A DNA stretch of 50,607 bases from positions 1 through 50,607 of the IMG/VR virus record IMGVR_UViG_3300042554_001300; one strand, given 5' to 3'. Shown here piece after piece: positions 1 through 50,607 of the stretch (positions are counted from its first letter, which is position 1; each line of letters opens with the position of its first letter). The notes beneath the pieces were generated by a model. That model was not told where the DNA came from. It saw only the letters and a list, made by a program, of their open reading frames with translations, and did no database searches. The translations under genes were made by a program, and so were the position numbers. The stretch is from a virus.

Positions 1-1
1 C

Positions 2-595
2 TCTAAAGCTCAACAGCTTAACAATCTAGTTTCAGAAAACATTGCTCGTATCCGTCGTAGCTATGGCGTACACACTGCTGAACGTAATCCCAAGTACATG
101 GAGTTACTCATGGTGCGTGAAAGCCTGGGTAAATGGATGCGTGAAAACCAGCATCTTATGGAAAGCGAGATGGGCAAGAGCGAAGCGATACTCGCAGCCA
201 AAGACATGGTTGACAGCATCCAGGACATGGTTGAAAAAGTCAGCAAGATGCAGGTAGAACAACTACCAGCTCTTATTGATACCATCCGTGACCAAATTGG
301 CATGCAAGAAGCCGATCAGTTCAAGTCAGCCATGGGCGACCTACTACAAAGTATCAGTCAAGAGCTAGCCACTGCTCGTGAAACTGCTGATTCTTCAGCT
401 CGTCAACTAGCCGGCGAAGAAGGTGCAGGCATGATGGGCGGTGCGGGCATGCCCGGCAGTGGTTTAGATATGCCTTCTGCTGCTCCTACACTAGGTGAAC
501 CCAGTGACCTAGACACTGATATGGCACCCGACGAGTTTGCAGCCACCGACGCTGCTGCTGGCGGCACAGAACCCATTGGCAGAGAAAAGCGTTAA
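2..595 (+). CDS. Virion structural or head-core-like protein, 5' end missing
   Basis: The reading frame is open from the first bases of the window and ends with TAA at 593-595, so the N-terminus lies upstream. The visible ~197 residues are charged and helical, with a likely coiled coil over the first two thirds (many E, K, M and Q). A Gly/Met-rich linker and an acidic, Ala/Asp-rich tail follow. This composition fits a head scaffold or internal structural protein of T4-like phages, but no catalytic motif is visible and the assignment is inference. The next gene starts at its stop codon (TAATG). Confidence 0.6.
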   Translation, partial: SKAQQLNNLVSENIARIRRSYGVHTAERNPKYMELLMVRESLGKWMRENQHLMESEMGKSEAILAAKDMVDSIQDMVEKVSKMQVEQLPALIDTIRDQIGMQEADQFKSAMGDLLQSISQELATARETADSSARQLAGEEGAGMMGGAGMPGSGLDMPSAAPTLGEPSDLDTDMAPDEFAATDAAAGGTEPIGREKR

Positions 596-978
596 TGAGA
601 GCACATGAGTTTATGGTTGAGGATATCACACCCTCAACCAATAACTTAATCAACACGCTGGAAACACTAAGAGGCGAAACTGATCAAATTCGTGTAGACA
701 GTCTGGTCAACTTGGTTAGAAAGAAACCAGGCAGTGAGATGTTTAACGTGGATCTGTTGTTGGACGCTCAAAAGGATAATCCAGCTGTGCAGAATTTGAT
801 TAAGAGCATCGGCACAGATGATTTCGGCGTGCGTTATGTGCACTTGCATCCAATAGACCCTGACGATGAAGAGCCCATTGACATAACTAGTCCCGACCGT
901 GATCGTGATGAGCCTGGCGCCAATCCACAGGCTACAGTGGCATCTATGGCCAAAAGAGCTGCGAAAAAGCGTACATAA
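595..978 (+). CDS. Small protein with a T4-type capsid-targeting-like N-terminus
   Basis: 127 residues. It begins MRAHEFMVED, which resembles the capsid-targeting sequence of T4 internal proteins (MKTYQEFIAE|A), where the prohead protease cuts after Glu. The gene at 46269 starts almost the same way (MRAREFTEA). The middle is a mixed alpha/beta segment, then an acidic Asp/Pro-rich stretch and a basic tail ending AAKKRT. The start overlaps the preceding stop (TAATG), so the two are translationally coupled. Inference: a head-packaged, possibly injected protein. Alternatively it is an uncharacterised late structural protein. Confidence 0.65.
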   Translation: MRAHEFMVEDITPSTNNLINTLETLRGETDQIRVDSLVNLVRKKPGSEMFNVDLLLDAQKDNPAVQNLIKSIGTDDFGVRYVHLHPIDPDDEEPIDITSPDRDRDEPGANPQATVASMAKRAAKKRT

Positions 979-981
979 CTG

Positions 982-1010
982 TTGCAACTTAGGTCCTAGT
1001 ATGCTATTAT
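982..1010 (+). promoter_or_regulatory. Sigma70-like promoter for the nuclease gene
   Basis: -35 TTGCAA at 982-987, a 17-nt spacer and -10 TATTAT at 1005-1010. Predicted initiation near 1017 leaves only a few bases before the ATG at 1021, and no Shine-Dalgarno is visible, so the message may be nearly leaderless. Confidence 0.6.
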
Positions 1011-1020
1011 AGTCAATAGT

Positions 1021-1716
1021 ATGCTAAACAATAAATTTAACTATCACTCAATAAACCGACAAAGTATAGATGGAGTACGCTATTATGTTACTCCAAATGG
1101 TGATCGAGTTCCTTCGGTTACTACCATACTTGATCGCACTAAACCTGCAGAATCACGTCAAGCTCTGGCTGAATGGCGTCGTAGAGTAGGCGAGCAGCAA
1201 GCACAGGCTATTACCACAGAAGCGGCTGGACGTGGCACAAGAATGCACAAATGGCTGGAAACTTATGTGCAAACTGGTCTAGCAGGCACTCCTGGATCAC
1301 ATCCAGAAAGCCAACGCAGTCATCGAATGGCAATGAAGATCATTGAATCTGGTCTTTGTAATGTGTCTGAAGTATGGGGCAATGAAGTTCCACTGTATTT
1401 TCCAGAACTGTATGCTGGTACCACAGACTGTGTAGGCGTGCACAATGGTGAACAAGCTATTCTGGATTTTAAACAAAGCAACAAGCCCAAGCGCAGAGAA
1501 TGGGTTGATGATTATTTTCTACAAGTCACAGCTTATGCACTGGCACACAATGAAGTTTATGGCACCAACATACGCAAAGGTGTGATCATGATGTGTGTAA
1601 AGCCTGCCGACAATGCTGAACCAGAGTACCAAGAATTTGTCTTAGAACCCCAAGACTTTGATCATTGGACTCAACGTTGGTGTGATCGAGTCAGCGAGTA
1701 CTATCGCCTACGGTAA
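1021..1716 (+). CDS. PD-(D/E)XK (Cas4/RecB-like) exonuclease
   Basis: 231 residues. The conserved nuclease elements are visible: an early SVTTIL segment; GTRMHKWLE, supplying the first-helix His and Glu; AGTTDCVGV followed by ILDFKQS, which are the catalytic Asp and D-x-K; and LQVTAYALA, the Q-x-x-x-Y motif typical of RecB/Cas4 nucleases. Such proteins degrade or process DNA ends and are common in T4-like phages of aquatic bacteria. It has its own promoter at 982 and is followed by a late-promoter box at 1712. The substrate (host DNA or recombination intermediates) cannot be told from the sequence. Confidence 0.85.
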   Translation: MLNNKFNYHSINRQSIDGVRYYVTPNGDRVPSVTTILDRTKPAESRQALAEWRRRVGEQQAQAITTEAAGRGTRMHKWLETYVQTGLAGTPGSHPESQRSHRMAMKIIESGLCNVSEVWGNEVPLYFPELYAGTTDCVGVHNGEQAILDFKQSNKPKRREWVDDYFLQVTAYALAHNEVYGTNIRKGVIMMCVKPADNAEPEYQEFVLEPQDFDHWTQRWCDRVSEYYRLR

Positions 1717-1719
1717 ATA
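1712..1719 (+). promoter_or_regulatory. T4-like late promoter box
   Basis: GGTAAATA overlaps the end of the nuclease gene and lies 21 nt before the tail-spike start. T4 late promoters consist of a single TATAAATA-type box read by the gp55 sigma factor. The same TAAATA core recurs before other structural genes in the window. Confidence 0.55.
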
Positions 1720-1740
1720 CTCAATAGGGGACAGGATCAC

Positions 1741-4311
1741 ATGGCTGTATTACAGATAAGTCAAATTCAAGTACGCAAAGGTCTATTACAGGACCTAGGA
1801 CAGCTAGCCGGCGGCGAATTTGGATGGGCTGTTGACAAACTAAGATTATTCATCGGTAATGGTAATTTAGATGAAGGCAGTCCCTATATTGGTAACACTG
1901 AAATACTTACAGAACACAGCCTTCGTACCAATGGTTTAGCCACATTTACTTATAGATTTCGCGGCCTATTAGGCGGTTATGATGCACAAAGTGGACCTAC
2001 TGTGCTCAGTCCTATTTTACGCAGTCTACAAGACAAGTTAGACGACTTTATCAATGTAAAAGACTTTGGTGCTGTAGGTGACGGCTTCACTGACGATCTA
2101 GATGCCATACAACGTGCTATTGATGAAGTTTACAATAGATTGGGTGCTTTCACTAATTATCCTACCAGACGACATGTAAATTTTTATCCTGGTGTTTACG
2201 TGGTCTATGGAGAACTGCGTTTACCGCCATTTACTTATTTGAATGGTATCGGTGAAGGTGCTGTTATTATCAGGCAAATGAGCCCAGCTTCTACGTGCTT
2301 GATTAAAAGCACAACCAGTACCGGTATCTTTGATGAGCGTATTAATAGCAACGGCATGGCACCTGGTCCTATTGCCATTAATAATATTACGTTTGAAAAC
2401 ACCTTTGATCGAGACATTGCACTGTTTGAAAGTGCTAGTGATGTAAGTTTGTTTAGGTGTCGATTCATTGGTAACTTAACTACACCAACCACTAGTTCTA
2501 TCAGCAATGGTGTAGCGTTCAAAAGTACATACCTGGCTGCTAAATCCATTAGAGTAGTTGAATGTGACTTTTCAGGATCTAGCACCAACTTATTATTGAG
2601 CAGTAACATTGGACTCAGTGATGTAAGTGTTACACGCTGTACTTTTAGTAATAGTTATTATGGCGTGTTTTTCACTACATTCACAGCCGCTCCACCCCAT
2701 ACTAGTACCAGAATCACCGACAGTGTATTTGACAGAATAGCCAAGGAAGGCATCAGAGTTGAACCTCATCTCAAAGGTGTGCTGACTAGCACCAATACAT
2801 TTTTAAATGTTGGTCGTGGACAATTAGCCACTGCTAATCCCATAAGTTCGGTAATTACCTTTAGTGGCAATGCTAGTCACAGCATTGCCGATGTATTTTT
2901 CAGAAATGACAAGGATGATTATTACTTTCCCACAGTGTTTCATGGTGCCACTGAAATTATCAGTACCGACCCAAACAGTCAGATCAAATTTGGTAATTCG
3001 CATCAAACCATTGGACGCAGTATCACAGTAACCAACAATACCAGTGCCAATGTTGCACTAAGTCCAAGATTTAGGCAGGGTCGTGTATTTTACAGTGTAC
3101 AGCGTAATAATAAATTCCGTGTTGGTCAAATTAAATTTGCGGTTGATCCTGGTAGCAATAGTTGCGAATGGCGTGAAAGTTATACCGAAAAAGACGGTGT
3201 TGGAGTTATCACCAACATGCGCTATGAAGTAGTTGATGGATTGGTTAGGCCAGTGGTGGAATTCAGAGCTGACGATCGGGGTACAGCCAGTGTAATAACT
3301 TATGATGTTAAAAGTGATTTCAATCCAGCTTATCTCAACGCTTTGCCTGAGGCTACATATCCTCCACCTACTACTGCACCTCCACCATTGGCCAATATTG
3401 ATTTATATTTTAGTCCTGCCAATGTCAATGTTAATATTGCATTTAGTACTAATAGTATAAGCACACTAGGTAATACTTATTTGTTTGCTGCCAATGGTAC
3501 TCCAATGGCATTTTACCCTGTGATCATGTCAGTGAACACAGCGCCAGCGAGCAGTAATGTCTTTATTAGTCCTGTGTCGTTTAATATTATGAGTGGCGAA
3601 CAACGTGAGGTATTTTTCCCAATTAGATTTGAGTCGCCGGCCAATGACACAACCAGTACAGAATTTGTATATACCATAGATGCTGTCAGTGGCACAGAGA
3701 AAGCTACATTTACCTATACACAAAATAGAATTACTAGTACAACCACTACCACAACTACAGCAGCTCCTGGTACAACCACTACTACAACTACTATCGCTGG
3801 TACAACCACTACAACGACTACGGCAGCTCCTGGCACAACCACTACAACGACTACGGCAGCTCCTGGCACAACTACTACCACAACTACAACCCTCAGCGCG
3901 AATCCGTATGCTAGTAATCTAAGTTTTGGTCAAATTGACACAGGCACAGTAGATGGCGGTGGTGCTCCAATTTATGCTCAAGGATATAAATTTGTTGATA
4001 TCAGCAATGTTACCAGAGTAGTAATTAATAGCAAATCGGAGCCTAGCTTAACCAATGATCCTTACGATACTTGGTCATCCACAGTAGAAACCATCTACGA
4101 CTCAAATGTAGATGCTCCGTTACCAGCCAGTGGACAGATTAGAACTTTTTCAGGTGCACACTCTGGTGAAGCGTCGTTCACAGGTGGTACTGGCAAAGTG
4201 GGATACAGGATAACTGTTTACCATACCACTAATCCCACATGGACTTCATCGGCGACTAGTAGTCCCACTGATTACATTAGACTTGGTGGAACGTTTGGAG
4301 GCGGATCATAA
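1741..4311 (+). CDS. Tail spike/fibre with pectate-lyase-type beta-helix and Thr-rich linker
   Basis: 856 residues. An N-terminal virion-attachment-like segment (residues ~1-60, with FGWAVDKLRLFIGNG) leads into the tail-spike signature NVKDFGAVGDGFTDDLDAIQ at ~105-125, which opens right-handed parallel beta-helix (pectate-lyase-3-like) domains. Repetitive beta-strand sequence continues to ~430. A beta-rich region follows, then a Thr-rich PTS linker (~663-717) made of repeated TTTTTTTAAPG units, and a terminal beta domain. Likely role: host-surface polysaccharide binding or cleavage. An SD-like AGGGGACAGG precedes the ATG and a late box lies upstream. The depolymerase active site cannot be identified by eye. 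Confidence 0.8.
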   Translation: MAVLQISQIQVRKGLLQDLGQLAGGEFGWAVDKLRLFIGNGNLDEGSPYIGNTEILTEHSLRTNGLATFTYRFRGLLGGYDAQSGPTVLSPILRSLQDKLDDFINVKDFGAVGDGFTDDLDAIQRAIDEVYNRLGAFTNYPTRRHVNFYPGVYVVYGELRLPPFTYLNGIGEGAVIIRQMSPASTCLIKSTTSTGIFDERINSNGMAPGPIAINNITFENTFDRDIALFESASDVSLFRCRFIGNLTTPTTSSISNGVAFKSTYLAAKSIRVVECDFSGSSTNLLLSSNIGLSDVSVTRCTFSNSYYGVFFTTFTAAPPHTSTRITDSVFDRIAKEGIRVEPHLKGVLTSTNTFLNVGRGQLATANPISSVITFSGNASHSIADVFFRNDKDDYYFPTVFHGATEIISTDPNSQIKFGNSHQTIGRSITVTNNTSANVALSPRFRQGRVFYSVQRNNKFRVGQIKFAVDPGSNSCEWRESYTEKDGVGVITNMRYEVVDGLVRPVVEFRADDRGTASVITYDVKSDFNPAYLNALPEATYPPPTTAPPPLANIDLYFSPANVNVNIAFSTNSISTLGNTYLFAANGTPMAFYPVIMSVNTAPASSNVFISPVSFNIMSGEQREVFFPIRFESPANDTTSTEFVYTIDAVSGTEKATFTYTQNRITSTTTTTTTAAPGTTTTTTTIAGTTTTTTTAAPGTTTTTTTAAPGTTTTTTTTLSANPYASNLSFGQIDTGTVDGGGAPIYAQGYKFVDISNVTRVVINSKSEPSLTNDPYDTWSSTVETIYDSNVDAPLPASGQIRTFSGAHSGEASFTGGTGKVGYRITVYHTTNPTWTSSATSSPTDYIRLGGTFGGGS
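3731..3892 (+). repeat. 33-bp tandem repeats encoding the Thr-rich linker
   Basis: About five units of 33 bp encode TTTTTTTAAPG. The units at 3802-3834 and 3835-3867 are identical at the nucleotide level, and the others differ by a few substitutions. This marks recent slippage or unequal exchange in the tail-spike gene. Confidence 0.85.
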
Positions 4312-4466
4312 TGATAACAGGACCTACATTTTTCTATGCCAATGGCACTCCATTTACCGGCAACATGCAGGTATTTTTCAGCAACGATTGTTACCCATTA
4401 ACTGGTAATGTTATTGTGGGGCACGACGTCATAACTACAACTACCACTACTAATCCAGCACCTTAA
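4311..4466 (+). CDS. 51-residue protein with the same Thr-rich tail as the tail spike
   Basis: The ATG overlaps the tail-spike stop (TAATG). The 51-residue product contains FYANGTPF, echoing FAANGTPM of the tail spike, and ends ITTTTTTNPAP, a single unit of the same Thr-rich linker. It may be a small tail-fibre accessory subunit or a fragment produced by duplication of the spike's 3' end. It is followed 11 nt later by the next gene. Confidence 0.55.
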   Translation: MITGPTFFYANGTPFTGNMQVFFSNDCYPLTGNVIVGHDVITTTTTTNPAP

Positions 4467-4477
4467 AACTCAACTAT

Positions 4478-4933
4478 ATGTGGAATCTTAGACCCGAAGA
4501 AAGACTTCGCGAGTGGCGTAGCTTCCGCCGCGAAATCGGCCAACTACCCGTGGAGTCAGCTATTCAACAAACTGTACAGTTATGGAGTTATGCTCCATAT
4601 GTAACGCATTATTTGTGTGCAGACCTGGTAGAAGATTGGCCAGAACCCTGGACTTTGGTGCACGAAAACTACTATTGTGATCTTGCAAAAGCTCTAGGAA
4701 TGCTGTATACTCTGTATCTCTGCGACCATTGGAATAACAGTATAGATAATTTAGAAATCAGAATATATAAAGACACTGATCAGCATGATATCCTAAATAC
4801 CGTTTGGGTAAACCAGGGAAAATATATACTTAATTTCCAGTTCAATGCTGTCGTAAATAAAATTCTCGTCGACGAAAAATATAAACTAAAGCACAGATAT
4901 ACCGTCAAGGATTTGAAGCTTGACCTTTACTGA
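4478..4933 (+). CDS. Conserved phage protein of unknown function
   Basis: 151 residues beginning MWNLRPEERLREWRSFR, rich in Trp and Tyr, with WPEPWTLVHENYYCDLAKA and LGMLYTLYL in the middle and a beta-rich, basic C-terminus. I recognise the general pattern (R-x-W-R-x-x-R start, D-W-P-x-P-W) from uncharacterised proteins of T4-like aquatic phages, but no function is known to me. It sits between the tail genes and nrdA. Confidence 0.6.
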   Translation: MWNLRPEERLREWRSFRREIGQLPVESAIQQTVQLWSYAPYVTHYLCADLVEDWPEPWTLVHENYYCDLAKALGMLYTLYLCDHWNNSIDNLEIRIYKDTDQHDILNTVWVNQGKYILNFQFNAVVNKILVDEKYKLKHRYTVKDLKLDLY

Positions 4934-4948
4934 ACCTAAGGAATCGAA

Positions 4949-7285
4949 GTGACTCATGAAATTTATGTGATTAAACGCAATGGGGTACGTGTACCTCTAG
5001 ACATTAGCAAAATACAAAGACAGGTAAGCAATGCCTGCAAGGGAATAGATGGTGTTAGCCCAAGTATGATTGAAATCAAAGCGCAGCTGGAATTTCATGA
5101 CGGCATGACCACTAGTACCATAGATGCATTGCTGTTACAGGCCATGGTTGGTCTAATAGATGAAACAGAAAATCCTGAAATCAACAATGTTAATTATCAA
5201 TACGTAGCAGGGCGGCAACGTCTTAGCATGTTACGCAAAGAAGTGTACGGAGAGTATGATCCACCCCGACTTTACGAGATTGTAAAGAAGAACGTAGATG
5301 CCGGAATGTATACCCCGGAATTGCTAGAGTGGTATACCCAAGATGAATGGAATATTATTGATTTATTTGTTGATCATCATAAAGATGAAAACTATACATT
5401 TGCTGCAATCGCACAGCTTTGTGAAAAATATCTAGTACAAAATCGTGCTACCGGACAAGTATACGAAACACCACAAGTTCGCTATGCTGTTGCAGCCGCT
5501 ACAGCATTTCATGCTGAACCACGAGATCGAAGGTTAAAATATGTCAAAGATTACTACGAGTGCGCCAGCGATGGCCATTTCACTCTTGCCACCCCTGTGC
5601 TTGCTGGTCTTGGCACTACTACTAAACAGTTCAGTAGTTGCGTTCTTATCAGTAGTGATGATACCCTTGATAGCATATTTGCAGCCGGAGAAATGATGGC
5701 CAAGTATGCCAGCAAACGTGCTGGCATAGGATTGGAAATTGGTCGTATCCGACCACTTGGTGCTCCCATTCGCAATGGTGAAATTAAACACACAGGACTG
5801 GTACCATTTATGAAGAAATGGTTTTCGGATCTACGCTCCTGCAGTCAAGGTGGCATACGTAATGCATCGTGTACAGTAACATTTCCTATCTGGCATGCAC
5901 AGTTCGAAGACCTTATTGTGTTGAAAAACAATCAAGGCACAGAAGAAACTCGTGTTAGACAAATGGATTACTCAGTGGTGATCAATGCCATGTTTTGGCG
6001 TCGATTTAAGAATGGTGAAAACATTACCTTGTTTGATCCGCACGAAGTTCCTGATTTGTATGAAGCCTTTTATCGTAACACAGCGGAATTTGAGAGGTTG
6101 TATACCAAGTATGAGCACGATGCGACAAAAAAGAAGAAGGTACTACCAGCGGACGAGATCTTTAAGAATGGCATTCTTAAGGAACGCACTGACACTGGTC
6201 GTATCTACCTTGTGTTCGTTGACAACGTTCAGCGTCAAGGTCCGTTTGACACAGAGCTTGATCCAGTATATCAATCAAATCTTTGCCAAGAGATACTATT
6301 ACCCACGAGACCTTTCCAGAGGATTGAAGATGCTGAGGGAAGAATCGCTCTTTGTACTCTTGGCAGCATAAACTGGGGAGCGTTTCGCAATCCACAGGAC
6401 ATGCGTCGTGCTTGCCGAGTTCTGGTACGCAGCCTAAGCAATTTATTAAACTATCAAGACTTCCTGAGCATTCAAAGTGAACTGGCTAATCAGGACTTTG
6501 AACCGCTTGGGGTGGGCATCACTAACCTAGCATATTGGCATGCCCGTAAGGGACTCAAGTACGGCGAACCAACAGCTTTGGCAGAAGTCAAGCGTTGGAT
6601 GGAGCATCAGGCCTATTACCTAACCGAATCGAGTGTAGAATTGGCTGAACAGCGCGGTGCTTGCAGTAAGTCGGCGCAGACCTATTACGGTAGGGGCATA
6701 TTCCCTTGGGAGCGTCGCGCCCAGGCAGTTAATGAGCTCACAGACTTCGGTCCAAGTCTTGACTGGGAACCATTGAGAACTAGAATGAAACAATCGGGTA
6801 TACGCAATGCAACTTTGATGGCCGTTGCCCCTGTTGAATCTAGTTCAGTTGTGTTAAACTCTACCAATGGCATTGAAATGCCAATGGAGTTGATTTCGGT
6901 GAAAGAATCAAAGGCAGGATCATTTGTACAGGTAGTACCTGAGTATCGCAGATTGAAAACACGTTATCAACTAATGTGGGATCAGGCTGACTGTGTTGAC
7001 TATCTCAAAACAGCAGCAGTGATTGCAGCCTATGTGGATCAAAGTTTGAGTACCAACACCTTTTACAATCCGGCCTATTACGCAAATAACAAAGTACCAG
7101 CCACTGTGATTGCAGGCAATCTCATGCGAGCACATCGTTGGGGTTTGAAAACAATCTATTATAGCTTGATCAATAAAGTGGGTGCCAAGAGTGCACTGAC
7201 CACTACTACCATGGCACCAGTTCATCAATTGGTAACCATGGACACACCTACAGAGGAGGAGGCCTGCGAGGCCTGTGTTTTATGA
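4949..7285 (+). CDS. nrdA: Ribonucleoside-diphosphate reductase, class I, alpha subunit
   Basis: 778 residues, close to the usual family length. It reduces NDPs to dNDPs for phage DNA synthesis. An ATP-cone (EIYVIKRNGVRVPL onward, residues ~1-90) suggests allosteric control. Active-site features visible are the redox Cys in SSCVLI, the radical-site NLCQEI (N-x-C-x-E, ~residue 443) and the C-terminal redox pair CEAC, four residues from which glutaredoxin or thioredoxin would reduce it. The start is GTG at 4949, preceded by AAGGAA. The 3' end overlaps nrdB by 4 bp (ATGA), so the two subunits are coupled. Confidence 0.97.
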   Translation: MTHEIYVIKRNGVRVPLDISKIQRQVSNACKGIDGVSPSMIEIKAQLEFHDGMTTSTIDALLLQAMVGLIDETENPEINNVNYQYVAGRQRLSMLRKEVYGEYDPPRLYEIVKKNVDAGMYTPELLEWYTQDEWNIIDLFVDHHKDENYTFAAIAQLCEKYLVQNRATGQVYETPQVRYAVAAATAFHAEPRDRRLKYVKDYYECASDGHFTLATPVLAGLGTTTKQFSSCVLISSDDTLDSIFAAGEMMAKYASKRAGIGLEIGRIRPLGAPIRNGEIKHTGLVPFMKKWFSDLRSCSQGGIRNASCTVTFPIWHAQFEDLIVLKNNQGTEETRVRQMDYSVVINAMFWRRFKNGENITLFDPHEVPDLYEAFYRNTAEFERLYTKYEHDATKKKKVLPADEIFKNGILKERTDTGRIYLVFVDNVQRQGPFDTELDPVYQSNLCQEILLPTRPFQRIEDAEGRIALCTLGSINWGAFRNPQDMRRACRVLVRSLSNLLNYQDFLSIQSELANQDFEPLGVGITNLAYWHARKGLKYGEPTALAEVKRWMEHQAYYLTESSVELAEQRGACSKSAQTYYGRGIFPWERRAQAVNELTDFGPSLDWEPLRTRMKQSGIRNATLMAVAPVESSSVVLNSTNGIEMPMELISVKESKAGSFVQVVPEYRRLKTRYQLMWDQADCVDYLKTAAVIAAYVDQSLSTNTFYNPAYYANNKVPATVIAGNLMRAHRWGLKTIYYSLINKVGAKSALTTTTMAPVHQLVTMDTPTEEEACEACVL

Positions 7286-8385
7286 GTATAGCACAATATA
7301 ATCTGAGTAAACGTACCAATTATCTACAACGTCATATGTTTTTGGACCCAGAAGGTCCAGTTACAGTGCAACGGTTTGAGGAAGTAAAATATCCTAAAAT
7401 TGCCCGGTATGAAGAAACTGCTCGTGGCTTTTTCTGGGTTCCAGAAGAAGTTACATTAACCAAAGACAAGATTGACTTCAAAGAGGCCACTGACGCAGTC
7501 AAGCACATCTTTACCAGCAACTTACTGCGTCAAACTGCCTTGGACAGTATTCAAGGCCGAGCACCAGCACAGGTATTTGGACCTGTGATTTCAGTTCCCG
7601 AAGTTGAAGCCTTGGTTAATAATTGGAGTTTCTTTGAGACCAATATTCACAGCAAAAGTTACAGTCATATCATTAGAAATGTGTATGGTGTGCCCAAAGA
7701 AGAATTCAACAAAATACATGACACCGCTGAGATTGTAAGTATGGCTGCCAACATTGGCCGCTACTATGATCAATTGCATCGATTGAATTCTCTCAAAGAG
7801 CTAGATCCTAACTCAGTAACTGAGCAAGAGCACATTGATGCTATTTGGTTGGCTTTAAATGCCAGTTATGCTCTTGAAGCATTGAGATTTATGGTAAGTT
7901 TTGCTACCAGTCTAGCCATGGTAGAAAATCGTATATTCATTGGCAATGGTAATATTATTGCTCTTATTTTACAAGATGAAATACTACACGCTGAATGGAC
8001 TGCTTATATTATCAATCAGGTACAGCGAGATGATCCTAGATTTGCCGCAGCAGCACAGCGTAATCGTCAAGAAGTCTATAACATGTACGTTGAAGTTATT
8101 GCCGAAGAAAAAGCCTGGGCTGATTATTTGTTTAAACGTGGCGTAGTTATTGGCTTAAACAGTCAAATACTCAAAGACTTTGTTGACTACACAGCTTTTA
8201 CAAGACTCAAGGAAATTGGCATTAAATATACTGAAGACCATCCTAAAACTACACCGATTCCCTGGTTTAACAAACATGTTAACATCAACAAAAAGCAAAC
8301 TGCTTTACAGGAATCAGAATCAACAAATTATGTTATTGGGGTGATGTCAGACACAATAGAGCGTGAGTTACTGCCTGATATTTAA
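7282..8385 (+). CDS. nrdB: Ribonucleoside-diphosphate reductase, class I, beta subunit
   Basis: 367 residues. The ferritin-like radical subunit is recognisable from the iron-ligand helices, with FFETNIHSKSYSHI (E-x-x-H pattern) and DEILHAEWTAY. It forms the tyrosyl-radical/di-iron subunit that pairs with NrdA. The gene starts at ATGA inside the nrdA stop, and a 54-residue gene and glutaredoxin follow, giving a complete dNTP-supply operon. The C-terminal residues (ERELLPDI) would dock into the alpha subunit. Confidence 0.97.
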   Translation: MSIAQYNLSKRTNYLQRHMFLDPEGPVTVQRFEEVKYPKIARYEETARGFFWVPEEVTLTKDKIDFKEATDAVKHIFTSNLLRQTALDSIQGRAPAQVFGPVISVPEVEALVNNWSFFETNIHSKSYSHIIRNVYGVPKEEFNKIHDTAEIVSMAANIGRYYDQLHRLNSLKELDPNSVTEQEHIDAIWLALNASYALEALRFMVSFATSLAMVENRIFIGNGNIIALILQDEILHAEWTAYIINQVQRDDPRFAAAAQRNRQEVYNMYVEVIAEEKAWADYLFKRGVVIGLNSQILKDFVDYTAFTRLKEIGIKYTEDHPKTTPIPWFNKHVNINKKQTALQESESTNYVIGVMSDTIERELLPDI

Positions 8386-8394
8386 GGAACTGAT

Positions 8395-8559
8395 ATGGCC
8401 AAAGTATATGAAGAAATTATAGTAATTAAATTGAGCACCTTGATCAAAGATGGTGCCAAAGACCCGCAACTTGCCACAGCTGAATTGCTAGAAGCCCTCG
8501 GCGGTGTAGCTGATGAGTTAGTAGGGTCTGGAATAGTTGTAGAAGTGGAGAAAGCCTAA
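8395..8559 (+). CDS. Small acidic protein between nrdB and glutaredoxin
   Basis: 54 residues, MAKVYEEIIVIKLSTLIKDG and onward to an acidic VEVEKA end. AAGGAA lies 6 nt before the ATG and TAATG links it to the glutaredoxin gene. Small proteins of this kind recur between nucleotide-metabolism genes of aquatic T4-like phages, but I know of no function. The clean spacing, SD and coupling make the reading frame credible. Confidence 0.6.
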   Translation: MAKVYEEIIVIKLSTLIKDGAKDPQLATAELLEALGGVADELVGSGIVVEVEKA

Positions 8560-8804
8560 TGTTAACAGTGTACAGCAAAGCAGATTGCCCATTTTGCGAT
8601 CGTGCGAAAAATTTACTGAAATTGAAAAATATTGCCTATGAAGAAGTGCGTGTAGACCTAGACCCTGCTGCTCGTGAATTCATCATGAGCCAAGGCCATA
8701 GAACTGTGCCACAAATCTATCGAGATGGCAAGCTGTTGGTTGAAAATGGGTATCATGGACTCAGCCAACTCAGCGATGTAGAATTAGCGAAATTCAAGGT
8801 ATAA
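8559..8804 (+). CDS. Glutaredoxin
   Basis: 81 residues with the CPFC redox motif at residues 11-14, the TVPQIY cis-proline motif and a C-terminal NGYHGLSQL helix, which is the whole glutaredoxin fold at normal size. Lying directly after nrdA/nrdB, it most likely supplies electrons to the ribonucleotide reductase (the role of NrdC in T4). It starts in a TAATG overlap with the upstream gene. Confidence 0.93.
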   Translation: MLTVYSKADCPFCDRAKNLLKLKNIAYEEVRVDLDPAAREFIMSQGHRTVPQIYRDGKLLVENGYHGLSQLSDVELAKFKV

Positions 8805-8805
8805 C

Positions 8806-9093
8806 ATGCTAGTAGAAAAACTCAAATATGCCCCAGGCGATATTATCAATTTAAAATTAATCAGTGGCGATGAGGTTGTTGGCGAATTAGTCAACGCCGA
8901 GGGAGGTCACTATGAACTGCGTCGCCCATGTATTGTGGTAACCAGTCCTGAAGGTATTGGTTTATTACAGGCCATGTTTGGTCTGGATGCTGACCTAGAA
9001 AATTTACTGTACAGAGATCAACACGTGATCACAGTGTGTCGCACTCATGAGAAAATGCGTGAACATTATGTTACAGTGGTTAATGCTGAGTAA
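8806..9093 (+). CDS. Sm/Hfq-like beta-barrel protein
   Basis: 95 residues. The stretch GDIINLKLISGDEVVGELVN is the Sm1-like strand-turn pattern (N-L-x-x-G-x-x-V-x-G) found in LSM-like proteins of T4-like phages. The following strands (YELRRPCIVV) and a GLLQAMFGL helix complete a compact domain. It could be a small structural or RNA-binding protein. It begins 1 nt after glutaredoxin and is followed 2 nt later by the PAAR gene. Confidence 0.6.
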   Translation: MLVEKLKYAPGDIINLKLISGDEVVGELVNAEGGHYELRRPCIVVTSPEGIGLLQAMFGLDADLENLLYRDQHVITVCRTHEKMREHYVTVVNAE

Positions 9094-9095
9094 AC

Positions 9096-10055
9096 ATGCC
9101 GGGTGCCGTTAGAGCCAAACGTGATATATTTGGGCTAGGCGGCACCTGCTGCATAGGCAGTTGTGACGTACAAATCAACGGTGCTCAAGCAGTACGTGTA
9201 GGCGATATTGTTGTACCACACTTAGCAGGTAAACGTCATAAAATTCCAAATCCTGTGACCACCGGTGCTTGTCAGGTCTTGGTCAATGGACGCAAAATGG
9301 TCAGACAAGGTGATGTAGCTGCCTGTCTTGATCCAGCAGTATCTGGCAGTTGTGATGTGCAAGTTGGCAATCAACTGCCTAACATACAACCACAGAATCA
9401 AATACCATCCATGGTATTACCGCCGGGTGCAATCAATGTTGAAGGGCGTGTGGTATTTGAAAACACCACACAAGGTATTGAATCATTGGCATCACAAGAG
9501 CGCAGTGTTAGTGCTAGCTTGCCAGGCTATCATGAAGAGCCACCAGGATCTGTGCCGGGACAATCTGCACCTACACCTGTGGCAGTGCCACCTGAAGGCT
9601 GTAAAGCCAGCAAGTATTTTAAGCTGGCAGACAGCAAGATGTCTATTGTAGCACAAGATGGCTTGACCAAGGAACAAATAGAGTGTAACTGGATAGCCTT
9701 GTGCTTGAACATCTTAGACAGATTAACTGACGATGGATACAAGTTCAAAATCAACAGTGGGTTTAGAACTGTGGCCTATGACCTAACCTTAGGCAGCAGC
9801 AATGCCAGCGATCACAGACTAGGTTGTGCTGTGGATATTTCCGCTGGCAGTGCAGAAGCCAACAAGACCATATTCAAACACATGTTAAACAATTATGCCT
9901 ACAGTCAGCTAATCTATGAAGGAAACTGGGTACACATAGCTTATAATGGTCGTGGTCCAAAAGGTGCTGCTCGTGTAATGTACTCTTATACTGGCTCTAA
10001 TCTACAGGTAGCAGGAGCTCGTGGCGAGAATTTACCCGCTGATCTAAGGGCATAA
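9096..10055 (+). CDS. PAAR-type spike tip fused to an M15-family peptidoglycan peptidase
   Basis: 319 residues. Residues ~1-105 carry the PAAR/gp5.4-like pattern of repeated short strands with Gly, Cys and Asp-Val turns (CCIGSCDVQINGAQAVRVGD, later VRQGDVAACLD, SGSCDVQVG). A Pro-rich linker leads to a C-terminal M15 (VanY-like) domain with NSGFRT, SDHRLGCAVDIS (H and D zinc ligands, ~residue 236) and WVHIAYN (third His, ~277). Such a protein would cap the tail tube and cut peptide cross-links during injection. In T4 the PAAR tip (gp5.4) is a separate protein, so the fusion is notable. Confidence 0.85.
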   Translation: MPGAVRAKRDIFGLGGTCCIGSCDVQINGAQAVRVGDIVVPHLAGKRHKIPNPVTTGACQVLVNGRKMVRQGDVAACLDPAVSGSCDVQVGNQLPNIQPQNQIPSMVLPPGAINVEGRVVFENTTQGIESLASQERSVSASLPGYHEEPPGSVPGQSAPTPVAVPPEGCKASKYFKLADSKMSIVAQDGLTKEQIECNWIALCLNILDRLTDDGYKFKINSGFRTVAYDLTLGSSNASDHRLGCAVDISAGSAEANKTIFKHMLNNYAYSQLIYEGNWVHIAYNGRGPKGAARVMYSYTGSNLQVAGARGENLPADLRA

Positions 10056-10058
10056 ATA
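10051..10058 (+). promoter_or_regulatory. T4-like late promoter box, 5 nt before a start codon
   Basis: CATAAATA overlaps the stop of the PAAR gene and lies exactly 5 nt before the ATG at 10064. Initiation 5-6 nt downstream of the box, as in T4, would start the mRNA at the ATG. Confidence 0.6.
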
Positions 10059-10063
10059 TTTAA

Positions 10064-11794
10064 ATGTGTAAATTATGTACGCCTTTATTGGCCATTGCAG
10101 CCGGTGGACTCATACAAGGATTTGGCCTACAAGCTAATCCTTTTGTAGCCGGTGCTGTGACCGGATTATTAACTGGTGGAGTAGCCGGTGCTGCTCAAGG
10201 TGTGCTAGGTGCCGGTATAGGAGTAGCTACCACAGCCATTGGTCAAAGCATAGCACAAATTCCTAACTTTCTGACTGGCATGGCCAATCCCGATTTTGTA
10301 GGACCACTGCCACCGGGCGTTAACATTAACAACAATAACTTCTTTGGTAGCATTGTGCAGCAGGGTACCAATCTCATGGCTAATGGTGCTCGCGGTCTTA
10401 CTGAAACATTCAGTGCGGCTGCTGGCTATATAGACAATGCTTTTAATTTGTCAGGCAGCATAGAAGCACTCAAAGGCTACAACATCAACGAAGGTGAATT
10501 AGGGTTCACAGTTAAAACCTGGGGCGACACATTAACTGGAGGTGTGACCAGTCAGTTTCCTGGCATGCCCAGTGAAGGCTGGACTCCTGAACAATGGGCA
10601 CAAGTACAAGGATCGGGCAGTGCTGGAGCAGGATTTAACGACGTAGTGTCAGGATTGAAAAACAATCTAGGAACCTTTTATGGATCTGTCACAGACACAT
10701 TAACTGCGTTTAATCCAACCAGTATAGTTTCAAATTTGGTAAATCAAGGGCTAGGTACTGATGTGCTAGGCCATCTTGAAAAGTACGACATCAGTTACGA
10801 AACTCTAATGACAGGTGCAGTAGATCCTGCACGCCTAACCAAGGCCATGGACGAATTGCCGGGCAAGAAGTTTGCTGACATTGTGGCTGCTACCGGGTTA
10901 ACAGCAGCCACAGGTTTCGCTATCAGCAAATTCAGCGACGCACTGGCCAGTCGCAATGTGTTAGGCGCCACTGCGGCAGCAGCTATTGGTATTCCATTAA
11001 TGTCAGATCTAGGTGGCAAGCTATTCAATCTAACTGGTTACAATCATAACTTTACCAGTTTTCATGACGTAGGGTCAACACTGGAACAATTACGTAATAG
11101 TCCTACCACTGCTATACAAGCATTGACACCAGCTGCGTTTACTGCCTTTGCAGCGGCAGCACTAACCAATGTGGGATCCGGGAATGGGACATTTGGTAAT
11201 CCACAAATGACCAACATGGTGGGTGCACTAACAGGTGATGGGTACCTGACCAGAATGGCCACCATACAGACCTTGAACAACACCATAGCTGGTACTGCAC
11301 AAGGACAAGCATTAATCAATGCCATACAAGCAGCACAGAGTGCAGTAGGTAATCCTTCCCAGGAAGCATCAGCAGCCGCTGCCATTGACGCAGCAGCAGC
11401 ACCATTTATCAATCCCACCAACAGTCAACTAGCAGCAGATATTGCCAGTGGAAATACTGCTTTCAACAACATGTATAGCAAGCTGCGAGAAGAAAAGTTA
11501 AATTTAAAATTAGCTGAAATCGCCGATCCCACCACTGGCAACATTGAACTCAAGGGATCTGTTAGTAGCGTAATCAGTTTTGCCACTGGACTGCATCAGG
11601 TACACAATGATGACAGCAACCTAGGCATAGCCAAGATCATCAATCAAGCCACTACCTCAGACGTCACAGGAGAAGCTATCAGGGCTGGCATCATCGAAGG
11701 TCGTAACCTAGCCATTCTTCAAGCCAAAGGACTGTATCTAGACACCAGGTCTGATCCAGTTGAACTCAGTAAATCTAGATTATCATCAACCTAA
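10064..11794 (+). CDS. Large Ala/Gly-rich virion protein, probably baseplate- or tail-associated
   Basis: 576 residues. The N-terminus (MCKLCTPLLAIAAGGLIQGF) and the next ~70 residues are strongly hydrophobic Gly/Ala-rich helices (FVAGAVTGLLTGGVAGAAQG) that could insert in a membrane. The rest alternates Ala-rich helices with Asn/Gly loops. A late-promoter box lies directly before the start, and the gene follows the PAAR-peptidase spike and precedes the endolysin. It is plausibly a baseplate hub-associated or ejected protein that forms a membrane channel. No enzymatic motif is seen, so the role is inference from composition and position. Confidence 0.6.
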   Translation: MCKLCTPLLAIAAGGLIQGFGLQANPFVAGAVTGLLTGGVAGAAQGVLGAGIGVATTAIGQSIAQIPNFLTGMANPDFVGPLPPGVNINNNNFFGSIVQQGTNLMANGARGLTETFSAAAGYIDNAFNLSGSIEALKGYNINEGELGFTVKTWGDTLTGGVTSQFPGMPSEGWTPEQWAQVQGSGSAGAGFNDVVSGLKNNLGTFYGSVTDTLTAFNPTSIVSNLVNQGLGTDVLGHLEKYDISYETLMTGAVDPARLTKAMDELPGKKFADIVAATGLTAATGFAISKFSDALASRNVLGATAAAAIGIPLMSDLGGKLFNLTGYNHNFTSFHDVGSTLEQLRNSPTTAIQALTPAAFTAFAAAALTNVGSGNGTFGNPQMTNMVGALTGDGYLTRMATIQTLNNTIAGTAQGQALINAIQAAQSAVGNPSQEASAAAAIDAAAAPFINPTNSQLAADIASGNTAFNNMYSKLREEKLNLKLAEIADPTTGNIELKGSVSSVISFATGLHQVHNDDSNLGIAKIINQATTSDVTGEAIRAGIIEGRNLAILQAKGLYLDTRSDPVELSKSRLSST

Positions 11795-11820
11795 CGATTA
11801 AGCCATAATCGTTGATATTT
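11793..11820 (+). terminator. Weak terminator-like hairpin
   Basis: AACGATTA and TAATCGTT form a perfect 8-bp stem around AGCCA, immediately after the stop codon, followed by a modest T-rich stretch (GATATTTT). Confidence 0.45.
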
Positions 11821-11885
11821 TCCAAGAAATAAGCTATAGTAGGTGAATCCACTATGGCGTTATATACACCGAAAGGAGAAAAGTT

Positions 11886-12461
11886 ATGCAAAACTTACCA
11901 ATGGAGGCTCAGTCATCAACACTGTGGCCAAAATTATTAAGAGCAATAACTGCAACTGCACTGGCAGTAGTGGGCATTTACTTATGCAGTCAGATGTTAA
12001 AATGGACAGTGGACACCAAGCTAAGTAGAATCCAGCCCGTGGAACCCAGCGAGATTACTGCTCAGTATCGTGAACGGCAACTAGCATGTCTAGCTCGCAA
12101 TATCTATTTTGAAGCAGGTAATGAACCATTTGAAGGTAAAGTAGCTGTGGCACAGGTTACCATTAATCGTGCTCAAGCTCGTGGATTTCCTGAAGATATC
12201 TGTCAGGTTATCTATCAGAAAAACGTAATTTATCAACGTGTGGTATGTCAGTTTTCATGGTACTGCGATCGTGAAAGTGCTAGTCGTATCATGCACAGAG
12301 AAGTCTACACAGAAAGCATGGAGGTAGCCAAGAAAGTTTTACTTGAGGGTTTTAGATTACCCAGTCTTACACAAGCTCTTTACTATCATGCCGACTATGT
12401 AAACCCAGGATGGAAAAAAGAGCGTATCACCAAAATTGGCCGTCATATCTTTTACAAATAA
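11886..12461 (+). CDS. SleB-type cell wall hydrolase (Hydrolase_2), membrane-anchored endolysin
   Basis: 191 residues. A hydrophobic segment at ~17-39 is a signal anchor or SAR-type export signal. The rest is a Hydrolase_2/SleB domain: LACLARNIYFEAGNEPFEGK, AVAQVTINRAQ, GFPEDICQVIYQ and CQFSWYCD are family hallmarks, with the catalytic Glu in YFEA. It would cleave peptidoglycan glycan strands at lysis. AAAGGAG sits 6 nt before the ATG, which decides the start. The next gene encodes a possible holin. Confidence 0.88.
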   Translation: MQNLPMEAQSSTLWPKLLRAITATALAVVGIYLCSQMLKWTVDTKLSRIQPVEPSEITAQYRERQLACLARNIYFEAGNEPFEGKVAVAQVTINRAQARGFPEDICQVIYQKNVIYQRVVCQFSWYCDRESASRIMHREVYTESMEVAKKVLLEGFRLPSLTQALYYHADYVNPGWKKERITKIGRHIFYK

Positions 12462-12471
12462 AGGAAACCGC

Positions 12472-12870
12472 ATGAACACAGACCAGCAGATTTATAAAAT
12501 CAACGAATCATTGAATCCTCCTTATCGAGAAGAGCCGCTACCAGTGGCTACCCGAATCCTTGAAGGTATTCTAAATATACCTGGTGCTTGTTTGACATTT
12601 ATTAGAGATCATTTGGTCAATATCAGTGCTCATACACTAGGATGGTTTACCATTATCATGTTACATCTCAGCAGTGTGCCTACTCTGTTGGCAGTGTTGA
12701 CCAATCAAAGTGATCGCATGCCACCAGTGGATATCATGTTGTTTGTCTGGGGCGGGTTAACTGCTGTGTTTTTCAAAAGTTTATTTGAACGTAATTACCT
12801 GTATGTGGCCACCAACTGTCTTGGATTTGTGGGACAAACGATTTTAATGAGTTTAATTCTTTTTAAATAA
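12472..12870 (+). CDS. Three-TM membrane protein, candidate holin
   Basis: 132 residues. Three hydrophobic helices are visible: LGWFTIIMLHLSSVPTLLAV, IMLFVWGGLTAVFFKSLF and YVATNCLGFVGQTILMSLIL. The N-terminal ~50 residues are soluble. AAAGGAA precedes the ATG at 12472; an in-frame TTG at 12436 inside the endolysin gene is less likely. Its place directly after the SleB hydrolase and its topology suggest a holin, but the order could equally reflect an unrelated inner-membrane protein. Confidence 0.6.
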   Translation: MNTDQQIYKINESLNPPYREEPLPVATRILEGILNIPGACLTFIRDHLVNISAHTLGWFTIIMLHLSSVPTLLAVLTNQSDRMPPVDIMLFVWGGLTAVFFKSLFERNYLYVATNCLGFVGQTILMSLILFK

Positions 12871-12874
12871 CTGT

Positions 12875-12882
12875 CGTAAATA
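12875..12882 (+). promoter_or_regulatory. T4-like late promoter box
   Basis: CGTAAATA lies 28 nt before the ATG at 12910, with an AAGGAG ribosome-binding site in between. Confidence 0.45.
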
Positions 12883-12909
12883 CTGTTACATAACCCAAGG
12901 AGTTCCTTA

Positions 12910-13149
12910 ATGTCAAAAAGAGATCAAGTACAAGAGACTGATGCAGATTACAATGTAGTGGAACTCGAAGAAACCAACGACTTGGACATACAGGACAGTG
13001 ACGTAGGGTTTCTATTAGACAAGGATGGCAATCTCAAATCAGTGTTTGGACCAGCTGAGGGCTTTGAAAATCCGTCAGAAGCCGTTGCTGCAATTCTGGA
13101 AATCTTTGGAATTGATGAGTTTACAGCGCCGAATCGTACTCTACACTAG
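12910..13149 (+). CDS. Acidic 79-residue protein
   Basis: Begins MSKRDQVQETDADYN. The first half is strongly acidic and probably disordered, and the second half (VGFLLDKDGNLKSVFGPAEG, then EAVAAILEIFGID) looks like a small folded helix-strand unit. AAGGAG precedes the ATG and a late box lies upstream. I do not recognise the family. Possible roles include a small structural or regulatory protein. Confidence 0.6.
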   Translation: MSKRDQVQETDADYNVVELEETNDLDIQDSDVGFLLDKDGNLKSVFGPAEGFENPSEAVAAILEIFGIDEFTAPNRTLH

Positions 13150-13158
13150 TGTCTAAAA

Positions 13159-13234
13159 TTTCAGCAAATCTGTGGCGTGAAAACCACAGATTTCTGCTGA
13201 AAACCCGTCTGTAAACTGTGGTTTTCACGCCACA
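13159..13234 (+). repeat. Overlapping inverted repeats able to form two exclusive hairpins
   Basis: Arms 13159-13175 and 13184-13202 pair over ~17 bp with a 2-nt bulge (loop CGTGAAAA). Alternatively 13171-13189 pairs perfectly with 13216-13234 over 19 bp. The two foldings share one arm and cannot coexist, the layout of an attenuator. No T-run follows either hairpin, and a consensus promoter begins 12 nt further on. Confidence 0.7.
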
Positions 13235-13246
13235 ATAGCCCGAAAC

Positions 13247-13275
13247 TTGACAGGGTTATCCATTTTTGCTATACT
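13247..13275 (+). promoter_or_regulatory. Consensus sigma70 promoter
   Basis: TTGACA at 13247-13252, 17 nt, TATACT at 13270-13275. Initiation would fall at or next to the ATG at 13282, leaving no room for a leader. Confidence 0.85.
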
Positions 13276-13281
13276 ACGGGT

Positions 13282-13608
13282 ATGGATAAAGCAATACGTA
13301 CACGTAAACGCAGGCAAGACACCAAGCATGCCTTGTACATGATCGTTAATGTAGTGACCAACGAGCACTATGTTGGCATCACAGTATGCGGCAGCGAAGT
13401 CAAACGTGCTCTCAAAATACGCTGGCAAAAGCATGTTCGCCGCGCACTCACAGAGAACAAGTCGTGGGCTTTGTGCAACAGCATAAGGTCGCATGGTGCC
13501 GATGCCCATGTTATACTATTGGTTGATGTTGTACGAGGACGTAAACCCGCCCACGCTGCCGAGCGTGAGATTGTAAATTCATGTAACCCCGCATTAAACA
13601 CTCACTAG
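13282..13608 (+). CDS. GIY-YIG-like nuclease-domain protein
   Basis: 108 residues. LYMIVNVVTNEHYVGIT is a degenerate GIY-YIG strand pair (Y-M-I ... Y-V-G), followed by a basic helix (KIRWQKHVRRA) and a C-terminal AAEREIVN segment supplying the conserved Glu. Such small domains occur in phage homing or repair nucleases; there is no separate DNA-binding domain here. It is served by the promoter at 13247, and the start codon may coincide with the transcription start. Confidence 0.65.
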   Translation: MDKAIRTRKRRQDTKHALYMIVNVVTNEHYVGITVCGSEVKRALKIRWQKHVRRALTENKSWALCNSIRSHGADAHVILLVDVVRGRKPAHAAEREIVNSCNPALNTH

Positions 13609-13616
13609 GAACAGTT

Positions 13617-14102
13617 ATGTCAAAAAATCTAGTTTTCATGCGTGATGTTATCTGTATCTATCATCCAGAATTTAGAGCTAATGCTACACTCAGAAAGTAC
13701 GGGATGAAACACCCTGATATTTTTGATATAGCAAAGTTAGTAGAACAAAGTTTGTCTGCGGTAGGGCCGTACGCTTTTGTTGACGAAGAAGGGTACGATT
13801 TTTCTGACTACAGCGATAGCAAAACTGTTAGCATCAATGCTAGATCACGTAAAGCAGAAATTAATAGTGTAGAAACTAAAATTGGGGCATTAAGAATCAC
13901 TGCCTATAATCCATTCAAAGACAGCGTTGATTATTTTTATGTTCCGAAATCTAGAATGACTTATGTTAAAATGCCTTGCTATGGCACTAATTCCCACAAA
14001 GAGCGTATCGTGTTTTCTTATTGTAAAGGCAGTGATTACGGATATATGGAAGAATTTAGACAACAAGATTTTGTTGGATTGGCAACTAATCTCAACCCTT
14101 AG
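13617..14102 (+). CDS. Protein of unknown function
   Basis: 161 residues, MSKNLVFMRDVICIYHPEFR onward. It is a mixed alpha/beta protein with a Tyr/Asp-rich middle (DYSDSKTVSINARSRKAEI) and a beta-rich C-terminal half containing KERIVFSYCKGSDYG. AGGAACAG precedes the ATG, 8 nt after the GIY-YIG gene, so the two are probably co-transcribed. No family is recognised. Confidence 0.55.
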   Translation: MSKNLVFMRDVICIYHPEFRANATLRKYGMKHPDIFDIAKLVEQSLSAVGPYAFVDEEGYDFSDYSDSKTVSINARSRKAEINSVETKIGALRITAYNPFKDSVDYFYVPKSRMTYVKMPCYGTNSHKERIVFSYCKGSDYGYMEEFRQQDFVGLATNLNP

Positions 14103-14103
14103 G

Positions 14104-14132
14104 TTGACAGGGTTATTGATTTATGTTATACT
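14104..14132 (+). promoter_or_regulatory. Consensus sigma70 promoter
   Basis: TTGACA at 14104-14109, 17 nt, TATACT at 14127-14132, then a 30-nt leader with CGGAG before the ATG at 14163. Confidence 0.88.
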
Positions 14133-14162
14133 AACGGTACACTGAAACAACGGAGATACAAA

Positions 14163-14810
14163 ATGGCATACAAAGGTTTTTACCGTGCTCCTCGTGTTGT
14201 TACTCCTGACGCTGCTCAGGAACCCCAAGTTCAAGCTCTTAGAAACGCCATGAGCACCATGTCTGCTCGTGACGCAGAGTTTGCTGGCAGTCTAGTCAGC
14301 AACTTCTACCGTTTTGGTCGTCTCAGCGACAAGCAGTTGGCTTGGGTTGATACGCTTACTCAGCGTGTTACTAACCCTGCTCCGGCACCCGCTGCCGCAG
14401 TGCAAGTCAACGTTCAGCGCATCCAAGCGATGTTTGATCGTGCTGCACAGACTCTCAAGCGTATTAAGGTCAAGCTCCAGTCAGTTGAGGGTCAGCCTGT
14501 TGCGTTTGGTCGCGCAGGACCCGCTAGCAAGTACGCTGGCCAAATTCTTGTAACAGATGGCGGGCCGTTTGGTGCCAACAAATACTTTGGTCGCATTGAC
14601 ATCAACGGTGACTTCCATGCTACTAGACAAGCCGGCGCAGACGTGTTAGCATTGGTACAAGAGTTTGCCGCAGAGCCCGAGGCTACTGCTGGTAAGTATG
14701 GGCGTCTAACTGGTGCTTGCAGTTTTTGCAATCATGGTCTCAAGGATGCACGTAGCACTGAATTGGGTTATGGCCCAGTGTGCGCGAAGCGTTTTGGTTT
14801 GGTACATTAA
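14163..14810 (+). CDS. Protein with C-terminal Cys-rich DUF6011-type zinc-binding domain
   Basis: 215 residues. An Ala/Pro linker (~80) separates two helical N-terminal parts from a central small beta domain (QILVTDGGPFGANKYFGRID). The C-terminus GACSFCNHGLKDARSTELGY followed by GPVCAKRFGL is a C-x2-C ... C zinc-binding motif typical of DUF6011. It may bind nucleic acid. It heads the early operon that continues into DNA ligase (the ligase RBS follows its stop immediately), driven by the promoter at 14104. Confidence 0.7.
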   Translation: MAYKGFYRAPRVVTPDAAQEPQVQALRNAMSTMSARDAEFAGSLVSNFYRFGRLSDKQLAWVDTLTQRVTNPAPAPAAAVQVNVQRIQAMFDRAAQTLKRIKVKLQSVEGQPVAFGRAGPASKYAGQILVTDGGPFGANKYFGRIDINGDFHATRQAGADVLALVQEFAAEPEATAGKYGRLTGACSFCNHGLKDARSTELGYGPVCAKRFGLVH

Positions 14811-14822
14811 TTGGAGGCTAAG

Positions 14823-16148
14823 GTGGATCAACCCTGGCAAGTTATCTCAGCATTAGAAACGCATAATCTGCGTACCAACAAGGAGCAGATTATCGAAGCT
14901 CAGGCCCAAGCCGGCAACTCTGAATTCTTTGAGGGTTGCCGCTTGGCTCTTGATCCCATGATTACCTTTGGCATCAAACAAGTGCCCGAAAAGAAGGCAA
15001 CTGATCAACTAACCAGCGACCATGGTATGAACTGGGATACCTTTGCCTTGGCCATCACAGGCTTTGTTACTAGACAAGTCACCGGCAACATGGCTCGTGA
15101 CATGCTTAACCACATGATGCTGGCTAGTACTGTTGAGCAGTGGAATTCATGGTACCGTCGTATCCTTATCAAGGACCTACGCTGCGGTGTTAGTGAAAAG
15201 ACCATAAACAAGGTGGTAGAGCGTGACTATCCTGGCTATAGCGTGCCTGTGTTTGGCTGTCAACTTGCTCATGATAGTGCTAATCACGAGGGCAAGGTTA
15301 CAGGAAAAAAACTGGTCGAAGTCAAGTTGGATGGAGTTCGTGTTATCACTATTGTGCATCCAGACGGCAGGGTTGATCAGTTTAGCAGGAATGGTAAAGA
15401 ACTTGTGAACTTTGCACATGTTAAAGCCCAGTTCCATGCCATTGCAGATCAACTTACCGAAGCCATGGTGTTTGATGGCGAGATCATGAGTGCCAGTTTT
15501 CAAGACTTGATGCGCCAAGTTCATCGCAAGAGCAATGTACGGGCCACGGATGCTGTACTGCATTTGTTTGATTGCTTGCCTTTAGCAGACTTCGAGCGTG
15601 GGCGTAGTGATACTGCCCAACTCGAGCGTAGTTTTGCTCTATGGAATTTTTATGAACGTCATGAGGCTGCTTTACCAAGTGTGCGAGTTCTGGGCCAAGA
15701 GATGGTAGACCTGGATACACCAGCAGGACAAGCTCGCTATCGTGAGATCAATCGTGAAGCCATTGAGGGCGGCTACGAGGGTATTATGATCAAAGACCTT
15801 GCAGCCCCATATGAATGCCGGCGAAGTGTTTCGTGGTTAAAACTTAAGCCCTTCATTGAAGTCAGCTTAAATATTGTTGATGTCGAAGCGGGCACTGGTA
15901 AAAATGCAGGGCGTCTTGGTGCCCTAGTTTGTGAGGGTGAAGATGACGGACGTAGAATTAGGGTTAACGTTGGTAGCGGCTACAGCGATGAGCTTCGTAC
16001 TGGGATATGGGATAGTCAGCATACTGTTATGGGACAGGTCATCGAGGTTCGTGCAGACGCTGTTACTCAAAATCAAGATGGCAGCTATTCGCTCAGGTTT
16101 CCGCGGTTTCTACGCTTTCGCGGTTTCGAGATTGGAGAAAAATTGTAG
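14823..16148 (+). CDS. ATP-dependent DNA ligase, T4 gp30-like
   Basis: 441 residues. An N-terminal helical DNA-binding domain (~1-150) precedes motif I, EVKLDGVRV (adenylated Lys, ~167). FDGEIMS (motif III) follows, then GIMIKDL (motif IV) and WLKLKP (motif V), and an OB-fold C-terminus. It seals nicks in phage DNA. The GTG at 14823 is chosen because TGGAGG lies 6 nt upstream; a TTG at 14811 would be an in-frame alternative. A small gene starts right after the stop. Confidence 0.93.
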   Translation: MDQPWQVISALETHNLRTNKEQIIEAQAQAGNSEFFEGCRLALDPMITFGIKQVPEKKATDQLTSDHGMNWDTFALAITGFVTRQVTGNMARDMLNHMMLASTVEQWNSWYRRILIKDLRCGVSEKTINKVVERDYPGYSVPVFGCQLAHDSANHEGKVTGKKLVEVKLDGVRVITIVHPDGRVDQFSRNGKELVNFAHVKAQFHAIADQLTEAMVFDGEIMSASFQDLMRQVHRKSNVRATDAVLHLFDCLPLADFERGRSDTAQLERSFALWNFYERHEAALPSVRVLGQEMVDLDTPAGQARYREINREAIEGGYEGIMIKDLAAPYECRRSVSWLKLKPFIEVSLNIVDVEAGTGKNAGRLGALVCEGEDDGRRIRVNVGSGYSDELRTGIWDSQHTVMGQVIEVRADAVTQNQDGSYSLRFPRFLRFRGFEIGEKL

Positions 16149-16149
16149 T

Positions 16150-16392
16150 ATGGATAAGCAAATGATCAAAGACATGCTGTATGGCACAATCTGTGAAATG
16201 CAACAAAATAATCGGTACTATTATCGCAGCACAGTAGGCGTAGAATACAGCCATTGGCGTGACGAAGGTGAACAGCAATTAAGTCAAATGATCAAAGTGA
16301 TCAGCGCGAGAGTAGATCAAATTGAGCGAGATCGTGTAAAAGCAGCCAGTCAACAATTGCTATTAGATGAACTAAAGAAGGATCACAAATGA
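16150..16392 (+). CDS. Small charged helical protein
   Basis: 80 residues, MDKQMIKDMLYGTICEMQQN onward, predicted helical throughout, with a basic/acidic C-terminal coil ending LDELKKDHK. It starts 1 nt after the ligase stop and overlaps the next gene by 4 bp (ATGA), so it is part of a tightly coupled operon. The frame extends further upstream inside the ligase gene, but the ATG here is the natural start. Function unknown. Confidence 0.6.
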   Translation: MDKQMIKDMLYGTICEMQQNNRYYYRSTVGVEYSHWRDEGEQQLSQMIKVISARVDQIERDRVKAASQQLLLDELKKDHK

Positions 16393-16658
16393 TAGAATTA
16401 GTAGGAACCTTGCCCGAAGAACGCCACATGTGGTTGAAAGATCTCTTGCGTTCTGGCACATATGAAATCACCTTTACCAAAGTAGATGGCAGCGAACGAG
16501 TTATGCCTTGTACACTACAGGAAAGTCAATTGCCTGCAAGAACATCTACCAAAGAGCCCAAGCCCACCAAAGCAGAAACGCTAAGTGTTTGGTGCACTGA
16601 TCGCAATGAATGGCGCAGTTTCAGAGTAATGAATGTAGTCGCAGTGAAACCATTATGA
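16389..16658 (+). CDS. WYL_2-like SH3-type beta-barrel protein
   Basis: 89 residues. The pattern GTYEITFTKVDGSERVMPCT followed by LQESQLPA and later WRSFRVMNV matches the small Sm-like SH3 beta-barrel proteins (WYL_2 type) common in T4-like phages, which may bind nucleic acid or other phage proteins. ATGA overlaps at both ends couple it to its neighbours. Confidence 0.7.
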   Translation: MIELVGTLPEERHMWLKDLLRSGTYEITFTKVDGSERVMPCTLQESQLPARTSTKEPKPTKAETLSVWCTDRNEWRSFRVMNVVAVKPL

Positions 16659-16873
16659 AATTACGAATACAATTTACCAATATTCCTGAGTTAAATGAAA
16701 TATTTGCCATTGACAAATGGAGCCGCGATCACATTAACAGATTAATGGGAATTCATCAGATTGGCTATGACGTAGTACCAACCACCATGGCAGCTCCGGC
16801 TTTTAGATTTAGAACACGAGAGGATTTTGATCTCGCTAAACGATTGATACAAGAACATGAAATCACAGATTGA
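16655..16873 (+). CDS. 72-residue protein of unknown function
   Basis: MKLRIQFTNIPELNEIFAID onward, an alternating strand-helix-strand pattern ending FDLAKRLIQEHEITD. ATGA overlap with the upstream gene fixes the start at 16655, and the 3' end overlaps the next gene by 17 bp. No family is recognised. Confidence 0.55.
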   Translation: MKLRIQFTNIPELNEIFAIDKWSRDHINRLMGIHQIGYDVVPTTMAAPAFRFRTREDFDLAKRLIQEHEITD

Positions 16874-17090
16874 TCCCGCTGTTATCACACCTAAAATAGA
16901 ACAATGCTCACCGACAACCTGGATCGTTACACTAGAGGAAGATCCCGAAACTGGTGATCTAGTTATGCCTATTCCTGAAGAGGCACTAGCGGCCAATAAG
17001 TGGCGCATAGGAGACACACTGACATGGAACATAGATGATGAAGGAACAGTTACACTCGTGCGCGACTCTGAGTCGCAGCCCGGATCGTAA
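16857..17090 (+). CDS. AbrB/MazE-like swapped-hairpin protein
   Basis: 77 residues. WIVTLEEDPETGDLVMPIPE, then WRIGDTLTWNID and a final GTVTLVRD, follow the pattern G-D-x-x-x-P-x-P ... W-x-x-G-D-x-L-x-W seen in phage AbrB-fold proteins, which resemble antitoxin DNA-binding domains. No toxin gene is adjacent, so a toxin-antitoxin role is not supported; a small transcription regulator is more likely. Confidence 0.6.
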   Translation: MKSQIDPAVITPKIEQCSPTTWIVTLEEDPETGDLVMPIPEEALAANKWRIGDTLTWNIDDEGTVTLVRDSESQPGS

Positions 17091-17649
17091 TACTTTTCAA
17101 CCTACCAAGTATTTGGCTAGAATGGCAGAACAAGGTCGGACTCCAGATAATGATGACGATGTAGGTGCCATGATGAACTTCTATAAGACAGAAGCAGAAC
17201 GCAGATTTGAGCAGGAGCAGGATCCTGCATGGCGTGAGCATAACATGGAGTATGATCTACGTACCAGTGAATTCATGTGCGAAAAGGTTCGTAGCAATGA
17301 TTACTATGCACAGAATCTCTATGCTGCCATGTGCAACAATGACTTTGTTAAACTCGATGTCATGCCCATTCTAGAGGATCGTTCATGGACCTGTTCATGG
17401 AGGTACTCGGGTGGTATTGTGGCAGACATGATGGGTTCAGGTGACTACATAGATTGGTACTGTTCAGGTATTCGCAATGACATTGACGACTCTGTGCAGG
17501 AAGGGTGGTCGGACTTGGAACGTCAACGGTACCGGAATCAATACCAGCGTTATGTAGCCGAAGGGTGTATCACTAAGGAAATTAGACAAGATTTACAACA
17601 AATAGGTTGGGTACCCAAACCAGGAGGTGACTGGGAAAAATTCGAGTGA
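17035..17649 (+). CDS. Conserved phage protein of unknown function
   Basis: Up to 204 residues. The conserved-looking core is EYDLRTSEFMCEKVRSNDYY, AQNLYAAMCNNDF, WTCSWRYSGGIVADM and DYIDWYCSGI, rich in Trp and Cys, and ends near IGWVPKPGGDW. I recognise the pattern as a widespread uncharacterised protein of T4-like aquatic phages. The start is uncertain: the ATG at 17035 would overlap the upstream gene by 56 bp, and the ATG at 17122 would avoid the overlap but lacks an SD. It precedes the promoter at 17658. Confidence 0.65.
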   Translation: MMKEQLHSCATLSRSPDRNTFQPTKYLARMAEQGRTPDNDDDVGAMMNFYKTEAERRFEQEQDPAWREHNMEYDLRTSEFMCEKVRSNDYYAQNLYAAMCNNDFVKLDVMPILEDRSWTCSWRYSGGIVADMMGSGDYIDWYCSGIRNDIDDSVQEGWSDLERQRYRNQYQRYVAEGCITKEIRQDLQQIGWVPKPGGDWEKFE

Positions 17650-17657
17650 ATTACTTA

Positions 17658-17686
17658 TTGACAACATGCACTGTTTCAACTATACT
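17658..17686 (+). promoter_or_regulatory. Consensus sigma70 promoter
   Basis: TTGACA at 17658-17663, 17 nt, TATACT at 17681-17686, followed by AAAAGGA before the ATG at 17714. Confidence 0.88.
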
Positions 17687-17713
17687 TGATAGACTTACTT
17701 AAAAGGACACACA

Positions 17714-17959
17714 ATGGCTTTTACTAAAATTTCAACTTCACAAAACGTTTTTCTCGAGCAGTATCTTCGTGGCACTGGACGCAGCCTTAGTGCACGTCAA
17801 GCCGAATCATTGTATGGCATCAAGAATATTCGTGCACGTATGACCGAGTTTCGCCATGCTGGTTTGAAGGTTACCACCAAGCCTAACACCGAAGGTCGTA
17901 CGACCTACTCAGTTAGTGCTCGTGATGTCACTGGCAGTCGTGCTAGTCGTTTTGCCTAA
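17714..17959 (+). CDS. Helix-turn-helix DNA-binding protein
   Basis: 81 residues. LSARQAESLYGIKNIRARMTEFRHAGLKV reads as a winged-HTH unit (recognition-helix pattern, residues ~24-52) followed by a beta hairpin with basic residues. It has its own consensus promoter, a good SD (AAAAGGA) and a clean terminator, making a single-gene early unit. Likely a phage transcription regulator; the target is unknown. Confidence 0.7.
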   Translation: MAFTKISTSQNVFLEQYLRGTGRSLSARQAESLYGIKNIRARMTEFRHAGLKVTTKPNTEGRTTYSVSARDVTGSRASRFA

Positions 17960-17978
17960 TTGATGCAGTAAGCGGTAT

Positions 17979-18010
17979 AAAAGGCTGTCTAGTACAGCCT
18001 TTTATTGTTT
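17979..18010 (+). terminator. Intrinsic terminator of the HTH gene
   Basis: AAAAGGCTGT / ACAGCCTTTT stem of 10 bp with CTAGT loop, followed by ATTGTTT. It closes the single-gene unit. Confidence 0.82.
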
Positions 18011-18020
18011 ATAAAGGTGC

Positions 18021-18386
18021 ATGATGCAACTACAAGATAACGAACGTTTATTCTTATTCAGCTGGGATAGTTTTGGCATTGAAAGCATTGTGGATCTCAC
18101 CAGCTATGCAGGCTGGGATCAACTACAATTGTTAAATATGTTAGGTGATCGACCAGTACAGCGTAATCCTGCTCATAGTATTGTACAGAGTATTTTGCTT
18201 CGAGCCAGATATAACGGGCATAGGCATTATGAAGTTTACATGGTGGTATGTGACCAGGCTATGACAGAAAACTATTGGCGTGAACAGTGGGCACTATATC
18301 CACAAAATACCGCAGATGTCGTTCGTGTGCGTGGACATAAGTTATGGTCAGATCGAGTTGATGAAGATAGAGTTGTGATAAAATGA
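18021..18386 (+). CDS. Conserved protein of unknown function, coupled to a phosphoesterase
   Basis: 121 residues beginning MMQLQDNERLFLFSWDSFGI, with IVDLTSYAGWDQLQLLNML and a C-terminal RVRGHKLWSDRVDEDRVVIK. AAAGGTGC precedes the tandem ATGATG start. It overlaps the phosphoesterase gene by 4 bp (ATGA), suggesting the two products are needed together. No function is recognised. Confidence 0.6.
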   Translation: MMQLQDNERLFLFSWDSFGIESIVDLTSYAGWDQLQLLNMLGDRPVQRNPAHSIVQSILLRARYNGHRHYEVYMVVCDQAMTENYWREQWALYPQNTADVVRVRGHKLWSDRVDEDRVVIK

Positions 18387-19207
18387 AAATTTCGTACATG
18401 AGTGATTTGCATCTCGAGTTTGGTGACTTGGAGTTGCCAGGCGGGGATATACTTGTACTAGCCGGCGACGTTGCTGAAGTCAGGAACATTGAGGTTGCTT
18501 ATGATCCTGCGTTTGCTTCATTAGGTACAGAAATTACCAGACATGGGCGTCCAGATCGTGCTCGTAGGTTCTTTGAGGAAGAATGTGCCAAATATCGCCA
18601 AGTGTTCTATGTCATGGGCAACCACGAGCACTATCACGCTGAGTTTCTCGGCACAGAAGATCGTCTCCGAGCAGTTATGCCTGACAATATTAGACTAATG
18701 GAACTAGATGATGTTGTCATTGACGGCGTTCGTTTTCTAGGTTGCAGCTTATGGACTGATCTCAATGGTGATGATCCTGCCACTGCTAGTGTTCTGCGCG
18801 GAGTTATGAATGATTATCGTGTGGTCAAGTATCATAATCCAGCTAACAACGCATGGCACCGGCTGACTCCAGATATCACTCGTGGTGTTCATCGTGCTAG
18901 TGTAAATTGGTTGAAAGATAGACTGCGCGAACAGCTGACTACACCAACTGTGGTCATCACGCATCATGCTCCTAGTTTTCAAAGTATCCACCGAGACTAC
19001 GTACATGATCGTTTGATGAATGGTGGATATGCTAGTAATCTAGAGCAGATGATTCTAGATCACTCACAAATCAAAGTCTGGATTCATGGGCACATACATC
19101 AGCGCCAAGATTACCAAATTGGTCAATGCCGTGTCGTAGCTAATCCACGAGGATATCAAGGTTATGAACACATGGAGTTTGATACCACATGCAGCATCAA
19201 TCTTTAA
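18383..19207 (+). CDS. Calcineurin-like metallophosphoesterase
   Basis: 274 residues with all the metallophosphoesterase motifs in order: DLHLE (residues ~8-12), LAGDVAE, MGNHEHY, VVITHHAPS and the closing HGHIHQ. Binuclear metal ligands are therefore present. The substrate (cyclic nucleotide, nucleic acid or protein phosphate) cannot be told from the sequence. It is coupled by ATGA to the gene before and overlaps the next gene by 19 bp. Confidence 0.9.
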   Translation: MKISYMSDLHLEFGDLELPGGDILVLAGDVAEVRNIEVAYDPAFASLGTEITRHGRPDRARRFFEEECAKYRQVFYVMGNHEHYHAEFLGTEDRLRAVMPDNIRLMELDDVVIDGVRFLGCSLWTDLNGDDPATASVLRGVMNDYRVVKYHNPANNAWHRLTPDITRGVHRASVNWLKDRLREQLTTPTVVITHHAPSFQSIHRDYVHDRLMNGGYASNLEQMILDHSQIKVWIHGHIHQRQDYQIGQCRVVANPRGYQGYEHMEFDTTCSINL

Positions 19208-19422
19208 CAGTGGTGCGTGTGGCATGGAATTTGGATTCACCTACGCCCTGGAGTGAAGTTACAGCCAGGGCCATAGAATGTTTTGGGTTGCCCGGAGATC
19301 GGTATTTTACGCATCTAACACAAGATTTCATGGAGTACCATTTCCGCGACCCACATGATGCCACTTTGTTTGTGTTAGAGCATTCAGGAAATATCCATAT
19401 AGAAGTTGTAAAGGACTATTGA
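19189..19422 (+). CDS. Small protein resembling the F-x-L-R-W array family
   Basis: 77 residues ending RYFTHLTQDFMEYHFRDPHD then ATLFVLEHSG. The D-A-x-x-F-x-L core is the pattern that ends the short proteins of the 42-46 kb array (D-A-x-M-F-A-L-R-W), so this may be a distant relative placed elsewhere. It overlaps the phosphoesterase end by 19 bp. Function unknown. Confidence 0.55.
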   Translation: MQHQSLTVVRVAWNLDSPTPWSEVTARAIECFGLPGDRYFTHLTQDFMEYHFRDPHDATLFVLEHSGNIHIEVVKDY

Positions 19423-19428
19423 AAACTC

Positions 19429-19578
19429 ATGCTTAGGTTCTACATTTGTTATTGTATATTTGCTTTTGTGTGCTCAATCATAACGGCCATGCTGATTTGG
19501 GATATGGCTATTGCCGACCACGAAGATATCACAGTTCCGGGCTATGTTGTACCCGTACAACAGACAATTACCACATGA
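19429..19578 (+). CDS. Small single-pass membrane peptide
   Basis: 49 residues, MLRFYICYCIFAFVCSIITA then MLIWDMAIADHED, with one N-terminal transmembrane helix and a short soluble tail. It overlaps the next gene by ATGA at 19575. No SD is obvious, but the clean coupling and TM composition support it. It may be a membrane-active accessory peptide; no family is recognised. Confidence 0.5.
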   Translation: MLRFYICYCIFAFVCSIITAMLIWDMAIADHEDITVPGYVVPVQQTITT

Positions 19579-19814
19579 TAGACATAAGATTGACAGGTGT
19601 AAGGATAGACACTATACTAGGCATTGTGCGTGATTTACGCCAAGCAGGGCTAGTACAAGGACGGGATTTTGATTTTGCCTATACGCCAGAGCGGCTAGAC
19701 TACAATCTAGCCACAGTAGGCGAAGTACTAGCAAAACGGCAAACGGTGTTCAGTTTTTACGATGATAGCCTGGCGTCGTGGTTTGGTATAAAATACGCAG
19801 ATTATTTGGCATAA
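19575..19814 (+). CDS. Small protein resembling the F-x-L-R-W array family
   Basis: 79 residues, MIDIRLTGVRIDTILGIVRD onward. The end TVFSFYDDSLASWFGIKYAD is similar in layout to the D-A-x-x-F-A-L-R-W end of the 42-46 kb proteins (acidic residue, small residue, aromatic, then K/R-W/Y). It begins in an ATGA overlap and is followed by two late-promoter-like boxes. Confidence 0.55.
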   Translation: MIDIRLTGVRIDTILGIVRDLRQAGLVQGRDFDFAYTPERLDYNLATVGEVLAKRQTVFSFYDDSLASWFGIKYADYLA

Positions 19815-19871
19815 ATAAACAACGTGGTATAAATACAACAGGTTGACAGGCAGTAAGAAAACCAGTATTAT
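19810..19871 (+). promoter_or_regulatory. Composite late (TATAAATA) and sigma70 promoter region
   Basis: CATAAATA at 19810-19817 and a perfect T4 late box TATAAATA at 19828-19835 are followed by TTGACA at 19843-19848, 17 nt and TATTAT at 19866-19871. The downstream unit could therefore be made both early (host sigma70) and late. Confidence 0.75.
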
Positions 19872-19910
19872 ACGAACATAGCAGCAAAACATTAAACAAC
19901 GAGGACTTAA

Positions 19911-20039
19911 ATGCAACTAACAGTCGGATCAGTAACAGCGAAGATTAGTCATAGCACACCCATGTGCTCATGGCAGTCATCGAGTTATGATCGCGCCAAT
20001 GAGGGCAAAGGTCCGGGGTCCGTGGAGGGCCGGATGTAA
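19911..20039 (+). CDS. 42-residue ORF in a small terminated transcript (could be a small RNA)
   Basis: ATG with GAGGA 6 nt upstream encodes MQLTVGSVTAKISHSTPMCS and a Gly/Ser-rich end (KGPGSVEGRM), with no recognisable fold. The transcript runs from the promoter at 19843 to the terminator at 20067-20100, about 220 nt. The GC-rich middle (around 20010-20035) could fold. A short regulatory RNA is an equal alternative to a peptide. Confidence 0.4.
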   Translation: MQLTVGSVTAKISHSTPMCSWQSSSYDRANEGKGPGSVEGRM

Positions 20040-20066
20040 GCAATACTAGCATCCAAACTTCCAAGG

Positions 20067-20100
20067 ACCCTAGGATCGAAAGACCTAGGGTTTTTGTTTT
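20067..20100 (+). terminator. Strong intrinsic terminator
   Basis: ACCCTAGG (20067-20074) and CCTAGGGT (20084-20091) form an 8-bp GC-rich stem around a 9-nt loop, followed by TTTTGTTTT. Confidence 0.9.
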
Positions 20101-20217
20101 GTGCGGTAAAGTGTGAGGCAACGCGAGCCTGCTGGCACTATAAACATCAGCTATAATGTGGGCGGACTACCGGATGAGAAGCTCCTGGCGATAACAGGGG
20201 TGGTAAAAAGGTAGTAG

Positions 20218-20288
20218 TAATAAAGCAGACTGCCGAACAGTCAAATTGCAGCGGCAAGTCCAACGCAGATGAGTAGTCTGCTTTATTA
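20218..20288 (+). ncRNA. Copy 1 of a recurrent pseudoknot-like RNA motif, upstream of the tRNA array
   Basis: Outer stem of 13 perfect bp (20218-20230 with 20276-20288) encloses CGAACAGTCAAAT, TGC, a variable loop, GCA and GATGA. TGCCG (20231-20235) can pair with CGGCA (20252-20256), and the enclosed TGC with the downstream GCA, giving a crossing (H-type) arrangement. The same core occurs at 23711-23784 and twice at 47111-47193. The stretch 20101-20217 holds no convincing gene; a TATAAT at 20152 lacks a good -35. Confidence 0.65.
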
Positions 20289-20320
20289 CCAGCATTCATT
20301 AGAGTGCTGTAAACTTATAT

Positions 20321-20404
20321 GGAGATCGGGCGGCATTGGCGACCGCAGCTGACTGTAAATCAGTACTCTCTGAGCACGGGGTTCGAATCCCTGGATCTCC
20401 ACCA
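20321..20404 (+). tRNA. tRNA-Tyr (GTA)
   Basis: Acceptor GGAGATC/GATCTCC, anticodon loop CTGTAAA, long class II variable arm, T-arm with GTTCGAATCC, and encoded CCA. Confidence 0.95.
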
Positions 20405-20410
20405 TACACT

Positions 20411-20485
20411 GCACCCATCGTCTATCGGTTAGGACGCTAGACTTTCAATCTGGAAAGACGGGTTCGACTCCCGTTGGGTGTGCCA
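20411..20485 (+). tRNA. tRNA-Glu (TTC)
   Basis: Acceptor GCACCCA/TGGGTGT, anticodon loop CTTTCAA, T-loop TTCGACT, encoded CCA. Confidence 0.95.
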
Positions 20486-20490
20486 AACAT

Positions 20491-20566
20491 GTCGTAGAGA
20501 CCACCTGGAGGTGATGCCTGACTGTCTATCAGGTCGCGGCGGGTTCGATTCCCGTCTACGGCGCCA
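20491..20566 (+). tRNA. tRNA-Asp (GTC), first copy, atypical loop
   Basis: Acceptor GTCGTAG/CTACGGC (one wobble), anticodon loop CTGTCTA, encoded CCA. Position 37 is T rather than a purine and position 8 is not T, unlike the second Asp gene at 20659, so this copy may be diverged or specialised. Confidence 0.85.
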
Positions 20567-20574
20567 AACACGAT

Positions 20575-20652
20575 GCGGGTATAACTCAATTTGGTTAGAG
20601 TAACTGGCTTTTAACCAGTAAGTTCTTGGTTCGAGTCCAAGTGCCCGTACCA
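20575..20652 (+). tRNA. tRNA-Lys (TTT)
   Basis: Acceptor GCGGGTA/TGCCCGT with wobbles, anticodon loop CTTTTAA, T-arm CTTGG TTCGAGT CCAAG, encoded CCA. Confidence 0.93.
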
Positions 20653-20658
20653 TAATAT

Positions 20659-20733
20659 GGTCTGTTAGTTCATCGGTAAGAATAATGGCTTGTCACGCCA
20701 TAGAGACGGGTTCGACTCCCGTACAGACCGCCA
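20659..20733 (+). tRNA. tRNA-Asp (GTC), second copy
   Basis: Acceptor GGTCTGT/ACAGACC, anticodon loop TTGTCAC (typical Asp loop with A37), T-arm ACGGG TTCGACT CCCGT, encoded CCA. Confidence 0.93.
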
Positions 20734-20738
20734 AGTTA

Positions 20739-20813
20739 GGGGGATTAGTATAATTGGGAAAACACCGCGTTTGCACCGCGGAGTCATCGGTTCGAACCCG
20801 TTATCCTCCACCA
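20739..20813 (+). tRNA. tRNA-Ala (TGC)
   Basis: Acceptor GGGGGAT/ATCCTCC with one wobble, anticodon stem CCGCG/CGCGG and loop TTTGCAC, encoded CCA. Confidence 0.93.
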
Positions 20814-20819
20814 AGTAAT

Positions 20820-20893
20820 GTCTCTCAAGTGTTACGGTAGCACAGCAGCCTCCAAATCTGCGGGCCGGGGTTCGACTCCCTGGAGGGACGCCA
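20820..20893 (+). tRNA. tRNA-Trp (CCA)
   Basis: Acceptor GTCTCTC/GAGGGAC, anticodon loop CTCCAAA, T-arm GGGG TTCGACT CCCT, encoded CCA. Confidence 0.9.
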
Positions 20894-20899
20894 TTTATT

Positions 20900-20975
20900 G
20901 GTAATGTAGCATAGCGGCCAATGCGGTACCTTCATATGGTATCTATCGTAGGTTCGAGTCCTACCATTACCACCA
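20900..20975 (+). tRNA. tRNA with CAT anticodon (elongator Met or Ile2)
   Basis: Acceptor GGTAATG/CATTACC, anticodon loop TTCATAT, T-arm GTAGG TTCGAGT CCTAC, encoded CCA. A paired G1-C72 excludes an initiator. Met or lysidine-modified Ile cannot be separated by sequence alone. Confidence 0.9.
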
Positions 20976-20980
20976 CCCAT

Positions 20981-21075
20981 GGAGAGTGATGCAGGCGAGA
21001 TGGTTCGCCGACTAGTCTTGAAAACTAGGTTCCGCTGAAGAAGGGGATGGGGTTCGACTCCTCCGCTCTCCACCA
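20981..21075 (+). tRNA. tRNA-Ser (TGA)
   Basis: Class II tRNA: acceptor GGAGAGT/GCTCTCC, anticodon stem CTAGT/ACTAG with loop CTTGAAA, long variable arm, encoded CCA. Confidence 0.95.
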
Positions 21076-21080
21076 TCCAT

Positions 21081-21156
21081 GCCTGTTTAGCTCAGTTGGT
21101 AGAGCATTCGACCGATAATCGAAAGGTCTCTGGTTCGAACCCAGGAACAGGTACCA
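21081..21156 (+). tRNA. tRNA-Ile (GAT)
   Basis: Acceptor GCCTGTT/AACAGGT, D-arm TAGCTCAGTTGGTAGAGC, anticodon stem TTCGA/TCGAA with loop CCGATAA, encoded CCA. Position 33 reads C where U is nearly universal. Confidence 0.9.
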
Positions 21157-21163
21157 CGTCTAT

Positions 21164-21240
21164 TGGGGGTTCGCCAAGTCTGGTAAGGCAACGGATTTTG
21201 ATTCCGTTACGCATAGGTTCGAATCCTATACCCCCTTCCA
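21164..21240 (+). tRNA. tRNA-Gln (TTG)
   Basis: Acceptor TGGGGGT/ACCCCCT, with the weak first pair characteristic of tRNA-Gln (here T1 opposite T72), anticodon loop TTTTGAT, encoded CCA. Confidence 0.92.
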
Positions 21241-21246
21241 ACACAT

Positions 21247-21321
21247 GCTGATATAGATCAGGGGAAGATCGCTGACTTGGTAAGTCAGAGGCCGCAGGTT
21301 CAAATCCTGCTATCAGCACCA
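21247..21321 (+). tRNA. tRNA-Thr (GGT)
   Basis: Acceptor GCTGATA/TATCAGC, anticodon stem CTGAC/GTCAG with loop TTGGTAA, encoded CCA. Confidence 0.94.
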
Positions 21322-21326
21322 TGTAT

Positions 21327-21405
21327 GCCGCTTGAGCTAGTGTGGTCATTTCAGCACGAGTCTGAAGAACTCGAGAACTTGGTTCGATTCCAAGAGGCGG
21401 CACCA
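21327..21405 (+). tRNA. tRNA-Phe (GAA)
   Basis: Acceptor GCCGCTT/AGGCGGC, anticodon stem CGAGT/ACTCG with loop CTGAAGA, T-arm CTTGG TTCGATT CCAAG, encoded CCA. The D-loop is long. Confidence 0.92.
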
Positions 21406-21411
21406 TAATAT

Positions 21412-21486
21412 ACCACCGTAGTCTAATGGAAAGGCAACGCTCTTCTAAAGCGTCCTATGGGGGTTCGAATCCCTCCGGTGGTGCCA
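21412..21486 (+). tRNA. tRNA-Arg (TCT)
   Basis: Acceptor ACCACCG/CGGTGGT, anticodon stem ACGCT/AGCGT with loop CTTCTAA, encoded CCA. Confidence 0.94.
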
Positions 21487-21492
21487 ATCAAT

Positions 21493-21568
21493 GGTGACCT
21501 TAGTGTAGTGGTCTGCACCTCTCGTTGTGACCGAGAAAGTATGAGTTCAATCCTCATAGGTTACCCCA
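21493..21568 (+). tRNA. tRNA-His (GTG)
   Basis: Encoded extra G at -1 opposite C73, which is the histidine identity element; anticodon loop TTGTGAC; acceptor GTGACCT/AGGTTAC; encoded CCA. Confidence 0.93.
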
Positions 21569-21576
21569 ACAATACC

Positions 21577-21584
21577 ACTAAATA
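21577..21584 (+). promoter_or_regulatory. T4-like late promoter box, 5 nt before a start codon
   Basis: ACTAAATA with exactly 5 nt to the ATG at 21590 and no SD. Transcription would begin at the start codon. Confidence 0.55.
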
Positions 21585-21589
21585 TCACT

Positions 21590-22231
21590 ATGATCAAACC
21601 CACTGTGGCTGTGTTTGTGCATCATCCTGAATGCAGTGTACAAAGCGCACACGGCCTAATTCGAGCTCTTAGCGCAGAATATTCAGTACACTGTATTGAC
21701 AATCGATCTCTAACATCAACAGCACTCAGCAAATATGATCTTGTGTGTTTTCCTGGTGGCATTGGTGACAGTGATAGTTGGCATAAAATATGCGAATCAG
21801 GCGCAGATGCTGTGCGTGAGTATGTGGCCACTGGGGGTGCTTATTTAGGCATCTGCATGGGCGCATACTGGGCCGGACACCACTACTTCGACATTGTGCG
21901 TGGCATTGAGCCTGTGCAGTACATACGCAGAAAGAACACAGATATTAGGCGTAGTTTTGGTACTGTGGTCGCAGTTGACTGGCAGAAACACAGAGAATAC
22001 ATGTACTTTTATGATGGTTGTGCCTTGGTAGATCATGGCAGTCGACATCGAGTCATTGCTCGGTATACCAATGGTGACAGTGCTGCTGTCATACAAGGAC
22101 GCATTGGACTAATAGGCCCACACCCAGAAAGTGACGTCTATTGGTACAGCAAACCATACATGCAGCCTTACTGGCATGAATACCATCATCATACACTGTT
22201 AAGTGAATTTGTAGATCGTTTGATCTACTAG
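21590..22231 (+). CDS. Class I glutamine-amidotransferase-like (BPL_N-type) protein
   Basis: 213 residues. DLVCFPGGIGDSDSWHKICE and GGAYLGICMGAYWAG are the oxyanion-loop and nucleophile-elbow motifs of the class I amidotransferase/BPL_N fold (candidate nucleophile Cys in GICMG), and GPHPESDVYW supplies a C-terminal His. It may be an amidotransferase or a biotin-ligase N-domain-like hydrolase of unknown substrate. It is the only ordinary gene inside the tRNA array, preceded by a late box at 21577, and is probably a late moron-like insertion. Confidence 0.75.
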   Translation: MIKPTVAVFVHHPECSVQSAHGLIRALSAEYSVHCIDNRSLTSTALSKYDLVCFPGGIGDSDSWHKICESGADAVREYVATGGAYLGICMGAYWAGHHYFDIVRGIEPVQYIRRKNTDIRRSFGTVVAVDWQKHREYMYFYDGCALVDHGSRHRVIARYTNGDSAAVIQGRIGLIGPHPESDVYWYSKPYMQPYWHEYHHHTLLSEFVDRLIY

Positions 22232-22234
22232 ATT

Positions 22235-22311
22235 ACCACTGTAGCTCAGCTGAATAGAGCACTTGGCTACGAACCAAGGGGTCGTGGGTTTGAATCCTGC
22301 CAGTGGTGCCA
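22235..22311 (+). tRNA. tRNA-Arg (ACG)
   Basis: Acceptor ACCACTG/CAGTGGT, anticodon stem CTTGG/CCAAG with loop CTACGAA, encoded CCA. It follows the amidotransferase-like gene after 3 nt. Confidence 0.93.
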
Positions 22312-22318
22312 TATAGAG

Positions 22319-22347
22319 TTGACAACAAGGTGATTACTTGCTATAAT
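22319..22347 (+). promoter_or_regulatory. Consensus sigma70 promoter inside the tRNA array
   Basis: TTGACA at 22319-22324, 17 nt, TATAAT at 22342-22347; drives the tRNA-Ser(GCT), Asn and Cys group. Confidence 0.88.
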
Positions 22348-22391
22348 TACAGAAATAGCAGTAATCGTTCTTTAATAATAGCGTTGAATTT

Positions 22392-22483
22392 GGAGAGTTG
22401 GCCGAGCGGCTTAAGGCAGCAGGTTGCTAACCTGTCGATTCAGGAAACTGGGTCCGTGGGTTCGAATCCCACACTCTCCACCA
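22392..22483 (+). tRNA. tRNA-Ser (GCT)
   Basis: Class II: acceptor GGAGAGT/ACTCTCC, D-arm GGCCGAGCGGCTTAAGGC, loop TTGCTAA, long variable arm, encoded CCA. Confidence 0.95.
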
Positions 22484-22490
22484 AGACTGT

Positions 22491-22566
22491 TGTCCAGTAG
22501 ATCAGTCGGTAGATCAGCGGACTGTTAATCCGTGTGTCGGTGGTTCGAGCCCACCCTGGACAGCCA
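22491..22566 (+). tRNA. tRNA-Asn (GTT)
   Basis: Acceptor TGTCCAG/CTGGACA, anticodon loop CTGTTAA, T-arm GGTGG TTCGAGC CCACC, encoded CCA. Confidence 0.94.
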
Positions 22567-22572
22567 AACCAT

Positions 22573-22650
22573 AGTAGGGTGCCTGAGTGGCCAAAAGGAA
22601 CTGTCTGCAAAACAGTAAAGTCATCGGTTCGAATCCGATCCCTACTTCCA
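22573..22650 (+). tRNA. tRNA-Cys (GCA)
   Basis: Acceptor AGTAGGG/CCCTACT, anticodon stem ACTGT/ACAGT with loop CTGCAAA, encoded CCA. Confidence 0.94.
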
Positions 22651-22654
22651 AACA

Positions 22655-22690
22655 GGACGATTAGCTCAGTTGGTAGAGCGTTTTCTACGC
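22655..22690 (+). pseudogene. 5' half of a disrupted tRNA
   Basis: GGACGAT acceptor strand, then TAGCTCAGTTGGTAGAGCG, a standard D-arm, running into an anticodon-stem region that stops at TTTTCTACGC. No matching 3' half (needing ATCGTCC plus CCA) is found in the window. The next feature is a late-promoter box and an HNH gene, so the tRNA was cut near its anticodon by the insertion. Confidence 0.75.
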
Positions 22691-22695
22691 AAAAA

Positions 22696-22703
22696 CATAA
22701 ATA
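22696..22703 (+). promoter_or_regulatory. T4-like late promoter box for the HNH gene
   Basis: CATAAATA at the junction between the truncated tRNA and the HNH gene; AAAGGAG follows before the ATG at 22723. The same box occurs at the junction of the insertion at 31445. Confidence 0.6.
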
Positions 22704-22722
22704 CATTTGAGCAAAGGAGAAC

Positions 22723-23250
22723 ATGATGTTCAAGTGTAATGAATGTAACAAAGAGTTTGATCATCAGAGGGCATTAAATGCTCATCAAGTAGCACACAAG
22801 AAGATCAAAAGATATTCTGTAAGTAGGAAGAAAAAAGAAACAGAATATTTTACTTGTCTTAACTGTGGAACTGAAAAAGAAGTAGGTAGTTCGACTCGTA
22901 ATATGTTTTGTAGTAATTCTTGTGGAGGAGAATACCAACGCAAGCAAGCCAACGAACAAATTGAAAACGGCGAAGTTCTAGGCTTTTCTGTAATGCGTAG
23001 ATACTTGTTTGAAACCAGAGGCGTATGTGAAGAATGTGGAATAACTGATACTTACAACGGTAAGTCTATTACTTTACATTGCGATCATATTGACGGTAAT
23101 AGTGATAACAATGCGTTAGACAATTTACGATTGTTATGTCCTAACTGTCATAGTCAAACTGATACATGGTGCGGCCGTAATAAGAAAAACGCATCAAGAA
23201 ACAAGTATACAAGACAATGGAGACAAAGGGTCCTTAACTCAGTTGGTTAG
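22723..23250 (+). CDS. HNH homing endonuclease with N-terminal zinc finger, inserted in the tRNA array
   Basis: 175 residues. FKCNECNKEFDHQRALNAHQ is a C2H2 zinc finger, CLNCGTEKEV with FCSNSCGGEY a second Cys pair, and CEECGITDTYNG then LHCDHIDGNSDNNALDNLRL and CPNCH an HNH catalytic core. It starts 33 nt after the half tRNA at 22655, and its last 7 codons (RVLNSVG) and stop are encoded inside the downstream tRNA-Val, a 23-nt overlap. Inference: a mobile endonuclease that homes into tRNA loci. AAAGGAG fixes the start. Confidence 0.88.
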   Translation: MMFKCNECNKEFDHQRALNAHQVAHKKIKRYSVSRKKKETEYFTCLNCGTEKEVGSSTRNMFCSNSCGGEYQRKQANEQIENGEVLGFSVMRRYLFETRGVCEECGITDTYNGKSITLHCDHIDGNSDNNALDNLRLLCPNCHSQTDTWCGRNKKNASRNKYTRQWRQRVLNSVG

Positions 23251-23304
23251 AGTGCAATCTTTACACGGTTGAAGTCGTAGGTTCGAATCCTACAGGACCC
23301 ACCA
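23228..23304 (+). tRNA. tRNA-Val (TAC), overlapping the HNH gene
   Basis: Acceptor GGGTCCT/AGGACCC, D-arm TAACTCAGTTGGTTAGAGT, loop TTTACAC, T-arm GTAGG TTCGAAT CCTAC, encoded CCA. Its first 23 nt also encode the C-terminus of the HNH protein. Confidence 0.92.
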
Positions 23305-23655
23305 TATACAGGGCCAGGATTGGGCCCACCCCCGCAGGGAGAGCAGTAGTCAGCAATGACGATAAGCGGAGACCCGAAGCCTACGCTAGCTTTTAAACGA
23401 CAGCAACTTTGCGTCCCTTTACAGAATCCCCGGGCCATACCCCGGTTACTCAGTATGGCGTACATGCCCGCGTTAGGTTTGGCATAGGCTAGTTGATACG
23501 GCCTCCCCTCCCGGGCGATTCCGGGAGGTTGATATTGGGTTATCATTGGTAAAGGTACAACAAAGGCTGGCCACCTCTACTAAAGGGCCGGGACAGGGTG
23601 ACAACTCAAGTTGGGGCTGGTGGGAACCAGTAGCCAACACTGTAGTTGAAATACA
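23305..23655 (+). other. Non-coding, highly structured stretch after tRNA-Val
   Basis: No credible gene on either strand. Hairpins are evident: GGGCC/GGCCC near 23311-23327, CCTCCCGG/CCGGGAGG at 23507-23528 with GCGATT loop, and CTGG/CCAG near 23620. It may be part of, or upstream relative to, the large RNA that follows. The only long minus-strand frame is rich in tRNA-antisense sequence and looks spurious. Confidence 0.6.
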
Positions 23656-23660
23656 ACAGG

Positions 23661-23689
23661 TTGACAGTGGCCTGGATAGTTGCTATAAT
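23661..23689 (+). promoter_or_regulatory. Consensus sigma70 promoter of the large RNA
   Basis: TTGACA at 23661-23666, 17 nt, TATAAT at 23684-23689. No gene follows for more than 1 kb; initiation is expected near 23696. Confidence 0.9.
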
Positions 23690-23710
23690 AATGGTATAGT
23701 AAGTAATAAG

Positions 23711-23784
23711 CATATTAGAACACATTACCGAACAGACAAATTGCAGCGGTACGCCAAAGCAGATGAGTAGTGTGTTCTAATATG
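23711..23784 (+). ncRNA. Copy 2 of the recurrent pseudoknot-like RNA motif, first element of the large RNA
   Basis: Perfect 14-bp stem (CATATTAGAACACA with TGTGTTCTAATATG) encloses CGAACAGACAAAT, TGC, loop, GCA and GATGA. TACCG (23726-23730) pairs with CGGTA (23747-23751), a compensated version of TGCCG/CGGCA in copy 1. It begins about 15 nt from the predicted transcript 5' end. Confidence 0.7.
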
Positions 23785-23858
23785 GTTAGAGCAAGGGTGG
23801 TATGTAGTCGTTCTCTAAGCGACGAGGACTGGGATTCCCTGGCCAGCAACACTGGCAC

Positions 23859-23927
23859 CATATTGAAGCACATTTTATCAGGGCAGTATTGTTCAGCGGT
23901 TTATAGCCGTAAGTGTGTTTCAATATG
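23859..23927 (+). repeat. Shared-stem hairpin 1 of the large RNA
   Basis: Arms CATATTGAAGCACA (23859-23872) and TGTGTTTCAATATG (23914-23927) pair over 14 bp with one G-U. The enclosed insert differs from the other copies. Confidence 0.88.
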
Positions 23928-24060
23928 GTAGAATTGATGGGTGGAGATAGCGTCTCCCTTAACTGGTGGCCCGGTAATCGGGGAACTGCCCTTCTGAAAC
24001 AGTGGAGGGAGAAATACAGGCGGAACAGTGACGCTATTGACAGACGGGAAAGACCGTCAC

Positions 24061-24143
24061 CATATTGAAGCACATTTTGATGCCTATAAGGCAACAGAGT
24101 TGATCGCCTGTTGTACGGTGTGTGATGGGTGTGTTTCAATATG
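24061..24143 (+). repeat. Shared-stem hairpin 2 of the large RNA
   Basis: The same arms at 24061-24074 and 24130-24143 around a different 55-nt insert, which has its own internal hairpin (GGCAACAG with CTGTTG). Confidence 0.88.
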
Positions 24144-24266
24144 GTGAGTAGGAAGTAACCGTGAGCCGACTTGGTGAGGTTGCAGACTAAAGATCAACTT
24201 CGACCGCGTAGATAGTCCGGACTATCGTTTGAAACGGAAGATGCATCCATCCCCTGCCCTACTGGC

Positions 24267-24350
24267 CATATTGAAGCACATACAGTTCCGCCCGATAGTA
24301 AGGGAGATAGCGACTAGCGTTGAAGGACTGTTTAAGTGTGTTTCAATATG
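24267..24350 (+). repeat. Shared-stem hairpin 3 of the large RNA
   Basis: The same arms at 24267-24280 and 24337-24350 around a third distinct insert (ACAGTTC ... GGACTGT closes it). Confidence 0.88.
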
Positions 24351-24715
24351 GTAGATGGTCGTTGTTAAAGGTGGGTATTCAGAGTATCCGTTCCTGAAAG
24401 GTGCAAATCCTGAAAGTATAGTCGGGCGAGAAGGCCGGGTAATCCGAGGAGATCAACCAAGGGCTATATGCATAGTGCCAGGTAACAAAAACATTGACCA
24501 GCCATTCCTAAAAAAATTAGTCCCGCTACACTTGTTGCCACAATCCCTAGTGGTTAGCAGTGCTCCCAGAGCGAGGCGGGTGTAAGCCCCGTCATTAAAA
24601 ATATGCGAGTGATAGTGGACTTCGCATAGGGATATCTAGACTTGAGGACTGTCGTCCAAGACACAGAAGACTATGGACCTGGGTTTTAGGGAATTCAGGT
24701 CCATACCCAGACAAT

Positions 24716-24754
24716 CGCGGGTTGCCATAGTGGCACGGCGGTCTCATAAACCGT
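24716..24754 (+). tRNA. Initiator tRNA-fMet (CAT), 5' half of a split gene
   Basis: Begins CGCGGGTTG; C1 faces A72 of the 3' half, the mismatch typical of bacterial initiator tRNA. The anticodon arm GCGGT CTCATAA ACCGT gives CAT. The gene is interrupted straight after the anticodon stem by a minus-strand endonuclease gene. It would be functional only if an intron is spliced out. Confidence 0.72.
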
Positions 24755-25516
24755 TTAGGAACAAGGAGCATTACCTTGGCCCGCTACCATTACAATGGTT
24801 TCAAACGCAGATTTTGGTGTGTAATGCCTATCCTCGAACACTAGTACTTTCCATCCAATTGAAGTAAGTTGATCATATTTAATCTTATCTCTAGTTTGAA
24901 CTTGTAGTAACGAATGATTTTTGTGTGGCATCGATTGATAATGCCAGGGTCCATTCCACAATATTGCCGCCTTAATATCGTCGATAATGATATCTGCGTC
25001 CCATCCATTTATTAAAGATTGATTGTGCCTGACAGATTTGAAATAATCTTTACACAAGTTATATAACACTATTTCATCTTTGGATCGTCTTATTTGCTGT
25101 GAGGCAGATTTTTTGCCTCCAAATTGAAATCTGTTTTGTAGACATTTATTAGAACAAGTTACTCTATGTGATCCTTTAATAATAGTGTTACATACTGAAC
25201 ACCACGATATCTTTGAATATAATTTAGGTTTTTGATTTTTCCCTCTATTAGAATTAAGAGATATCCGAGATGGATGACCCGACGGTCTAAGTTTACTGTT
25301 AAATATCGCAGCACATGAATGATTACAAAATTTGTTTGGTTTGAATATAGCACTGCTACACTGTAGACAACTCTCGGTTGGGAGTTTCGGAGGCGTATTA
25401 AGTCTTCTTAACGCATTACCAAATTTAGCACTACACGACTTAGAGCAAAATTTTCCTAGTGATCCGGGACCAACTGAGAAACTGATATGACATTGTTGAC
25501 AAGTTGAAGTTCGCAT
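24755..25516 (-). CDS. Vsr/EDxHD-like homing endonuclease with zinc ribbons, inserted in tRNA-fMet
   Basis: 253 residues on the minus strand. Four Cys clusters (CQQCH, CSKSCSAKF, CLQCS, CNHSCAAIF, later CSVCN and CSNKCL) form N-terminal zinc ribbons. The C-terminal nuclease domain shows INGWDADIIIDDIKAAILWN, GPWHYQ and GWKVLVFEDRHY, a Vsr-like/EDxHD pattern with D, E and H residues. Its stop codon abuts the fMet 5' half and its start lies about 75 nt from the 3' half. A perfect minus-strand TATAAATA box at 25522 precedes the ATG by 5 nt. Probably an intron- or tRNA-located homing gene. Confidence 0.8.
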   Translation of the reverse strand: MRTSTCQQCHISFSVGPGSLGKFCSKSCSAKFGNALRRLNTPPKLPTESCLQCSSAIFKPNKFCNHSCAAIFNSKLRPSGHPSRISLNSNRGKNQKPKLYSKISWCSVCNTIIKGSHRVTCSNKCLQNRFQFGGKKSASQQIRRSKDEIVLYNLCKDYFKSVRHNQSLINGWDADIIIDDIKAAILWNGPWHYQSMPHKNHSLLQVQTRDKIKYDQLTSIGWKVLVFEDRHYTPKSAFETIVMVAGQGNAPCS

Positions 25517-25521
25517 ATTAG

Positions 25522-25529
25522 TATTTATA
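25522..25529 (-). promoter_or_regulatory. Perfect T4-like late promoter TATAAATA for the minus-strand endonuclease
   Basis: TATAAATA reads on the minus strand, followed by 5 nt and the ATG. No SD is present, so the mRNA may be leaderless. Confidence 0.72.
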
Positions 25530-25587
25530 GCAAGCTATAAATTTTGGTGAAACTCCACCTTCCGCAACCAACTAAAGCTCGAATCGT

Positions 25588-25616
25588 TCTAGGTTCGACT
25601 CCTAGACCCGCAACCA
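25588..25616 (+). tRNA. Initiator tRNA-fMet, 3' half of a split gene
   Basis: T-arm CTAGG TTCGACT CCTAG, acceptor ACCCGCA complementary to the 5' half at 24716 (with C1-A72), and encoded ACCA. The exact 5' boundary of this exon is uncertain, because the variable-loop junction cannot be placed by eye. Confidence 0.7.
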
Positions 25617-25618
25617 TG

Positions 25619-26002
25619 TTATTTCAAGTTGTTTAAGACTTGACCAAACATCACAGAAATATGTTCAGGATGGTTCTCCATCTTAACCGAAGTCACTGAA
25701 ATCATGGGTTTAATATTGCCCATGATTTCAGGCATGGGCGTAGGAATAGGTGTAATATTGCCTTCGGTGGGCGGTACTGGACATATCCAAATATTTCCAT
25801 TTACACGATAGCACAAATTACCGTCTAAGATTTCTTCTGCCAAGGGTGTATCATACCAGATGATCCAGTTTTTGTGATGTGGATACCATGTGTACCAGTA
25901 GTAGCCATCGTAGTTGTTGACTGCGCTGGTGGATATGGCTGCATTGACATTGCACCACATTGGGCTGGTATTTGGATAATGTATGTTAGCTGAGTGTTCC
26001 AT
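25619..26002 (-). CDS. Small aromatic-rich virion-like protein
   Basis: 127 residues, MEHSANIHYPNTSPMWCNVN onward, with a Tyr/Trp-rich core (YDGYYWYTWYPHHKNWIIWY) and a proline-rich linker (TPIPTPMPE). The aromatic-rich part resembles small tail or decoration proteins, but I do not recognise a family. It is the last gene of the minus-strand structural block, downstream of the fibre gene at 26016. Confidence 0.55.
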   Translation of the reverse strand: MEHSANIHYPNTSPMWCNVNAAISTSAVNNYDGYYWYTWYPHHKNWIIWYDTPLAEEILDGNLCYRVNGNIWICPVPPTEGNITPIPTPMPEIMGNIKPMISVTSVKMENHPEHISVMFGQVLNNLK

Positions 26003-26015
26003 TTATGCTTTCCTA

Positions 26016-26651
26016 TTAAATTATACGCCATGAACCGGCGCGAAATACTACACTGACAGCTTGAAATGGCACACCTATGACATAAGTGGCTTTGCCGTCA
26101 ATTAACTCGCCAATTTGTGGGCTTATGGTGATCTTACCAGATCCTTGGCCGTATTCGTCTTTGATAGTGTAGACACGACCAGCAATGCCATTGGGCAAGG
26201 TGATTGTAACTGCCCCTGCTGAGTATACACCAATGTATTCATCTGTGATTGATGCTGTGTAGCTGGTGGTAGTACCATAGACATTGATCAAGTCAGCGCC
26301 ATAACTGCTGATTATGATATCACCGGTGTTGCCAGTTATGCTGATACCAGCACCGGCTGTCAAGCTAGTAACACCAGTATTATAGATAGTAAATCCTGCT
26401 GCTGGGCCTGAGGTAATGACATTGCCTAATGTGATACCTGCATTGCCTGCTACAGGAGTAATACTGGTGACAACACTGGCACCATTAAGAGACAAATTAC
26501 CAGTGACGCTGATATCAGCAAAGGTAACCGAACTGTTGGTGTTGAGGTCTTGTGGAACACTAATTACGCCATCAACTGTGACATCTATATTGCCACCTAC
26601 GCGAACTACACCGTAGTCTAGTTTACTGGTGGCTGAAGCTAAGTAACTCAT
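26016..26651 (-). CDS. Tail-fibre-like protein with a C-terminal domain shared with the collagen-like protein
   Basis: 211 residues. An N-terminal beta-repeat region of tail-fibre type (SVTFADISVTGNLSLNGASV, then NAGITLG, SLTAGAGISITG) is followed by a ~75-residue C-terminal domain: YIGVYSAGAVTITLPNGIAG, then GKITISPQIGELIDGKATYV and AVSVVFRAGSWRII. The gene at 26913 ends in a recognisable paralogous domain. The pattern is typical of fibre or decoration proteins. The gene has an SD-like GGAGAAA before its ATG. Confidence 0.75.
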   Translation of the reverse strand: MSYLASATSKLDYGVVRVGGNIDVTVDGVISVPQDLNTNSSVTFADISVTGNLSLNGASVVTSITPVAGNAGITLGNVITSGPAAGFTIYNTGVTSLTAGAGISITGNTGDIIISSYGADLINVYGTTTSYTASITDEYIGVYSAGAVTITLPNGIAGRVYTIKDEYGQGSGKITISPQIGELIDGKATYVIGVPFQAVSVVFRAGSWRII

Positions 26652-26663
26652 CTATTTCTCCTG

Positions 26664-26903
26664 TTAGTAAGGGCGACCAATATTGTTAATATTGGCGATT
26701 TGATTTACTCCGGCCATCCAGCCAGCATTGTAGATACTTTGATTGTTGTAGCCGATTTGGCTACCATAGACGCCACCTGGGTAATACGGTGGATAATAGG
26801 GGCCAGGATAGCCACAACCATAATAACCGCAGCGGTCATAATAGCCGTATGGGCGTCGTCCTGGATACCTGTCTAAAAATTTACGATATGTATAGTAATC
26901 CAT
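26664..26903 (-). CDS. Tyr/Gly/Pro-rich low-complexity protein
   Basis: 79 residues in which tyrosine, glycine and proline dominate (YYGCGYPGPYYPPYYPGGVY), with a helical start MDYYTYRKFLDRYPG and an Asn-rich end. It looks disordered and sticky, perhaps a surface-adhesive or capsid-decorating peptide. AAGGAG precedes the ATG (minus strand). It sits between two fibre-like genes. Confidence 0.6.
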   Translation of the reverse strand: MDYYTYRKFLDRYPGRRPYGYYDRCGYYGCGYPGPYYPPYYPGGVYGSQIGYNNQSIYNAGWMAGVNQIANINNIGRPY

Positions 26904-26912
26904 GTGTGCTCC

Positions 26913-27563
26913 TTAAACAATATGCCATGTGCCACCTCGCGATAAGACATTTACCGATTGGTATGGTACTTCTATGACATAGGTTGAGGAGCCATCAATA
27001 TTTGATCCTGCTGGAGCAGCCACAGTTACTTTGCGGTTGCCCAGTGGTGGGCCCATTTCAGCCTTTACAATAATTTCTGTACAATCTGGAGGATTGTTGG
27101 GAAGTGTGATAGTAGTCGGTCCAAGACTATTAACACCAATATAATAATCATCCACCGTAGCAACATAGTCTTGTGAAACCAAACGAGCCGAGCACTCACA
27201 ACTACAGTTTCCAGTCGCGCCAGTAGCTCCTGCAGGGCCTGGCGGTCCCTCTGGACCTGTTGCGCCAGTTGCTCCACTCGCTCCTCCACCCTCGCCGGCT
27301 GGTCCTGTAGCGCCTGTCGCGCCTGCTGGTCCCTCTGGACCTGTTGCACCTGTTGCTCCAGGTGGGCAAGGATCGCATCCCGTGGATCCGTCTGTGGTTC
27401 CTTGGTGTTGGGTGACTGATTGTGTTCCGGGTGGTTCAAGTGTGCCTCCTGCTTGTATATAGGCACGCACCAAGTCGATTTCACTGTTAGATAACAGTTC
27501 TCTGCGACTGAACTTAGCTAAGACCTGCTTGAGATAGATAAGGTCACGGTTTTGGCTGGACAT
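26913..27563 (-). CDS. Collagen-like fibre protein
   Basis: 216 residues. A short helical N-terminus, then about 20 Gly-X-Y triplets (GATGATGPEGPAGATGATG and similar, interrupted once by GEGGGASG), then a Cys-containing hinge (CSCECSARL). The C-terminal domain (YIGVNSLGPTTITLPN ... SSTYVIEVPYQSVNVLSRGG) is shared with the protein at 26016. Collagen-like repeats form trimeric phage fibres. The start overlaps the next upstream gene by 20 bp. Confidence 0.85.
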   Translation of the reverse strand: MSSQNRDLIYLKQVLAKFSRRELLSNSEIDLVRAYIQAGGTLEPPGTQSVTQHQGTTDGSTGCDPCPPGATGATGPEGPAGATGATGPAGEGGGASGATGATGPEGPPGPAGATGATGNCSCECSARLVSQDYVATVDDYYIGVNSLGPTTITLPNNPPDCTEIIVKAEMGPPLGNRKVTVAAPAGSNIDGSSTYVIEVPYQSVNVLSRGGTWHIV

Positions 27564-27990
27564 TGGTGGTATCCTTAAAATATTGCCAGATGCGACCGCC
27601 GAATCCTGCCGGGGCTGCTGGCTCTACTTTGATCTCGGGTTCCACATGTTCCTCAGGTATTGGGGGCACAGGTTCCTGTAATTGAACTTCAGGTTCGGGT
27701 AGTTGCTGTTCTGGTTCTGGTTGGGGTTCTGGTACTGCGGGGGTATCTGTACTAGGCGGTCTAGTTGAGGTAGTAACAGCAACATTGGCGTCATGGTCAC
27801 AGTCCTCTATTATGGTATTAGTTATAGTCAGGTCACGATCATCAATTACAGTGCCTTGACTTAGAGTTTGTTGGATTGAACCAACATCATACTCGCCTGA
27901 GGTTGAAGCAAATCTAGTGTCGTTGGGCACATAGGCCTTGCGAGCTAGAGCAAACTTCATGGCAATCAGTTTCATCTCAATCGAGTTCAC
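27544..27990 (-). CDS. Protein with a Pro/Glu-rich disordered tail
   Basis: 148 residues. A helical N-terminus (MNSIEMKLIAMKFALARKAY) is followed by a polar segment and a long Pro-Glu-rich tail (PEPQPEPEQQLPEPEVQLQE). The GTG start is chosen because CTGGAG lies about 6 nt upstream. It overlaps the collagen-like gene and probably acts as a flexible virion linker; no family is recognised. Confidence 0.6.
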   Translation of the reverse strand: MNSIEMKLIAMKFALARKAYVPNDTRFASTSGEYDVGSIQQTLSQGTVIDDRDLTITNTIIEDCDHDANVAVTTSTRPPSTDTPAVPEPQPEPEQQLPEPEVQLQEPVPPIPEEHVEPEIKVEPAAPAGFGGRIWQYFKDTTNVQPKP

Positions 27991-28006
27991 AGTGTTCTCC
28001 AGTTAT

Positions 28007-28033
28007 GCAGTGGGCCCTTGTGAGGCCCACTGC
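28007..28033. other. 10-bp perfect hairpin between minus-strand genes
   Basis: GCAGTGGGCC / GGCCCACTGC with a 7-nt loop. There is no T-run, so it is more likely a processing or stability hairpin than a terminator. Confidence 0.6.
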
Positions 28034-28056
28034 CTAGTACTACAATTGACTAATTC

Positions 28057-28662
28057 TTAGCGAACGTTGTTGCTAGTCGAAGATTGACCAACTCCGGCCA
28101 TGGTGCCGAAGTTTACCATTCCTTGACGAGTCTCTTGTAGTTGGCTCTGGAATGCGTTTAGCTGGCTAGCTACTGCATTAAATTGGCCGTCGTTGTGGCG
28201 ACCCCACCAGTAGCGACCACCTTCTAGCGCACCAACCAACTCGGTATTACGCTCAACCAATTGACGGTTAAGACTGTCATCGTTGAGTTGACGGATAAGA
28301 TTTTGTGTGATCTGGTTGCCAGCATCAATCTTATCGCTCAAGTAGGTGCTCTGCTTGGCTAGCTCAATCTGTGTCTTTAGTGCGTTGATTTCAGCGTCTT
28401 TGGCTGCGCCCATAAATCCGGCAACCATTGCCTGCTGTGCTGAAATAACCTGAGCACGGATATCTTGTGTATCACGAGCTACAGTCATAAACTGAGCATT
28501 CACTACATCTTCAAATGCGTCAATTTGTTGGCTGTTGGCACGCTCTAAACCGTTGATACCGGACTGGGTCGTAAAATCGCCCTTCATACCTTCTTTGATA
28601 ATTTCGTTGGTATGTACTTCACTTTCACGACGAATGTCGCTCAACATATCTTCTACTGCCAT
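28057..28662 (-). CDS. Helical, coiled-coil virion-like protein
   Basis: 201 residues, almost wholly helical (MAVEDMLSDIRRESEVHTNE onward), with Gln-rich heptad stretches such as KTQIELAKQSTYLSDKIDAG and a C-terminal LNAFQSQLQETRQGM. It probably forms a trimeric or fibrous virion component. It heads the minus-strand block; its leader carries a nested inverted repeat (28678-28733). TAGGAG precedes the ATG. Confidence 0.65.
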   Translation of the reverse strand: MAVEDMLSDIRRESEVHTNEIIKEGMKGDFTTQSGINGLERANSQQIDAFEDVVNAQFMTVARDTQDIRAQVISAQQAMVAGFMGAAKDAEINALKTQIELAKQSTYLSDKIDAGNQITQNLIRQLNDDSLNRQLVERNTELVGALEGGRYWWGRHNDGQFNAVASQLNAFQSQLQETRQGMVNFGTMAGVGQSSTSNNVR

Positions 28663-28677
28663 TTTAGTCTCCTAAGT

Positions 28678-28733
28678 TTTTATGAGAGTTGTTATCGATA
28701 ACATCTTCCTAATGTTTTACTGCTCTCATAAAA
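28678..28733 (-). repeat. Nested inverted repeat in the leader of the minus-strand block
   Basis: Outer arms TTTTATGAGAG and CTCTCATAAAA (11 bp) enclose a perfect 14-nt palindrome TGTTATCGATAACA at 28690-28703. The palindrome has the look of an operator; the outer stem could be an RNA hairpin. Confidence 0.65.
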
Positions 28734-28779
28734 TACTTAAAGAGAAATCAGGCCATTTTTACCACGCATTCAGTCTAGG

Positions 28780-28998
28780 CTAGACTAGAGTATAACTTTT
28801 AGCAAATAAGGCTAATTGAGTACGGTTGCGTACTCCAAACTTCTTTAGGATTGAACTCATATGTAATTTTACTGTGCTTTCGCTGATGTGCAGCATACGA
28901 GCGATGTTTTTATTGCTAACACCGCGAGTGACTATGATATCTAAGATCTGTCGTTGGCGTGGGGTAAGGGTAATTTTTACTTCGGTTCCGGGCAACAT
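28780..28998 (-). CDS. LuxR-type (GerE) HTH regulator, single domain
   Basis: 72 residues. LTPRQRQILDIIVTRGVSNK followed by IARMLHISESTVKLHMSSIL is a complete LuxR C-terminal HTH with no sensing domain. A candidate late-stage regulator; it could control the adjacent minus-strand block through the palindrome at 28690. Reading from the ATG at 28998 uses a GGGAGAAT SD. The 243 bp up to the next gene hold the divergent promoter region. Confidence 0.85.
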   Translation of the reverse strand: MLPGTEVKITLTPRQRQILDIIVTRGVSNKNIARMLHISESTVKLHMSSILKKFGVRNRTQLALFAKSYTLV

Positions 28999-29181
28999 GC
29001 GATTCTCCCAACATGTATTAGTATATAACAGAATTTAGGCTTTTGTTGGATGTAGTTTAGTACAGACTATACTTCAGTTGGTACTACAACTTAAAATAAT
29101 TTTAACTCCTATAAGTATTCTATTGTACGCGGTATTCATTGAGAAGTATACTAATTCGAGCTAGATACTCGAAATAATTAG

Positions 29182-29210
29182 TTGACAAATAAATCCCGAT
29201 ATCGTATATT
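29182..29210 (+). promoter_or_regulatory. Sigma70-like promoter
   Basis: TTGACA at 29182-29187, 17 nt, TATATT at 29205-29210; serves the winged-helix gene at 29242. Confidence 0.8.
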
Positions 29211-29241
29211 ATAGTTGTGTTGATACCCAAAGACTGTCAAA

Positions 29242-29607
29242 ATGAAACATGACTCCAGCTTAGTAGAATTTTATTTTAGGTTTCGTGCTATGATCACGGC
29301 TCTAAAAACCTTGCCTACACAGGTACCAAAAGGCTCAGAAGATGTGCTCAATGCTGTTGGCTTTGAACACCTCAGAGGTCAAAGCCCTACTGTGCTCAGT
29401 GTCATGGCCAAGAGTGATTTAGGTAGTCCGGCTACCATACACAAACATCTACACAATTTGAGACGAGCAGGTTTCTTGACCATTGCCACATGTGAATACG
29501 ACATGAGAGTAAAGAATATCACAGTCACTGATCAAGGACTTAGACATTTCACTCGCTGTGCTGATTTTGCCCAAGCCCTAATTAGAAATCTAGACTTGAA
29601 CAGTTGA
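29242..29607 (+). CDS. Winged-helix (MarR-like) regulator
   Basis: 121 residues. LGSPATIHKHLHNLRRAGFL followed by TIATCEYDMRVKNITVTDQG is a recognition helix and wing of MarR/ArsR type. AAAGACTGTCAAA precedes the ATG without a strong SD. It is divergent from the LuxR-type gene, so the pair may act as an early/late switch; that is inference. Confidence 0.7.
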   Translation: MKHDSSLVEFYFRFRAMITALKTLPTQVPKGSEDVLNAVGFEHLRGQSPTVLSVMAKSDLGSPATIHKHLHNLRRAGFLTIATCEYDMRVKNITVTDQGLRHFTRCADFAQALIRNLDLNS

Positions 29608-29632
29608 CTGTAGACGAAATTGATCGTATAAT
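29604..29632 (+). promoter_or_regulatory. Sigma70-like promoter
   Basis: TTGACT at 29604-29609, 17 nt, TATAAT at 29627-29632. Initiation near 29639 leaves almost no leader before the ATG at 29642. Confidence 0.75.
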
Positions 29633-29641
29633 AGCTGTATT

Positions 29642-30049
29642 ATGAAAACACAAGATCCTGTATTCAGTATCACTCGCAACGATCTAGATTGGTCATATAC
29701 TAGAGGCACCGGTGCAGGTGGACAGAAGCGAAACAAGACCAGCTCGGCTGTTCATTGTACTCACCGTCCAAGTGGTGCTCATGGCTATTCAGAAGCAAGC
29801 CGTAGTCAACTTGAAAATCGCCAAGAGGCATTTCGCAAGATGGCCGAGTCGGACAGGTTCCAGCGTTGGGCCAAGTTGGAATACCAACGCAGAACTGGTG
29901 AACTCTTAGAAGCTGAACGCAGACTAGAACAGGAATTGCGTCGGGTCAAGATTGAAGTAAAGATTGATGGAAAATGGACAGAAGTAACGGCGGATCAATT
30001 AGTAGATGATCCTGATTTGTTTGACACTAGTTTTTTGCAAGATAAGTAA
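29642..30049 (+). CDS. RF-1-domain (GGQ) release or ribosome-rescue factor
   Basis: 135 residues. SYTRGTGAGGQKRNKTSSAV contains the universal GGQ peptidyl-tRNA hydrolysis motif, followed by THRPSGAHGYSEASRSQLEN. A basic helical tail rich in Arg/Glu continues, but there is no stop-codon-recognition domain. The protein is the size of ArfB/ICT1 rescue factors, which release stalled ribosomes. It immediately precedes two tRNAs and peptide deformylase, which supports a translation role. Confidence 0.85.
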   Translation: MKTQDPVFSITRNDLDWSYTRGTGAGGQKRNKTSSAVHCTHRPSGAHGYSEASRSQLENRQEAFRKMAESDRFQRWAKLEYQRRTGELLEAERRLEQELRRVKIEVKIDGKWTEVTADQLVDDPDLFDTSFLQDK

Positions 30050-30057
30050 CAGACACC

Positions 30058-30135
30058 CTCGGATTAGTTCAGCCTGGTTAGAATGCCTGCTTTGGGAGCA
30101 GGAGGTCGAGAGTTCGAATCCCTCATCCGAGACCA
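30058..30135 (+). tRNA. tRNA-Pro (TGG)
   Basis: Acceptor CTCGGAT/ATCCGAG, anticodon stem CCTGC/GCAGG with loop TTTGGGA, encoded CCA. Confidence 0.95.
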
Positions 30136-30153
30136 AGACATAAGTAGTAAAAT

Positions 30154-30228
30154 GCGGGTATAATTCAGGGGTAGAATGTTTCCTTGCCAAGGAAAATGTC
30201 GTCGGTTCGAATCCGACTACCCGCTCCA
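30154..30228 (+). tRNA. tRNA-Gly (GCC)
   Basis: Acceptor GCGGGTA/TACCCGC, anticodon stem TTTCC/GGAAA with loop TTGCCAA, encoded CCA. Confidence 0.95.
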
Positions 30229-30238
30229 CTTTAATTGT

Positions 30239-30673
30239 ATGCAACTAAATCACAGTACCCTATACCAACCATGTAGTGCACCAGACTTTACCCGAAGTCT
30301 AGCCAATCTTAGATTAGCACAGCGCATGATTCAAACCATGATACGAGAAAACGGCATTGGTCTAGCAGCCAATCAAGTTGGTGAACACATCAGACTGTTT
30401 GTCATGTACGTGGATGGTGAATTTTTTCACTGCTTTGATCCCACCATTGCGAGCCACAGTGACACCGTAATCAGCAGCAGGGAAGGTTGTCTTAGTTTTC
30501 CTGGTGAACAATGTCAAGTGCCACGCTATGCTACTATCACAGTGCGATTTGCCAATGCCAGTGGACACTATCAAACTAGAGAATTATCGGGCTTGGCAGC
30601 AAGATGTTTTCAGCATGAACTAGATCATCTCAACGGTATTACCATGCATCAACGACAAAGTCAAGCAGCATGA
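30239..30673 (+). CDS. def: Peptide deformylase
   Basis: 144 residues with all three motifs: GIGLAANQVG, EGCLSFPG and QHELDHLNG, giving the Cys and two His metal ligands. It removes formyl groups from new proteins. The start at 30239 (11 nt after tRNA-Gly) is shorter than the open frame, which reaches back into the tRNA. Overlaps the oxygenase gene by 4 bp (ATGA). Confidence 0.93.
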   Translation: MQLNHSTLYQPCSAPDFTRSLANLRLAQRMIQTMIRENGIGLAANQVGEHIRLFVMYVDGEFFHCFDPTIASHSDTVISSREGCLSFPGEQCQVPRYATITVRFANASGHYQTRELSGLAARCFQHELDHLNGITMHQRQSQAA

Positions 30674-31263
30674 TAGATCGAGCCTATGCTTGGCCTTTGA
30701 CCAAGCCTACCAATAACAGCTGGGCTTACTTGCCCGGATTTTTCACTGATGCCGAGTGTGACCAAATCATAGCCTACGGCTGTGCTCAACCTAGACTAGC
30801 AGCCAATTTGGGACAAGATCGTGCACAAAATACTAGAATCAGACGGAATCATGTCTGCTTTTTCTCAGCTCAAGAATCTGAATGTGCTTGGATATTTGAA
30901 CGCATTGCCAATGGTGTACACAGTATCAATCAACAGTTTTGGCGCTTTGATCTTGGTATCATTGAGTGTTTGCAGTTTACTATCTATGACACTCCAGGAG
31001 ACTTTTATGCTGCTCATCAAGACATGGGCTATCAAAGTCTAGAACAGCGCAAGCTCAGTGTCAGTGTGCAGTTGTCTGATCCCGCTGTGTACACCGGCAG
31101 CGAACTGCGATTACACAGTCGTGGCACTGAGTTCGTATCTACGGTTCGTGATCGTGGCAGCATGATTGCTTTTCCTAGTTATGCGGTACATGAAGTAACA
31201 CCTTTGCTGTCTGGTACAAGATACAGTTTGGTAAGTTGGATTGTAGGGCCACCCTACAAATAA
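30670..31263 (+). CDS. 2-oxoglutarate/Fe(II) oxygenase (prolyl-4-hydroxylase-like)
   Basis: 197 residues. FYAAHQDMGY provides the H-x-D iron ligands, SYAVHEVTPL the distal His, and GTRYSLVSW the Arg/Ser that binds 2-oxoglutarate. The family hydroxylates proline or similar residues; T4-like phages often carry a homologue. The coupling to peptide deformylase (ATGA) may reflect joint action on nascent proteins, or simple chance. The substrate is unknown. Confidence 0.88.
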   Translation: MIDRAYAWPLTKPTNNSWAYLPGFFTDAECDQIIAYGCAQPRLAANLGQDRAQNTRIRRNHVCFFSAQESECAWIFERIANGVHSINQQFWRFDLGIIECLQFTIYDTPGDFYAAHQDMGYQSLEQRKLSVSVQLSDPAVYTGSELRLHSRGTEFVSTVRDRGSMIAFPSYAVHEVTPLLSGTRYSLVSWIVGPPYK

Positions 31264-31275
31264 CTGTGAATTTTG

Positions 31276-31304
31276 TTGACAAGCAGTGCTAAAACATATA
31301 TACT
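31276..31304 (+). promoter_or_regulatory. Consensus sigma70 promoter for tRNA-Leu
   Basis: TTGACA at 31276-31281, 17 nt, TATACT at 31299-31304, 10 nt before the tRNA. Confidence 0.88.
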
Positions 31305-31314
31305 AACAACATGT

Positions 31315-31398
31315 GCGGATATGGAGTAACGGTAGCCTCAATTGACTTAAAATCAATCGCCGAAAGGCGTGCCGGTTCGACTCCGGCTATCCGCACCA
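31315..31398 (+). tRNA. tRNA-Leu (TAA)
   Basis: Class II: acceptor GCGGATA/TATCCGC, anticodon stem ATTGA/TCAAT with loop CTTAAAA, variable arm CGCCGAAAGGCG, encoded CCA. Confidence 0.95.
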
Positions 31399-31406
31399 TG
31401 GTCACA

Positions 31407-31444
31407 GCCCTGGTGGTGAAATGGTAGACACGCTAGTCTTCCGG
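31407..31444 (+). pseudogene. 5' half of a disrupted tRNA, Leu-like
   Basis: GCCCTGG then TGGTGAAATGGTAGACACGC, a Leu-type D-arm, and CTAGTCTT, an anticodon arm that stops in the anticodon. The rest is replaced by a homing endonuclease; the next 3' tRNA half has a different acceptor, so this is a remnant. Confidence 0.75.
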
Positions 31445-31452
31445 CATAAATA
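31445..31452 (+). promoter_or_regulatory. T4-like late promoter box, 5 nt before a start codon
   Basis: CATAAATA at the junction of the truncated tRNA and the endonuclease, 5 nt from the ATG at 31458. Confidence 0.65.
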
Positions 31453-31457
31453 ATTTT

Positions 31458-32159
31458 ATGAAAAGAATAGCGAATCTGATCGAAACTACCGAACTATGTT
31501 CATATGGTTGTGGATTAGTTGCCAAGTTTATTAATGGCTCAAATCGATTAATGTGCTCTAAAAGCTGTAATAGTTGCCCAGCAAACAGAAAGAAAAACAG
31601 TGAAGGTCTTAAAAAATGTGGAAGAGATTATGTTGAATCATATAAAAATCTTCCTCAAGAAAGTAAAGATAGAATGAACTGGGCAAAGGGTCTTACTAAG
31701 GACACAAGTCCTAGCATTGCTAGTGCATCTAAGAAACTAAGAGAAAGGCCGGGTGTAAGCAGACCTCACACGCAGGAGACAAAAGATCATTTATCTAAAG
31801 TTAGAACTGAGTGGTTGAAAAATCCATTGAATAGAAAAAATTTAGGTAGACAGAAACGTAGTTGGATGGAAATAACTTTTGAGAGCTATTTAAACGAGAA
31901 TAACATCGAAGGATGGGACACTGAAATCCACTTCTGGAATAACGAAATACGTAAAAATTATTTTCCAGACTTTATTTTCGAAAGCAGAAAACTAATTATT
32001 GAATTAGATGGAACTCAACACAGAAAAACGGTTGAACAGGATGTAATAAGAGATAGATGGTTTAATGAACAAGGTTACAAAGTAATTAGAATTACACATA
32101 CCGAATTTAAACAAAGATATTATTCGAAAAAAGGATTTTTAGATTTACTGGGACATTGA
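31458..32159 (+). CDS. Vsr-like homing endonuclease inserted in a tRNA
   Basis: 233 residues. An N-terminal CSYGCGLVAKF and CSKSC zinc-binding part is followed by a basic region. The C-terminal nuclease domain has MEITFESYLNENNIEGWDTE, FPDFIFESRKLIIELDGTQH and RDRWFNEQGYKVIRI, a D ... E-L-D-G-x-Q-H pattern like Vsr/EDxHD and DUF559 nucleases. It resembles the minus-strand gene at 24755. Its stop codon lies inside the following tRNA. It carries the late box at 31445 but no SD. Confidence 0.85.
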   Translation: MKRIANLIETTELCSYGCGLVAKFINGSNRLMCSKSCNSCPANRKKNSEGLKKCGRDYVESYKNLPQESKDRMNWAKGLTKDTSPSIASASKKLRERPGVSRPHTQETKDHLSKVRTEWLKNPLNRKNLGRQKRSWMEITFESYLNENNIEGWDTEIHFWNNEIRKNYFPDFIFESRKLIIELDGTQHRKTVEQDVIRDRWFNEQGYKVIRITHTEFKQRYYSKKGFLDLLGH

Positions 32160-32227
32160 AGGGAATTGGTATACCTCTTTCGCTTAGAACGAAAGGCTTC
32201 TCGGTTCGACTCCGAGGTGTCCTACCA
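32150..32227 (+). tRNA. tRNA with UAG anticodon (codon CUA, nominally Leu), atypical
   Basis: Acceptor GGGACAT/GTGTCCT (two wobbles), anticodon stem TTTCG/CGAAA with loop CTTAGAA, T-arm CTCGG TTCGACT CCGAG, CCA encoded. The variable region is only 5 nt, whereas tRNA-Leu is class II with a long arm, so charging identity is doubtful. Its 5' end overlaps the endonuclease gene by 10 nt. Confidence 0.7.
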
Positions 32228-32267
32228 CCATATTTGCCTCTCAGGGCACCATACAAGTGAGATTAAA

Positions 32268-32462
32268 ATGTCAGAACCAGAAATAGACCCAAATGACCCA
32301 CCTGAGCCGTTCGCTCAAACCAGAATCAACATATGTCGCAGTTGCGAACACTATGTGCTCATGGTTTGTAAAAAGTGTGGTTGTTTTATGCCGGCCAAAA
32401 CTAGAATTCGCAGTGCTCGATGTCCTGTAGGCAAATGGCAACCTGTGGTAGAAACTAACTAA
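32268..32462 (+). CDS. Small zinc-ribbon protein (DUF6171-like)
   Basis: 64 residues. CRSCEHYVLMVCKKCGCFMP then KTRIRSARCPVGKW has the C-x2-C ... C-x2-C-x-C spacing and CP-x-x-K-W end found in small phage zinc proteins. The ATG at 32268 is chosen because the sequence upstream belongs to the tRNA. It opens a run of small genes before dCMP deaminase. Confidence 0.75.
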   Translation: MSEPEIDPNDPPEPFAQTRINICRSCEHYVLMVCKKCGCFMPAKTRIRSARCPVGKWQPVVETN

Positions 32463-32472
32463 AGGAAAATTC

Positions 32473-32739
32473 ATGGCACGATCTGCCCGAACTTATCAAG
32501 CATCAACAGAAAACACCAACAGCAATTACGTGGTGTTGACCAATGCCAATCTACAATTTCGAGGACAGCCCATTGCTATACGCCGTGACCTGGTAATCAC
32601 TGTGTATCCCAACAATGAACTGCGTGACAGTGAGTCTGGCTCTGCCAATACTTTTGTGTTTTGTCCGCCGCATGGCACCTGGGAAGTCACAGAAACCTTT
32701 GAACAAGTCATGGACCTACTTGATGCAACTAGATCCTAA
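32473..32739 (+). CDS. Small protein of unknown function
   Basis: 88 residues with an N-terminal disordered part (MARSARTYQASTENTNSNYV) and a beta-rich domain including VITVYPNNELRDS and FVFCPPHGTWEVTETF. AAAGGAA precedes the ATG, and it overlaps the next gene by 17 bp. Not recognised. Confidence 0.55.
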   Translation: MARSARTYQASTENTNSNYVVLTNANLQFRGQPIAIRRDLVITVYPNNELRDSESGSANTFVFCPPHGTWEVTETFEQVMDLLDATRS

Positions 32740-32977
32740 AGTGGTCTTAGACCTGGTGCAGAACATAGACTCAGAAGATCCTGTGGACTGGGGCATGCTT
32801 GAAGTCAATGAGCAAGCAGCCACGGAACTGGTTGTGTTGAATATTCTGGACCAGTATTCAGAATCGTGGTGCAAGTTGGCTGAACCTGATCGCAGTTATG
32901 CCATTGTGGCCATGGTTGCCAAGTTGGTGTTGGAAAACTTTGCACTAAACTTGAAATTGATCAATCGTGAAACCTAA
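32723..32977 (+). CDS. Small acidic helical protein
   Basis: 84 residues, MQLDPKVVLDLVQNIDSEDP onward, helical. The start at 32723 overlaps the upstream gene by 17 bp; a longer frame begins at 32615 within that gene but is less likely. It overlaps the dCMP deaminase start by 11 bp. Function unknown. Confidence 0.55.
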   Translation: MQLDPKVVLDLVQNIDSEDPVDWGMLEVNEQAATELVVLNILDQYSESWCKLAEPDRSYAIVAMVAKLVLENFALNLKLINRET

Positions 32978-33389
32978 ATTTGTCAAGCTCTACAGTGATA
33001 TAGCCCAGCGAGTCGCTGAACTAAGTTCGGCTCGTAGACTACAGGTTGGTGCTATCATTGTGCGTGATGATCGTATTGTCAGCCTAGGCTATAACGGAAC
33101 GCCAGCTGGTTGGGACAACAATTGTGAATTCGAACACCCAGATGGCTCTCTCAAAACCAAACCTGAGGTATTGCATGCTGAAATGAATGCCTTGATGAAG
33201 TTGGCTCGTAGCCATGAAAGTGGCAATGGTGCTGATTTGTTTATTACCCACAGTCCTTGTATGGAATGTGCCAAAGGCATTTACCAAGCTGGTATTAATC
33301 GTGTATACTATGGTACACAGTACAGATCAAGTCAAGGCATTGATTTTCTCAAACAATGCATGATTGAAGTAATTCATACCGGAGAATAA
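32967..33389 (+). CDS. dCMP deaminase
   Basis: 140 residues. VLHAEMNALM and HSPCMECAKG are the zinc-binding H-A-E and P-C-x-x-C motifs of cytidine/dCMP deaminases, and the N-terminus (SSARRLQVGAIIV) is typical. It makes dUMP for thymidylate synthesis, as the cd gene does in T4. The start is GTG at 32967, inside the upstream gene. Confidence 0.93.
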   Translation: MKPKFVKLYSDIAQRVAELSSARRLQVGAIIVRDDRIVSLGYNGTPAGWDNNCEFEHPDGSLKTKPEVLHAEMNALMKLARSHESGNGADLFITHSPCMECAKGIYQAGINRVYYGTQYRSSQGIDFLKQCMIEVIHTGE

Positions 33390-33390
33390 C

Positions 33391-33804
33391 ATGGCACGTT
33401 GGCAAATCACTAATAGGCATAAAAAGTCAGCAGTAGAACGTCAGTTTTGGCATCGAGAGGATCGTGAATTCATCAAAGAAGAAGGTTATCGCTGGGGTAT
33501 TTGGGAATGTGAAAGCGACGAACGTCCTGACATTGACCTAGACAATCCCGATGGTTACGAGCTCACAGTCACAGACTATGACTGGGAAATGCAGGAAATG
33601 ACCGACGGTTCATGGGTCGACTGGCGCTTCGACATCAGCTTTGACGAAGAAGAACAAGAACAAATTCAAGCTCTTTGGGATGAAGAATATTTTGAAGGTC
33701 TAGAGAACCAAGGTTGGTTTGTGGATGAAACTGAACAGTGGATCTTTGGACCAATTACTTTGCGAAACCTTGACACCGGGGAAGAGTGGCATGGCAGTGA
33801 ATAA
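33391..33804 (+). CDS. Conserved phage protein of unknown function
   Basis: 137 residues, highly acidic and rich in Trp and Glu, with EFIKEEGYRWGIWECESDER, ELTVTDYDWEMQEMTDG and a closing WFVDETEQWIFGPITLR. I recall the same pattern from uncharacterised proteins of aquatic T4-like phages. It starts 1 nt after dCMP deaminase. Confidence 0.65.
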   Translation: MARWQITNRHKKSAVERQFWHREDREFIKEEGYRWGIWECESDERPDIDLDNPDGYELTVTDYDWEMQEMTDGSWVDWRFDISFDEEEQEQIQALWDEEYFEGLENQGWFVDETEQWIFGPITLRNLDTGEEWHGSE

Positions 33805-33997
33805 GACTGCAGAACTGGCCTTTCAAGTAGTGTATGATAGATTGGCCATTGAGTGTGATAATGTGATACCACGTGATGTCATGCATGAAGCGGTATACAC
33901 AGACATAGTAGAACGCTGTGCCATGATAGCTACGGCACATAGTCCCGGTCATGAGGACATTGGAGAAATTATCCGAAAGACCATGGGTTTAAAATAA
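33791..33997 (+). CDS. Small protein of unknown function
   Basis: 68 residues, MAVNKTAELAFQVVYDRLAI onward, with a helical core and an HSPGHEDIGEIIRKTMGL end. It overlaps the upstream gene by 14 bp. Confidence 0.55.
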   Translation: MAVNKTAELAFQVVYDRLAIECDNVIPRDVMHEAVYTDIVERCAMIATAHSPGHEDIGEIIRKTMGLK

Positions 33998-33998
33998 G

Positions 33999-34027
33999 TT
34001 GACACGGAAACAAAATATAAGTATAAT
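33999..34027 (+). promoter_or_regulatory. Consensus sigma70 promoter for two tRNAs and the omega-like gene
   Basis: TTGACA at 33999-34004, 17 nt, TATAAT at 34022-34027, 9 nt before tRNA-Thr. Confidence 0.88.
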
Positions 34028-34036
34028 ACAAGCTAG

Positions 34037-34110
34037 GCCCTGTTAGTTAAATGGTATAACGGTTGATTTGTAATCATCAATTAGCAGTTCGATTCTGTTA
34101 CGGGGCACCA
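34037..34110 (+). tRNA. tRNA-Thr (TGT)
   Basis: Acceptor GCCCTGT/ACGGGGC, loop TTTGTAA, encoded CCA. The anticodon stem has one T-T mismatch. Confidence 0.88.
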
Positions 34111-34116
34111 AATATC

Positions 34117-34192
34117 GCGGAAGTAGCTCAATTGGTAGAGCACTTGCCTTCCAAGCAAGATGTTGCGAGTTCGAGACTCGTCTTCCGCTCCA
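34117..34192 (+). tRNA. tRNA-Gly (TCC)
   Basis: Acceptor GCGGAAG/CTTCCGC, anticodon stem CTTGC/GCAAG with loop CTTCCAA, encoded CCA. Confidence 0.95.
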
Positions 34193-34208
34193 TATAACCA
34201 AGGACACA

Positions 34209-34433
34209 ATGAAACCATTACCAAATAACCTAGACATGCAACGGTGCATGGAAAAGGCCGGCAACAAGTTTGATTTAATTTTAATAGCTGCTGCTCGTGC
34301 CAGAGAACTAGCACGTGGTTCACGTAGCTACATCATTGGTGGTCACAAGAACACAGTGTTGGCTCTCGAAGAAATACAAGAGGGTCATGTAGGCCGTGAA
34401 ATGCTTAGAAAGGTACACAGTAAAAAGCGGTAA
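34209..34433 (+). CDS. RNA polymerase omega-subunit-like protein
   Basis: 74 residues. NKFDLILIAAARARELARGS and HKNTVLALEEIQEG are the conserved omega (RpoZ) segments (D-L-V-L-I-A-A-x-R-A-R ... A-L-x-E-I). A phage copy could replace or compete with host omega on RNA polymerase, perhaps tuning recognition of phage promoters. CAAGGAC precedes the ATG. Confidence 0.8.
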   Translation: MKPLPNNLDMQRCMEKAGNKFDLILIAAARARELARGSRSYIIGGHKNTVLALEEIQEGHVGREMLRKVHSKKR

Positions 34434-34436
34434 ATA
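34429..34436 (+). promoter_or_regulatory. T4-like late promoter box, followed by a leader hairpin
   Basis: GGTAAATA overlaps the omega-like gene's stop. A perfect 9-bp hairpin (GTGTAATTC / GAATTACAC, 34438-34459, TCTG loop) fills the leader directly before the ATG at 34461, with no SD. Confidence 0.55.
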
Positions 34437-34460
34437 AGTGTAATTCTCTGGAATTACACA

Positions 34461-37400
34461 ATGACCATACAAAGAATGCCAGGCTCGGCAATCACACCGG
34501 GCACAATCACTATTACTCAACTTGAGTCCAATGTAGCCACAGTGGTCAGCACTGGCGGCGGACCCAAGATCACCAACATACAAGTCACTGACAATGCCTA
34601 CACTGTATTAGATGATACTGCTGTAGACATCACCGGTGGCTATATAACGATCACTGGCACTGGCTTTGTCACAGGGTGTTCGGTCATAGTAGGGCAGCTT
34701 CCAGCCGCTTCTGTGACTTTTATAAGTTCCACAGAAGTTAGGGCACAGTTGTCAGCTCAATCAGCTGGCACCTATATAGTATATTTGGTAAATCCCGATG
34801 GTGGTGTGGGCATTCGTGTAAATGGTGTTACCCATAGTGCCAGTCCTGCTTGGCAGACTGCCAGTGGGCTCCCTGAACAATACGATGGTGTGGCCATTAA
34901 TTTAAGTTTAGTGGCCACAGATGCTACTAGTTATACTATAACATCAGGATCATTGCCTCCAGGATTGTCATTGAATTCAAATACCGGCGTAATATCAGGC
35001 ACTGTTTCTGGTGTCGCTAATGATACACTGTATACCTTTACTGTACGTGCTACTGATGCACAATTGCAGGATTCGCCGCGTACATTTACTGTAACTATCA
35101 CAGTCAGTGACGCTTACTTCAAGTTGACTACACTATTATTGTCAGGGTCTGCCGTATCAGCTAACACAGTGGTGAGAGATAGTAGTACTAATAATTTTAA
35201 TTTGACCGTAGCGGGTGATGCTCGTGCTAGTAATTTTACTCCATATGGAACTGGATGGAGTAATTATTTTGACGGATCTAACGATTACTTAAACATTGCC
35301 TCAAACGCAGCTTTTGATTGTGGAACAGGAAATTGGACCATTGAAGCTTGGGTTTATATTTTAAGTGAAAATAACGCTTATCCAATTATTTGTGGAAATA
35401 AAACTGCTACTTATTCAGCTGGAGCTCTCGCTTTTGGTAATCATAACACAGATCAAGCTAGCTATAATAATAGATTTATTATAACAGGTTTTGACAGTAG
35501 CTTGAGGTTTGCAGATCCTACCACACACCCACTTAATGCTTGGATTCATATCGCTGTTGTGAGAGACAGTGCCACGACATTGAAGATGTTTAGAGACGGT
35601 ATTCAAGTAGCCTCAACAACAATTGCTTCTGGTTATACATTTAACTGGGGACAGAGTGGTTTTGTTGTAGGTGGAGGCAACTGGGATGGTTCTAATAGAT
35701 CTGAAATACATGGATACATTTCCAACCTCCGTGTAGTAAAAGGCACAGCAGTTTACACCGCTAACTTTACTCCAGCCACTACCAATCTTACCGCAGTGGC
35801 TAATACTAGTTTATTAACCTGTCATGTCAACAGTTTCCGGGATGGCAGTACCAATAACTTCACCATCACTCGCAATGGTGATGCAAAGATAGTAAGTTTC
35901 AATCCATTCAACATCACCAACACCGGTGTCAATGGTAGCGCATATTTTGATGGTACTGGGGATTATCTAAGTACGTCTGCTAATACTGCTTTTGCTATGG
36001 GCACTGGAGATTTTACAGTTGAATTTTGGTATTATCCTGTAACTTACGGTAGTTCGCAGAATATTATTTCTCATCAGTATACTACGGGCTTTGCTATTGG
36101 AACACAAACATCTGGGACTGAGTTTTATATTGCAGGTTCATTTATTTCAACAGCTACCAGACCAACTCTTGGCATGTGGAACCATGTAGTTTGCCAACGA
36201 GCATCAGGAACAGCTTCAATATATTTTAATGGTACAAGAGTTCAAACAGGGTCGTTAACTGGATCTGCAACTTCAACTACCGCATTAGTCATTGGAGCCG
36301 CAGTTCATAATCTCCCCAATGAAGCATCAAATGGGTATTTGTCTGACATAAGAATTGTTAAGGGCTCTGCTGTGTATTCAGGAGTAACTATTACACCACC
36401 TGCTGCACCGCTATCAGCCATAGCTAATACCTCCCTCTTAACCTGTCAGTATGATCAACCTCACAACAACCACACCTTCCTAGATTCTAGCTCAAATCAA
36501 TTCCTAATAACACGATCGGGCAACGCCAGCCAAGGTACATTCTCACCGTTCAGTCAGGTAGGGTGGAGTAATTATTTTGCCACCGTTGGGAATTATTTGT
36601 TAGGTAATAGCAGCACTTTAGGTGGAGCCAGTGTTTCTACTTTTACTATAGATGGTTGGGTGTACCCGACAAGTTTCGGCTCAGGCTCGGATTTAAAAAT
36701 AATTGGAGATGTAACACCTGGTACCTTTTCTGACTATATATCAATATCGTTGACATCAACGGGTCAAATAAAACTTCATTGGTATGATGGCGGAACAAAG
36801 ACATGCACTACAAATAGTACAGTTTCTTTGAATAGCTGGGGTTATTTTGCTGTTGTTGTTTCTAGTAACGCAATAAGCATTTACATTAATAGTTCGTCCG
36901 CTAGCTCTGTAACAGGCACAACAACATTAACGGCAAGAGCCGGAACCCTTGACTGCTGTATAGCCCAATTTAATGGTGTCGCTTTTCCTGGCTATCTTTC
37001 AAATATTCGAGTATCTACTGTTGCAAGGACAATTTCAGTTCCAACACTTCCATTTGTATCGGATGCTAATACTAGGTTTTTGACTTGCCAGAGCAATAGA
37101 TTTGTTAATAATGGTGCTGCTGGTATTACCGTCACCCCTAACGGTTCCCCCTCCGTAGTTGCCTTCTCACCCTTCGCTGCCACCGCAGTATATTCACCTG
37201 TGACACACGGTGGATCGGTATATGTTAATGCAACTTCAACATATCTTGCTTTACCAGCTAGTACACCATTGGTCAATATAGCAGATTGGACTGTGGATTT
37301 TTGGATGTATCCAACTAGTTATGTAAATGCCCAAGGGATCTTCGGAGCCAGCAATGGTGGTGGAGCATCGTTAAAAATTGCTTTTCAAATCAATGGATCA

Positions 37401-38324
37401 AGTATAACTTTATTCAAAACTGGAACGGGAATTATAAGTATTAGTCAACCTCCACTGAATCAATGGACTCATCTTTCGGTTGTGCGAAGTTCTAGCACTG
37501 GTCTAGCTTATATATTTGTCAATGGAGTATTAGGTACTAGTGGATCTTTTGGTAGTGAAGCAGTAACAAGTAATTTCCAATTATTTACAAATGGCGAAGG
37601 TGCAACTTCTGGTATGTACGGTTACTTGTCATCGTTTAGAGTGTCTAACATTGCTAGACAAGTAACTGCTTTTACAGTTCCTACTCAACCATATCAAGCA
37701 GATACAAATACAATCTTACTAACGAATTTCACCGACTCAGCCATCCTAGACAGCACCGGGCGTAATGCTATAGAGACTGCAGGTGATGCTAAATCTAGCA
37801 GTGTAGTCACCAAGTTCACTGGTGGATCGATTTCATTTGATGGAACTAGTGATTATTTGGACACGGCGGGAAGTTCTGTCAATGCACTTGGTTCGGGGGA
37901 TTGGACAATTGAGTTTTGGCTTTACTTAAACTCGTTGTCTGGAACGAATATTATTGACTATCGCAGCGCTTCAGTTTTAAGCAATACATTAACCGTTAAT
38001 TACAGCAGTGGTATGCAGGTATATGTAAATAATTCAACTACTGCTATTCAAGGAAGCGCTTTATCTACAAGCACTTGGTATCACATTGCCGTTTCTAAAT
38101 CCGGCAGTTCAACCAAAATGTTTATCAACGGTACACAAGCTGGAAGCACATATACAGATACAAACAATTATGCTATTGGTGCAAATAGACCAAGAATAGG
38201 ATCCGGAGGAGATTCGCCATCAAATCATTTGAACGGCTACCTTTCTGATATACGCATCACAAAGGGATACGCACGATACACCGCAAACTTTACCGCACCT
38301 ACTGGACCAGCTAGGTTGAAATAA
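34461..38324 (+). CDS. Giant adhesin-like virion protein with IPT/TIG, He_PIG and five LamG-like domains
   Basis: 1,287 residues. After a short N-terminus come an IPT/TIG-like domain (~36-120) and an Ig-like putative-Ig domain with GSLPPGLSLNSNTGVISGTV (~130-215). Five concanavalin/LamG-like jelly rolls follow, beginning near residues 268, 491, 702, 916 and 1121. Each opens with Y-F-D-G-x-x-D-Y-L, carries a WTIEFW-like strand, and ends with G-Y-L-S-x-(I/L)-R-(V/I). Such proteins bind carbohydrates on host surfaces, so this is a likely long tail fibre or receptor-binding protein. Note the leader hairpin and absence of SD. Confidence 0.82.
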   Translation: MTIQRMPGSAITPGTITITQLESNVATVVSTGGGPKITNIQVTDNAYTVLDDTAVDITGGYITITGTGFVTGCSVIVGQLPAASVTFISSTEVRAQLSAQSAGTYIVYLVNPDGGVGIRVNGVTHSASPAWQTASGLPEQYDGVAINLSLVATDATSYTITSGSLPPGLSLNSNTGVISGTVSGVANDTLYTFTVRATDAQLQDSPRTFTVTITVSDAYFKLTTLLLSGSAVSANTVVRDSSTNNFNLTVAGDARASNFTPYGTGWSNYFDGSNDYLNIASNAAFDCGTGNWTIEAWVYILSENNAYPIICGNKTATYSAGALAFGNHNTDQASYNNRFIITGFDSSLRFADPTTHPLNAWIHIAVVRDSATTLKMFRDGIQVASTTIASGYTFNWGQSGFVVGGGNWDGSNRSEIHGYISNLRVVKGTAVYTANFTPATTNLTAVANTSLLTCHVNSFRDGSTNNFTITRNGDAKIVSFNPFNITNTGVNGSAYFDGTGDYLSTSANTAFAMGTGDFTVEFWYYPVTYGSSQNIISHQYTTGFAIGTQTSGTEFYIAGSFISTATRPTLGMWNHVVCQRASGTASIYFNGTRVQTGSLTGSATSTTALVIGAAVHNLPNEASNGYLSDIRIVKGSAVYSGVTITPPAAPLSAIANTSLLTCQYDQPHNNHTFLDSSSNQFLITRSGNASQGTFSPFSQVGWSNYFATVGNYLLGNSSTLGGASVSTFTIDGWVYPTSFGSGSDLKIIGDVTPGTFSDYISISLTSTGQIKLHWYDGGTKTCTTNSTVSLNSWGYFAVVVSSNAISIYINSSSASSVTGTTTLTARAGTLDCCIAQFNGVAFPGYLSNIRVSTVARTISVPTLPFVSDANTRFLTCQSNRFVNNGAAGITVTPNGSPSVVAFSPFAATAVYSPVTHGGSVYVNATSTYLALPASTPLVNIADWTVDFWMYPTSYVNAQGIFGASNGGGASLKIAFQINGSSITLFKTGTGIISISQPPLNQWTHLSVVRSSSTGLAYIFVNGVLGTSGSFGSEAVTSNFQLFTNGEGATSGMYGYLSSFRVSNIARQVTAFTVPTQPYQADTNTILLTNFTDSAILDSTGRNAIETAGDAKSSSVVTKFTGGSISFDGTSDYLDTAGSSVNALGSGDWTIEFWLYLNSLSGTNIIDYRSASVLSNTLTVNYSSGMQVYVNNSTTAIQGSALSTSTWYHIAVSKSGSSTKMFINGTQAGSTYTDTNNYAIGANRPRIGSGGDSPSNHLNGYLSDIRITKGYARYTANFTAPTGPARLK

Positions 38325-38344
38325 CAACCAAAATCCTGTATAAT
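38316..38344 (+). promoter_or_regulatory. Sigma70-like promoter
   Basis: TTGAAA at 38316-38321, 17 nt, TATAAT at 38339-38344; GTTAAATA at 38363-38370 adds a possible late box. AAGGAG precedes the ATG at 38402. Confidence 0.72.
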
Positions 38345-38401
38345 CACACCGGCAGTATCGGTGTTAAATACCTATGACTGTATTCGAAACAAGGAGTAAT
38401 C

Positions 38402-38986
38402 ATGACAGTTCTAGCCTTAGACATCTCAGGAGTTCCTAGACAATGGATCTCAGCTGACGATGCCATAACCTATCACGCCAAATCAGCAGTGGCCTGGAGC
38501 CTAGGCGAAATCGTGGCTCGCTATCATGGTGGCTACCAAGAAGATGGTACACAAAGCTACTTGGAAACACCTAGCATAATTGCTATCCGTGGCCACGGCT
38601 TTAATCCACAGAAACATGCCAAAGTTGGTATCTCAAACCGTACCTTGTTTGGGCGTGACCGTAATATCTGCGCTTACTGTGGTAAATTATTCCCAAATTT
38701 CCGTGATCTCAGCCGTGACCATATTGTTCCACGCAGTCGAGGTGGCCAAAACACCTATCGTAATTTGGTTACCAGCTGTCGCAAATGTAACGCAAGAAAG
38801 GGTGATAGACTGTTACATGAAGTAGGTATGGAATTGATCTACCTTCCCTATGAACCGTGCCACTATGAAAATCTAATTTTACAGAGCAGAACCATACTAG
38901 CCGATCAAATGGACTACTTGATGGCTGGTTTACCTCGAAACAGTAGAGTTCTGCGCCATCTGCGTGAACAGAATAAATACTCGTAA
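38402..38986 (+). CDS. HNH endonuclease
   Basis: 194 residues. CAYCGKLFPNFRDLSRDHIV, PRSRGGQNTYRNLVTSCRKC and NARKG form a classic HNH core with two Cys pairs (C-x2-C and C-x2-C). An N-terminal ~75-residue part may bind DNA. It is outside the tRNA loci and has its own promoter, so it could be a free-standing homing gene or a fixed phage nuclease. Confidence 0.85.
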   Translation: MTVLALDISGVPRQWISADDAITYHAKSAVAWSLGEIVARYHGGYQEDGTQSYLETPSIIAIRGHGFNPQKHAKVGISNRTLFGRDRNICAYCGKLFPNFRDLSRDHIVPRSRGGQNTYRNLVTSCRKCNARKGDRLLHEVGMELIYLPYEPCHYENLILQSRTILADQMDYLMAGLPRNSRVLRHLREQNKYS

Positions 38987-38998
38987 GGGAGACGAATC

Positions 38999-39361
38999 AT
39001 GGGTATTAGATGGGTAAATGTGGTCAGACGTGCCAGTGTCAACGACGAGTTTTATCTTACTGTGCCACATCGTGTGGCAGGATTAACCGAGCACGTGGTC
39101 ACAAACTATAGAAATACCGGACTAATAACCAAGAATTCATATTCGGAGAGCCCAGATCGATTGACCAGGGTCACTGTGATAGAGTTTGCAGATCAAGCTG
39201 CCTATGACCAATATCATGCCGACCCTGTGATACAAAGCTACAAGCAGCACAGATCATCATGGTTCGCAGCCAATCCTGCCTGTGTCAATGTTGCGGAAAT
39301 CACAGAAAGCACCGATCAAGCCTGCAATGTAGTTCAATACTTTCTACATGGACTAGTGTAA
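38999..39361 (+). CDS. ABM-like small protein
   Basis: 120 residues. RVTVIEFADQAAYDQYHADP matches the D-x-x-A-Y-x-x-Y-x-x-D-P helix of dimeric alpha-beta barrel (antibiotic-biosynthesis-monooxygenase-like) proteins, of unknown role in phages. AAGGGAGA precedes the ATG; TAATG joins it to the next gene. Confidence 0.55.
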   Translation: MGIRWVNVVRRASVNDEFYLTVPHRVAGLTEHVVTNYRNTGLITKNSYSESPDRLTRVTVIEFADQAAYDQYHADPVIQSYKQHRSSWFAANPACVNVAEITESTDQACNVVQYFLHGLV

Positions 39362-39579
39362 TGGCCGCCAATGGTATCAGCACACTGGCTTCAAAACAGG
39401 CACGCCAAGTGGCCAAACTCAACGCAGCCCAAACTCGTAGACGAGCCGGTGGCGACACCACCAAACCATATTACCGAGCCAGAAACACCTACGATATTAA
39501 CCTGCTACCCACCAAATATTCGGGCAATGTAGTAGTAGATAATGCAGGATCTTTGGTACAAAGCCGACCCTGGACCTAA
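39361..39579 (+). CDS. Small basic protein
   Basis: 72 residues, MAANGISTLASKQARQVAKL, then RRRAGGDTTKPYYRARNTYD. The high Arg/Lys content suggests a nucleic-acid-binding or virion protein. Begins in TAATG with the previous gene and is closed by the terminator at 39595. Confidence 0.6.
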   Translation: MAANGISTLASKQARQVAKLNAAQTRRRAGGDTTKPYYRARNTYDINLLPTKYSGNVVVDNAGSLVQSRPWT

Positions 39580-39594
39580 CCGTTTTGCTACACC

Positions 39595-39633
39595 AGCCCT
39601 GTCATTGACAGGGCTTTTTCTTTTGTGTATAAT
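39595..39633 (+). terminator. Intrinsic terminator with an embedded sigma70 promoter
   Basis: AGCCCTGTC / GACAGGGCT (9 bp, ATT loop; 39595-39615) plus a T-run closes the upstream operon. TTGACA at 39605-39610 lies inside this hairpin and pairs with TATAAT at 39628-39633 over exactly 17 nt to start the next gene. Confidence 0.88.
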
Positions 39634-39662
39634 CAACAAGCCCACTGTACTTGGAGATTTTG

Positions 39663-39896
39663 ATGAATCAACATGATCGAGATAATCTAACATTTCTACT
39701 CACTGCCAGCTCAGAAACGCTAAGAGCTTGGTATGATCTATGCAGCAATGATGACCTGATATATGCTAGTCAACTGCTTGATCGGTATCAAACCCAACTA
39801 GAAGATGCCATCATTGCTGACCAAATTGAACAACAAATCGCAGCCATGCCTGTGTTGACAGCGGCACAAGCAGTGATCTCAGCTGTTAGAGGCTAA
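39663..39896 (+). CDS. Small helical protein
   Basis: 77 residues, MNQHDRDNLTFLLTASSETL onward, helical. The ATG at 39663 is preferred because TTGGAG lies 7 nt upstream; a TTG at 39651 is an alternative. It ends 3 nt before the protease gene. Not recognised. Confidence 0.6.
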   Translation: MNQHDRDNLTFLLTASSETLRAWYDLCSNDDLIYASQLLDRYQTQLEDAIIADQIEQQIAAMPVLTAAQAVISAVRG

Positions 39897-39899
39897 CCC

Positions 39900-41864
39900 A
39901 TGAAACTGAAAACTCTAGTAGCGGCCATGGCCCTGGCCTTTGCTAATGTACATGGTCAAACCACGGAAACTCGAGCCACTGCTAGTTACTTGTCACAAGG
40001 TGGTGTTGCTCAAGCCTGGGCACGTGGCATCACTGGTCGCGGTGCTGTGATAGGCATAGTAGACAATGGTTTTGATCTTACCAACACAGATCTCGTGGGC
40101 AAAGTCATAGCCGCACAGAACTTTTATGGGTCAACAGTGACCTGGGGCACACATGGTACCATGATGGCCAGTATAGCTGCTGGTGCAGCCAATGGCTCAG
40201 GCACTGTGGGTGTGGCACCCGACGCTAAACTACTGTTGGCACAAGCAGGACCCGGCGGTGCCAACACTGCTATCAATGCTAGGTCAGTGGCCAGTGCCCT
40301 AGACTGGCTCAGCAGCTCAGGCGCTACTGTGATCAATCTCAGCATGGGTGCTGCTTATTCACCTACATTTATTAATTCGGTCAAGTTAAATACCAGAACC
40401 GGCATTTACTCAACCACGCTGCCAACCATGGATGCCAGCATTGCTGATTATCAAACAGCGGCCAGACGTGGTAGTGTGATTGTGGCCAGTGCCGGTAACC
40501 AAGGCCTAAGCTATGTACAAATGCCAGCTATATTTGCCAGCCAAACCAACACCAACAATCAGCTGATGTTGGGTGGGCGCATGATCATAGTAGGCAGTGT
40601 TGATGCCAACAATGCCATGGCCAGCTACAGCAATCGTGCAGGACATCTTTGTCAACGTCCTACGGGAACTGCCTGTGCAGACACTTATCTCACACAAAAC
40701 TTTTATGTGGTAGCACCTGGTAATAATCTATATGCTGCTGTGCCCAATCAGCTGGGTCAACGCGGCGCAGTGGCTACAACATCGGGCACCAGTGGATCAG
40801 CTGCTTATGTGTCTGGTGGCATTGCACTGATGCGTCAAGCATGGCCGCAACTAAAAGCAGAACAGTTGGTTAACTTGGTACTAACCACTGCACGTGATCT
40901 AGGCTCACCGGGCGCAGATGCCATATACGGACGTGGCCTGGTTGACTTTGCAGCGGCTACTAGACCACAAGGTCAGCTGATTGTAGCACAGCGCAATACT
41001 TCACTGTCAGGTAGCACAGTCACTGGTGCCGCATTAACTGGCACTGTGGCACTATTTCCTCTGAGCATTGTAAGAGATCTACGCAGTGACAGTGTGTTAC
41101 AACGTACACAGGTCATTGATCAGGTGGGTAGAAATTACACAGCTGATCTTGGACAGGCCTTGCTAGGACGCAGCTCAGCTAACCATAATCCCGAAAGTCC
41201 TTGGTTGGGCATGAACTCGTATCGCAGAGTCAGCATGCCTGTGTCGGAATCAATGGCCATGGATGTGCTCAGCACACAGGATGGTGTAGCTCTCCAAACT
41301 CAACATCAAAACTTTAGTGTACAGGTTGGCACTGTGTCAGAAAAATCTGGATTCTTGGGTAATTATGGCACAGGAGCCATGGCTCTGGGTTCAAGTGCAA
41401 CCAATTGGCTACAGTTTGGTCTAAATAAATCCATTATGCCAGACGTCGACTTTATAGCAAACTATGCTCAAGCCGTGACTCATGCTCAAAATGCCAGTGA
41501 CAGCATGATCACAGTGGATCCAGTGATTCAAAGTCGTAGCTGGCGTGCTGGCCTACGCTATCAAGACTTTACTGTGTCATATGGTATTCCTGTTTCTGTA
41601 ACTCGTGGTCGAGCTAGTATAACTGCGGTAACTGGCTATGACTATTTGGGCACAGAAGATGCTGTGCAGGCTGTGCCCATTGTTGAAACCAAAACCATGG
41701 ACCTAAAATTACCTGTACAAGAATACAATATTAGTGTAAACTATGCACGTTGGATCACTAAAACCAGCAGACTACAGGTTAATTATGTACATAGACTCAA
41801 CACCGGCGGTATATCGGGCTTGACAGCAGATTCATTGGGAGTTAACTTTACATGGATACAATGA
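39900..41864 (+). CDS. Exported subtilisin-like (S8) serine protease with an outer-membrane-like C-terminus
   Basis: 654 residues. The N-terminal signal peptide (MKLKTLVAAMALAFANVHGQ) directs export. The S8 catalytic triad is visible as VIGIVDNGFD (Asp, ~55), THGTMMASIAAG (His, ~83) and TSGTSGSAAYVSGG (Ser, ~298). The C-terminal ~250 residues are beta-rich and end in VNFTWIQ, resembling the last strand of an autotransporter barrel. Proteins with this layout are usually bacterial, so in a phage it may cleave host surface proteins. Overlaps the next gene by 13 bp. Confidence 0.85.
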   Translation: MKLKTLVAAMALAFANVHGQTTETRATASYLSQGGVAQAWARGITGRGAVIGIVDNGFDLTNTDLVGKVIAAQNFYGSTVTWGTHGTMMASIAAGAANGSGTVGVAPDAKLLLAQAGPGGANTAINARSVASALDWLSSSGATVINLSMGAAYSPTFINSVKLNTRTGIYSTTLPTMDASIADYQTAARRGSVIVASAGNQGLSYVQMPAIFASQTNTNNQLMLGGRMIIVGSVDANNAMASYSNRAGHLCQRPTGTACADTYLTQNFYVVAPGNNLYAAVPNQLGQRGAVATTSGTSGSAAYVSGGIALMRQAWPQLKAEQLVNLVLTTARDLGSPGADAIYGRGLVDFAAATRPQGQLIVAQRNTSLSGSTVTGAALTGTVALFPLSIVRDLRSDSVLQRTQVIDQVGRNYTADLGQALLGRSSANHNPESPWLGMNSYRRVSMPVSESMAMDVLSTQDGVALQTQHQNFSVQVGTVSEKSGFLGNYGTGAMALGSSATNWLQFGLNKSIMPDVDFIANYAQAVTHAQNASDSMITVDPVIQSRSWRAGLRYQDFTVSYGIPVSVTRGRASITAVTGYDYLGTEDAVQAVPIVETKTMDLKLPVQEYNISVNYARWITKTSRLQVNYVHRLNTGGISGLTADSLGVNFTWIQ

Positions 41865-42043
41865 CCAGGGAAGAATTAAACCAGCACTTGTACGCTCTGG
41901 TAGGCTCAGAAAGTCTAGTTAAACAATGGTGGATGACTCCTAATCGTAACTGGCAAGGTCGCGAACCTGAGGAGATTTGGGCTCGCAATCCTGATGAAGT
42001 CATTAAATACGTAATGAGATTTTGCTACGGTGACTATTCCTAA
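41852..42043 (+). CDS. MbcA/ParS-like antitoxin-fold small protein
   Basis: 63 residues. SESLVKQWWMTPNRNWQGRE and PEEIWARNPDEVIKYVMRF match the C-terminal half of MbcA/ParS/Xre (DUF2384) antitoxins (W-x-x-T-P-N ... G-x-x-P). No toxin is beside it. It is the first of a dense chain of small genes. Confidence 0.5.
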   Translation: MDTMTREELNQHLYALVGSESLVKQWWMTPNRNWQGREPEEIWARNPDEVIKYVMRFCYGDYS

Positions 42044-42242
42044 AGGGCGTTTTGTAGTATTTGATCGCGTGTATGGTATTCACCGCGGCGTAGTTATTAC
42101 AGACTTTGCTTGGTGGATTGGTAATGAAGATCTAGTGCGTGAGTGGTGCCTAGATAATCGCATACGCACACAACAACAGGGCATGGTCATACAATTTGAT
42201 GATGATGAATCATTTACGATGTTTATTCTACGCTGGAGTTAG
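42030..42242 (+). CDS. F-x-L-R-W array protein 1
   Basis: 70 residues ending DDDESFTMFILRWS. GTG start overlapping the previous gene by 14 bp. The family layout is N-terminal beta strand, a W-containing helix (REWCLDN), a strand and the acidic-x-x-M/L-F-x-L-R-W end. Function unknown. Confidence 0.65.
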   Translation: MTIPKGRFVVFDRVYGIHRGVVITDFAWWIGNEDLVREWCLDNRIRTQQQGMVIQFDDDESFTMFILRWS

Positions 42243-42244
42243 AC

Positions 42245-42517
42245 TTGGACAAATATCGATACTGGAGTATGCTACGAGGAGCCTATCAAGATTACCATAG
42301 GGCTCAAGAAGGAACTAAGATACGCTTGTCCATGCAGGCTCAAGAAGGCACTAAGATACGCTTACCCATGCACAAGGATTTTGTTTCTTGGATGTTGGAG
42401 CAATGGGGCATCAAAGTACACACAGATCCTCTTGGATATACAGAATACTTTGATATTGCAGACGAACACAAATACTTACTATTCGAGTTGAAATATGCAG
42501 GCCATAAAGATACCTAA
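42245..42517 (+). CDS. F-x-L-R-W array protein 2, with internal duplication
   Basis: Up to 90 residues from TTG at 42245, with CTGGAG upstream; ATG at 42269 is an alternative start. The segment AQEGTKIRLSM is repeated as AQEGTKIRLPM from a 36-bp tandem duplication (42302-42373). Ends LLFELKYAGHKDT, a variant of the family end. Confidence 0.55.
   Translation: MDKYRYWSMLRGAYQDYHRAQEGTKIRLSMQAQEGTKIRLPMHKDFVSWMLEQWGIKVHTDPLGYTEYFDIADEHKYLLFELKYAGHKDT
42302..42373 (+). repeat. 36-bp tandem duplication
   Basis: Two adjacent 36-bp units starting GGCTCAAGAAGG differ at a few positions and encode the repeated AQEGTKIRL. Confidence 0.85.
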
Positions 42518-42704
42518 AGAACGACTTCATCTCAAACAGGAGATGATTGCGTGGTGCTTGGCAAATGTGGGACCAGGCGGCACAAGATTACCAGATTACA
42601 CTCAACAGGGTGACTATTGGGGTGTAGACCAGTATAATAGTGGTACATTTTTCTTTTTTGTGGTACCTGAAGATGGCACACTATTCGCACTCCGCTGGCT
42701 CTAA
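42495..42704 (+). CDS. F-x-L-R-W array protein 3
   Basis: 69 residues, MQAIKIPKERLHLKQEMIAW onward, ending VVPEDGTLFALRWL. It overlaps the previous gene by 23 bp. Confidence 0.65.
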   Translation: MQAIKIPKERLHLKQEMIAWCLANVGPGGTRLPDYTQQGDYWGVDQYNSGTFFFFVVPEDGTLFALRWL

Positions 42705-42728
42705 ACACATCAAGACCAAGCCTTACTC

Positions 42729-42902
42729 ATGCTACAGAAGTCTCTATATAATCATAAGTGGCAATACAACGGTCGAGCACCCATGGATGAAATTCGTGAC
42801 TGGTGTCGGCAGAACATCAAAGGTCATAGTTATCTAGGTTGGGAAACTATTTGGTTCGCTCGTGAGCAGGACTATGTGTTGTTCCTATTGAGGTGGTCGT
42901 GA
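42729..42902 (+). CDS. F-x-L-R-W array protein 4 (57 residues)
   Basis: MLQKSLYNHKWQYNGRAPMD, then EIRDWCRQNIKG and an end FAREQDYVLFLLRWS. Its last codons TTG AGG TGG TCG TGA supply an SD-like AGGTGG for the next gene. Confidence 0.65.
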   Translation: MLQKSLYNHKWQYNGRAPMDEIRDWCRQNIKGHSYLGWETIWFAREQDYVLFLLRWS

Positions 42903-42904
42903 GA

Positions 42905-43108
42905 ATGTTAAAGAAAGAATCGTGGCCCTATAGGATTGTGATCAACGATGATGAACACAGCAATAATATCGAGCAAGTGGAGCGTTGGCTAGGCGAGCAT
43001 GTAGGTGCTTTTAGGCAACGCTGGAATGCGGTATATCTATTTGATGAAACACATTTTTATTTTGTTTCAGATCAGGATGCTGCGATGTTTGCCTTGAGGT
43101 GGGCATGA
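42905..43108 (+). CDS. F-x-L-R-W array protein 5
   Basis: 67 residues from the ATG at 42905; a GTG at 42893 is an alternative start. Ends FVSDQDAAMFALRWA. The upstream AGGTGG, encoding R-W of protein 4, sits about 9 nt before the ATG. Confidence 0.65.
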   Translation: MLKKESWPYRIVINDDEHSNNIEQVERWLGEHVGAFRQRWNAVYLFDETHFYFVSDQDAAMFALRWA

Positions 43109-43326
43109 TTGGATTTTATTTAGCCGGCGAACTAAGACATTGTCCTAGGCATTGGCAAAATTTTATATACTCAAATCGAAACATCAAAGGTGTATCCATC
43201 AAAAGACTCAACCGACTACTAGAGCCATATGGAGCAAGGTATGTTCCAGCCAACTCGGCGGAACCTGATGCTGTTATCTTTGAACAAGAAGTTGGGCTAA
43301 CTTTGTTTTATTTGAGGTGGTCATGA
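43105..43326 (+). CDS. F-x-L-R-W array protein 6
   Basis: 73 residues, MIGFYLAGELRHCPRHWQNF onward, ending EVGLTLFYLRWS. ATGA overlap with the previous gene and GAGGTGGGC as SD; the next gene follows with the same junction. Confidence 0.7.
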   Translation: MIGFYLAGELRHCPRHWQNFIYSNRNIKGVSIKRLNRLLEPYGARYVPANSAEPDAVIFEQEVGLTLFYLRWS

Positions 43327-43529
43327 GTAAGCGAGATTGGTGTACGATTCCAGTGCGGGTACCATATCGTAGCACAGGTCAATGGCGTGATCTGCGTCTA
43401 TGGCTGATAGAAAATGTCCATGACATGGACTATGATGCTGCTGGTGTAGATTTACAGGATTATGATCGGAGAGTCGTTTATTTTGCTAGGTCACGAGATG
43501 CTGTCATGTTTGCCTTGAGGTGGTCATGA
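43323..43529 (+). CDS. F-x-L-R-W array protein 7
   Basis: 68 residues, MSKRDWCTIPVRVPYRSTGQ onward, ending FARSRDAVMFALRWS. The junction TTGAGGTGGTCATGA includes SD, stop and start in 15 nt. Confidence 0.72.
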   Translation: MSKRDWCTIPVRVPYRSTGQWRDLRLWLIENVHDMDYDAAGVDLQDYDRRVVYFARSRDAVMFALRWS

Positions 43530-43792
43530 AAGATTGTATTAGGGATTTTGTAGAATCTTGGCGACCCTATGATGGACCGAGAAGCCTTACAATTCCTGTT
43601 TGGAGTACAAGATTTCGAGATGCTGGATATTATAGTGTGCCCTTGACCGATAATAATCTCATACACCATTGGCAGCATGTTCATCGATGGTGTGAGCACG
43701 AGTTTGGCGAGAGACACTATACCTGGACTGGAAATATTTTTTGGTTTGAAACCGAGGAGGCAGCAGCATGGTTCGCTCTACGCTGGCAGTAG
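43526..43792 (+). CDS. F-x-L-R-W array protein 8
   Basis: 88 residues with an extra N-terminal segment, ending ETEEAAAWFALRWQ. The same ATGA junction from protein 7. Confidence 0.7.
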   Translation: MKDCIRDFVESWRPYDGPRSLTIPVWSTRFRDAGYYSVPLTDNNLIHHWQHVHRWCEHEFGERHYTWTGNIFWFETEEAAAWFALRWQ

Positions 43793-43986
43793 AAAATTGG
43801 GTGGATTTGCCTGTGCCTGTGGCATTTGCTGGCCCCAAAAACAGATATGAGCCACTGGAATGGGCCAAGCAACATTGCCCCAGTTATATCACCAATGATG
43901 CTGTTCAAAAGCATGGTGAGTATTACTATCGTTTCTACTTTGGTCGTGAACAAGATCGCATGTGGTTCGCCCTAAAATGGCTTTGA
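43768..43986 (+). CDS. F-x-L-R-W array protein 9
   Basis: 72 residues, ending FGREQDRMWFALKWL. The ATG at 43768 has a perfect AGGAGG 7 nt upstream, encoded by the E-E of protein 8, so the 25-bp overlap is supported. Confidence 0.7.
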   Translation: MVRSTLAVENWVDLPVPVAFAGPKNRYEPLEWAKQHCPSYITNDAVQKHGEYYYRFYFGREQDRMWFALKWL

Positions 43987-44192
43987 CAGTTCCAGGTAAA
44001 CCATATACAATAGCAGTAGATCCTGCTGCCAATATCACAGAAGAATCTGAGTTATTTGACTGGGTTCAATTAAATATTGGTAAGTATGGCCTAGAATGGG
44101 AAGTTTCATATGATCACGATATCGACCGCACAGTGTATTATTTTCCAACTGAACAGCAGGCCTTGTTATTTGCACTAAGGTGGGCACAATGA
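43977..44192 (+). CDS. F-x-L-R-W array protein 10
   Basis: 71 residues, MALTVPGKPYTIAVDPAANI onward, ending FPTEQQALLFALRWAQ. ATG at 43977 overlaps the previous gene by 10 bp; an upstream GTG at 43962 is an alternative. Confidence 0.68.
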   Translation: MALTVPGKPYTIAVDPAANITEESELFDWVQLNIGKYGLEWEVSYDHDIDRTVYYFPTEQQALLFALRWAQ

Positions 44193-44437
44193 CTCAACGA
44201 TATCCTATTTGTGATCAAGACACTGGGCGTTTCTTCCCTTGGTGGAAAAACTTTGTACAGTCACTGGGCAACTTCGACTTGGGTTCTTCGGACTTTGTAT
44301 TTGAACGAGATCGTGTATTAAGGTCGGTGGATGCCAGATTTGTACTAGATTGGTCTGACGATGCCAAGGCTTTTGAGCGAGCAGTAGAGTTTGAGGATGC
44401 CAACGCTGGCCTTATGTTTATATTAAAATGGAGTTGA
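44189..44437 (+). CDS. F-x-L-R-W array protein 11
   Basis: 82 residues, MTQRYPICDQDTGRFFPWWK onward, ending DANAGLMFILKWS. ATGA overlap; AAGGTGG from the upstream gene provides the SD. Confidence 0.68.
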   Translation: MTQRYPICDQDTGRFFPWWKNFVQSLGNFDLGSSDFVFERDRVLRSVDARFVLDWSDDAKAFERAVEFEDANAGLMFILKWS

Positions 44438-44604
44438 CAGTAGCATCAGTAAGTTGTCCCCCAGGACAACAAGGATGGACACCTTGCATAGAATGGTGCC
44501 AGCAACAATGGGGCGATTCAGATTGTTGGCGTTTTGTGGGCGAGGGAGTATTTGAATTTCGCCGCCAAGAGGATTTCATGTTATTTTTATTGAAATGGAG
44601 CTAA
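44428..44604 (+). CDS. F-x-L-R-W array protein 12 (58 residues)
   Basis: MELTVASVSCPPGQQGWTPC then CIEWCQQQWG and an end RRQEDFMLFLLKWS. The start lies in the upstream KWS codons (AAATGGAGT), overlapping by 10 bp. Confidence 0.65.
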   Translation: MELTVASVSCPPGQQGWTPCIEWCQQQWGDSDCWRFVGEGVFEFRRQEDFMLFLLKWS

Positions 44605-44605
44605 T

Positions 44606-44779
44606 ATGTACAAGTATCAATTATGGGTGAAGATAAACGAATACCAAACTGCTAATACCGTTGTGTACGCAGAAAATGATTATGCCGCCAAATTACTAGG
44701 TGAGTCACAGTATGGCACAGGCAATGTACTTAACTATACTCGCTTGCCTGATCCGCCACAAGAAAATTCAAACTGGTAA
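44606..44779 (+). CDS. Small protein within the array, not of the F-x-L-R-W type
   Basis: 57 residues, MYKYQLWVKINEYQTANTVV onward to ENSNW. AATGGAGCTAAT precedes the ATG, giving GGAG as SD. It is joined to the next gene by TAATG. Confidence 0.55.
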   Translation: MYKYQLWVKINEYQTANTVVYAENDYAAKLLGESQYGTGNVLNYTRLPDPPQENSNW

Positions 44780-45000
44780 TGGCCTGGCATAGAATAACAA
44801 GGACGGGCAAGTACCACTGGCTACAGTGTGGCATGTTTGCGGACTCAAAGCCAATGGAATTCAAATTGATCACTGAGTCTGATCTAGATCAAGTTGGAGC
44901 GTGGTGTCAGGATAACAACTGTGGACAGCGTATGAGTTTCGATCAATTTAGATTTCGCACTGAAGCCGAAGTCACTGCGTTTCTGCTGCGTTGGGGTTAA
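44779..45000 (+). CDS. F-x-L-R-W array protein 13
   Basis: 73 residues ending FRTEAEVTAFLLRWG. It has the central W helix (VGAWCQDNN) typical of the family. Confidence 0.68.
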   Translation: MAWHRITRTGKYHWLQCGMFADSKPMEFKLITESDLDQVGAWCQDNNCGQRMSFDQFRFRTEAEVTAFLLRWG

Positions 45001-45002
45001 CC

Positions 45003-45344
45003 ATGTCTAGGTTTGATGAAATTGATGTCAACAAATATTATCCTAGACCGCACTTGGTCAAGCTCGATGGTAGATATCGCGGTCATGGGCATTTTCGCTG
45101 GATGATGGACTGTGGTGCTAATCGTCTGGCGTTTCTCAAGATACGCGAGTGGTGTACTGAGGCATGGGGACTTAGTGAGGAACTAGATTTATGGGAGCAT
45201 CTCTGGTATGGCGTCAGCGATGACACCAGGCACCTAGCCAATCCGCACTGGGCTTGGTTATTTGACACCAATTACCCAGTTAAGTGTAAAATATACATAC
45301 GAGATGATGATGAACTAGCTTGGTATAAATTAAAATGGACATAG
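45003..45344 (+). CDS. F-x-L-R-W array protein 14, long form
   Basis: 113 residues, MSRFDEIDVNKYYPRPHLVK onward, ending IRDDDELAWYKLKWT. ATG at 45003 is preferred to a TTG at 44991. Overlaps the next gene by 10 bp. Confidence 0.65.
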   Translation: MSRFDEIDVNKYYPRPHLVKLDGRYRGHGHFRWMMDCGANRLAFLKIREWCTEAWGLSEELDLWEHLWYGVSDDTRHLANPHWAWLFDTNYPVKCKIYIRDDDELAWYKLKWT

Positions 45345-45643
45345 CCACACGACAGCAATTTGTGGAGTACTGGAATCGAGTCAAGCCGGGGTTAGGCGAC
45401 GATAGCAGCGAGTTATGGGTACATGAACGCGAGTTCAAGTATCGTTCAGAGTGGTTTATTGCCGTTGAACCTTTGGTCTGGGCCGATCCTGAATCATTTT
45501 GGGAATGGTGTGATGAGAATTTATCAGGCACATGCGGTTGCTACAGCAGTGATGATGAAAATAAGATTGAGTGGTGGGGTTTCTCCAACAGGGATGATGT
45601 CATAATATGGGCTCTAAAATGGTGCGATGGCAACGCCGTTTGA
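45335..45643 (+). CDS. F-x-L-R-W array protein 15
   Basis: 102 residues, with LVWADPESFWEWCDENLSG and an end SNRDDVIIWALKWCDGNAV, an extension beyond the motif. ATG at 45335 lies in the upstream KWT codons. Confidence 0.65.
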   Translation: MDIATRQQFVEYWNRVKPGLGDDSSELWVHEREFKYRSEWFIAVEPLVWADPESFWEWCDENLSGTCGCYSSDDENKIEWWGFSNRDDVIIWALKWCDGNAV

Positions 45644-45936
45644 TGTTTCGATTCTGTAAGAAAACCATGATCATGGTGCGTTGGCCAATTGGTGCCGTCA
45701 TGGTAGAAGACGATCATGCGAAGTGGGATTCCGGCCTGGGCACAGTACGACAAGAAATCTACAGTGCCGATCCCAACGATCACTATCGCCCTGAACTAGA
45801 ACGACTAGTGGGCGAACAGGGCCTAGATTGGCAGTGGCATTATCCCGTTGACAACATGGCCGACACACACATAGGCATAGAATTTGCTCCATGGCGTGAA
45901 TCCTGGGCCAGTTATTTTGCTATGAAATGGAACTAA
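45643..45936 (+). CDS. F-x-L-R-W array protein 16
   Basis: About 97 residues from the ATG at 45643 (TGATG overlap); ATGs at 45607 and 45619 would give up to 109. Ends PWRESWASYFAMKWN. The start is uncertain. Confidence 0.6.
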   Translation: MFRFCKKTMIMVRWPIGAVMVEDDHAKWDSGLGTVRQEIYSADPNDHYRPELERLVGEQGLDWQWHYPVDNMADTHIGIEFAPWRESWASYFAMKWN

Positions 45937-45937
45937 T

Positions 45938-46258
45938 ATGAAATGTTTACCTAAATACACACATAAAATTACCGAAGTTCGCATACCTGTTCGCCATGAT
46001 CCTGTTCGGGATTGGTCTAGTTATCGCGAAATCTCACACTCCACTCAGGACCTGCGGCATGAACCTGGCTTGGAACTCTTAATGACTCATAGCAAAGCCC
46101 AGTTATTGGACAATCATCTACGCGAATTAAACCACTATCAACATGAACGCTACATGAACCAGATTGAAATAAGCAGAGAACTTGACCTCAGACTGCGTGT
46201 TCCTGCTGTGGCAGCAGCCTGGGATCATTATCAACTCATGCTGAAATTGGCTCAATAA
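45938..46258 (+). CDS. Small conserved-looking phage protein
   Basis: 106 residues, mostly helical (LLMTHSKAQLLDNHLRELNH), ending VAAAWDHYQLMLKLAQ. The ending resembles small uncharacterised T4-like phage proteins. It starts 1 nt after the array's last gene and is followed by a late box. Confidence 0.6.
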   Translation: MKCLPKYTHKITEVRIPVRHDPVRDWSSYREISHSTQDLRHEPGLELLMTHSKAQLLDNHLRELNHYQHERYMNQIEISRELDLRLRVPAVAAAWDHYQLMLKLAQ

Positions 46259-46264
46259 TAAATA
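46257..46264 (+). promoter_or_regulatory. T4-like late promoter box
   Basis: AATAAATA followed after 4 nt by the ATG at 46269. Confidence 0.55.
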
Positions 46265-46268
46265 TAGG

Positions 46269-47012
46269 ATGCGAGCACGAGAATTTACAGAAGCACTTGA
46301 CCAACCCTATTACCTACATTGGGAACACAGCACAGACGGTGATGTAAGTGCTGTAGCAGAATTACCTGCCAATGAAGGGCACATACACATTTTGTTTGAA
46401 CCCTATCGAGATAACAAAGATGGTTCGGTAGCTTGGGGAGTAGAGTTTTGGCGAAATGACAGCCAGGACATCACCGGCGAGGGCGATGAATTCCGTGTGT
46501 TTGCCACTGTGTTACAGGCCGTATCTGAGTTTGTAGCAAAATATAAGCCCATGAATTTGTCTTTTACAGCAACTAAAAAAGTTGACCAAGGACAAAAATC
46601 ACTGAGTCGTGCTAATTTATATGATAGATTAGTTCAGCGTTATGCTCGGGCATCGGGATACCGAGCATTTAGGGCCGATGCTGGTAATAATGTTCACTAT
46701 GAATTGGTTAAAATAAACAAAGGTGTGGCGGAAGGTGCCATGAAAGATCTTGACATTGATATCCAAGATCAACAATGGGACGCCGTAGTAGGCTATGTCG
46801 TCAACGGTGTGAAAAAAGGCATGGACACAGACCGTATGGAATTGTCTCTGTACAAATGGGCCAGTCGAGAATTAGTTGATGTTGAACAAGCATTAGAAGA
46901 TCATGGATTCCGCGACATAGCAGATTTAGCTGATCACATAGAGCAACACAATGGCAGATATGTACCGCCCAGTGACTTTGGGCTAGGCAATTTGGGCAGC
47001 AAATCCGCATAA
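46269..47012 (+). CDS. Candidate head-packaged protein with a capsid-targeting-like N-terminus
   Basis: 247 residues beginning MRAREFTEA, closely resembling the T4 capsid-targeting leader (MKTYQEFIAE|A) and the start of the gene at 595. Beyond that it has two parts: an alpha/beta N-terminal region (HIHILFEPYRDNKDGSVAWG and a SRANLYDRLVQRYARASGYR helix) and a helical C-terminal region (ELSLYKWASRELVDVEQALE). It has a late promoter box and is followed by a terminator. Inference: packaged in the head and injected. Confidence 0.7.
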   Translation: MRAREFTEALDQPYYLHWEHSTDGDVSAVAELPANEGHIHILFEPYRDNKDGSVAWGVEFWRNDSQDITGEGDEFRVFATVLQAVSEFVAKYKPMNLSFTATKKVDQGQKSLSRANLYDRLVQRYARASGYRAFRADAGNNVHYELVKINKGVAEGAMKDLDIDIQDQQWDAVVGYVVNGVKKGMDTDRMELSLYKWASRELVDVEQALEDHGFRDIADLADHIEQHNGRYVPPSDFGLGNLGSKSA

Positions 47013-47051
47013 AAATCCAAATTTGGATGTTGTTTTCCCACAACACATCTC

Positions 47052-47093
47052 AATAACCCGCCAGTTGTGCGGGTTATTCATTTGTGCTATACT
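47052..47093 (+). terminator. Terminator with an embedded promoter
   Basis: AATAACCCGC / GCGGGTTATT (10 bp, 47052-47061 with 47069-47078) plus CATTT closes the upstream gene. TTGTGC at 47065-47070 lies within the hairpin and, 17 nt later, TATACT at 47088-47093, as at 39595. Confidence 0.8.
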
Positions 47094-47102
47094 ATGATCA
47101 TA

Positions 47103-47210
47103 GTAGCAAACAGGGACGAACAGACAAATTGCTCCGGCAGATGATCCCTGTAACAGGGACGAACAGACAAATTGCTTCAGCAGATGATCCCTGTGCTGCT
47201 ACTTTGCTAC
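47103..47210 (+). ncRNA. Copies 3 and 4 of the pseudoknot-like RNA motif, in tandem in a 5' leader
   Basis: Two near-identical units, CAGGGA ... TCCCTG at 47111-47150 and 47154-47193, each enclosing CGAACAGACAAAT, TGC, a 4-nt loop, GCA and GATGA. An outer 8-bp stem, GTAGCAAA (47103-47110) with TTTGCTAC (47203-47210), encloses both. The leader runs to AGGAG at 47213 and the ATG at 47224. The arrangement suggests a regulatory or stabilising 5' UTR. Confidence 0.75.
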
Positions 47211-47223
47211 CCAGGAGTTTGAA

Positions 47224-47406
47224 ATGACTGTACAAGATTTACCCAAACTAGAAATCACTCTAAGTCTGTTATATCAGGCTATCCATAATCTATGCGAAAT
47301 TGATGGCACCTTAAAGATCACCAATCACTTGGTAAATGGTTGCCAACTCTTGGAAAAACAGGTCATTGTTTTGGAGCGTGTGGCAGAAAAACAACAATGG
47401 CCCTAG
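47224..47406 (+). CDS. Small helical protein under the tandem RNA motif
   Basis: 60 residues, MTVQDLPKLEITLSLLYQAI then LEKQVIVLERVAEKQQWP, helical. AGGAG is 6 nt before the ATG. The leader holds the tandem motif at 47103. No family recognised. Confidence 0.6.
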   Translation: MTVQDLPKLEITLSLLYQAIHNLCEIDGTLKITNHLVNGCQLLEKQVIVLERVAEKQQWP

Positions 47407-47408
47407 AC

Positions 47409-47437
47409 TTGACAGGGTCGCCCATTTTTGCTACAAT
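47409..47437 (+). promoter_or_regulatory. Consensus sigma70 promoter
   Basis: TTGACA at 47409-47414, 17 nt, TACAAT at 47432-47437. Confidence 0.85.
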
Positions 47438-47469
47438 AGTGGTACAGTAAACAACACGGAGCAGTTGAA

Positions 47470-47766
47470 ATGGCAAAATTGTTGATCACTACGCAAGTTT
47501 ACGAAAACTATGGTAGCTTACATCAACCCCGTTGGAAACCCAAAGGAGGCAGTGATTATGTCATTAAAAACTTCCGCCTATTCGACTCCGTACGCGATGT
47601 GGTCGAACAGGTCCGTGGTGACATCGAAGCCGATCACCCCTACTATAGCGAGCATGTCATCTCATGGTCAGTGGTTGAGGACGACTACCTCACCCAGGAC
47701 GAGCGTAATCAGCTCGAATTCGACGGTAGGATCACTTATCCGGCACAAGAGTTGGATATAGCCTAA
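47470..47766 (+). CDS. Conserved phage protein of unknown function
   Basis: 98 residues; the start LLITTQVYENYGSLHQPRWK is a pattern I recall from other T4-like phages (T-T-Q-V-Y-E-N-Y-G). The C-terminal half is acidic (VEDDYLTQDERNQL). It has its own promoter at 47409 and CGGAG upstream. Confidence 0.65.
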   Translation: MAKLLITTQVYENYGSLHQPRWKPKGGSDYVIKNFRLFDSVRDVVEQVRGDIEADHPYYSEHVISWSVVEDDYLTQDERNQLEFDGRITYPAQELDIA

Positions 47767-47776
47767 GGAGCGATAT

Positions 47777-47953
47777 ATGGAAATTACCCGAATCATTCAG
47801 TATTTCACCGAAGTTGGCGAAGCAGGGTTTGACAGAGAAGCAAGTCAAGGCAACGGAGCCTACTATGTCAAGCTCTACGATGACAGCTACGATGCCACCG
47901 GATTCGACACTTTGGACGAGGCTATTGAGGAACTGCGTTACATTACAGAATAA
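47777..47953 (+). CDS. 58-residue acidic protein
   Basis: MEITRIIQYFTEVGEAGFDR onward, a strand-helix protein ending EAIEELRYITE, with AAGGAG before the ATG. Confidence 0.6.
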   Translation: MEITRIIQYFTEVGEAGFDREASQGNGAYYVKLYDDSYDATGFDTLDEAIEELRYITE

Positions 47954-47962
47954 CCCGACAGG

Positions 47963-47991
47963 TTGACAGGTCTTTGAAGTCATAGTATACT
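47963..47991 (+). promoter_or_regulatory. Consensus sigma70 promoter
   Basis: TTGACA at 47963-47968, 17 nt, TATACT at 47986-47991. Confidence 0.88.
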
Positions 47992-48021
47992 ATGGTTATA
48001 GTGAACAACAAGGAGCAGACG

Positions 48022-48249
48022 ATGAACGAACTAATTCGTAAACTATCCGAACAGGCACAAGACTGGGCCGATGCTCATGCACCATATGCCAGTGAAGAAC
48101 ATGAATACTTTGCTGAAAAGTTCGCCCAGTTGATTGTTCGGGAATGTATTGTAGATTTTTACAGGAATTACTTGGACACCACTAGCGATGACGATATCAC
48201 CGAGCAGGTTGACAGATATGTAAAACAAAATTTCGGAGTTGGATCCTGA
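48022..48249 (+). CDS. Small helical protein, family A copy 1
   Basis: 75 residues, MNELIRKLSEQAQDWADAHA, then YFAEKFAQLIVRECIVDFYR and a closing VKQNFGVGS. The pattern F-A-x-L-I-V-x-E-C and ending H/N-F-G-V is repeated at 48871 and 49104. AAGGAG is upstream. Function unknown. Confidence 0.65.
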   Translation: MNELIRKLSEQAQDWADAHAPYASEEHEYFAEKFAQLIVRECIVDFYRNYLDTTSDDDITEQVDRYVKQNFGVGS

Positions 48250-48425
48250 GTACCGCCCCCGATTATCGTATCATCAGTTGGTTTGACATCGATCTAGCAC
48301 ACTGGCGTGTACAGTTGGTTTCTGCGGATACCATTGTAGAAGAACACCATGCCAGGACCATGGTCGAAGTATATGAACTGACAAGAGCACTGCATAACAA
48401 GTACCGTTTACACCGTGCCAGATAG
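48246..48425 (+). CDS. Probable small protein with non-ATG start
   Basis: About 59 residues in a frame from CTG at 48246 to the TAG at 48423-48425 (RIISWFDIDLAHWRVQLVSA, then VEVYELTRALHNKYRLHRAR). There is no ATG, GTG or TTG in frame; GGAG lies 7 nt before the CTG. It could be translated from CTG or be a degenerate gene. Confidence 0.4.
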   Translation: MSTAPDYRIISWFDIDLAHWRVQLVSADTIVEEHHARTMVEVYELTRALHNKYRLHRAR

Positions 48426-48442
48426 AACCACAGGAGTCAGCG

Positions 48443-48670
48443 ATGAGAGTTATACATGATTATGGTTTGGTTAGAGTCATCAGTCTTGGAGATCCCTTCA
48501 AGCTCAGTTATGACATCCAAGTTCAATGTCAGCGTGACGGTGAGTGGCATCTGTATCAAGGCTTTAATAGCCTAAGCGACGATTCGGCTTACACTAATGC
48601 TAGAGAAGCCGCTGGTCATGCCATACGAGAACGAGCTGCGGAAATAGCCGGAGCCCATGATCGTGGATAG
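48443..48670 (+). CDS. Small protein of unknown function
   Basis: 75 residues: MRVIHDYGLVRVISLGDPFK, a beta-rich core and a C-terminal amphipathic helix (AREAAGHAIRERAAEIAG). CAGGAG is upstream of the ATG. Confidence 0.6.
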   Translation: MRVIHDYGLVRVISLGDPFKLSYDIQVQCQRDGEWHLYQGFNSLSDDSAYTNAREAAGHAIRERAAEIAGAHDRG

Positions 48671-48887
48671 TCTAGAACGCCAGGCTCGCTGTTACGCCGT
48701 TAAGAAAATTCTAGTCTTATTCAGCACAATATCTATCTTTGTTGTCGTAGGCTATATTGATCTATTTTGGTTGTTCGGTTTAGTGGCTGCGATGTTTGTT
48801 GTTATGGTAGCAGGTGCCTTATATAATGATGCCTATTATACCAAACTTGTAGAGTTAGAGGTGCAGAAATATGACGCCAAGGATTAG
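48657..48887 (+). CDS. Two-TM membrane protein
   Basis: 76 residues with hydrophobic segments ILVLFSTISIFVVVGYIDLF and FGLVAAMFVVMVAGALY, then a charged tail. Overlaps neighbours at both ends by 14 and 17 bp. Confidence 0.6.
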   Translation: MIVDSLERQARCYAVKKILVLFSTISIFVVVGYIDLFWLFGLVAAMFVVMVAGALYNDAYYTKLVELEVQKYDAKD

Positions 48888-49107
48888 AGAACTTGTTCAA
48901 CAGAGTCGTATTGATGTCTATGGTTTGGGCCGGGATCATGCCACTTGGGAGGCTGCTGTCGATAGATTCGCTCAATCTCTCATACAAGAATGTCTCTTAG
49001 CACTTGAACCCGATCCCATGGCTGCTGAGATAGACTATGCTGTAGAAGAAAAGTTCTATCGTCGCAGTGCTAGAAAAATTCAACAACATTTCGGAGTTCG
49101 AGAATGA
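48871..49107 (+). CDS. Small helical protein, family A copy 2
   Basis: 78 residues, MTPRIRELVQQSRIDVYGLG, FAQSLIQECLLAL, ending IQQHFGVRE. Joined by ATGA to copy 3. Confidence 0.65.
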   Translation: MTPRIRELVQQSRIDVYGLGRDHATWEAAVDRFAQSLIQECLLALEPDPMAAEIDYAVEEKFYRRSARKIQQHFGVRE

Positions 49108-49292
49108 ACGAACGAATTCTTGAACTTGCTAGGCAAGTATGGCCCGATCCTAACATCAGCCATGTAAACCATATGAAGTTCGCCGAGTTGATTGTGAAAG
49201 AATGTATTGAGGTAGTTGAAGATAGTCAAGGCTATAATCAATATTTTCCTCATGTGACTGAAAATATTAAACAACATTTTGGAGTTGAATAA
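49104..49292 (+). CDS. Small helical protein, family A copy 3
   Basis: 62 residues, MNERILELARQVWPDPNISH, FAELIVKECIEVVED, ending IKQHFGVE. It lies directly after copy 2 and is a likely tandem duplication. Confidence 0.65.
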   Translation: MNERILELARQVWPDPNISHVNHMKFAELIVKECIEVVEDSQGYNQYFPHVTENIKQHFGVE

Positions 49293-49561
49293 TGGCTTAT
49301 ATTGTACGCGACAACGAAATTGTACCTATCGCTATCCCACAGGGTCGGCGTGTTAAAATCGGTTCCAACTATCGAGCACCACTACAGAACCATATTGCTA
49401 CAGACCAACTCTGGGTACAGGATGTGTTTACATTCAGCCAAATTCCCTACTATGCTGTACGATTCCGATTTGAAAAGTACTTGGTACAAGCATCAACTTG
49501 GCTAGGCATCGTGGTAATGTTTGGCATGATTGGTAGATACTTACTAGGAGCACCCAACTAA
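49292..49561 (+). CDS. Small protein with one C-terminal membrane helix
   Basis: 89 residues; soluble beta-rich part then WLGIVVMFGMIGRYLLG near the C-terminus. Starts in TAATG and ends in TAATG. Confidence 0.6.
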   Translation: MAYIVRDNEIVPIAIPQGRRVKIGSNYRAPLQNHIATDQLWVQDVFTFSQIPYYAVRFRFEKYLVQASTWLGIVVMFGMIGRYLLGAPN

Positions 49562-49995
49562 TGCCCAACCGAGACAATCAACAAGCCTTAGACAATCCCA
49601 GACCTGGTGACTATTGGCACGAGCGATTCAGTCCCTACTTTGTCGTAGTCAACCTAGAAGGGGATCAATTCCGTGTGCTGAGTTGTATGGGTGGTCCGCA
49701 TCACTATCTGCGTAAACATGAACTCAATGCCAGAATTGAAATCGACCGGGATCATTGGGGTTTTGACTACAGCAAAAGCATGTTGGTAGATCGTGAGTGG
49801 ATCCGACGGGCCGTGACCTATGGAAGTATTGATGGCTTTGCGGCAGATGTGGTAAGGACAGAAAAAACAGCGCTCATAGTAACAGAATGGCGTGACTGGT
49901 ATCAACGCGATATGAGAAAAAAGATTGATGAACTAGAACAGCAGTGGGCCGATTTTACAGGTTGGTCTGCGTTGGCCGCACCGGAGAGGGTATAA
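49561..49995 (+). CDS. Protein of unknown function
   Basis: 144 residues, MPNRDNQQALDNPRPGDYWH onward; first half beta-rich (YFVVVNLEGDQFRVLS, then a RKHELNARIEIDRDHWG region), second half helical with a coiled-coil end (RDMRKKIDELEQQWADFTGW). The pattern P-x-P-G-D-Y-W-x-E is common in T4-like phages; function unknown. ATG overlaps the upstream stop. Confidence 0.6.
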   Translation: MPNRDNQQALDNPRPGDYWHERFSPYFVVVNLEGDQFRVLSCMGGPHHYLRKHELNARIEIDRDHWGFDYSKSMLVDREWIRRAVTYGSIDGFAADVVRTEKTALIVTEWRDWYQRDMRKKIDELEQQWADFTGWSALAAPERV

Positions 49996-50123
49996 TGGAC
50001 TGGTTTCAATTCAGTATATTTTTATTATTCATAAGTACTATTGGATTAGGTATCATACACGGCATTGAAAAGATTGCCAGAATCCTAGATCATCATTTTC
50101 ATAGTAGCGAAGATCACAAATGA
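49995..50123 (+). CDS. Single-pass membrane peptide
   Basis: 42 residues, MDWFQFSIFLLFISTIGLGI then IHGIEKIARILDHHFH. TAATG overlap at the start and ATGA at the end support coding. Confidence 0.55.
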   Translation: MDWFQFSIFLLFISTIGLGIIHGIEKIARILDHHFHSSEDHK

Positions 50124-50296
50124 ATTTTATACTTAGCGTAATAGGTGCTGCTATCTTAGTGGCACTTGGTTTTGTTATAGGCTTTTGGCTGCAGATTGCT
50201 ATCACTCCCAAACTGCCCAATGGGTTCTATGAGTGTACCAACTGTGGGCCTAGTTTTGCTGAAACTCACCGCTGGTGGGCAGGCAAAAGAAAATGA
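50120..50296 (+). CDS. Small membrane protein with a C-terminal Cys pair
   Basis: 58 residues: N-terminal TM helix (MNFILSVIGAAILVALGFVI) and a soluble tail with CTNC. ATGA overlaps at both ends. Confidence 0.55.
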   Translation: MNFILSVIGAAILVALGFVIGFWLQIAITPKLPNGFYECTNCGPSFAETHRWWAGKRK

Positions 50297-50496
50297 TTGG
50301 TTATAGTTACAGCATAGCGCAAGAAGCCGCATTTGATGCCAATGATACACATAGTCAACGCACTGGTGTCGAGTTTACCTATCCTTACTATTGCGAGTTG
50401 ACAAAGTTATTTCGCGAGCGTACACTAACTGATGACCAATACTATGACTGGGAAGTCACTAGATTGAAATATGATATTAACCGCGGTAGATTGTGA
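50293..50496 (+). CDS. Small soluble protein
   Basis: 67 residues, MIGYSYSIAQEAAFDANDTH onward. Chosen start is the ATG overlapping the upstream stop (ATGA); the frame reads further back into the previous gene. Not recognised. Confidence 0.55.
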   Translation: MIGYSYSIAQEAAFDANDTHSQRTGVEFTYPYYCELTKLFRERTLTDDQYYDWEVTRLKYDINRGRL

Positions 50497-50607
50497 AAAT
50501 ATTAAGTGAACAGCATGACATGAAAGTAGATCACGAACTCACACCCGAAGAGATGTATCGTGCTGTATATGACGGTACTATCGGTCTTAAGATGTTTAAG
50601 TCTTGGC
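50493..50607 (+). CDS. Partial gene at the window end
   Basis: Frame from GTG at 50493 (GTGA overlap with the previous stop) to the window edge: MKILSEQHDMKVDHELTPEE then MYRAVYDGTIGLKMFKSW. ATG at 50519 is an alternative start. Function unknown. Confidence 0.45.
   Translation, partial: MKILSEQHDMKVDHELTPEEMYRAVYDGTIGLKMFKSW

Follow-up and report, generated by a model that had tools for sequence, protein, structure and literature searches.

A tandem array of mini-genes in a T4-like phage, probably coupled in translation and shuffled at a joint written in their shared protein ending

Why should a phage carry, one behind the other, short genes whose products close with the same few residues, F-x-L-[RK]-W? 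We addressed this question in a viral stretch of 50,607 nucleotides (the window), for which a preliminary description had reported about 16 short paralogs in tandem. This count held, as 16 small plus-strand genes at 42030-45936 carry such a C terminus, 12 in strict and 4 in degenerate form. F.L[RK]W followed by 0 to 3 residues terminated 12 stop-to-stop open reading frames (ORFs) of at least 40 amino acids in the whole window, all of them on the plus strand at 42030-45000; no such ORF was found elsewhere in the window or on the minus strand, and sixty 2-mer-block shuffles yielded none. The degenerate members lie at 42245 (FELKYAGHKDT), 45003 (YKLKWT), 45335 (WALKWCDGNAV), and 45619 (YFAMKWN). 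Each has homologs in other phages at loci that also bear the array family, and several of these homologs have a clear motif ending (e.g., MFTLKWS or IAALRWS); therefore, the strict and degenerate genes were counted together as 16. A small plus-strand gene within the run (44606-44779; 73% identical in loci L202, L204, and L209) and the gene just ahead of the run (41852-42043) were rejected as members. Two plus-strand genes described earlier as more distant relatives, w20 (19189-19422; subfamily 8, with a diverged C terminus) and w21 (19575-19814; subfamily 13), were confirmed as members; w20 has kin in 100 of the fetched loci and w21 in 76, and these frequently sit inside arrays (78 loci had been fetched using a relative of the w20 gene itself, which bears on the count of 100).

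The starts at 43105, 43323, 43526, 43978, 44189, 44428, 45335, and 45619 were corrected from earlier GTG or TTG assignments to the ATG at the joint, which overlaps the previous stop or lies within its K-W codons. The array opens with w02 (FILRWS; 42030-42242; homologs in 15 loci), whose GTG start overlaps the preceding gene. The degenerate w03 (42245-42517) contains an in-frame 36-nucleotide tandem duplication at 42301-42372, and its K-Y codons hold the ATG of w04 (FALRWL; 42495-42704). At the end of w05 (FLLRWS; subfamily 10; 42729-42902; homologs in 23 loci, with at most 66% identity), the joint TTCCTATTGAGGTGGTCGTGA (42882-42902) provides the Shine-Dalgarno sequence for the ATG of w06 at 42905 (FALRWA; subfamily 3; 42905-43108; homologs in 30 loci). 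The joint ending w06 (TTTGCCTTGAGGTGGGCATGA; 43088-43108) combines a Shine-Dalgarno sequence with the ATGA overlap in which w07 starts (FYLRWS; 43105-43326; 48 to 51% identity to genes of L202, L204, and L205), while the joint ending w07 (TTTTATTTGAGGTGGTCATGA; 43306-43326) contains the start, at 43313, of a block shared with L028 and L078 at 90 to 92% identity. Next, w08 (FALRWS; subfamily 9; 43323-43529), with 82 to 85% amino acid identity in L202-L206, ends in the joint TTTGCCTTGAGGTGGTCATGA (43509-43529), again a Shine-Dalgarno sequence plus ATGA start, which leads into w09 (FALRWQ; subfamily 14; 43526-43792; homologs in 19 loci, with at most 66% identity). The K-W codons of w10 (FALKWL; subfamily 4; 43768-43986; homologs in 19 loci) hold the ATG of w11 (FALRWAQ; 43978-44192) as aaATGG. 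An ATGA overlap starts w12 (FILKWS; 44189-44437), which was assigned by its motif, BLAST having returned no homologs, and whose K-W codons hold the ATG of w13 (FLLKWS; subfamily 2; 44428-44604). The run is completed by w15 (FLLRWG; subfamily 15; 44779-45000; homologs in 11 loci) and the degenerate w16 (45003-45344; 14 loci), w17 (45335-45643; 10 loci), and w18 (45619-45936; 23 loci), the last two with their ATGs within the K-W codons of the gene before.

The protein ending thus doubles as a translation signal. Written as TTGAGGTGGTCATGA, the codons for L-R-W-S-stop include a strong Shine-Dalgarno sequence together with the ATGA at which the following gene starts, and L-K-W codons (AAATGG) can hold the next ATG; the wild-type TTGAGGTGG of the joint could be recoded synonymously as CTGCGTTGG. 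The next ATG was located at -6 to +1 of the stop in 247 of 455 motif-bearing members. The motif arginine was encoded by AGG in 206 of 228 members with a stop overlapped by the next ATG (300 of 336 coupled members, or 89%, in a larger set) compared to 8% in other genes. Pairing with the anti-Shine-Dalgarno sequence averaged -8.0 kcal/mol at coupled starts (median, -10.4) compared to -3.6 for other genes and -2.8 for random sites. Like the array joints, ATGA/TGATG gene pairs with termination-reinitiation combine a stop that overlaps the next start with a Shine-Dalgarno sequence ahead of it; in these pairs, the overlap is four bases long and the Shine-Dalgarno sequence lies within the 3' part of the first gene (PMC6728339). 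Those systems are single gene pairs, however, whereas here one repeated joint, set by a shared protein motif, extends across an array of shuffled paralogs. When the L-R-W residues were masked in the profile, 228 of 251 coupled and 47 of 69 uncoupled members proved to retain the motif. Since about two thirds of the uncoupled members retain it, we rejected the idea that the motif is a ribosome-binding site and nothing more.

Arrays of the same motif, for which a search in other phages had been suggested, are present in many of them. A profile built in this analysis collected 964 members from 209 loci of environmental phages, with up to 36 per contig, and relatives of the array genes occur in at least 100 other uncultured phages. 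Viral contigs were scanned with a degenerate DNA pattern, the alignment being too little conserved. In 84,980 cellular genomes, the pattern gave 43 matches, of which 42 involved no family member; a MAG contig with 14 members in 3.5 kb (L247) is probably a stray phage contig. No meaningful match was obtained by tblastn against 50,697 isolated phages with two members as queries (one a consensus typed from relatives), and the family was absent from eight reference phages. The neighboring gene at 46269, used as a query, recovered only two short relatives without arrays, and the subtilase recovered none. Distant homologs were detected in Agrobacterium phage Atu_ph07 (AUZ95034 and AUZ95037; profile E values of 6e-6 and 5e-5); these hypothetical proteins lack the F-x-L-R-W ending, and no such genes form an array at that location. 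BFVD contains proteins of uncultured Caudovirales phages that probably belong to the same family (Foldseek E value of 7e-4; TM of 0.67 to 0.84 for the top matches); they are uncharacterized, and their entries describe neither a function nor an array.

Two distant subfamilies were predicted by AlphaFold to share a beta-alpha-beta-beta-alpha mini-domain (pLDDT of 91 for w06), with the motif at the end of the second helix, in agreement with the paralogy proposed earlier. The absence of an assigned role was likewise borne out, as the array family belongs to no family in Pfam, PADLOC, or the PDB. For 55 diverse members, Pfam gave one subthreshold match (zf-CGNR), PHROGs gave three single matches without a described function (best E value, 1.6e-4), and PADLOC, whose library consists mostly of defense rather than antidefense models, gave none. 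A PDB fold search returned nothing significant, the best fragments including T7 DNA polymerase and KH domains (E > 0.6). A sequence match to the DNA mimic DMP12 (E value, 0.41) was dismissed as chance, and the median pI of 5.8 gave no strong DNA-mimic signature. A 290-amino-acid fusion in L255 carries the family domain at its C terminus, and its remaining part matched no family.

Orthologous subfamilies recur from phage to phage in scrambled order, close to a random permutation (105 adjacencies compared to 96 ± 5). At 50 to 65% protein identity, 40 to 44% of family neighbors kept their adjacency, compared to 84 to 94% of other gene pairs. Comparison of L050, L122, L116, L123, and L205 with close relatives revealed whole-gene blocks of 278 to 2,370 bp that had been gained or lost, with 9 to 35 bp of identity at the joint; several of these pairwise differences record a single event in more than one strain. 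It is thus the presence and order of genes that turn over fast, not their sequence. The preliminary description had proposed repeated duplication within one phage and diversification under selection, and neither was borne out: most window genes are separate old lineages with orthologs in other phages, and dN/dS values of 0.21 to 0.35 (0.17 to 0.19 for neighboring genes) indicate purifying selection and give no hint, at the whole-gene level, of positive selection. What stands of that interpretation is one paralogous small family with a shared predicted fold in two distant subfamilies, arrays elsewhere, and no assigned function.

From these sequence comparisons, we consider it fairly probable that the locus, in a T4-like and probably jumbo phage, consists of accessory mini-genes in a polycistronic, translationally coupled array that is shuffled by recombination at the joint. 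Each gene would encode one predicted beta-alpha-beta-beta-alpha domain ending in F-x-L-[RK]-W, and a ribosome that terminates on one gene would reinitiate, at the joint, on its downstream neighbor. Because the same 15- to 35-bp joint recurs at many gene ends, homologous or annealing recombination between joints could add, remove, or exchange whole genes, and each exchange would leave an intact gene with its own ribosome-binding site. Joint homology would be the driver of this recombination. Our best guess for function, a tentative one, is that one subfamily differs from the next in the host or defense target that it binds; an antidefense or host-inhibitory role is plausible. More speculatively, the motif may play three parts at once, closing the protein as its last helix, supplying the next gene with a ribosome-binding site and start, and acting as a recombination site through which phages trade intact genes one at a time and in any order. 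It would then be the counterpart, within coding sequence, of a gene-cassette system, and the array would be a bank of interchangeable effector domains.

A rival account, which we regard as unlikely, would have the ending conserved purely as protein, for packing of the last helix, with coupling and joint repeat as by-products of dense gene packing and with generic turnover. The retention of the motif in uncoupled members and its position in the predicted helix fit this account, and ATGA overlaps are common in prokaryotes (PMC6728339). Breakpoints speak for it as well. Inside arrays, 176 of 242 homology-block ends fell at -25 to +5 of a family stop (11% expected), but outside arrays, 37% fell at gene stops (3% expected), and indels there likewise had short direct repeats. 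Gene-end breakpoints are therefore general in these genomes, and the enrichment at family stops, which proved not to be specific, counts less as an argument for the joint. However, protein function requires neither the AGG preference nor strong Shine-Dalgarno energies, and family neighbors were reshuffled far faster than other neighbors at equal divergence. Selection against broken genes would, alone, leave mainly joint breakpoints, and identity at joints could result from homology plus the ribosome-binding site rather than cause recombination.

It is improbable that the genes form a bank of antidefense or host takeover effectors under positive diversifying selection. They are small, variable, accessory, and freely gained and lost, as such a bank would be, but the dN/dS values contradict positive selection on whole genes, and neither a PADLOC match nor a characterized relative was found. 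Least probable of all would be subunits of one hetero-oligomeric machine, e.g., a nucleic-acid-binding or virion complex, coupled for joint assembly. The common predicted fold fits, and pairs of overlapping genes in the same orientation often code for partners in heteromeric complexes (PMC10666635); the stoichiometry of a fixed complex should stay constant, however, whereas set, number, and order differ among close relatives, and subfamilies appear and disappear one at a time.

The recombining coupled array resembles the PeSL (promoter early stem-loop) cassettes of T4-like phages (Arbiol et al. 2010; Comeau et al. 2014), short repeated regulatory elements between genes that are said, as cited in PMC4503421, to mediate accessory-gene shuffling between related phages. 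Repeats at exchange boundaries are common to both, an analogy of mechanism and not membership: PeSLs are a promoter plus a stem-loop in intergenic space, whereas the array joint lies within coding sequence, is itself ribosome-binding site and start, and links genes of one family. Bacillus phage G, a jumbo phage, shows a comparable large expansion of one small domain, a lineage-specific set of about 35 zinc ribbon proteins of unknown function; fold and family differ, and the passage on these proteins in PMC7824862 describes no coding joint. Most genes of large phages are small, unknown, and variable; this large, unnamed family resolves into defined orthologous subfamilies, the joining and swapping of its genes follow a visible rule, and its subfamily catalog constitutes a defined protein set for host and defense target screens. 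Should the joint drive exchange, a protein motif would have been taken up as both translation signal and recombination site, which would account for changes in gene content without breaking expression.

Integron gene cassettes, with their attC sites and integrase, were also considered, since the array genes behave like cassettes. The joints are direct repeats within coding sequence, without intergenic space, and those of paralogs were more alike within one phage than between phages (z = 6.7). Phage-specific codon bias may partly account for this similarity. Promoter-like sites at 41700-47100 numbered 21 (13.6 ± 3.4 expected), and just one terminator-like stem (43085-43106) lay on a TGAGGTGG joint.

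The proteins encoded by the 16 + strand genes at 42030-45936 all finish with F-x-L-[RK]-W or with a variant in which it can still be recognised. The strict ending was matched in 12 of them and had no match elsewhere in the window or in shuffled sequence. The count and coordinates of the preliminary description were retained, but many of its starts had to be shifted to an ATG overlapping the previous stop or lying within the K-W codons of the previous gene. The two more distant relatives that it had proposed, at 19189 and 19575, were confirmed as dispersed members. The genes at 41852 and 44606, in or beside the run, were rejected as family members. In one array gene (42245-42517), a stretch of 36 nt (12 residues) is duplicated in tandem and in frame at 42301-42372; the copies are 92% identical and the event looks recent.

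The ending of these genes doubles as a translation signal. The sequence [CT]TATTGAGGTGG or a close variant stands at four joints of the window (the codons of the L-R-W(-S)-stop ending, which also supply the Shine-Dalgarno sequence and start of the next gene), with TCATGA, GCATGA or TCGTGA after it. One reading frame gives Leu-Arg-Trp-Ser/Ala-stop, the same bases form the Shine-Dalgarno sequence, and three of the four joints also include the next gene's ATGA start. The joints are the best direct repeats of the array region, and all four copies of TGAGGTGG in the entire window lie at a joint. We take GAGGUGGUC to be able to pair with the 16S tail across nine bases, with one wobble. Predicted anti-Shine-Dalgarno pairing averaged -8.0 kcal/mol at coupled starts, where the family stop overlaps or adjoins the next ATG, compared to -3.6 kcal/mol at other gene starts. 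The motif arginine was encoded by AGG in 206 of 228 coupled members (300 of 336 in an enlarged set); the figure for AGG in the other genes of these loci was 8%. If the next ATG falls inside the [RK]-W codons, the [RK] codon ended in A without exception (AGA, AAA, CGA), because an ATG read across the codon requires this base. When L-R-W was hidden from the profile, 228 of 251 coupled members and 47 of 69 uncoupled ones were found to retain the motif; its retention in both classes shows that it is a feature of the protein itself, one that was recruited for coupling. Many gene pairs overlap at ATGA and have an internal Shine-Dalgarno site, and coupling was shown for 13 of 14 tested (PMC6728339); the array joints resemble these pairs in combining a stop/start overlap with a Shine-Dalgarno site inside the upstream gene.

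The family is real and extends far beyond one phage. A degenerate DNA pattern for F-x4-[DE]-A-x2-F-A-L-R-W, run on viral contigs, matched at least 120 stretches, in many of which 5 to 18 such genes follow one another. A profile built from the matches recovered 589 members and, after two further fetches, 964 members in 209 loci (including overlapping copies and near-identical strains; 187 loci once contained copies were removed), so that arrays of the same motif do occur in other phages. In whole-contig profile searches, the largest count was 36 members, in a contig of 240 kb, and a contig of 519 kb held 32; the profile misses diverged members, so the arrays are in fact longer. No member was found at E 0.01 in eight reference phages (T4, phiKZ, cyanophages, Xanthomonas X1, Stenotrophomonas IME-SM1, DSL-LC04), and Agrobacterium phage Atu_ph07 held a few distant relatives that lack the motif and are not arrayed as in the window. 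Among the cellular genomes searched, an array was found in only one contig, probably a stray: L247 (160-3693), a MAG contig labelled Bacteroidetes, where 3.5 kb contain 14 members. Most of these belong to one local subfamily (WW.NF...SMFILRWS), and the array looks locally amplified. Searches of the open-licence literature found no report of the family or the joint.

The preliminary description had taken repeated duplication of one small family in one phage to suggest diversification under selection. Diversifying selection was not borne out: in two groups of close relatives, family dN/dS was 0.35 and 0.21, compared to 0.19 and 0.17 for other genes there, and positive selection was not evident at the level of whole genes. 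The members are under purifying selection, somewhat relaxed, and what varies is gene content and order. Among distinct members of the first fetch, 33 subfamilies comprised at least three members each. Subfamilies that also occur in other phages include 11 window genes (ten of the array and the dispersed 19189), and of the 18 genes in the array or dispersed, 16 had a BLAST homologue elsewhere. Subfamily order was near a random permutation (105 adjacencies observed versus 96 +/- 5). Family neighbours stayed together in 40-44% of cases at 50-65% protein identity, versus 84-94% for non-family neighbours, and below 50% identity the values were 15-18% versus 44-57%.

Close relatives were distinguished by whole-gene blocks (aligned blocks mostly 85-99% identical). 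Among the environmental loci fetched for comparison, L050 lacks 563 and 446 bp found in L092 and L047 (breakpoint identity of 22 and 32 bp). A block of 1753 bp is missing from L122 (21 bp), and two blocks are missing from L116, one of 2370 bp (20 bp) and one of 278 bp (9 bp); compared with L202 or L204, L205 is short of 1148 or 1680 bp (35 bp). The breakpoint identity consists every time of one gene's end and the next gene's start. The gene at 43323 is 90-92% DNA-identical to genes of L028 and L078, with the identity starting at the joint at 43313. Within arrays, 73% of homology-block ends fell at -25 to +5 of a family stop versus 11% expected, a figure that carries less weight because block ends outside arrays also preferred gene stops (37% versus 3% expected). 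Breakpoint position alone is thus not specific evidence; the specific evidence is the long joint identity, the faster reshuffling and the similarity of joints within a phage (z = 6.7). Overall, a shuffled, translationally coupled gene bank accounts for the array better than recent duplication with diversifying selection does. Repeats of 20-49 bp, such as AAAAGTTGACATATAGATAA, border indels outside arrays (L191, L147, L150 and others) and resemble promoter elements; PeSL-type shuffling possibly operates in the same phages. PeSL elements of T4-like phages are described as promoter and stem-loop repeats that shuffle accessory genes (PMC4503421).

The preliminary description knew of no assigned role, and function was indeed not recoverable by homology: searches of Pfam, PHROGs, PADLOC and PDB gave no family that covers these proteins. 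Two distant subfamilies modelled with AlphaFold (the 42905-43105 product, pLDDT 91; a subfamily-8 protein, pLDDT 80) displayed one fold, ordered strand-helix-strand-strand-helix, in which the second helix ends with the motif; this agrees with the single family proposed in that description. A PDB fold search with the models returned nothing significant, and matches in a viral structure library were mainly to uncharacterised uncultured-phage proteins (E 7e-4, TM up to 0.84). A bank of effectors would fit the pattern of small accessory proteins that are freely gained and lost and that each form a conserved subfamily, and a fixed multi-subunit complex fits this pattern less well. Judged from sequence, the gene bank could, tentatively, serve host takeover or counter-defence. 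In its many-copy expansion of one small domain, the family resembles the zinc ribbons of Bacillus phage G, for which about 35 copies are described (PMC7824862). In two loci (L255, 135-1007; L256, 237-1019), the domain is fused to an N-terminal region without a known family, giving proteins of 260-290 aa, a possible clue to function.

We take the window, a 50,607-base record of an uncultured virus, to be a fragment of a T4-like, probably jumbo phage. Its ribonucleotide reductase is nearest to those of Xanthomonas phage X1 (61%) and Stenotrophomonas phages, a large structural protein is similar to cyanophage baseplate proteins, and 25 tRNA genes are present. Nineteen of these are packed in a dense cluster at 20321-23304, within which, by our own reading, lies a glutamine-amidotransferase-like gene (21590-22231) without a PHROGs match. 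Directly upstream of the array is a subtilase gene (39900-41864; Peptidase_S8, E 3e-37) whose product has a long C-terminal region that, in our reading, has an outer-membrane look. Its last codons are overlapped by the ATG of the next gene, and the small protein encoded at 41852-42043 matched the Xre/MbcA/ParS antitoxin toxin-binding domain weakly and below threshold (E 0.0033).
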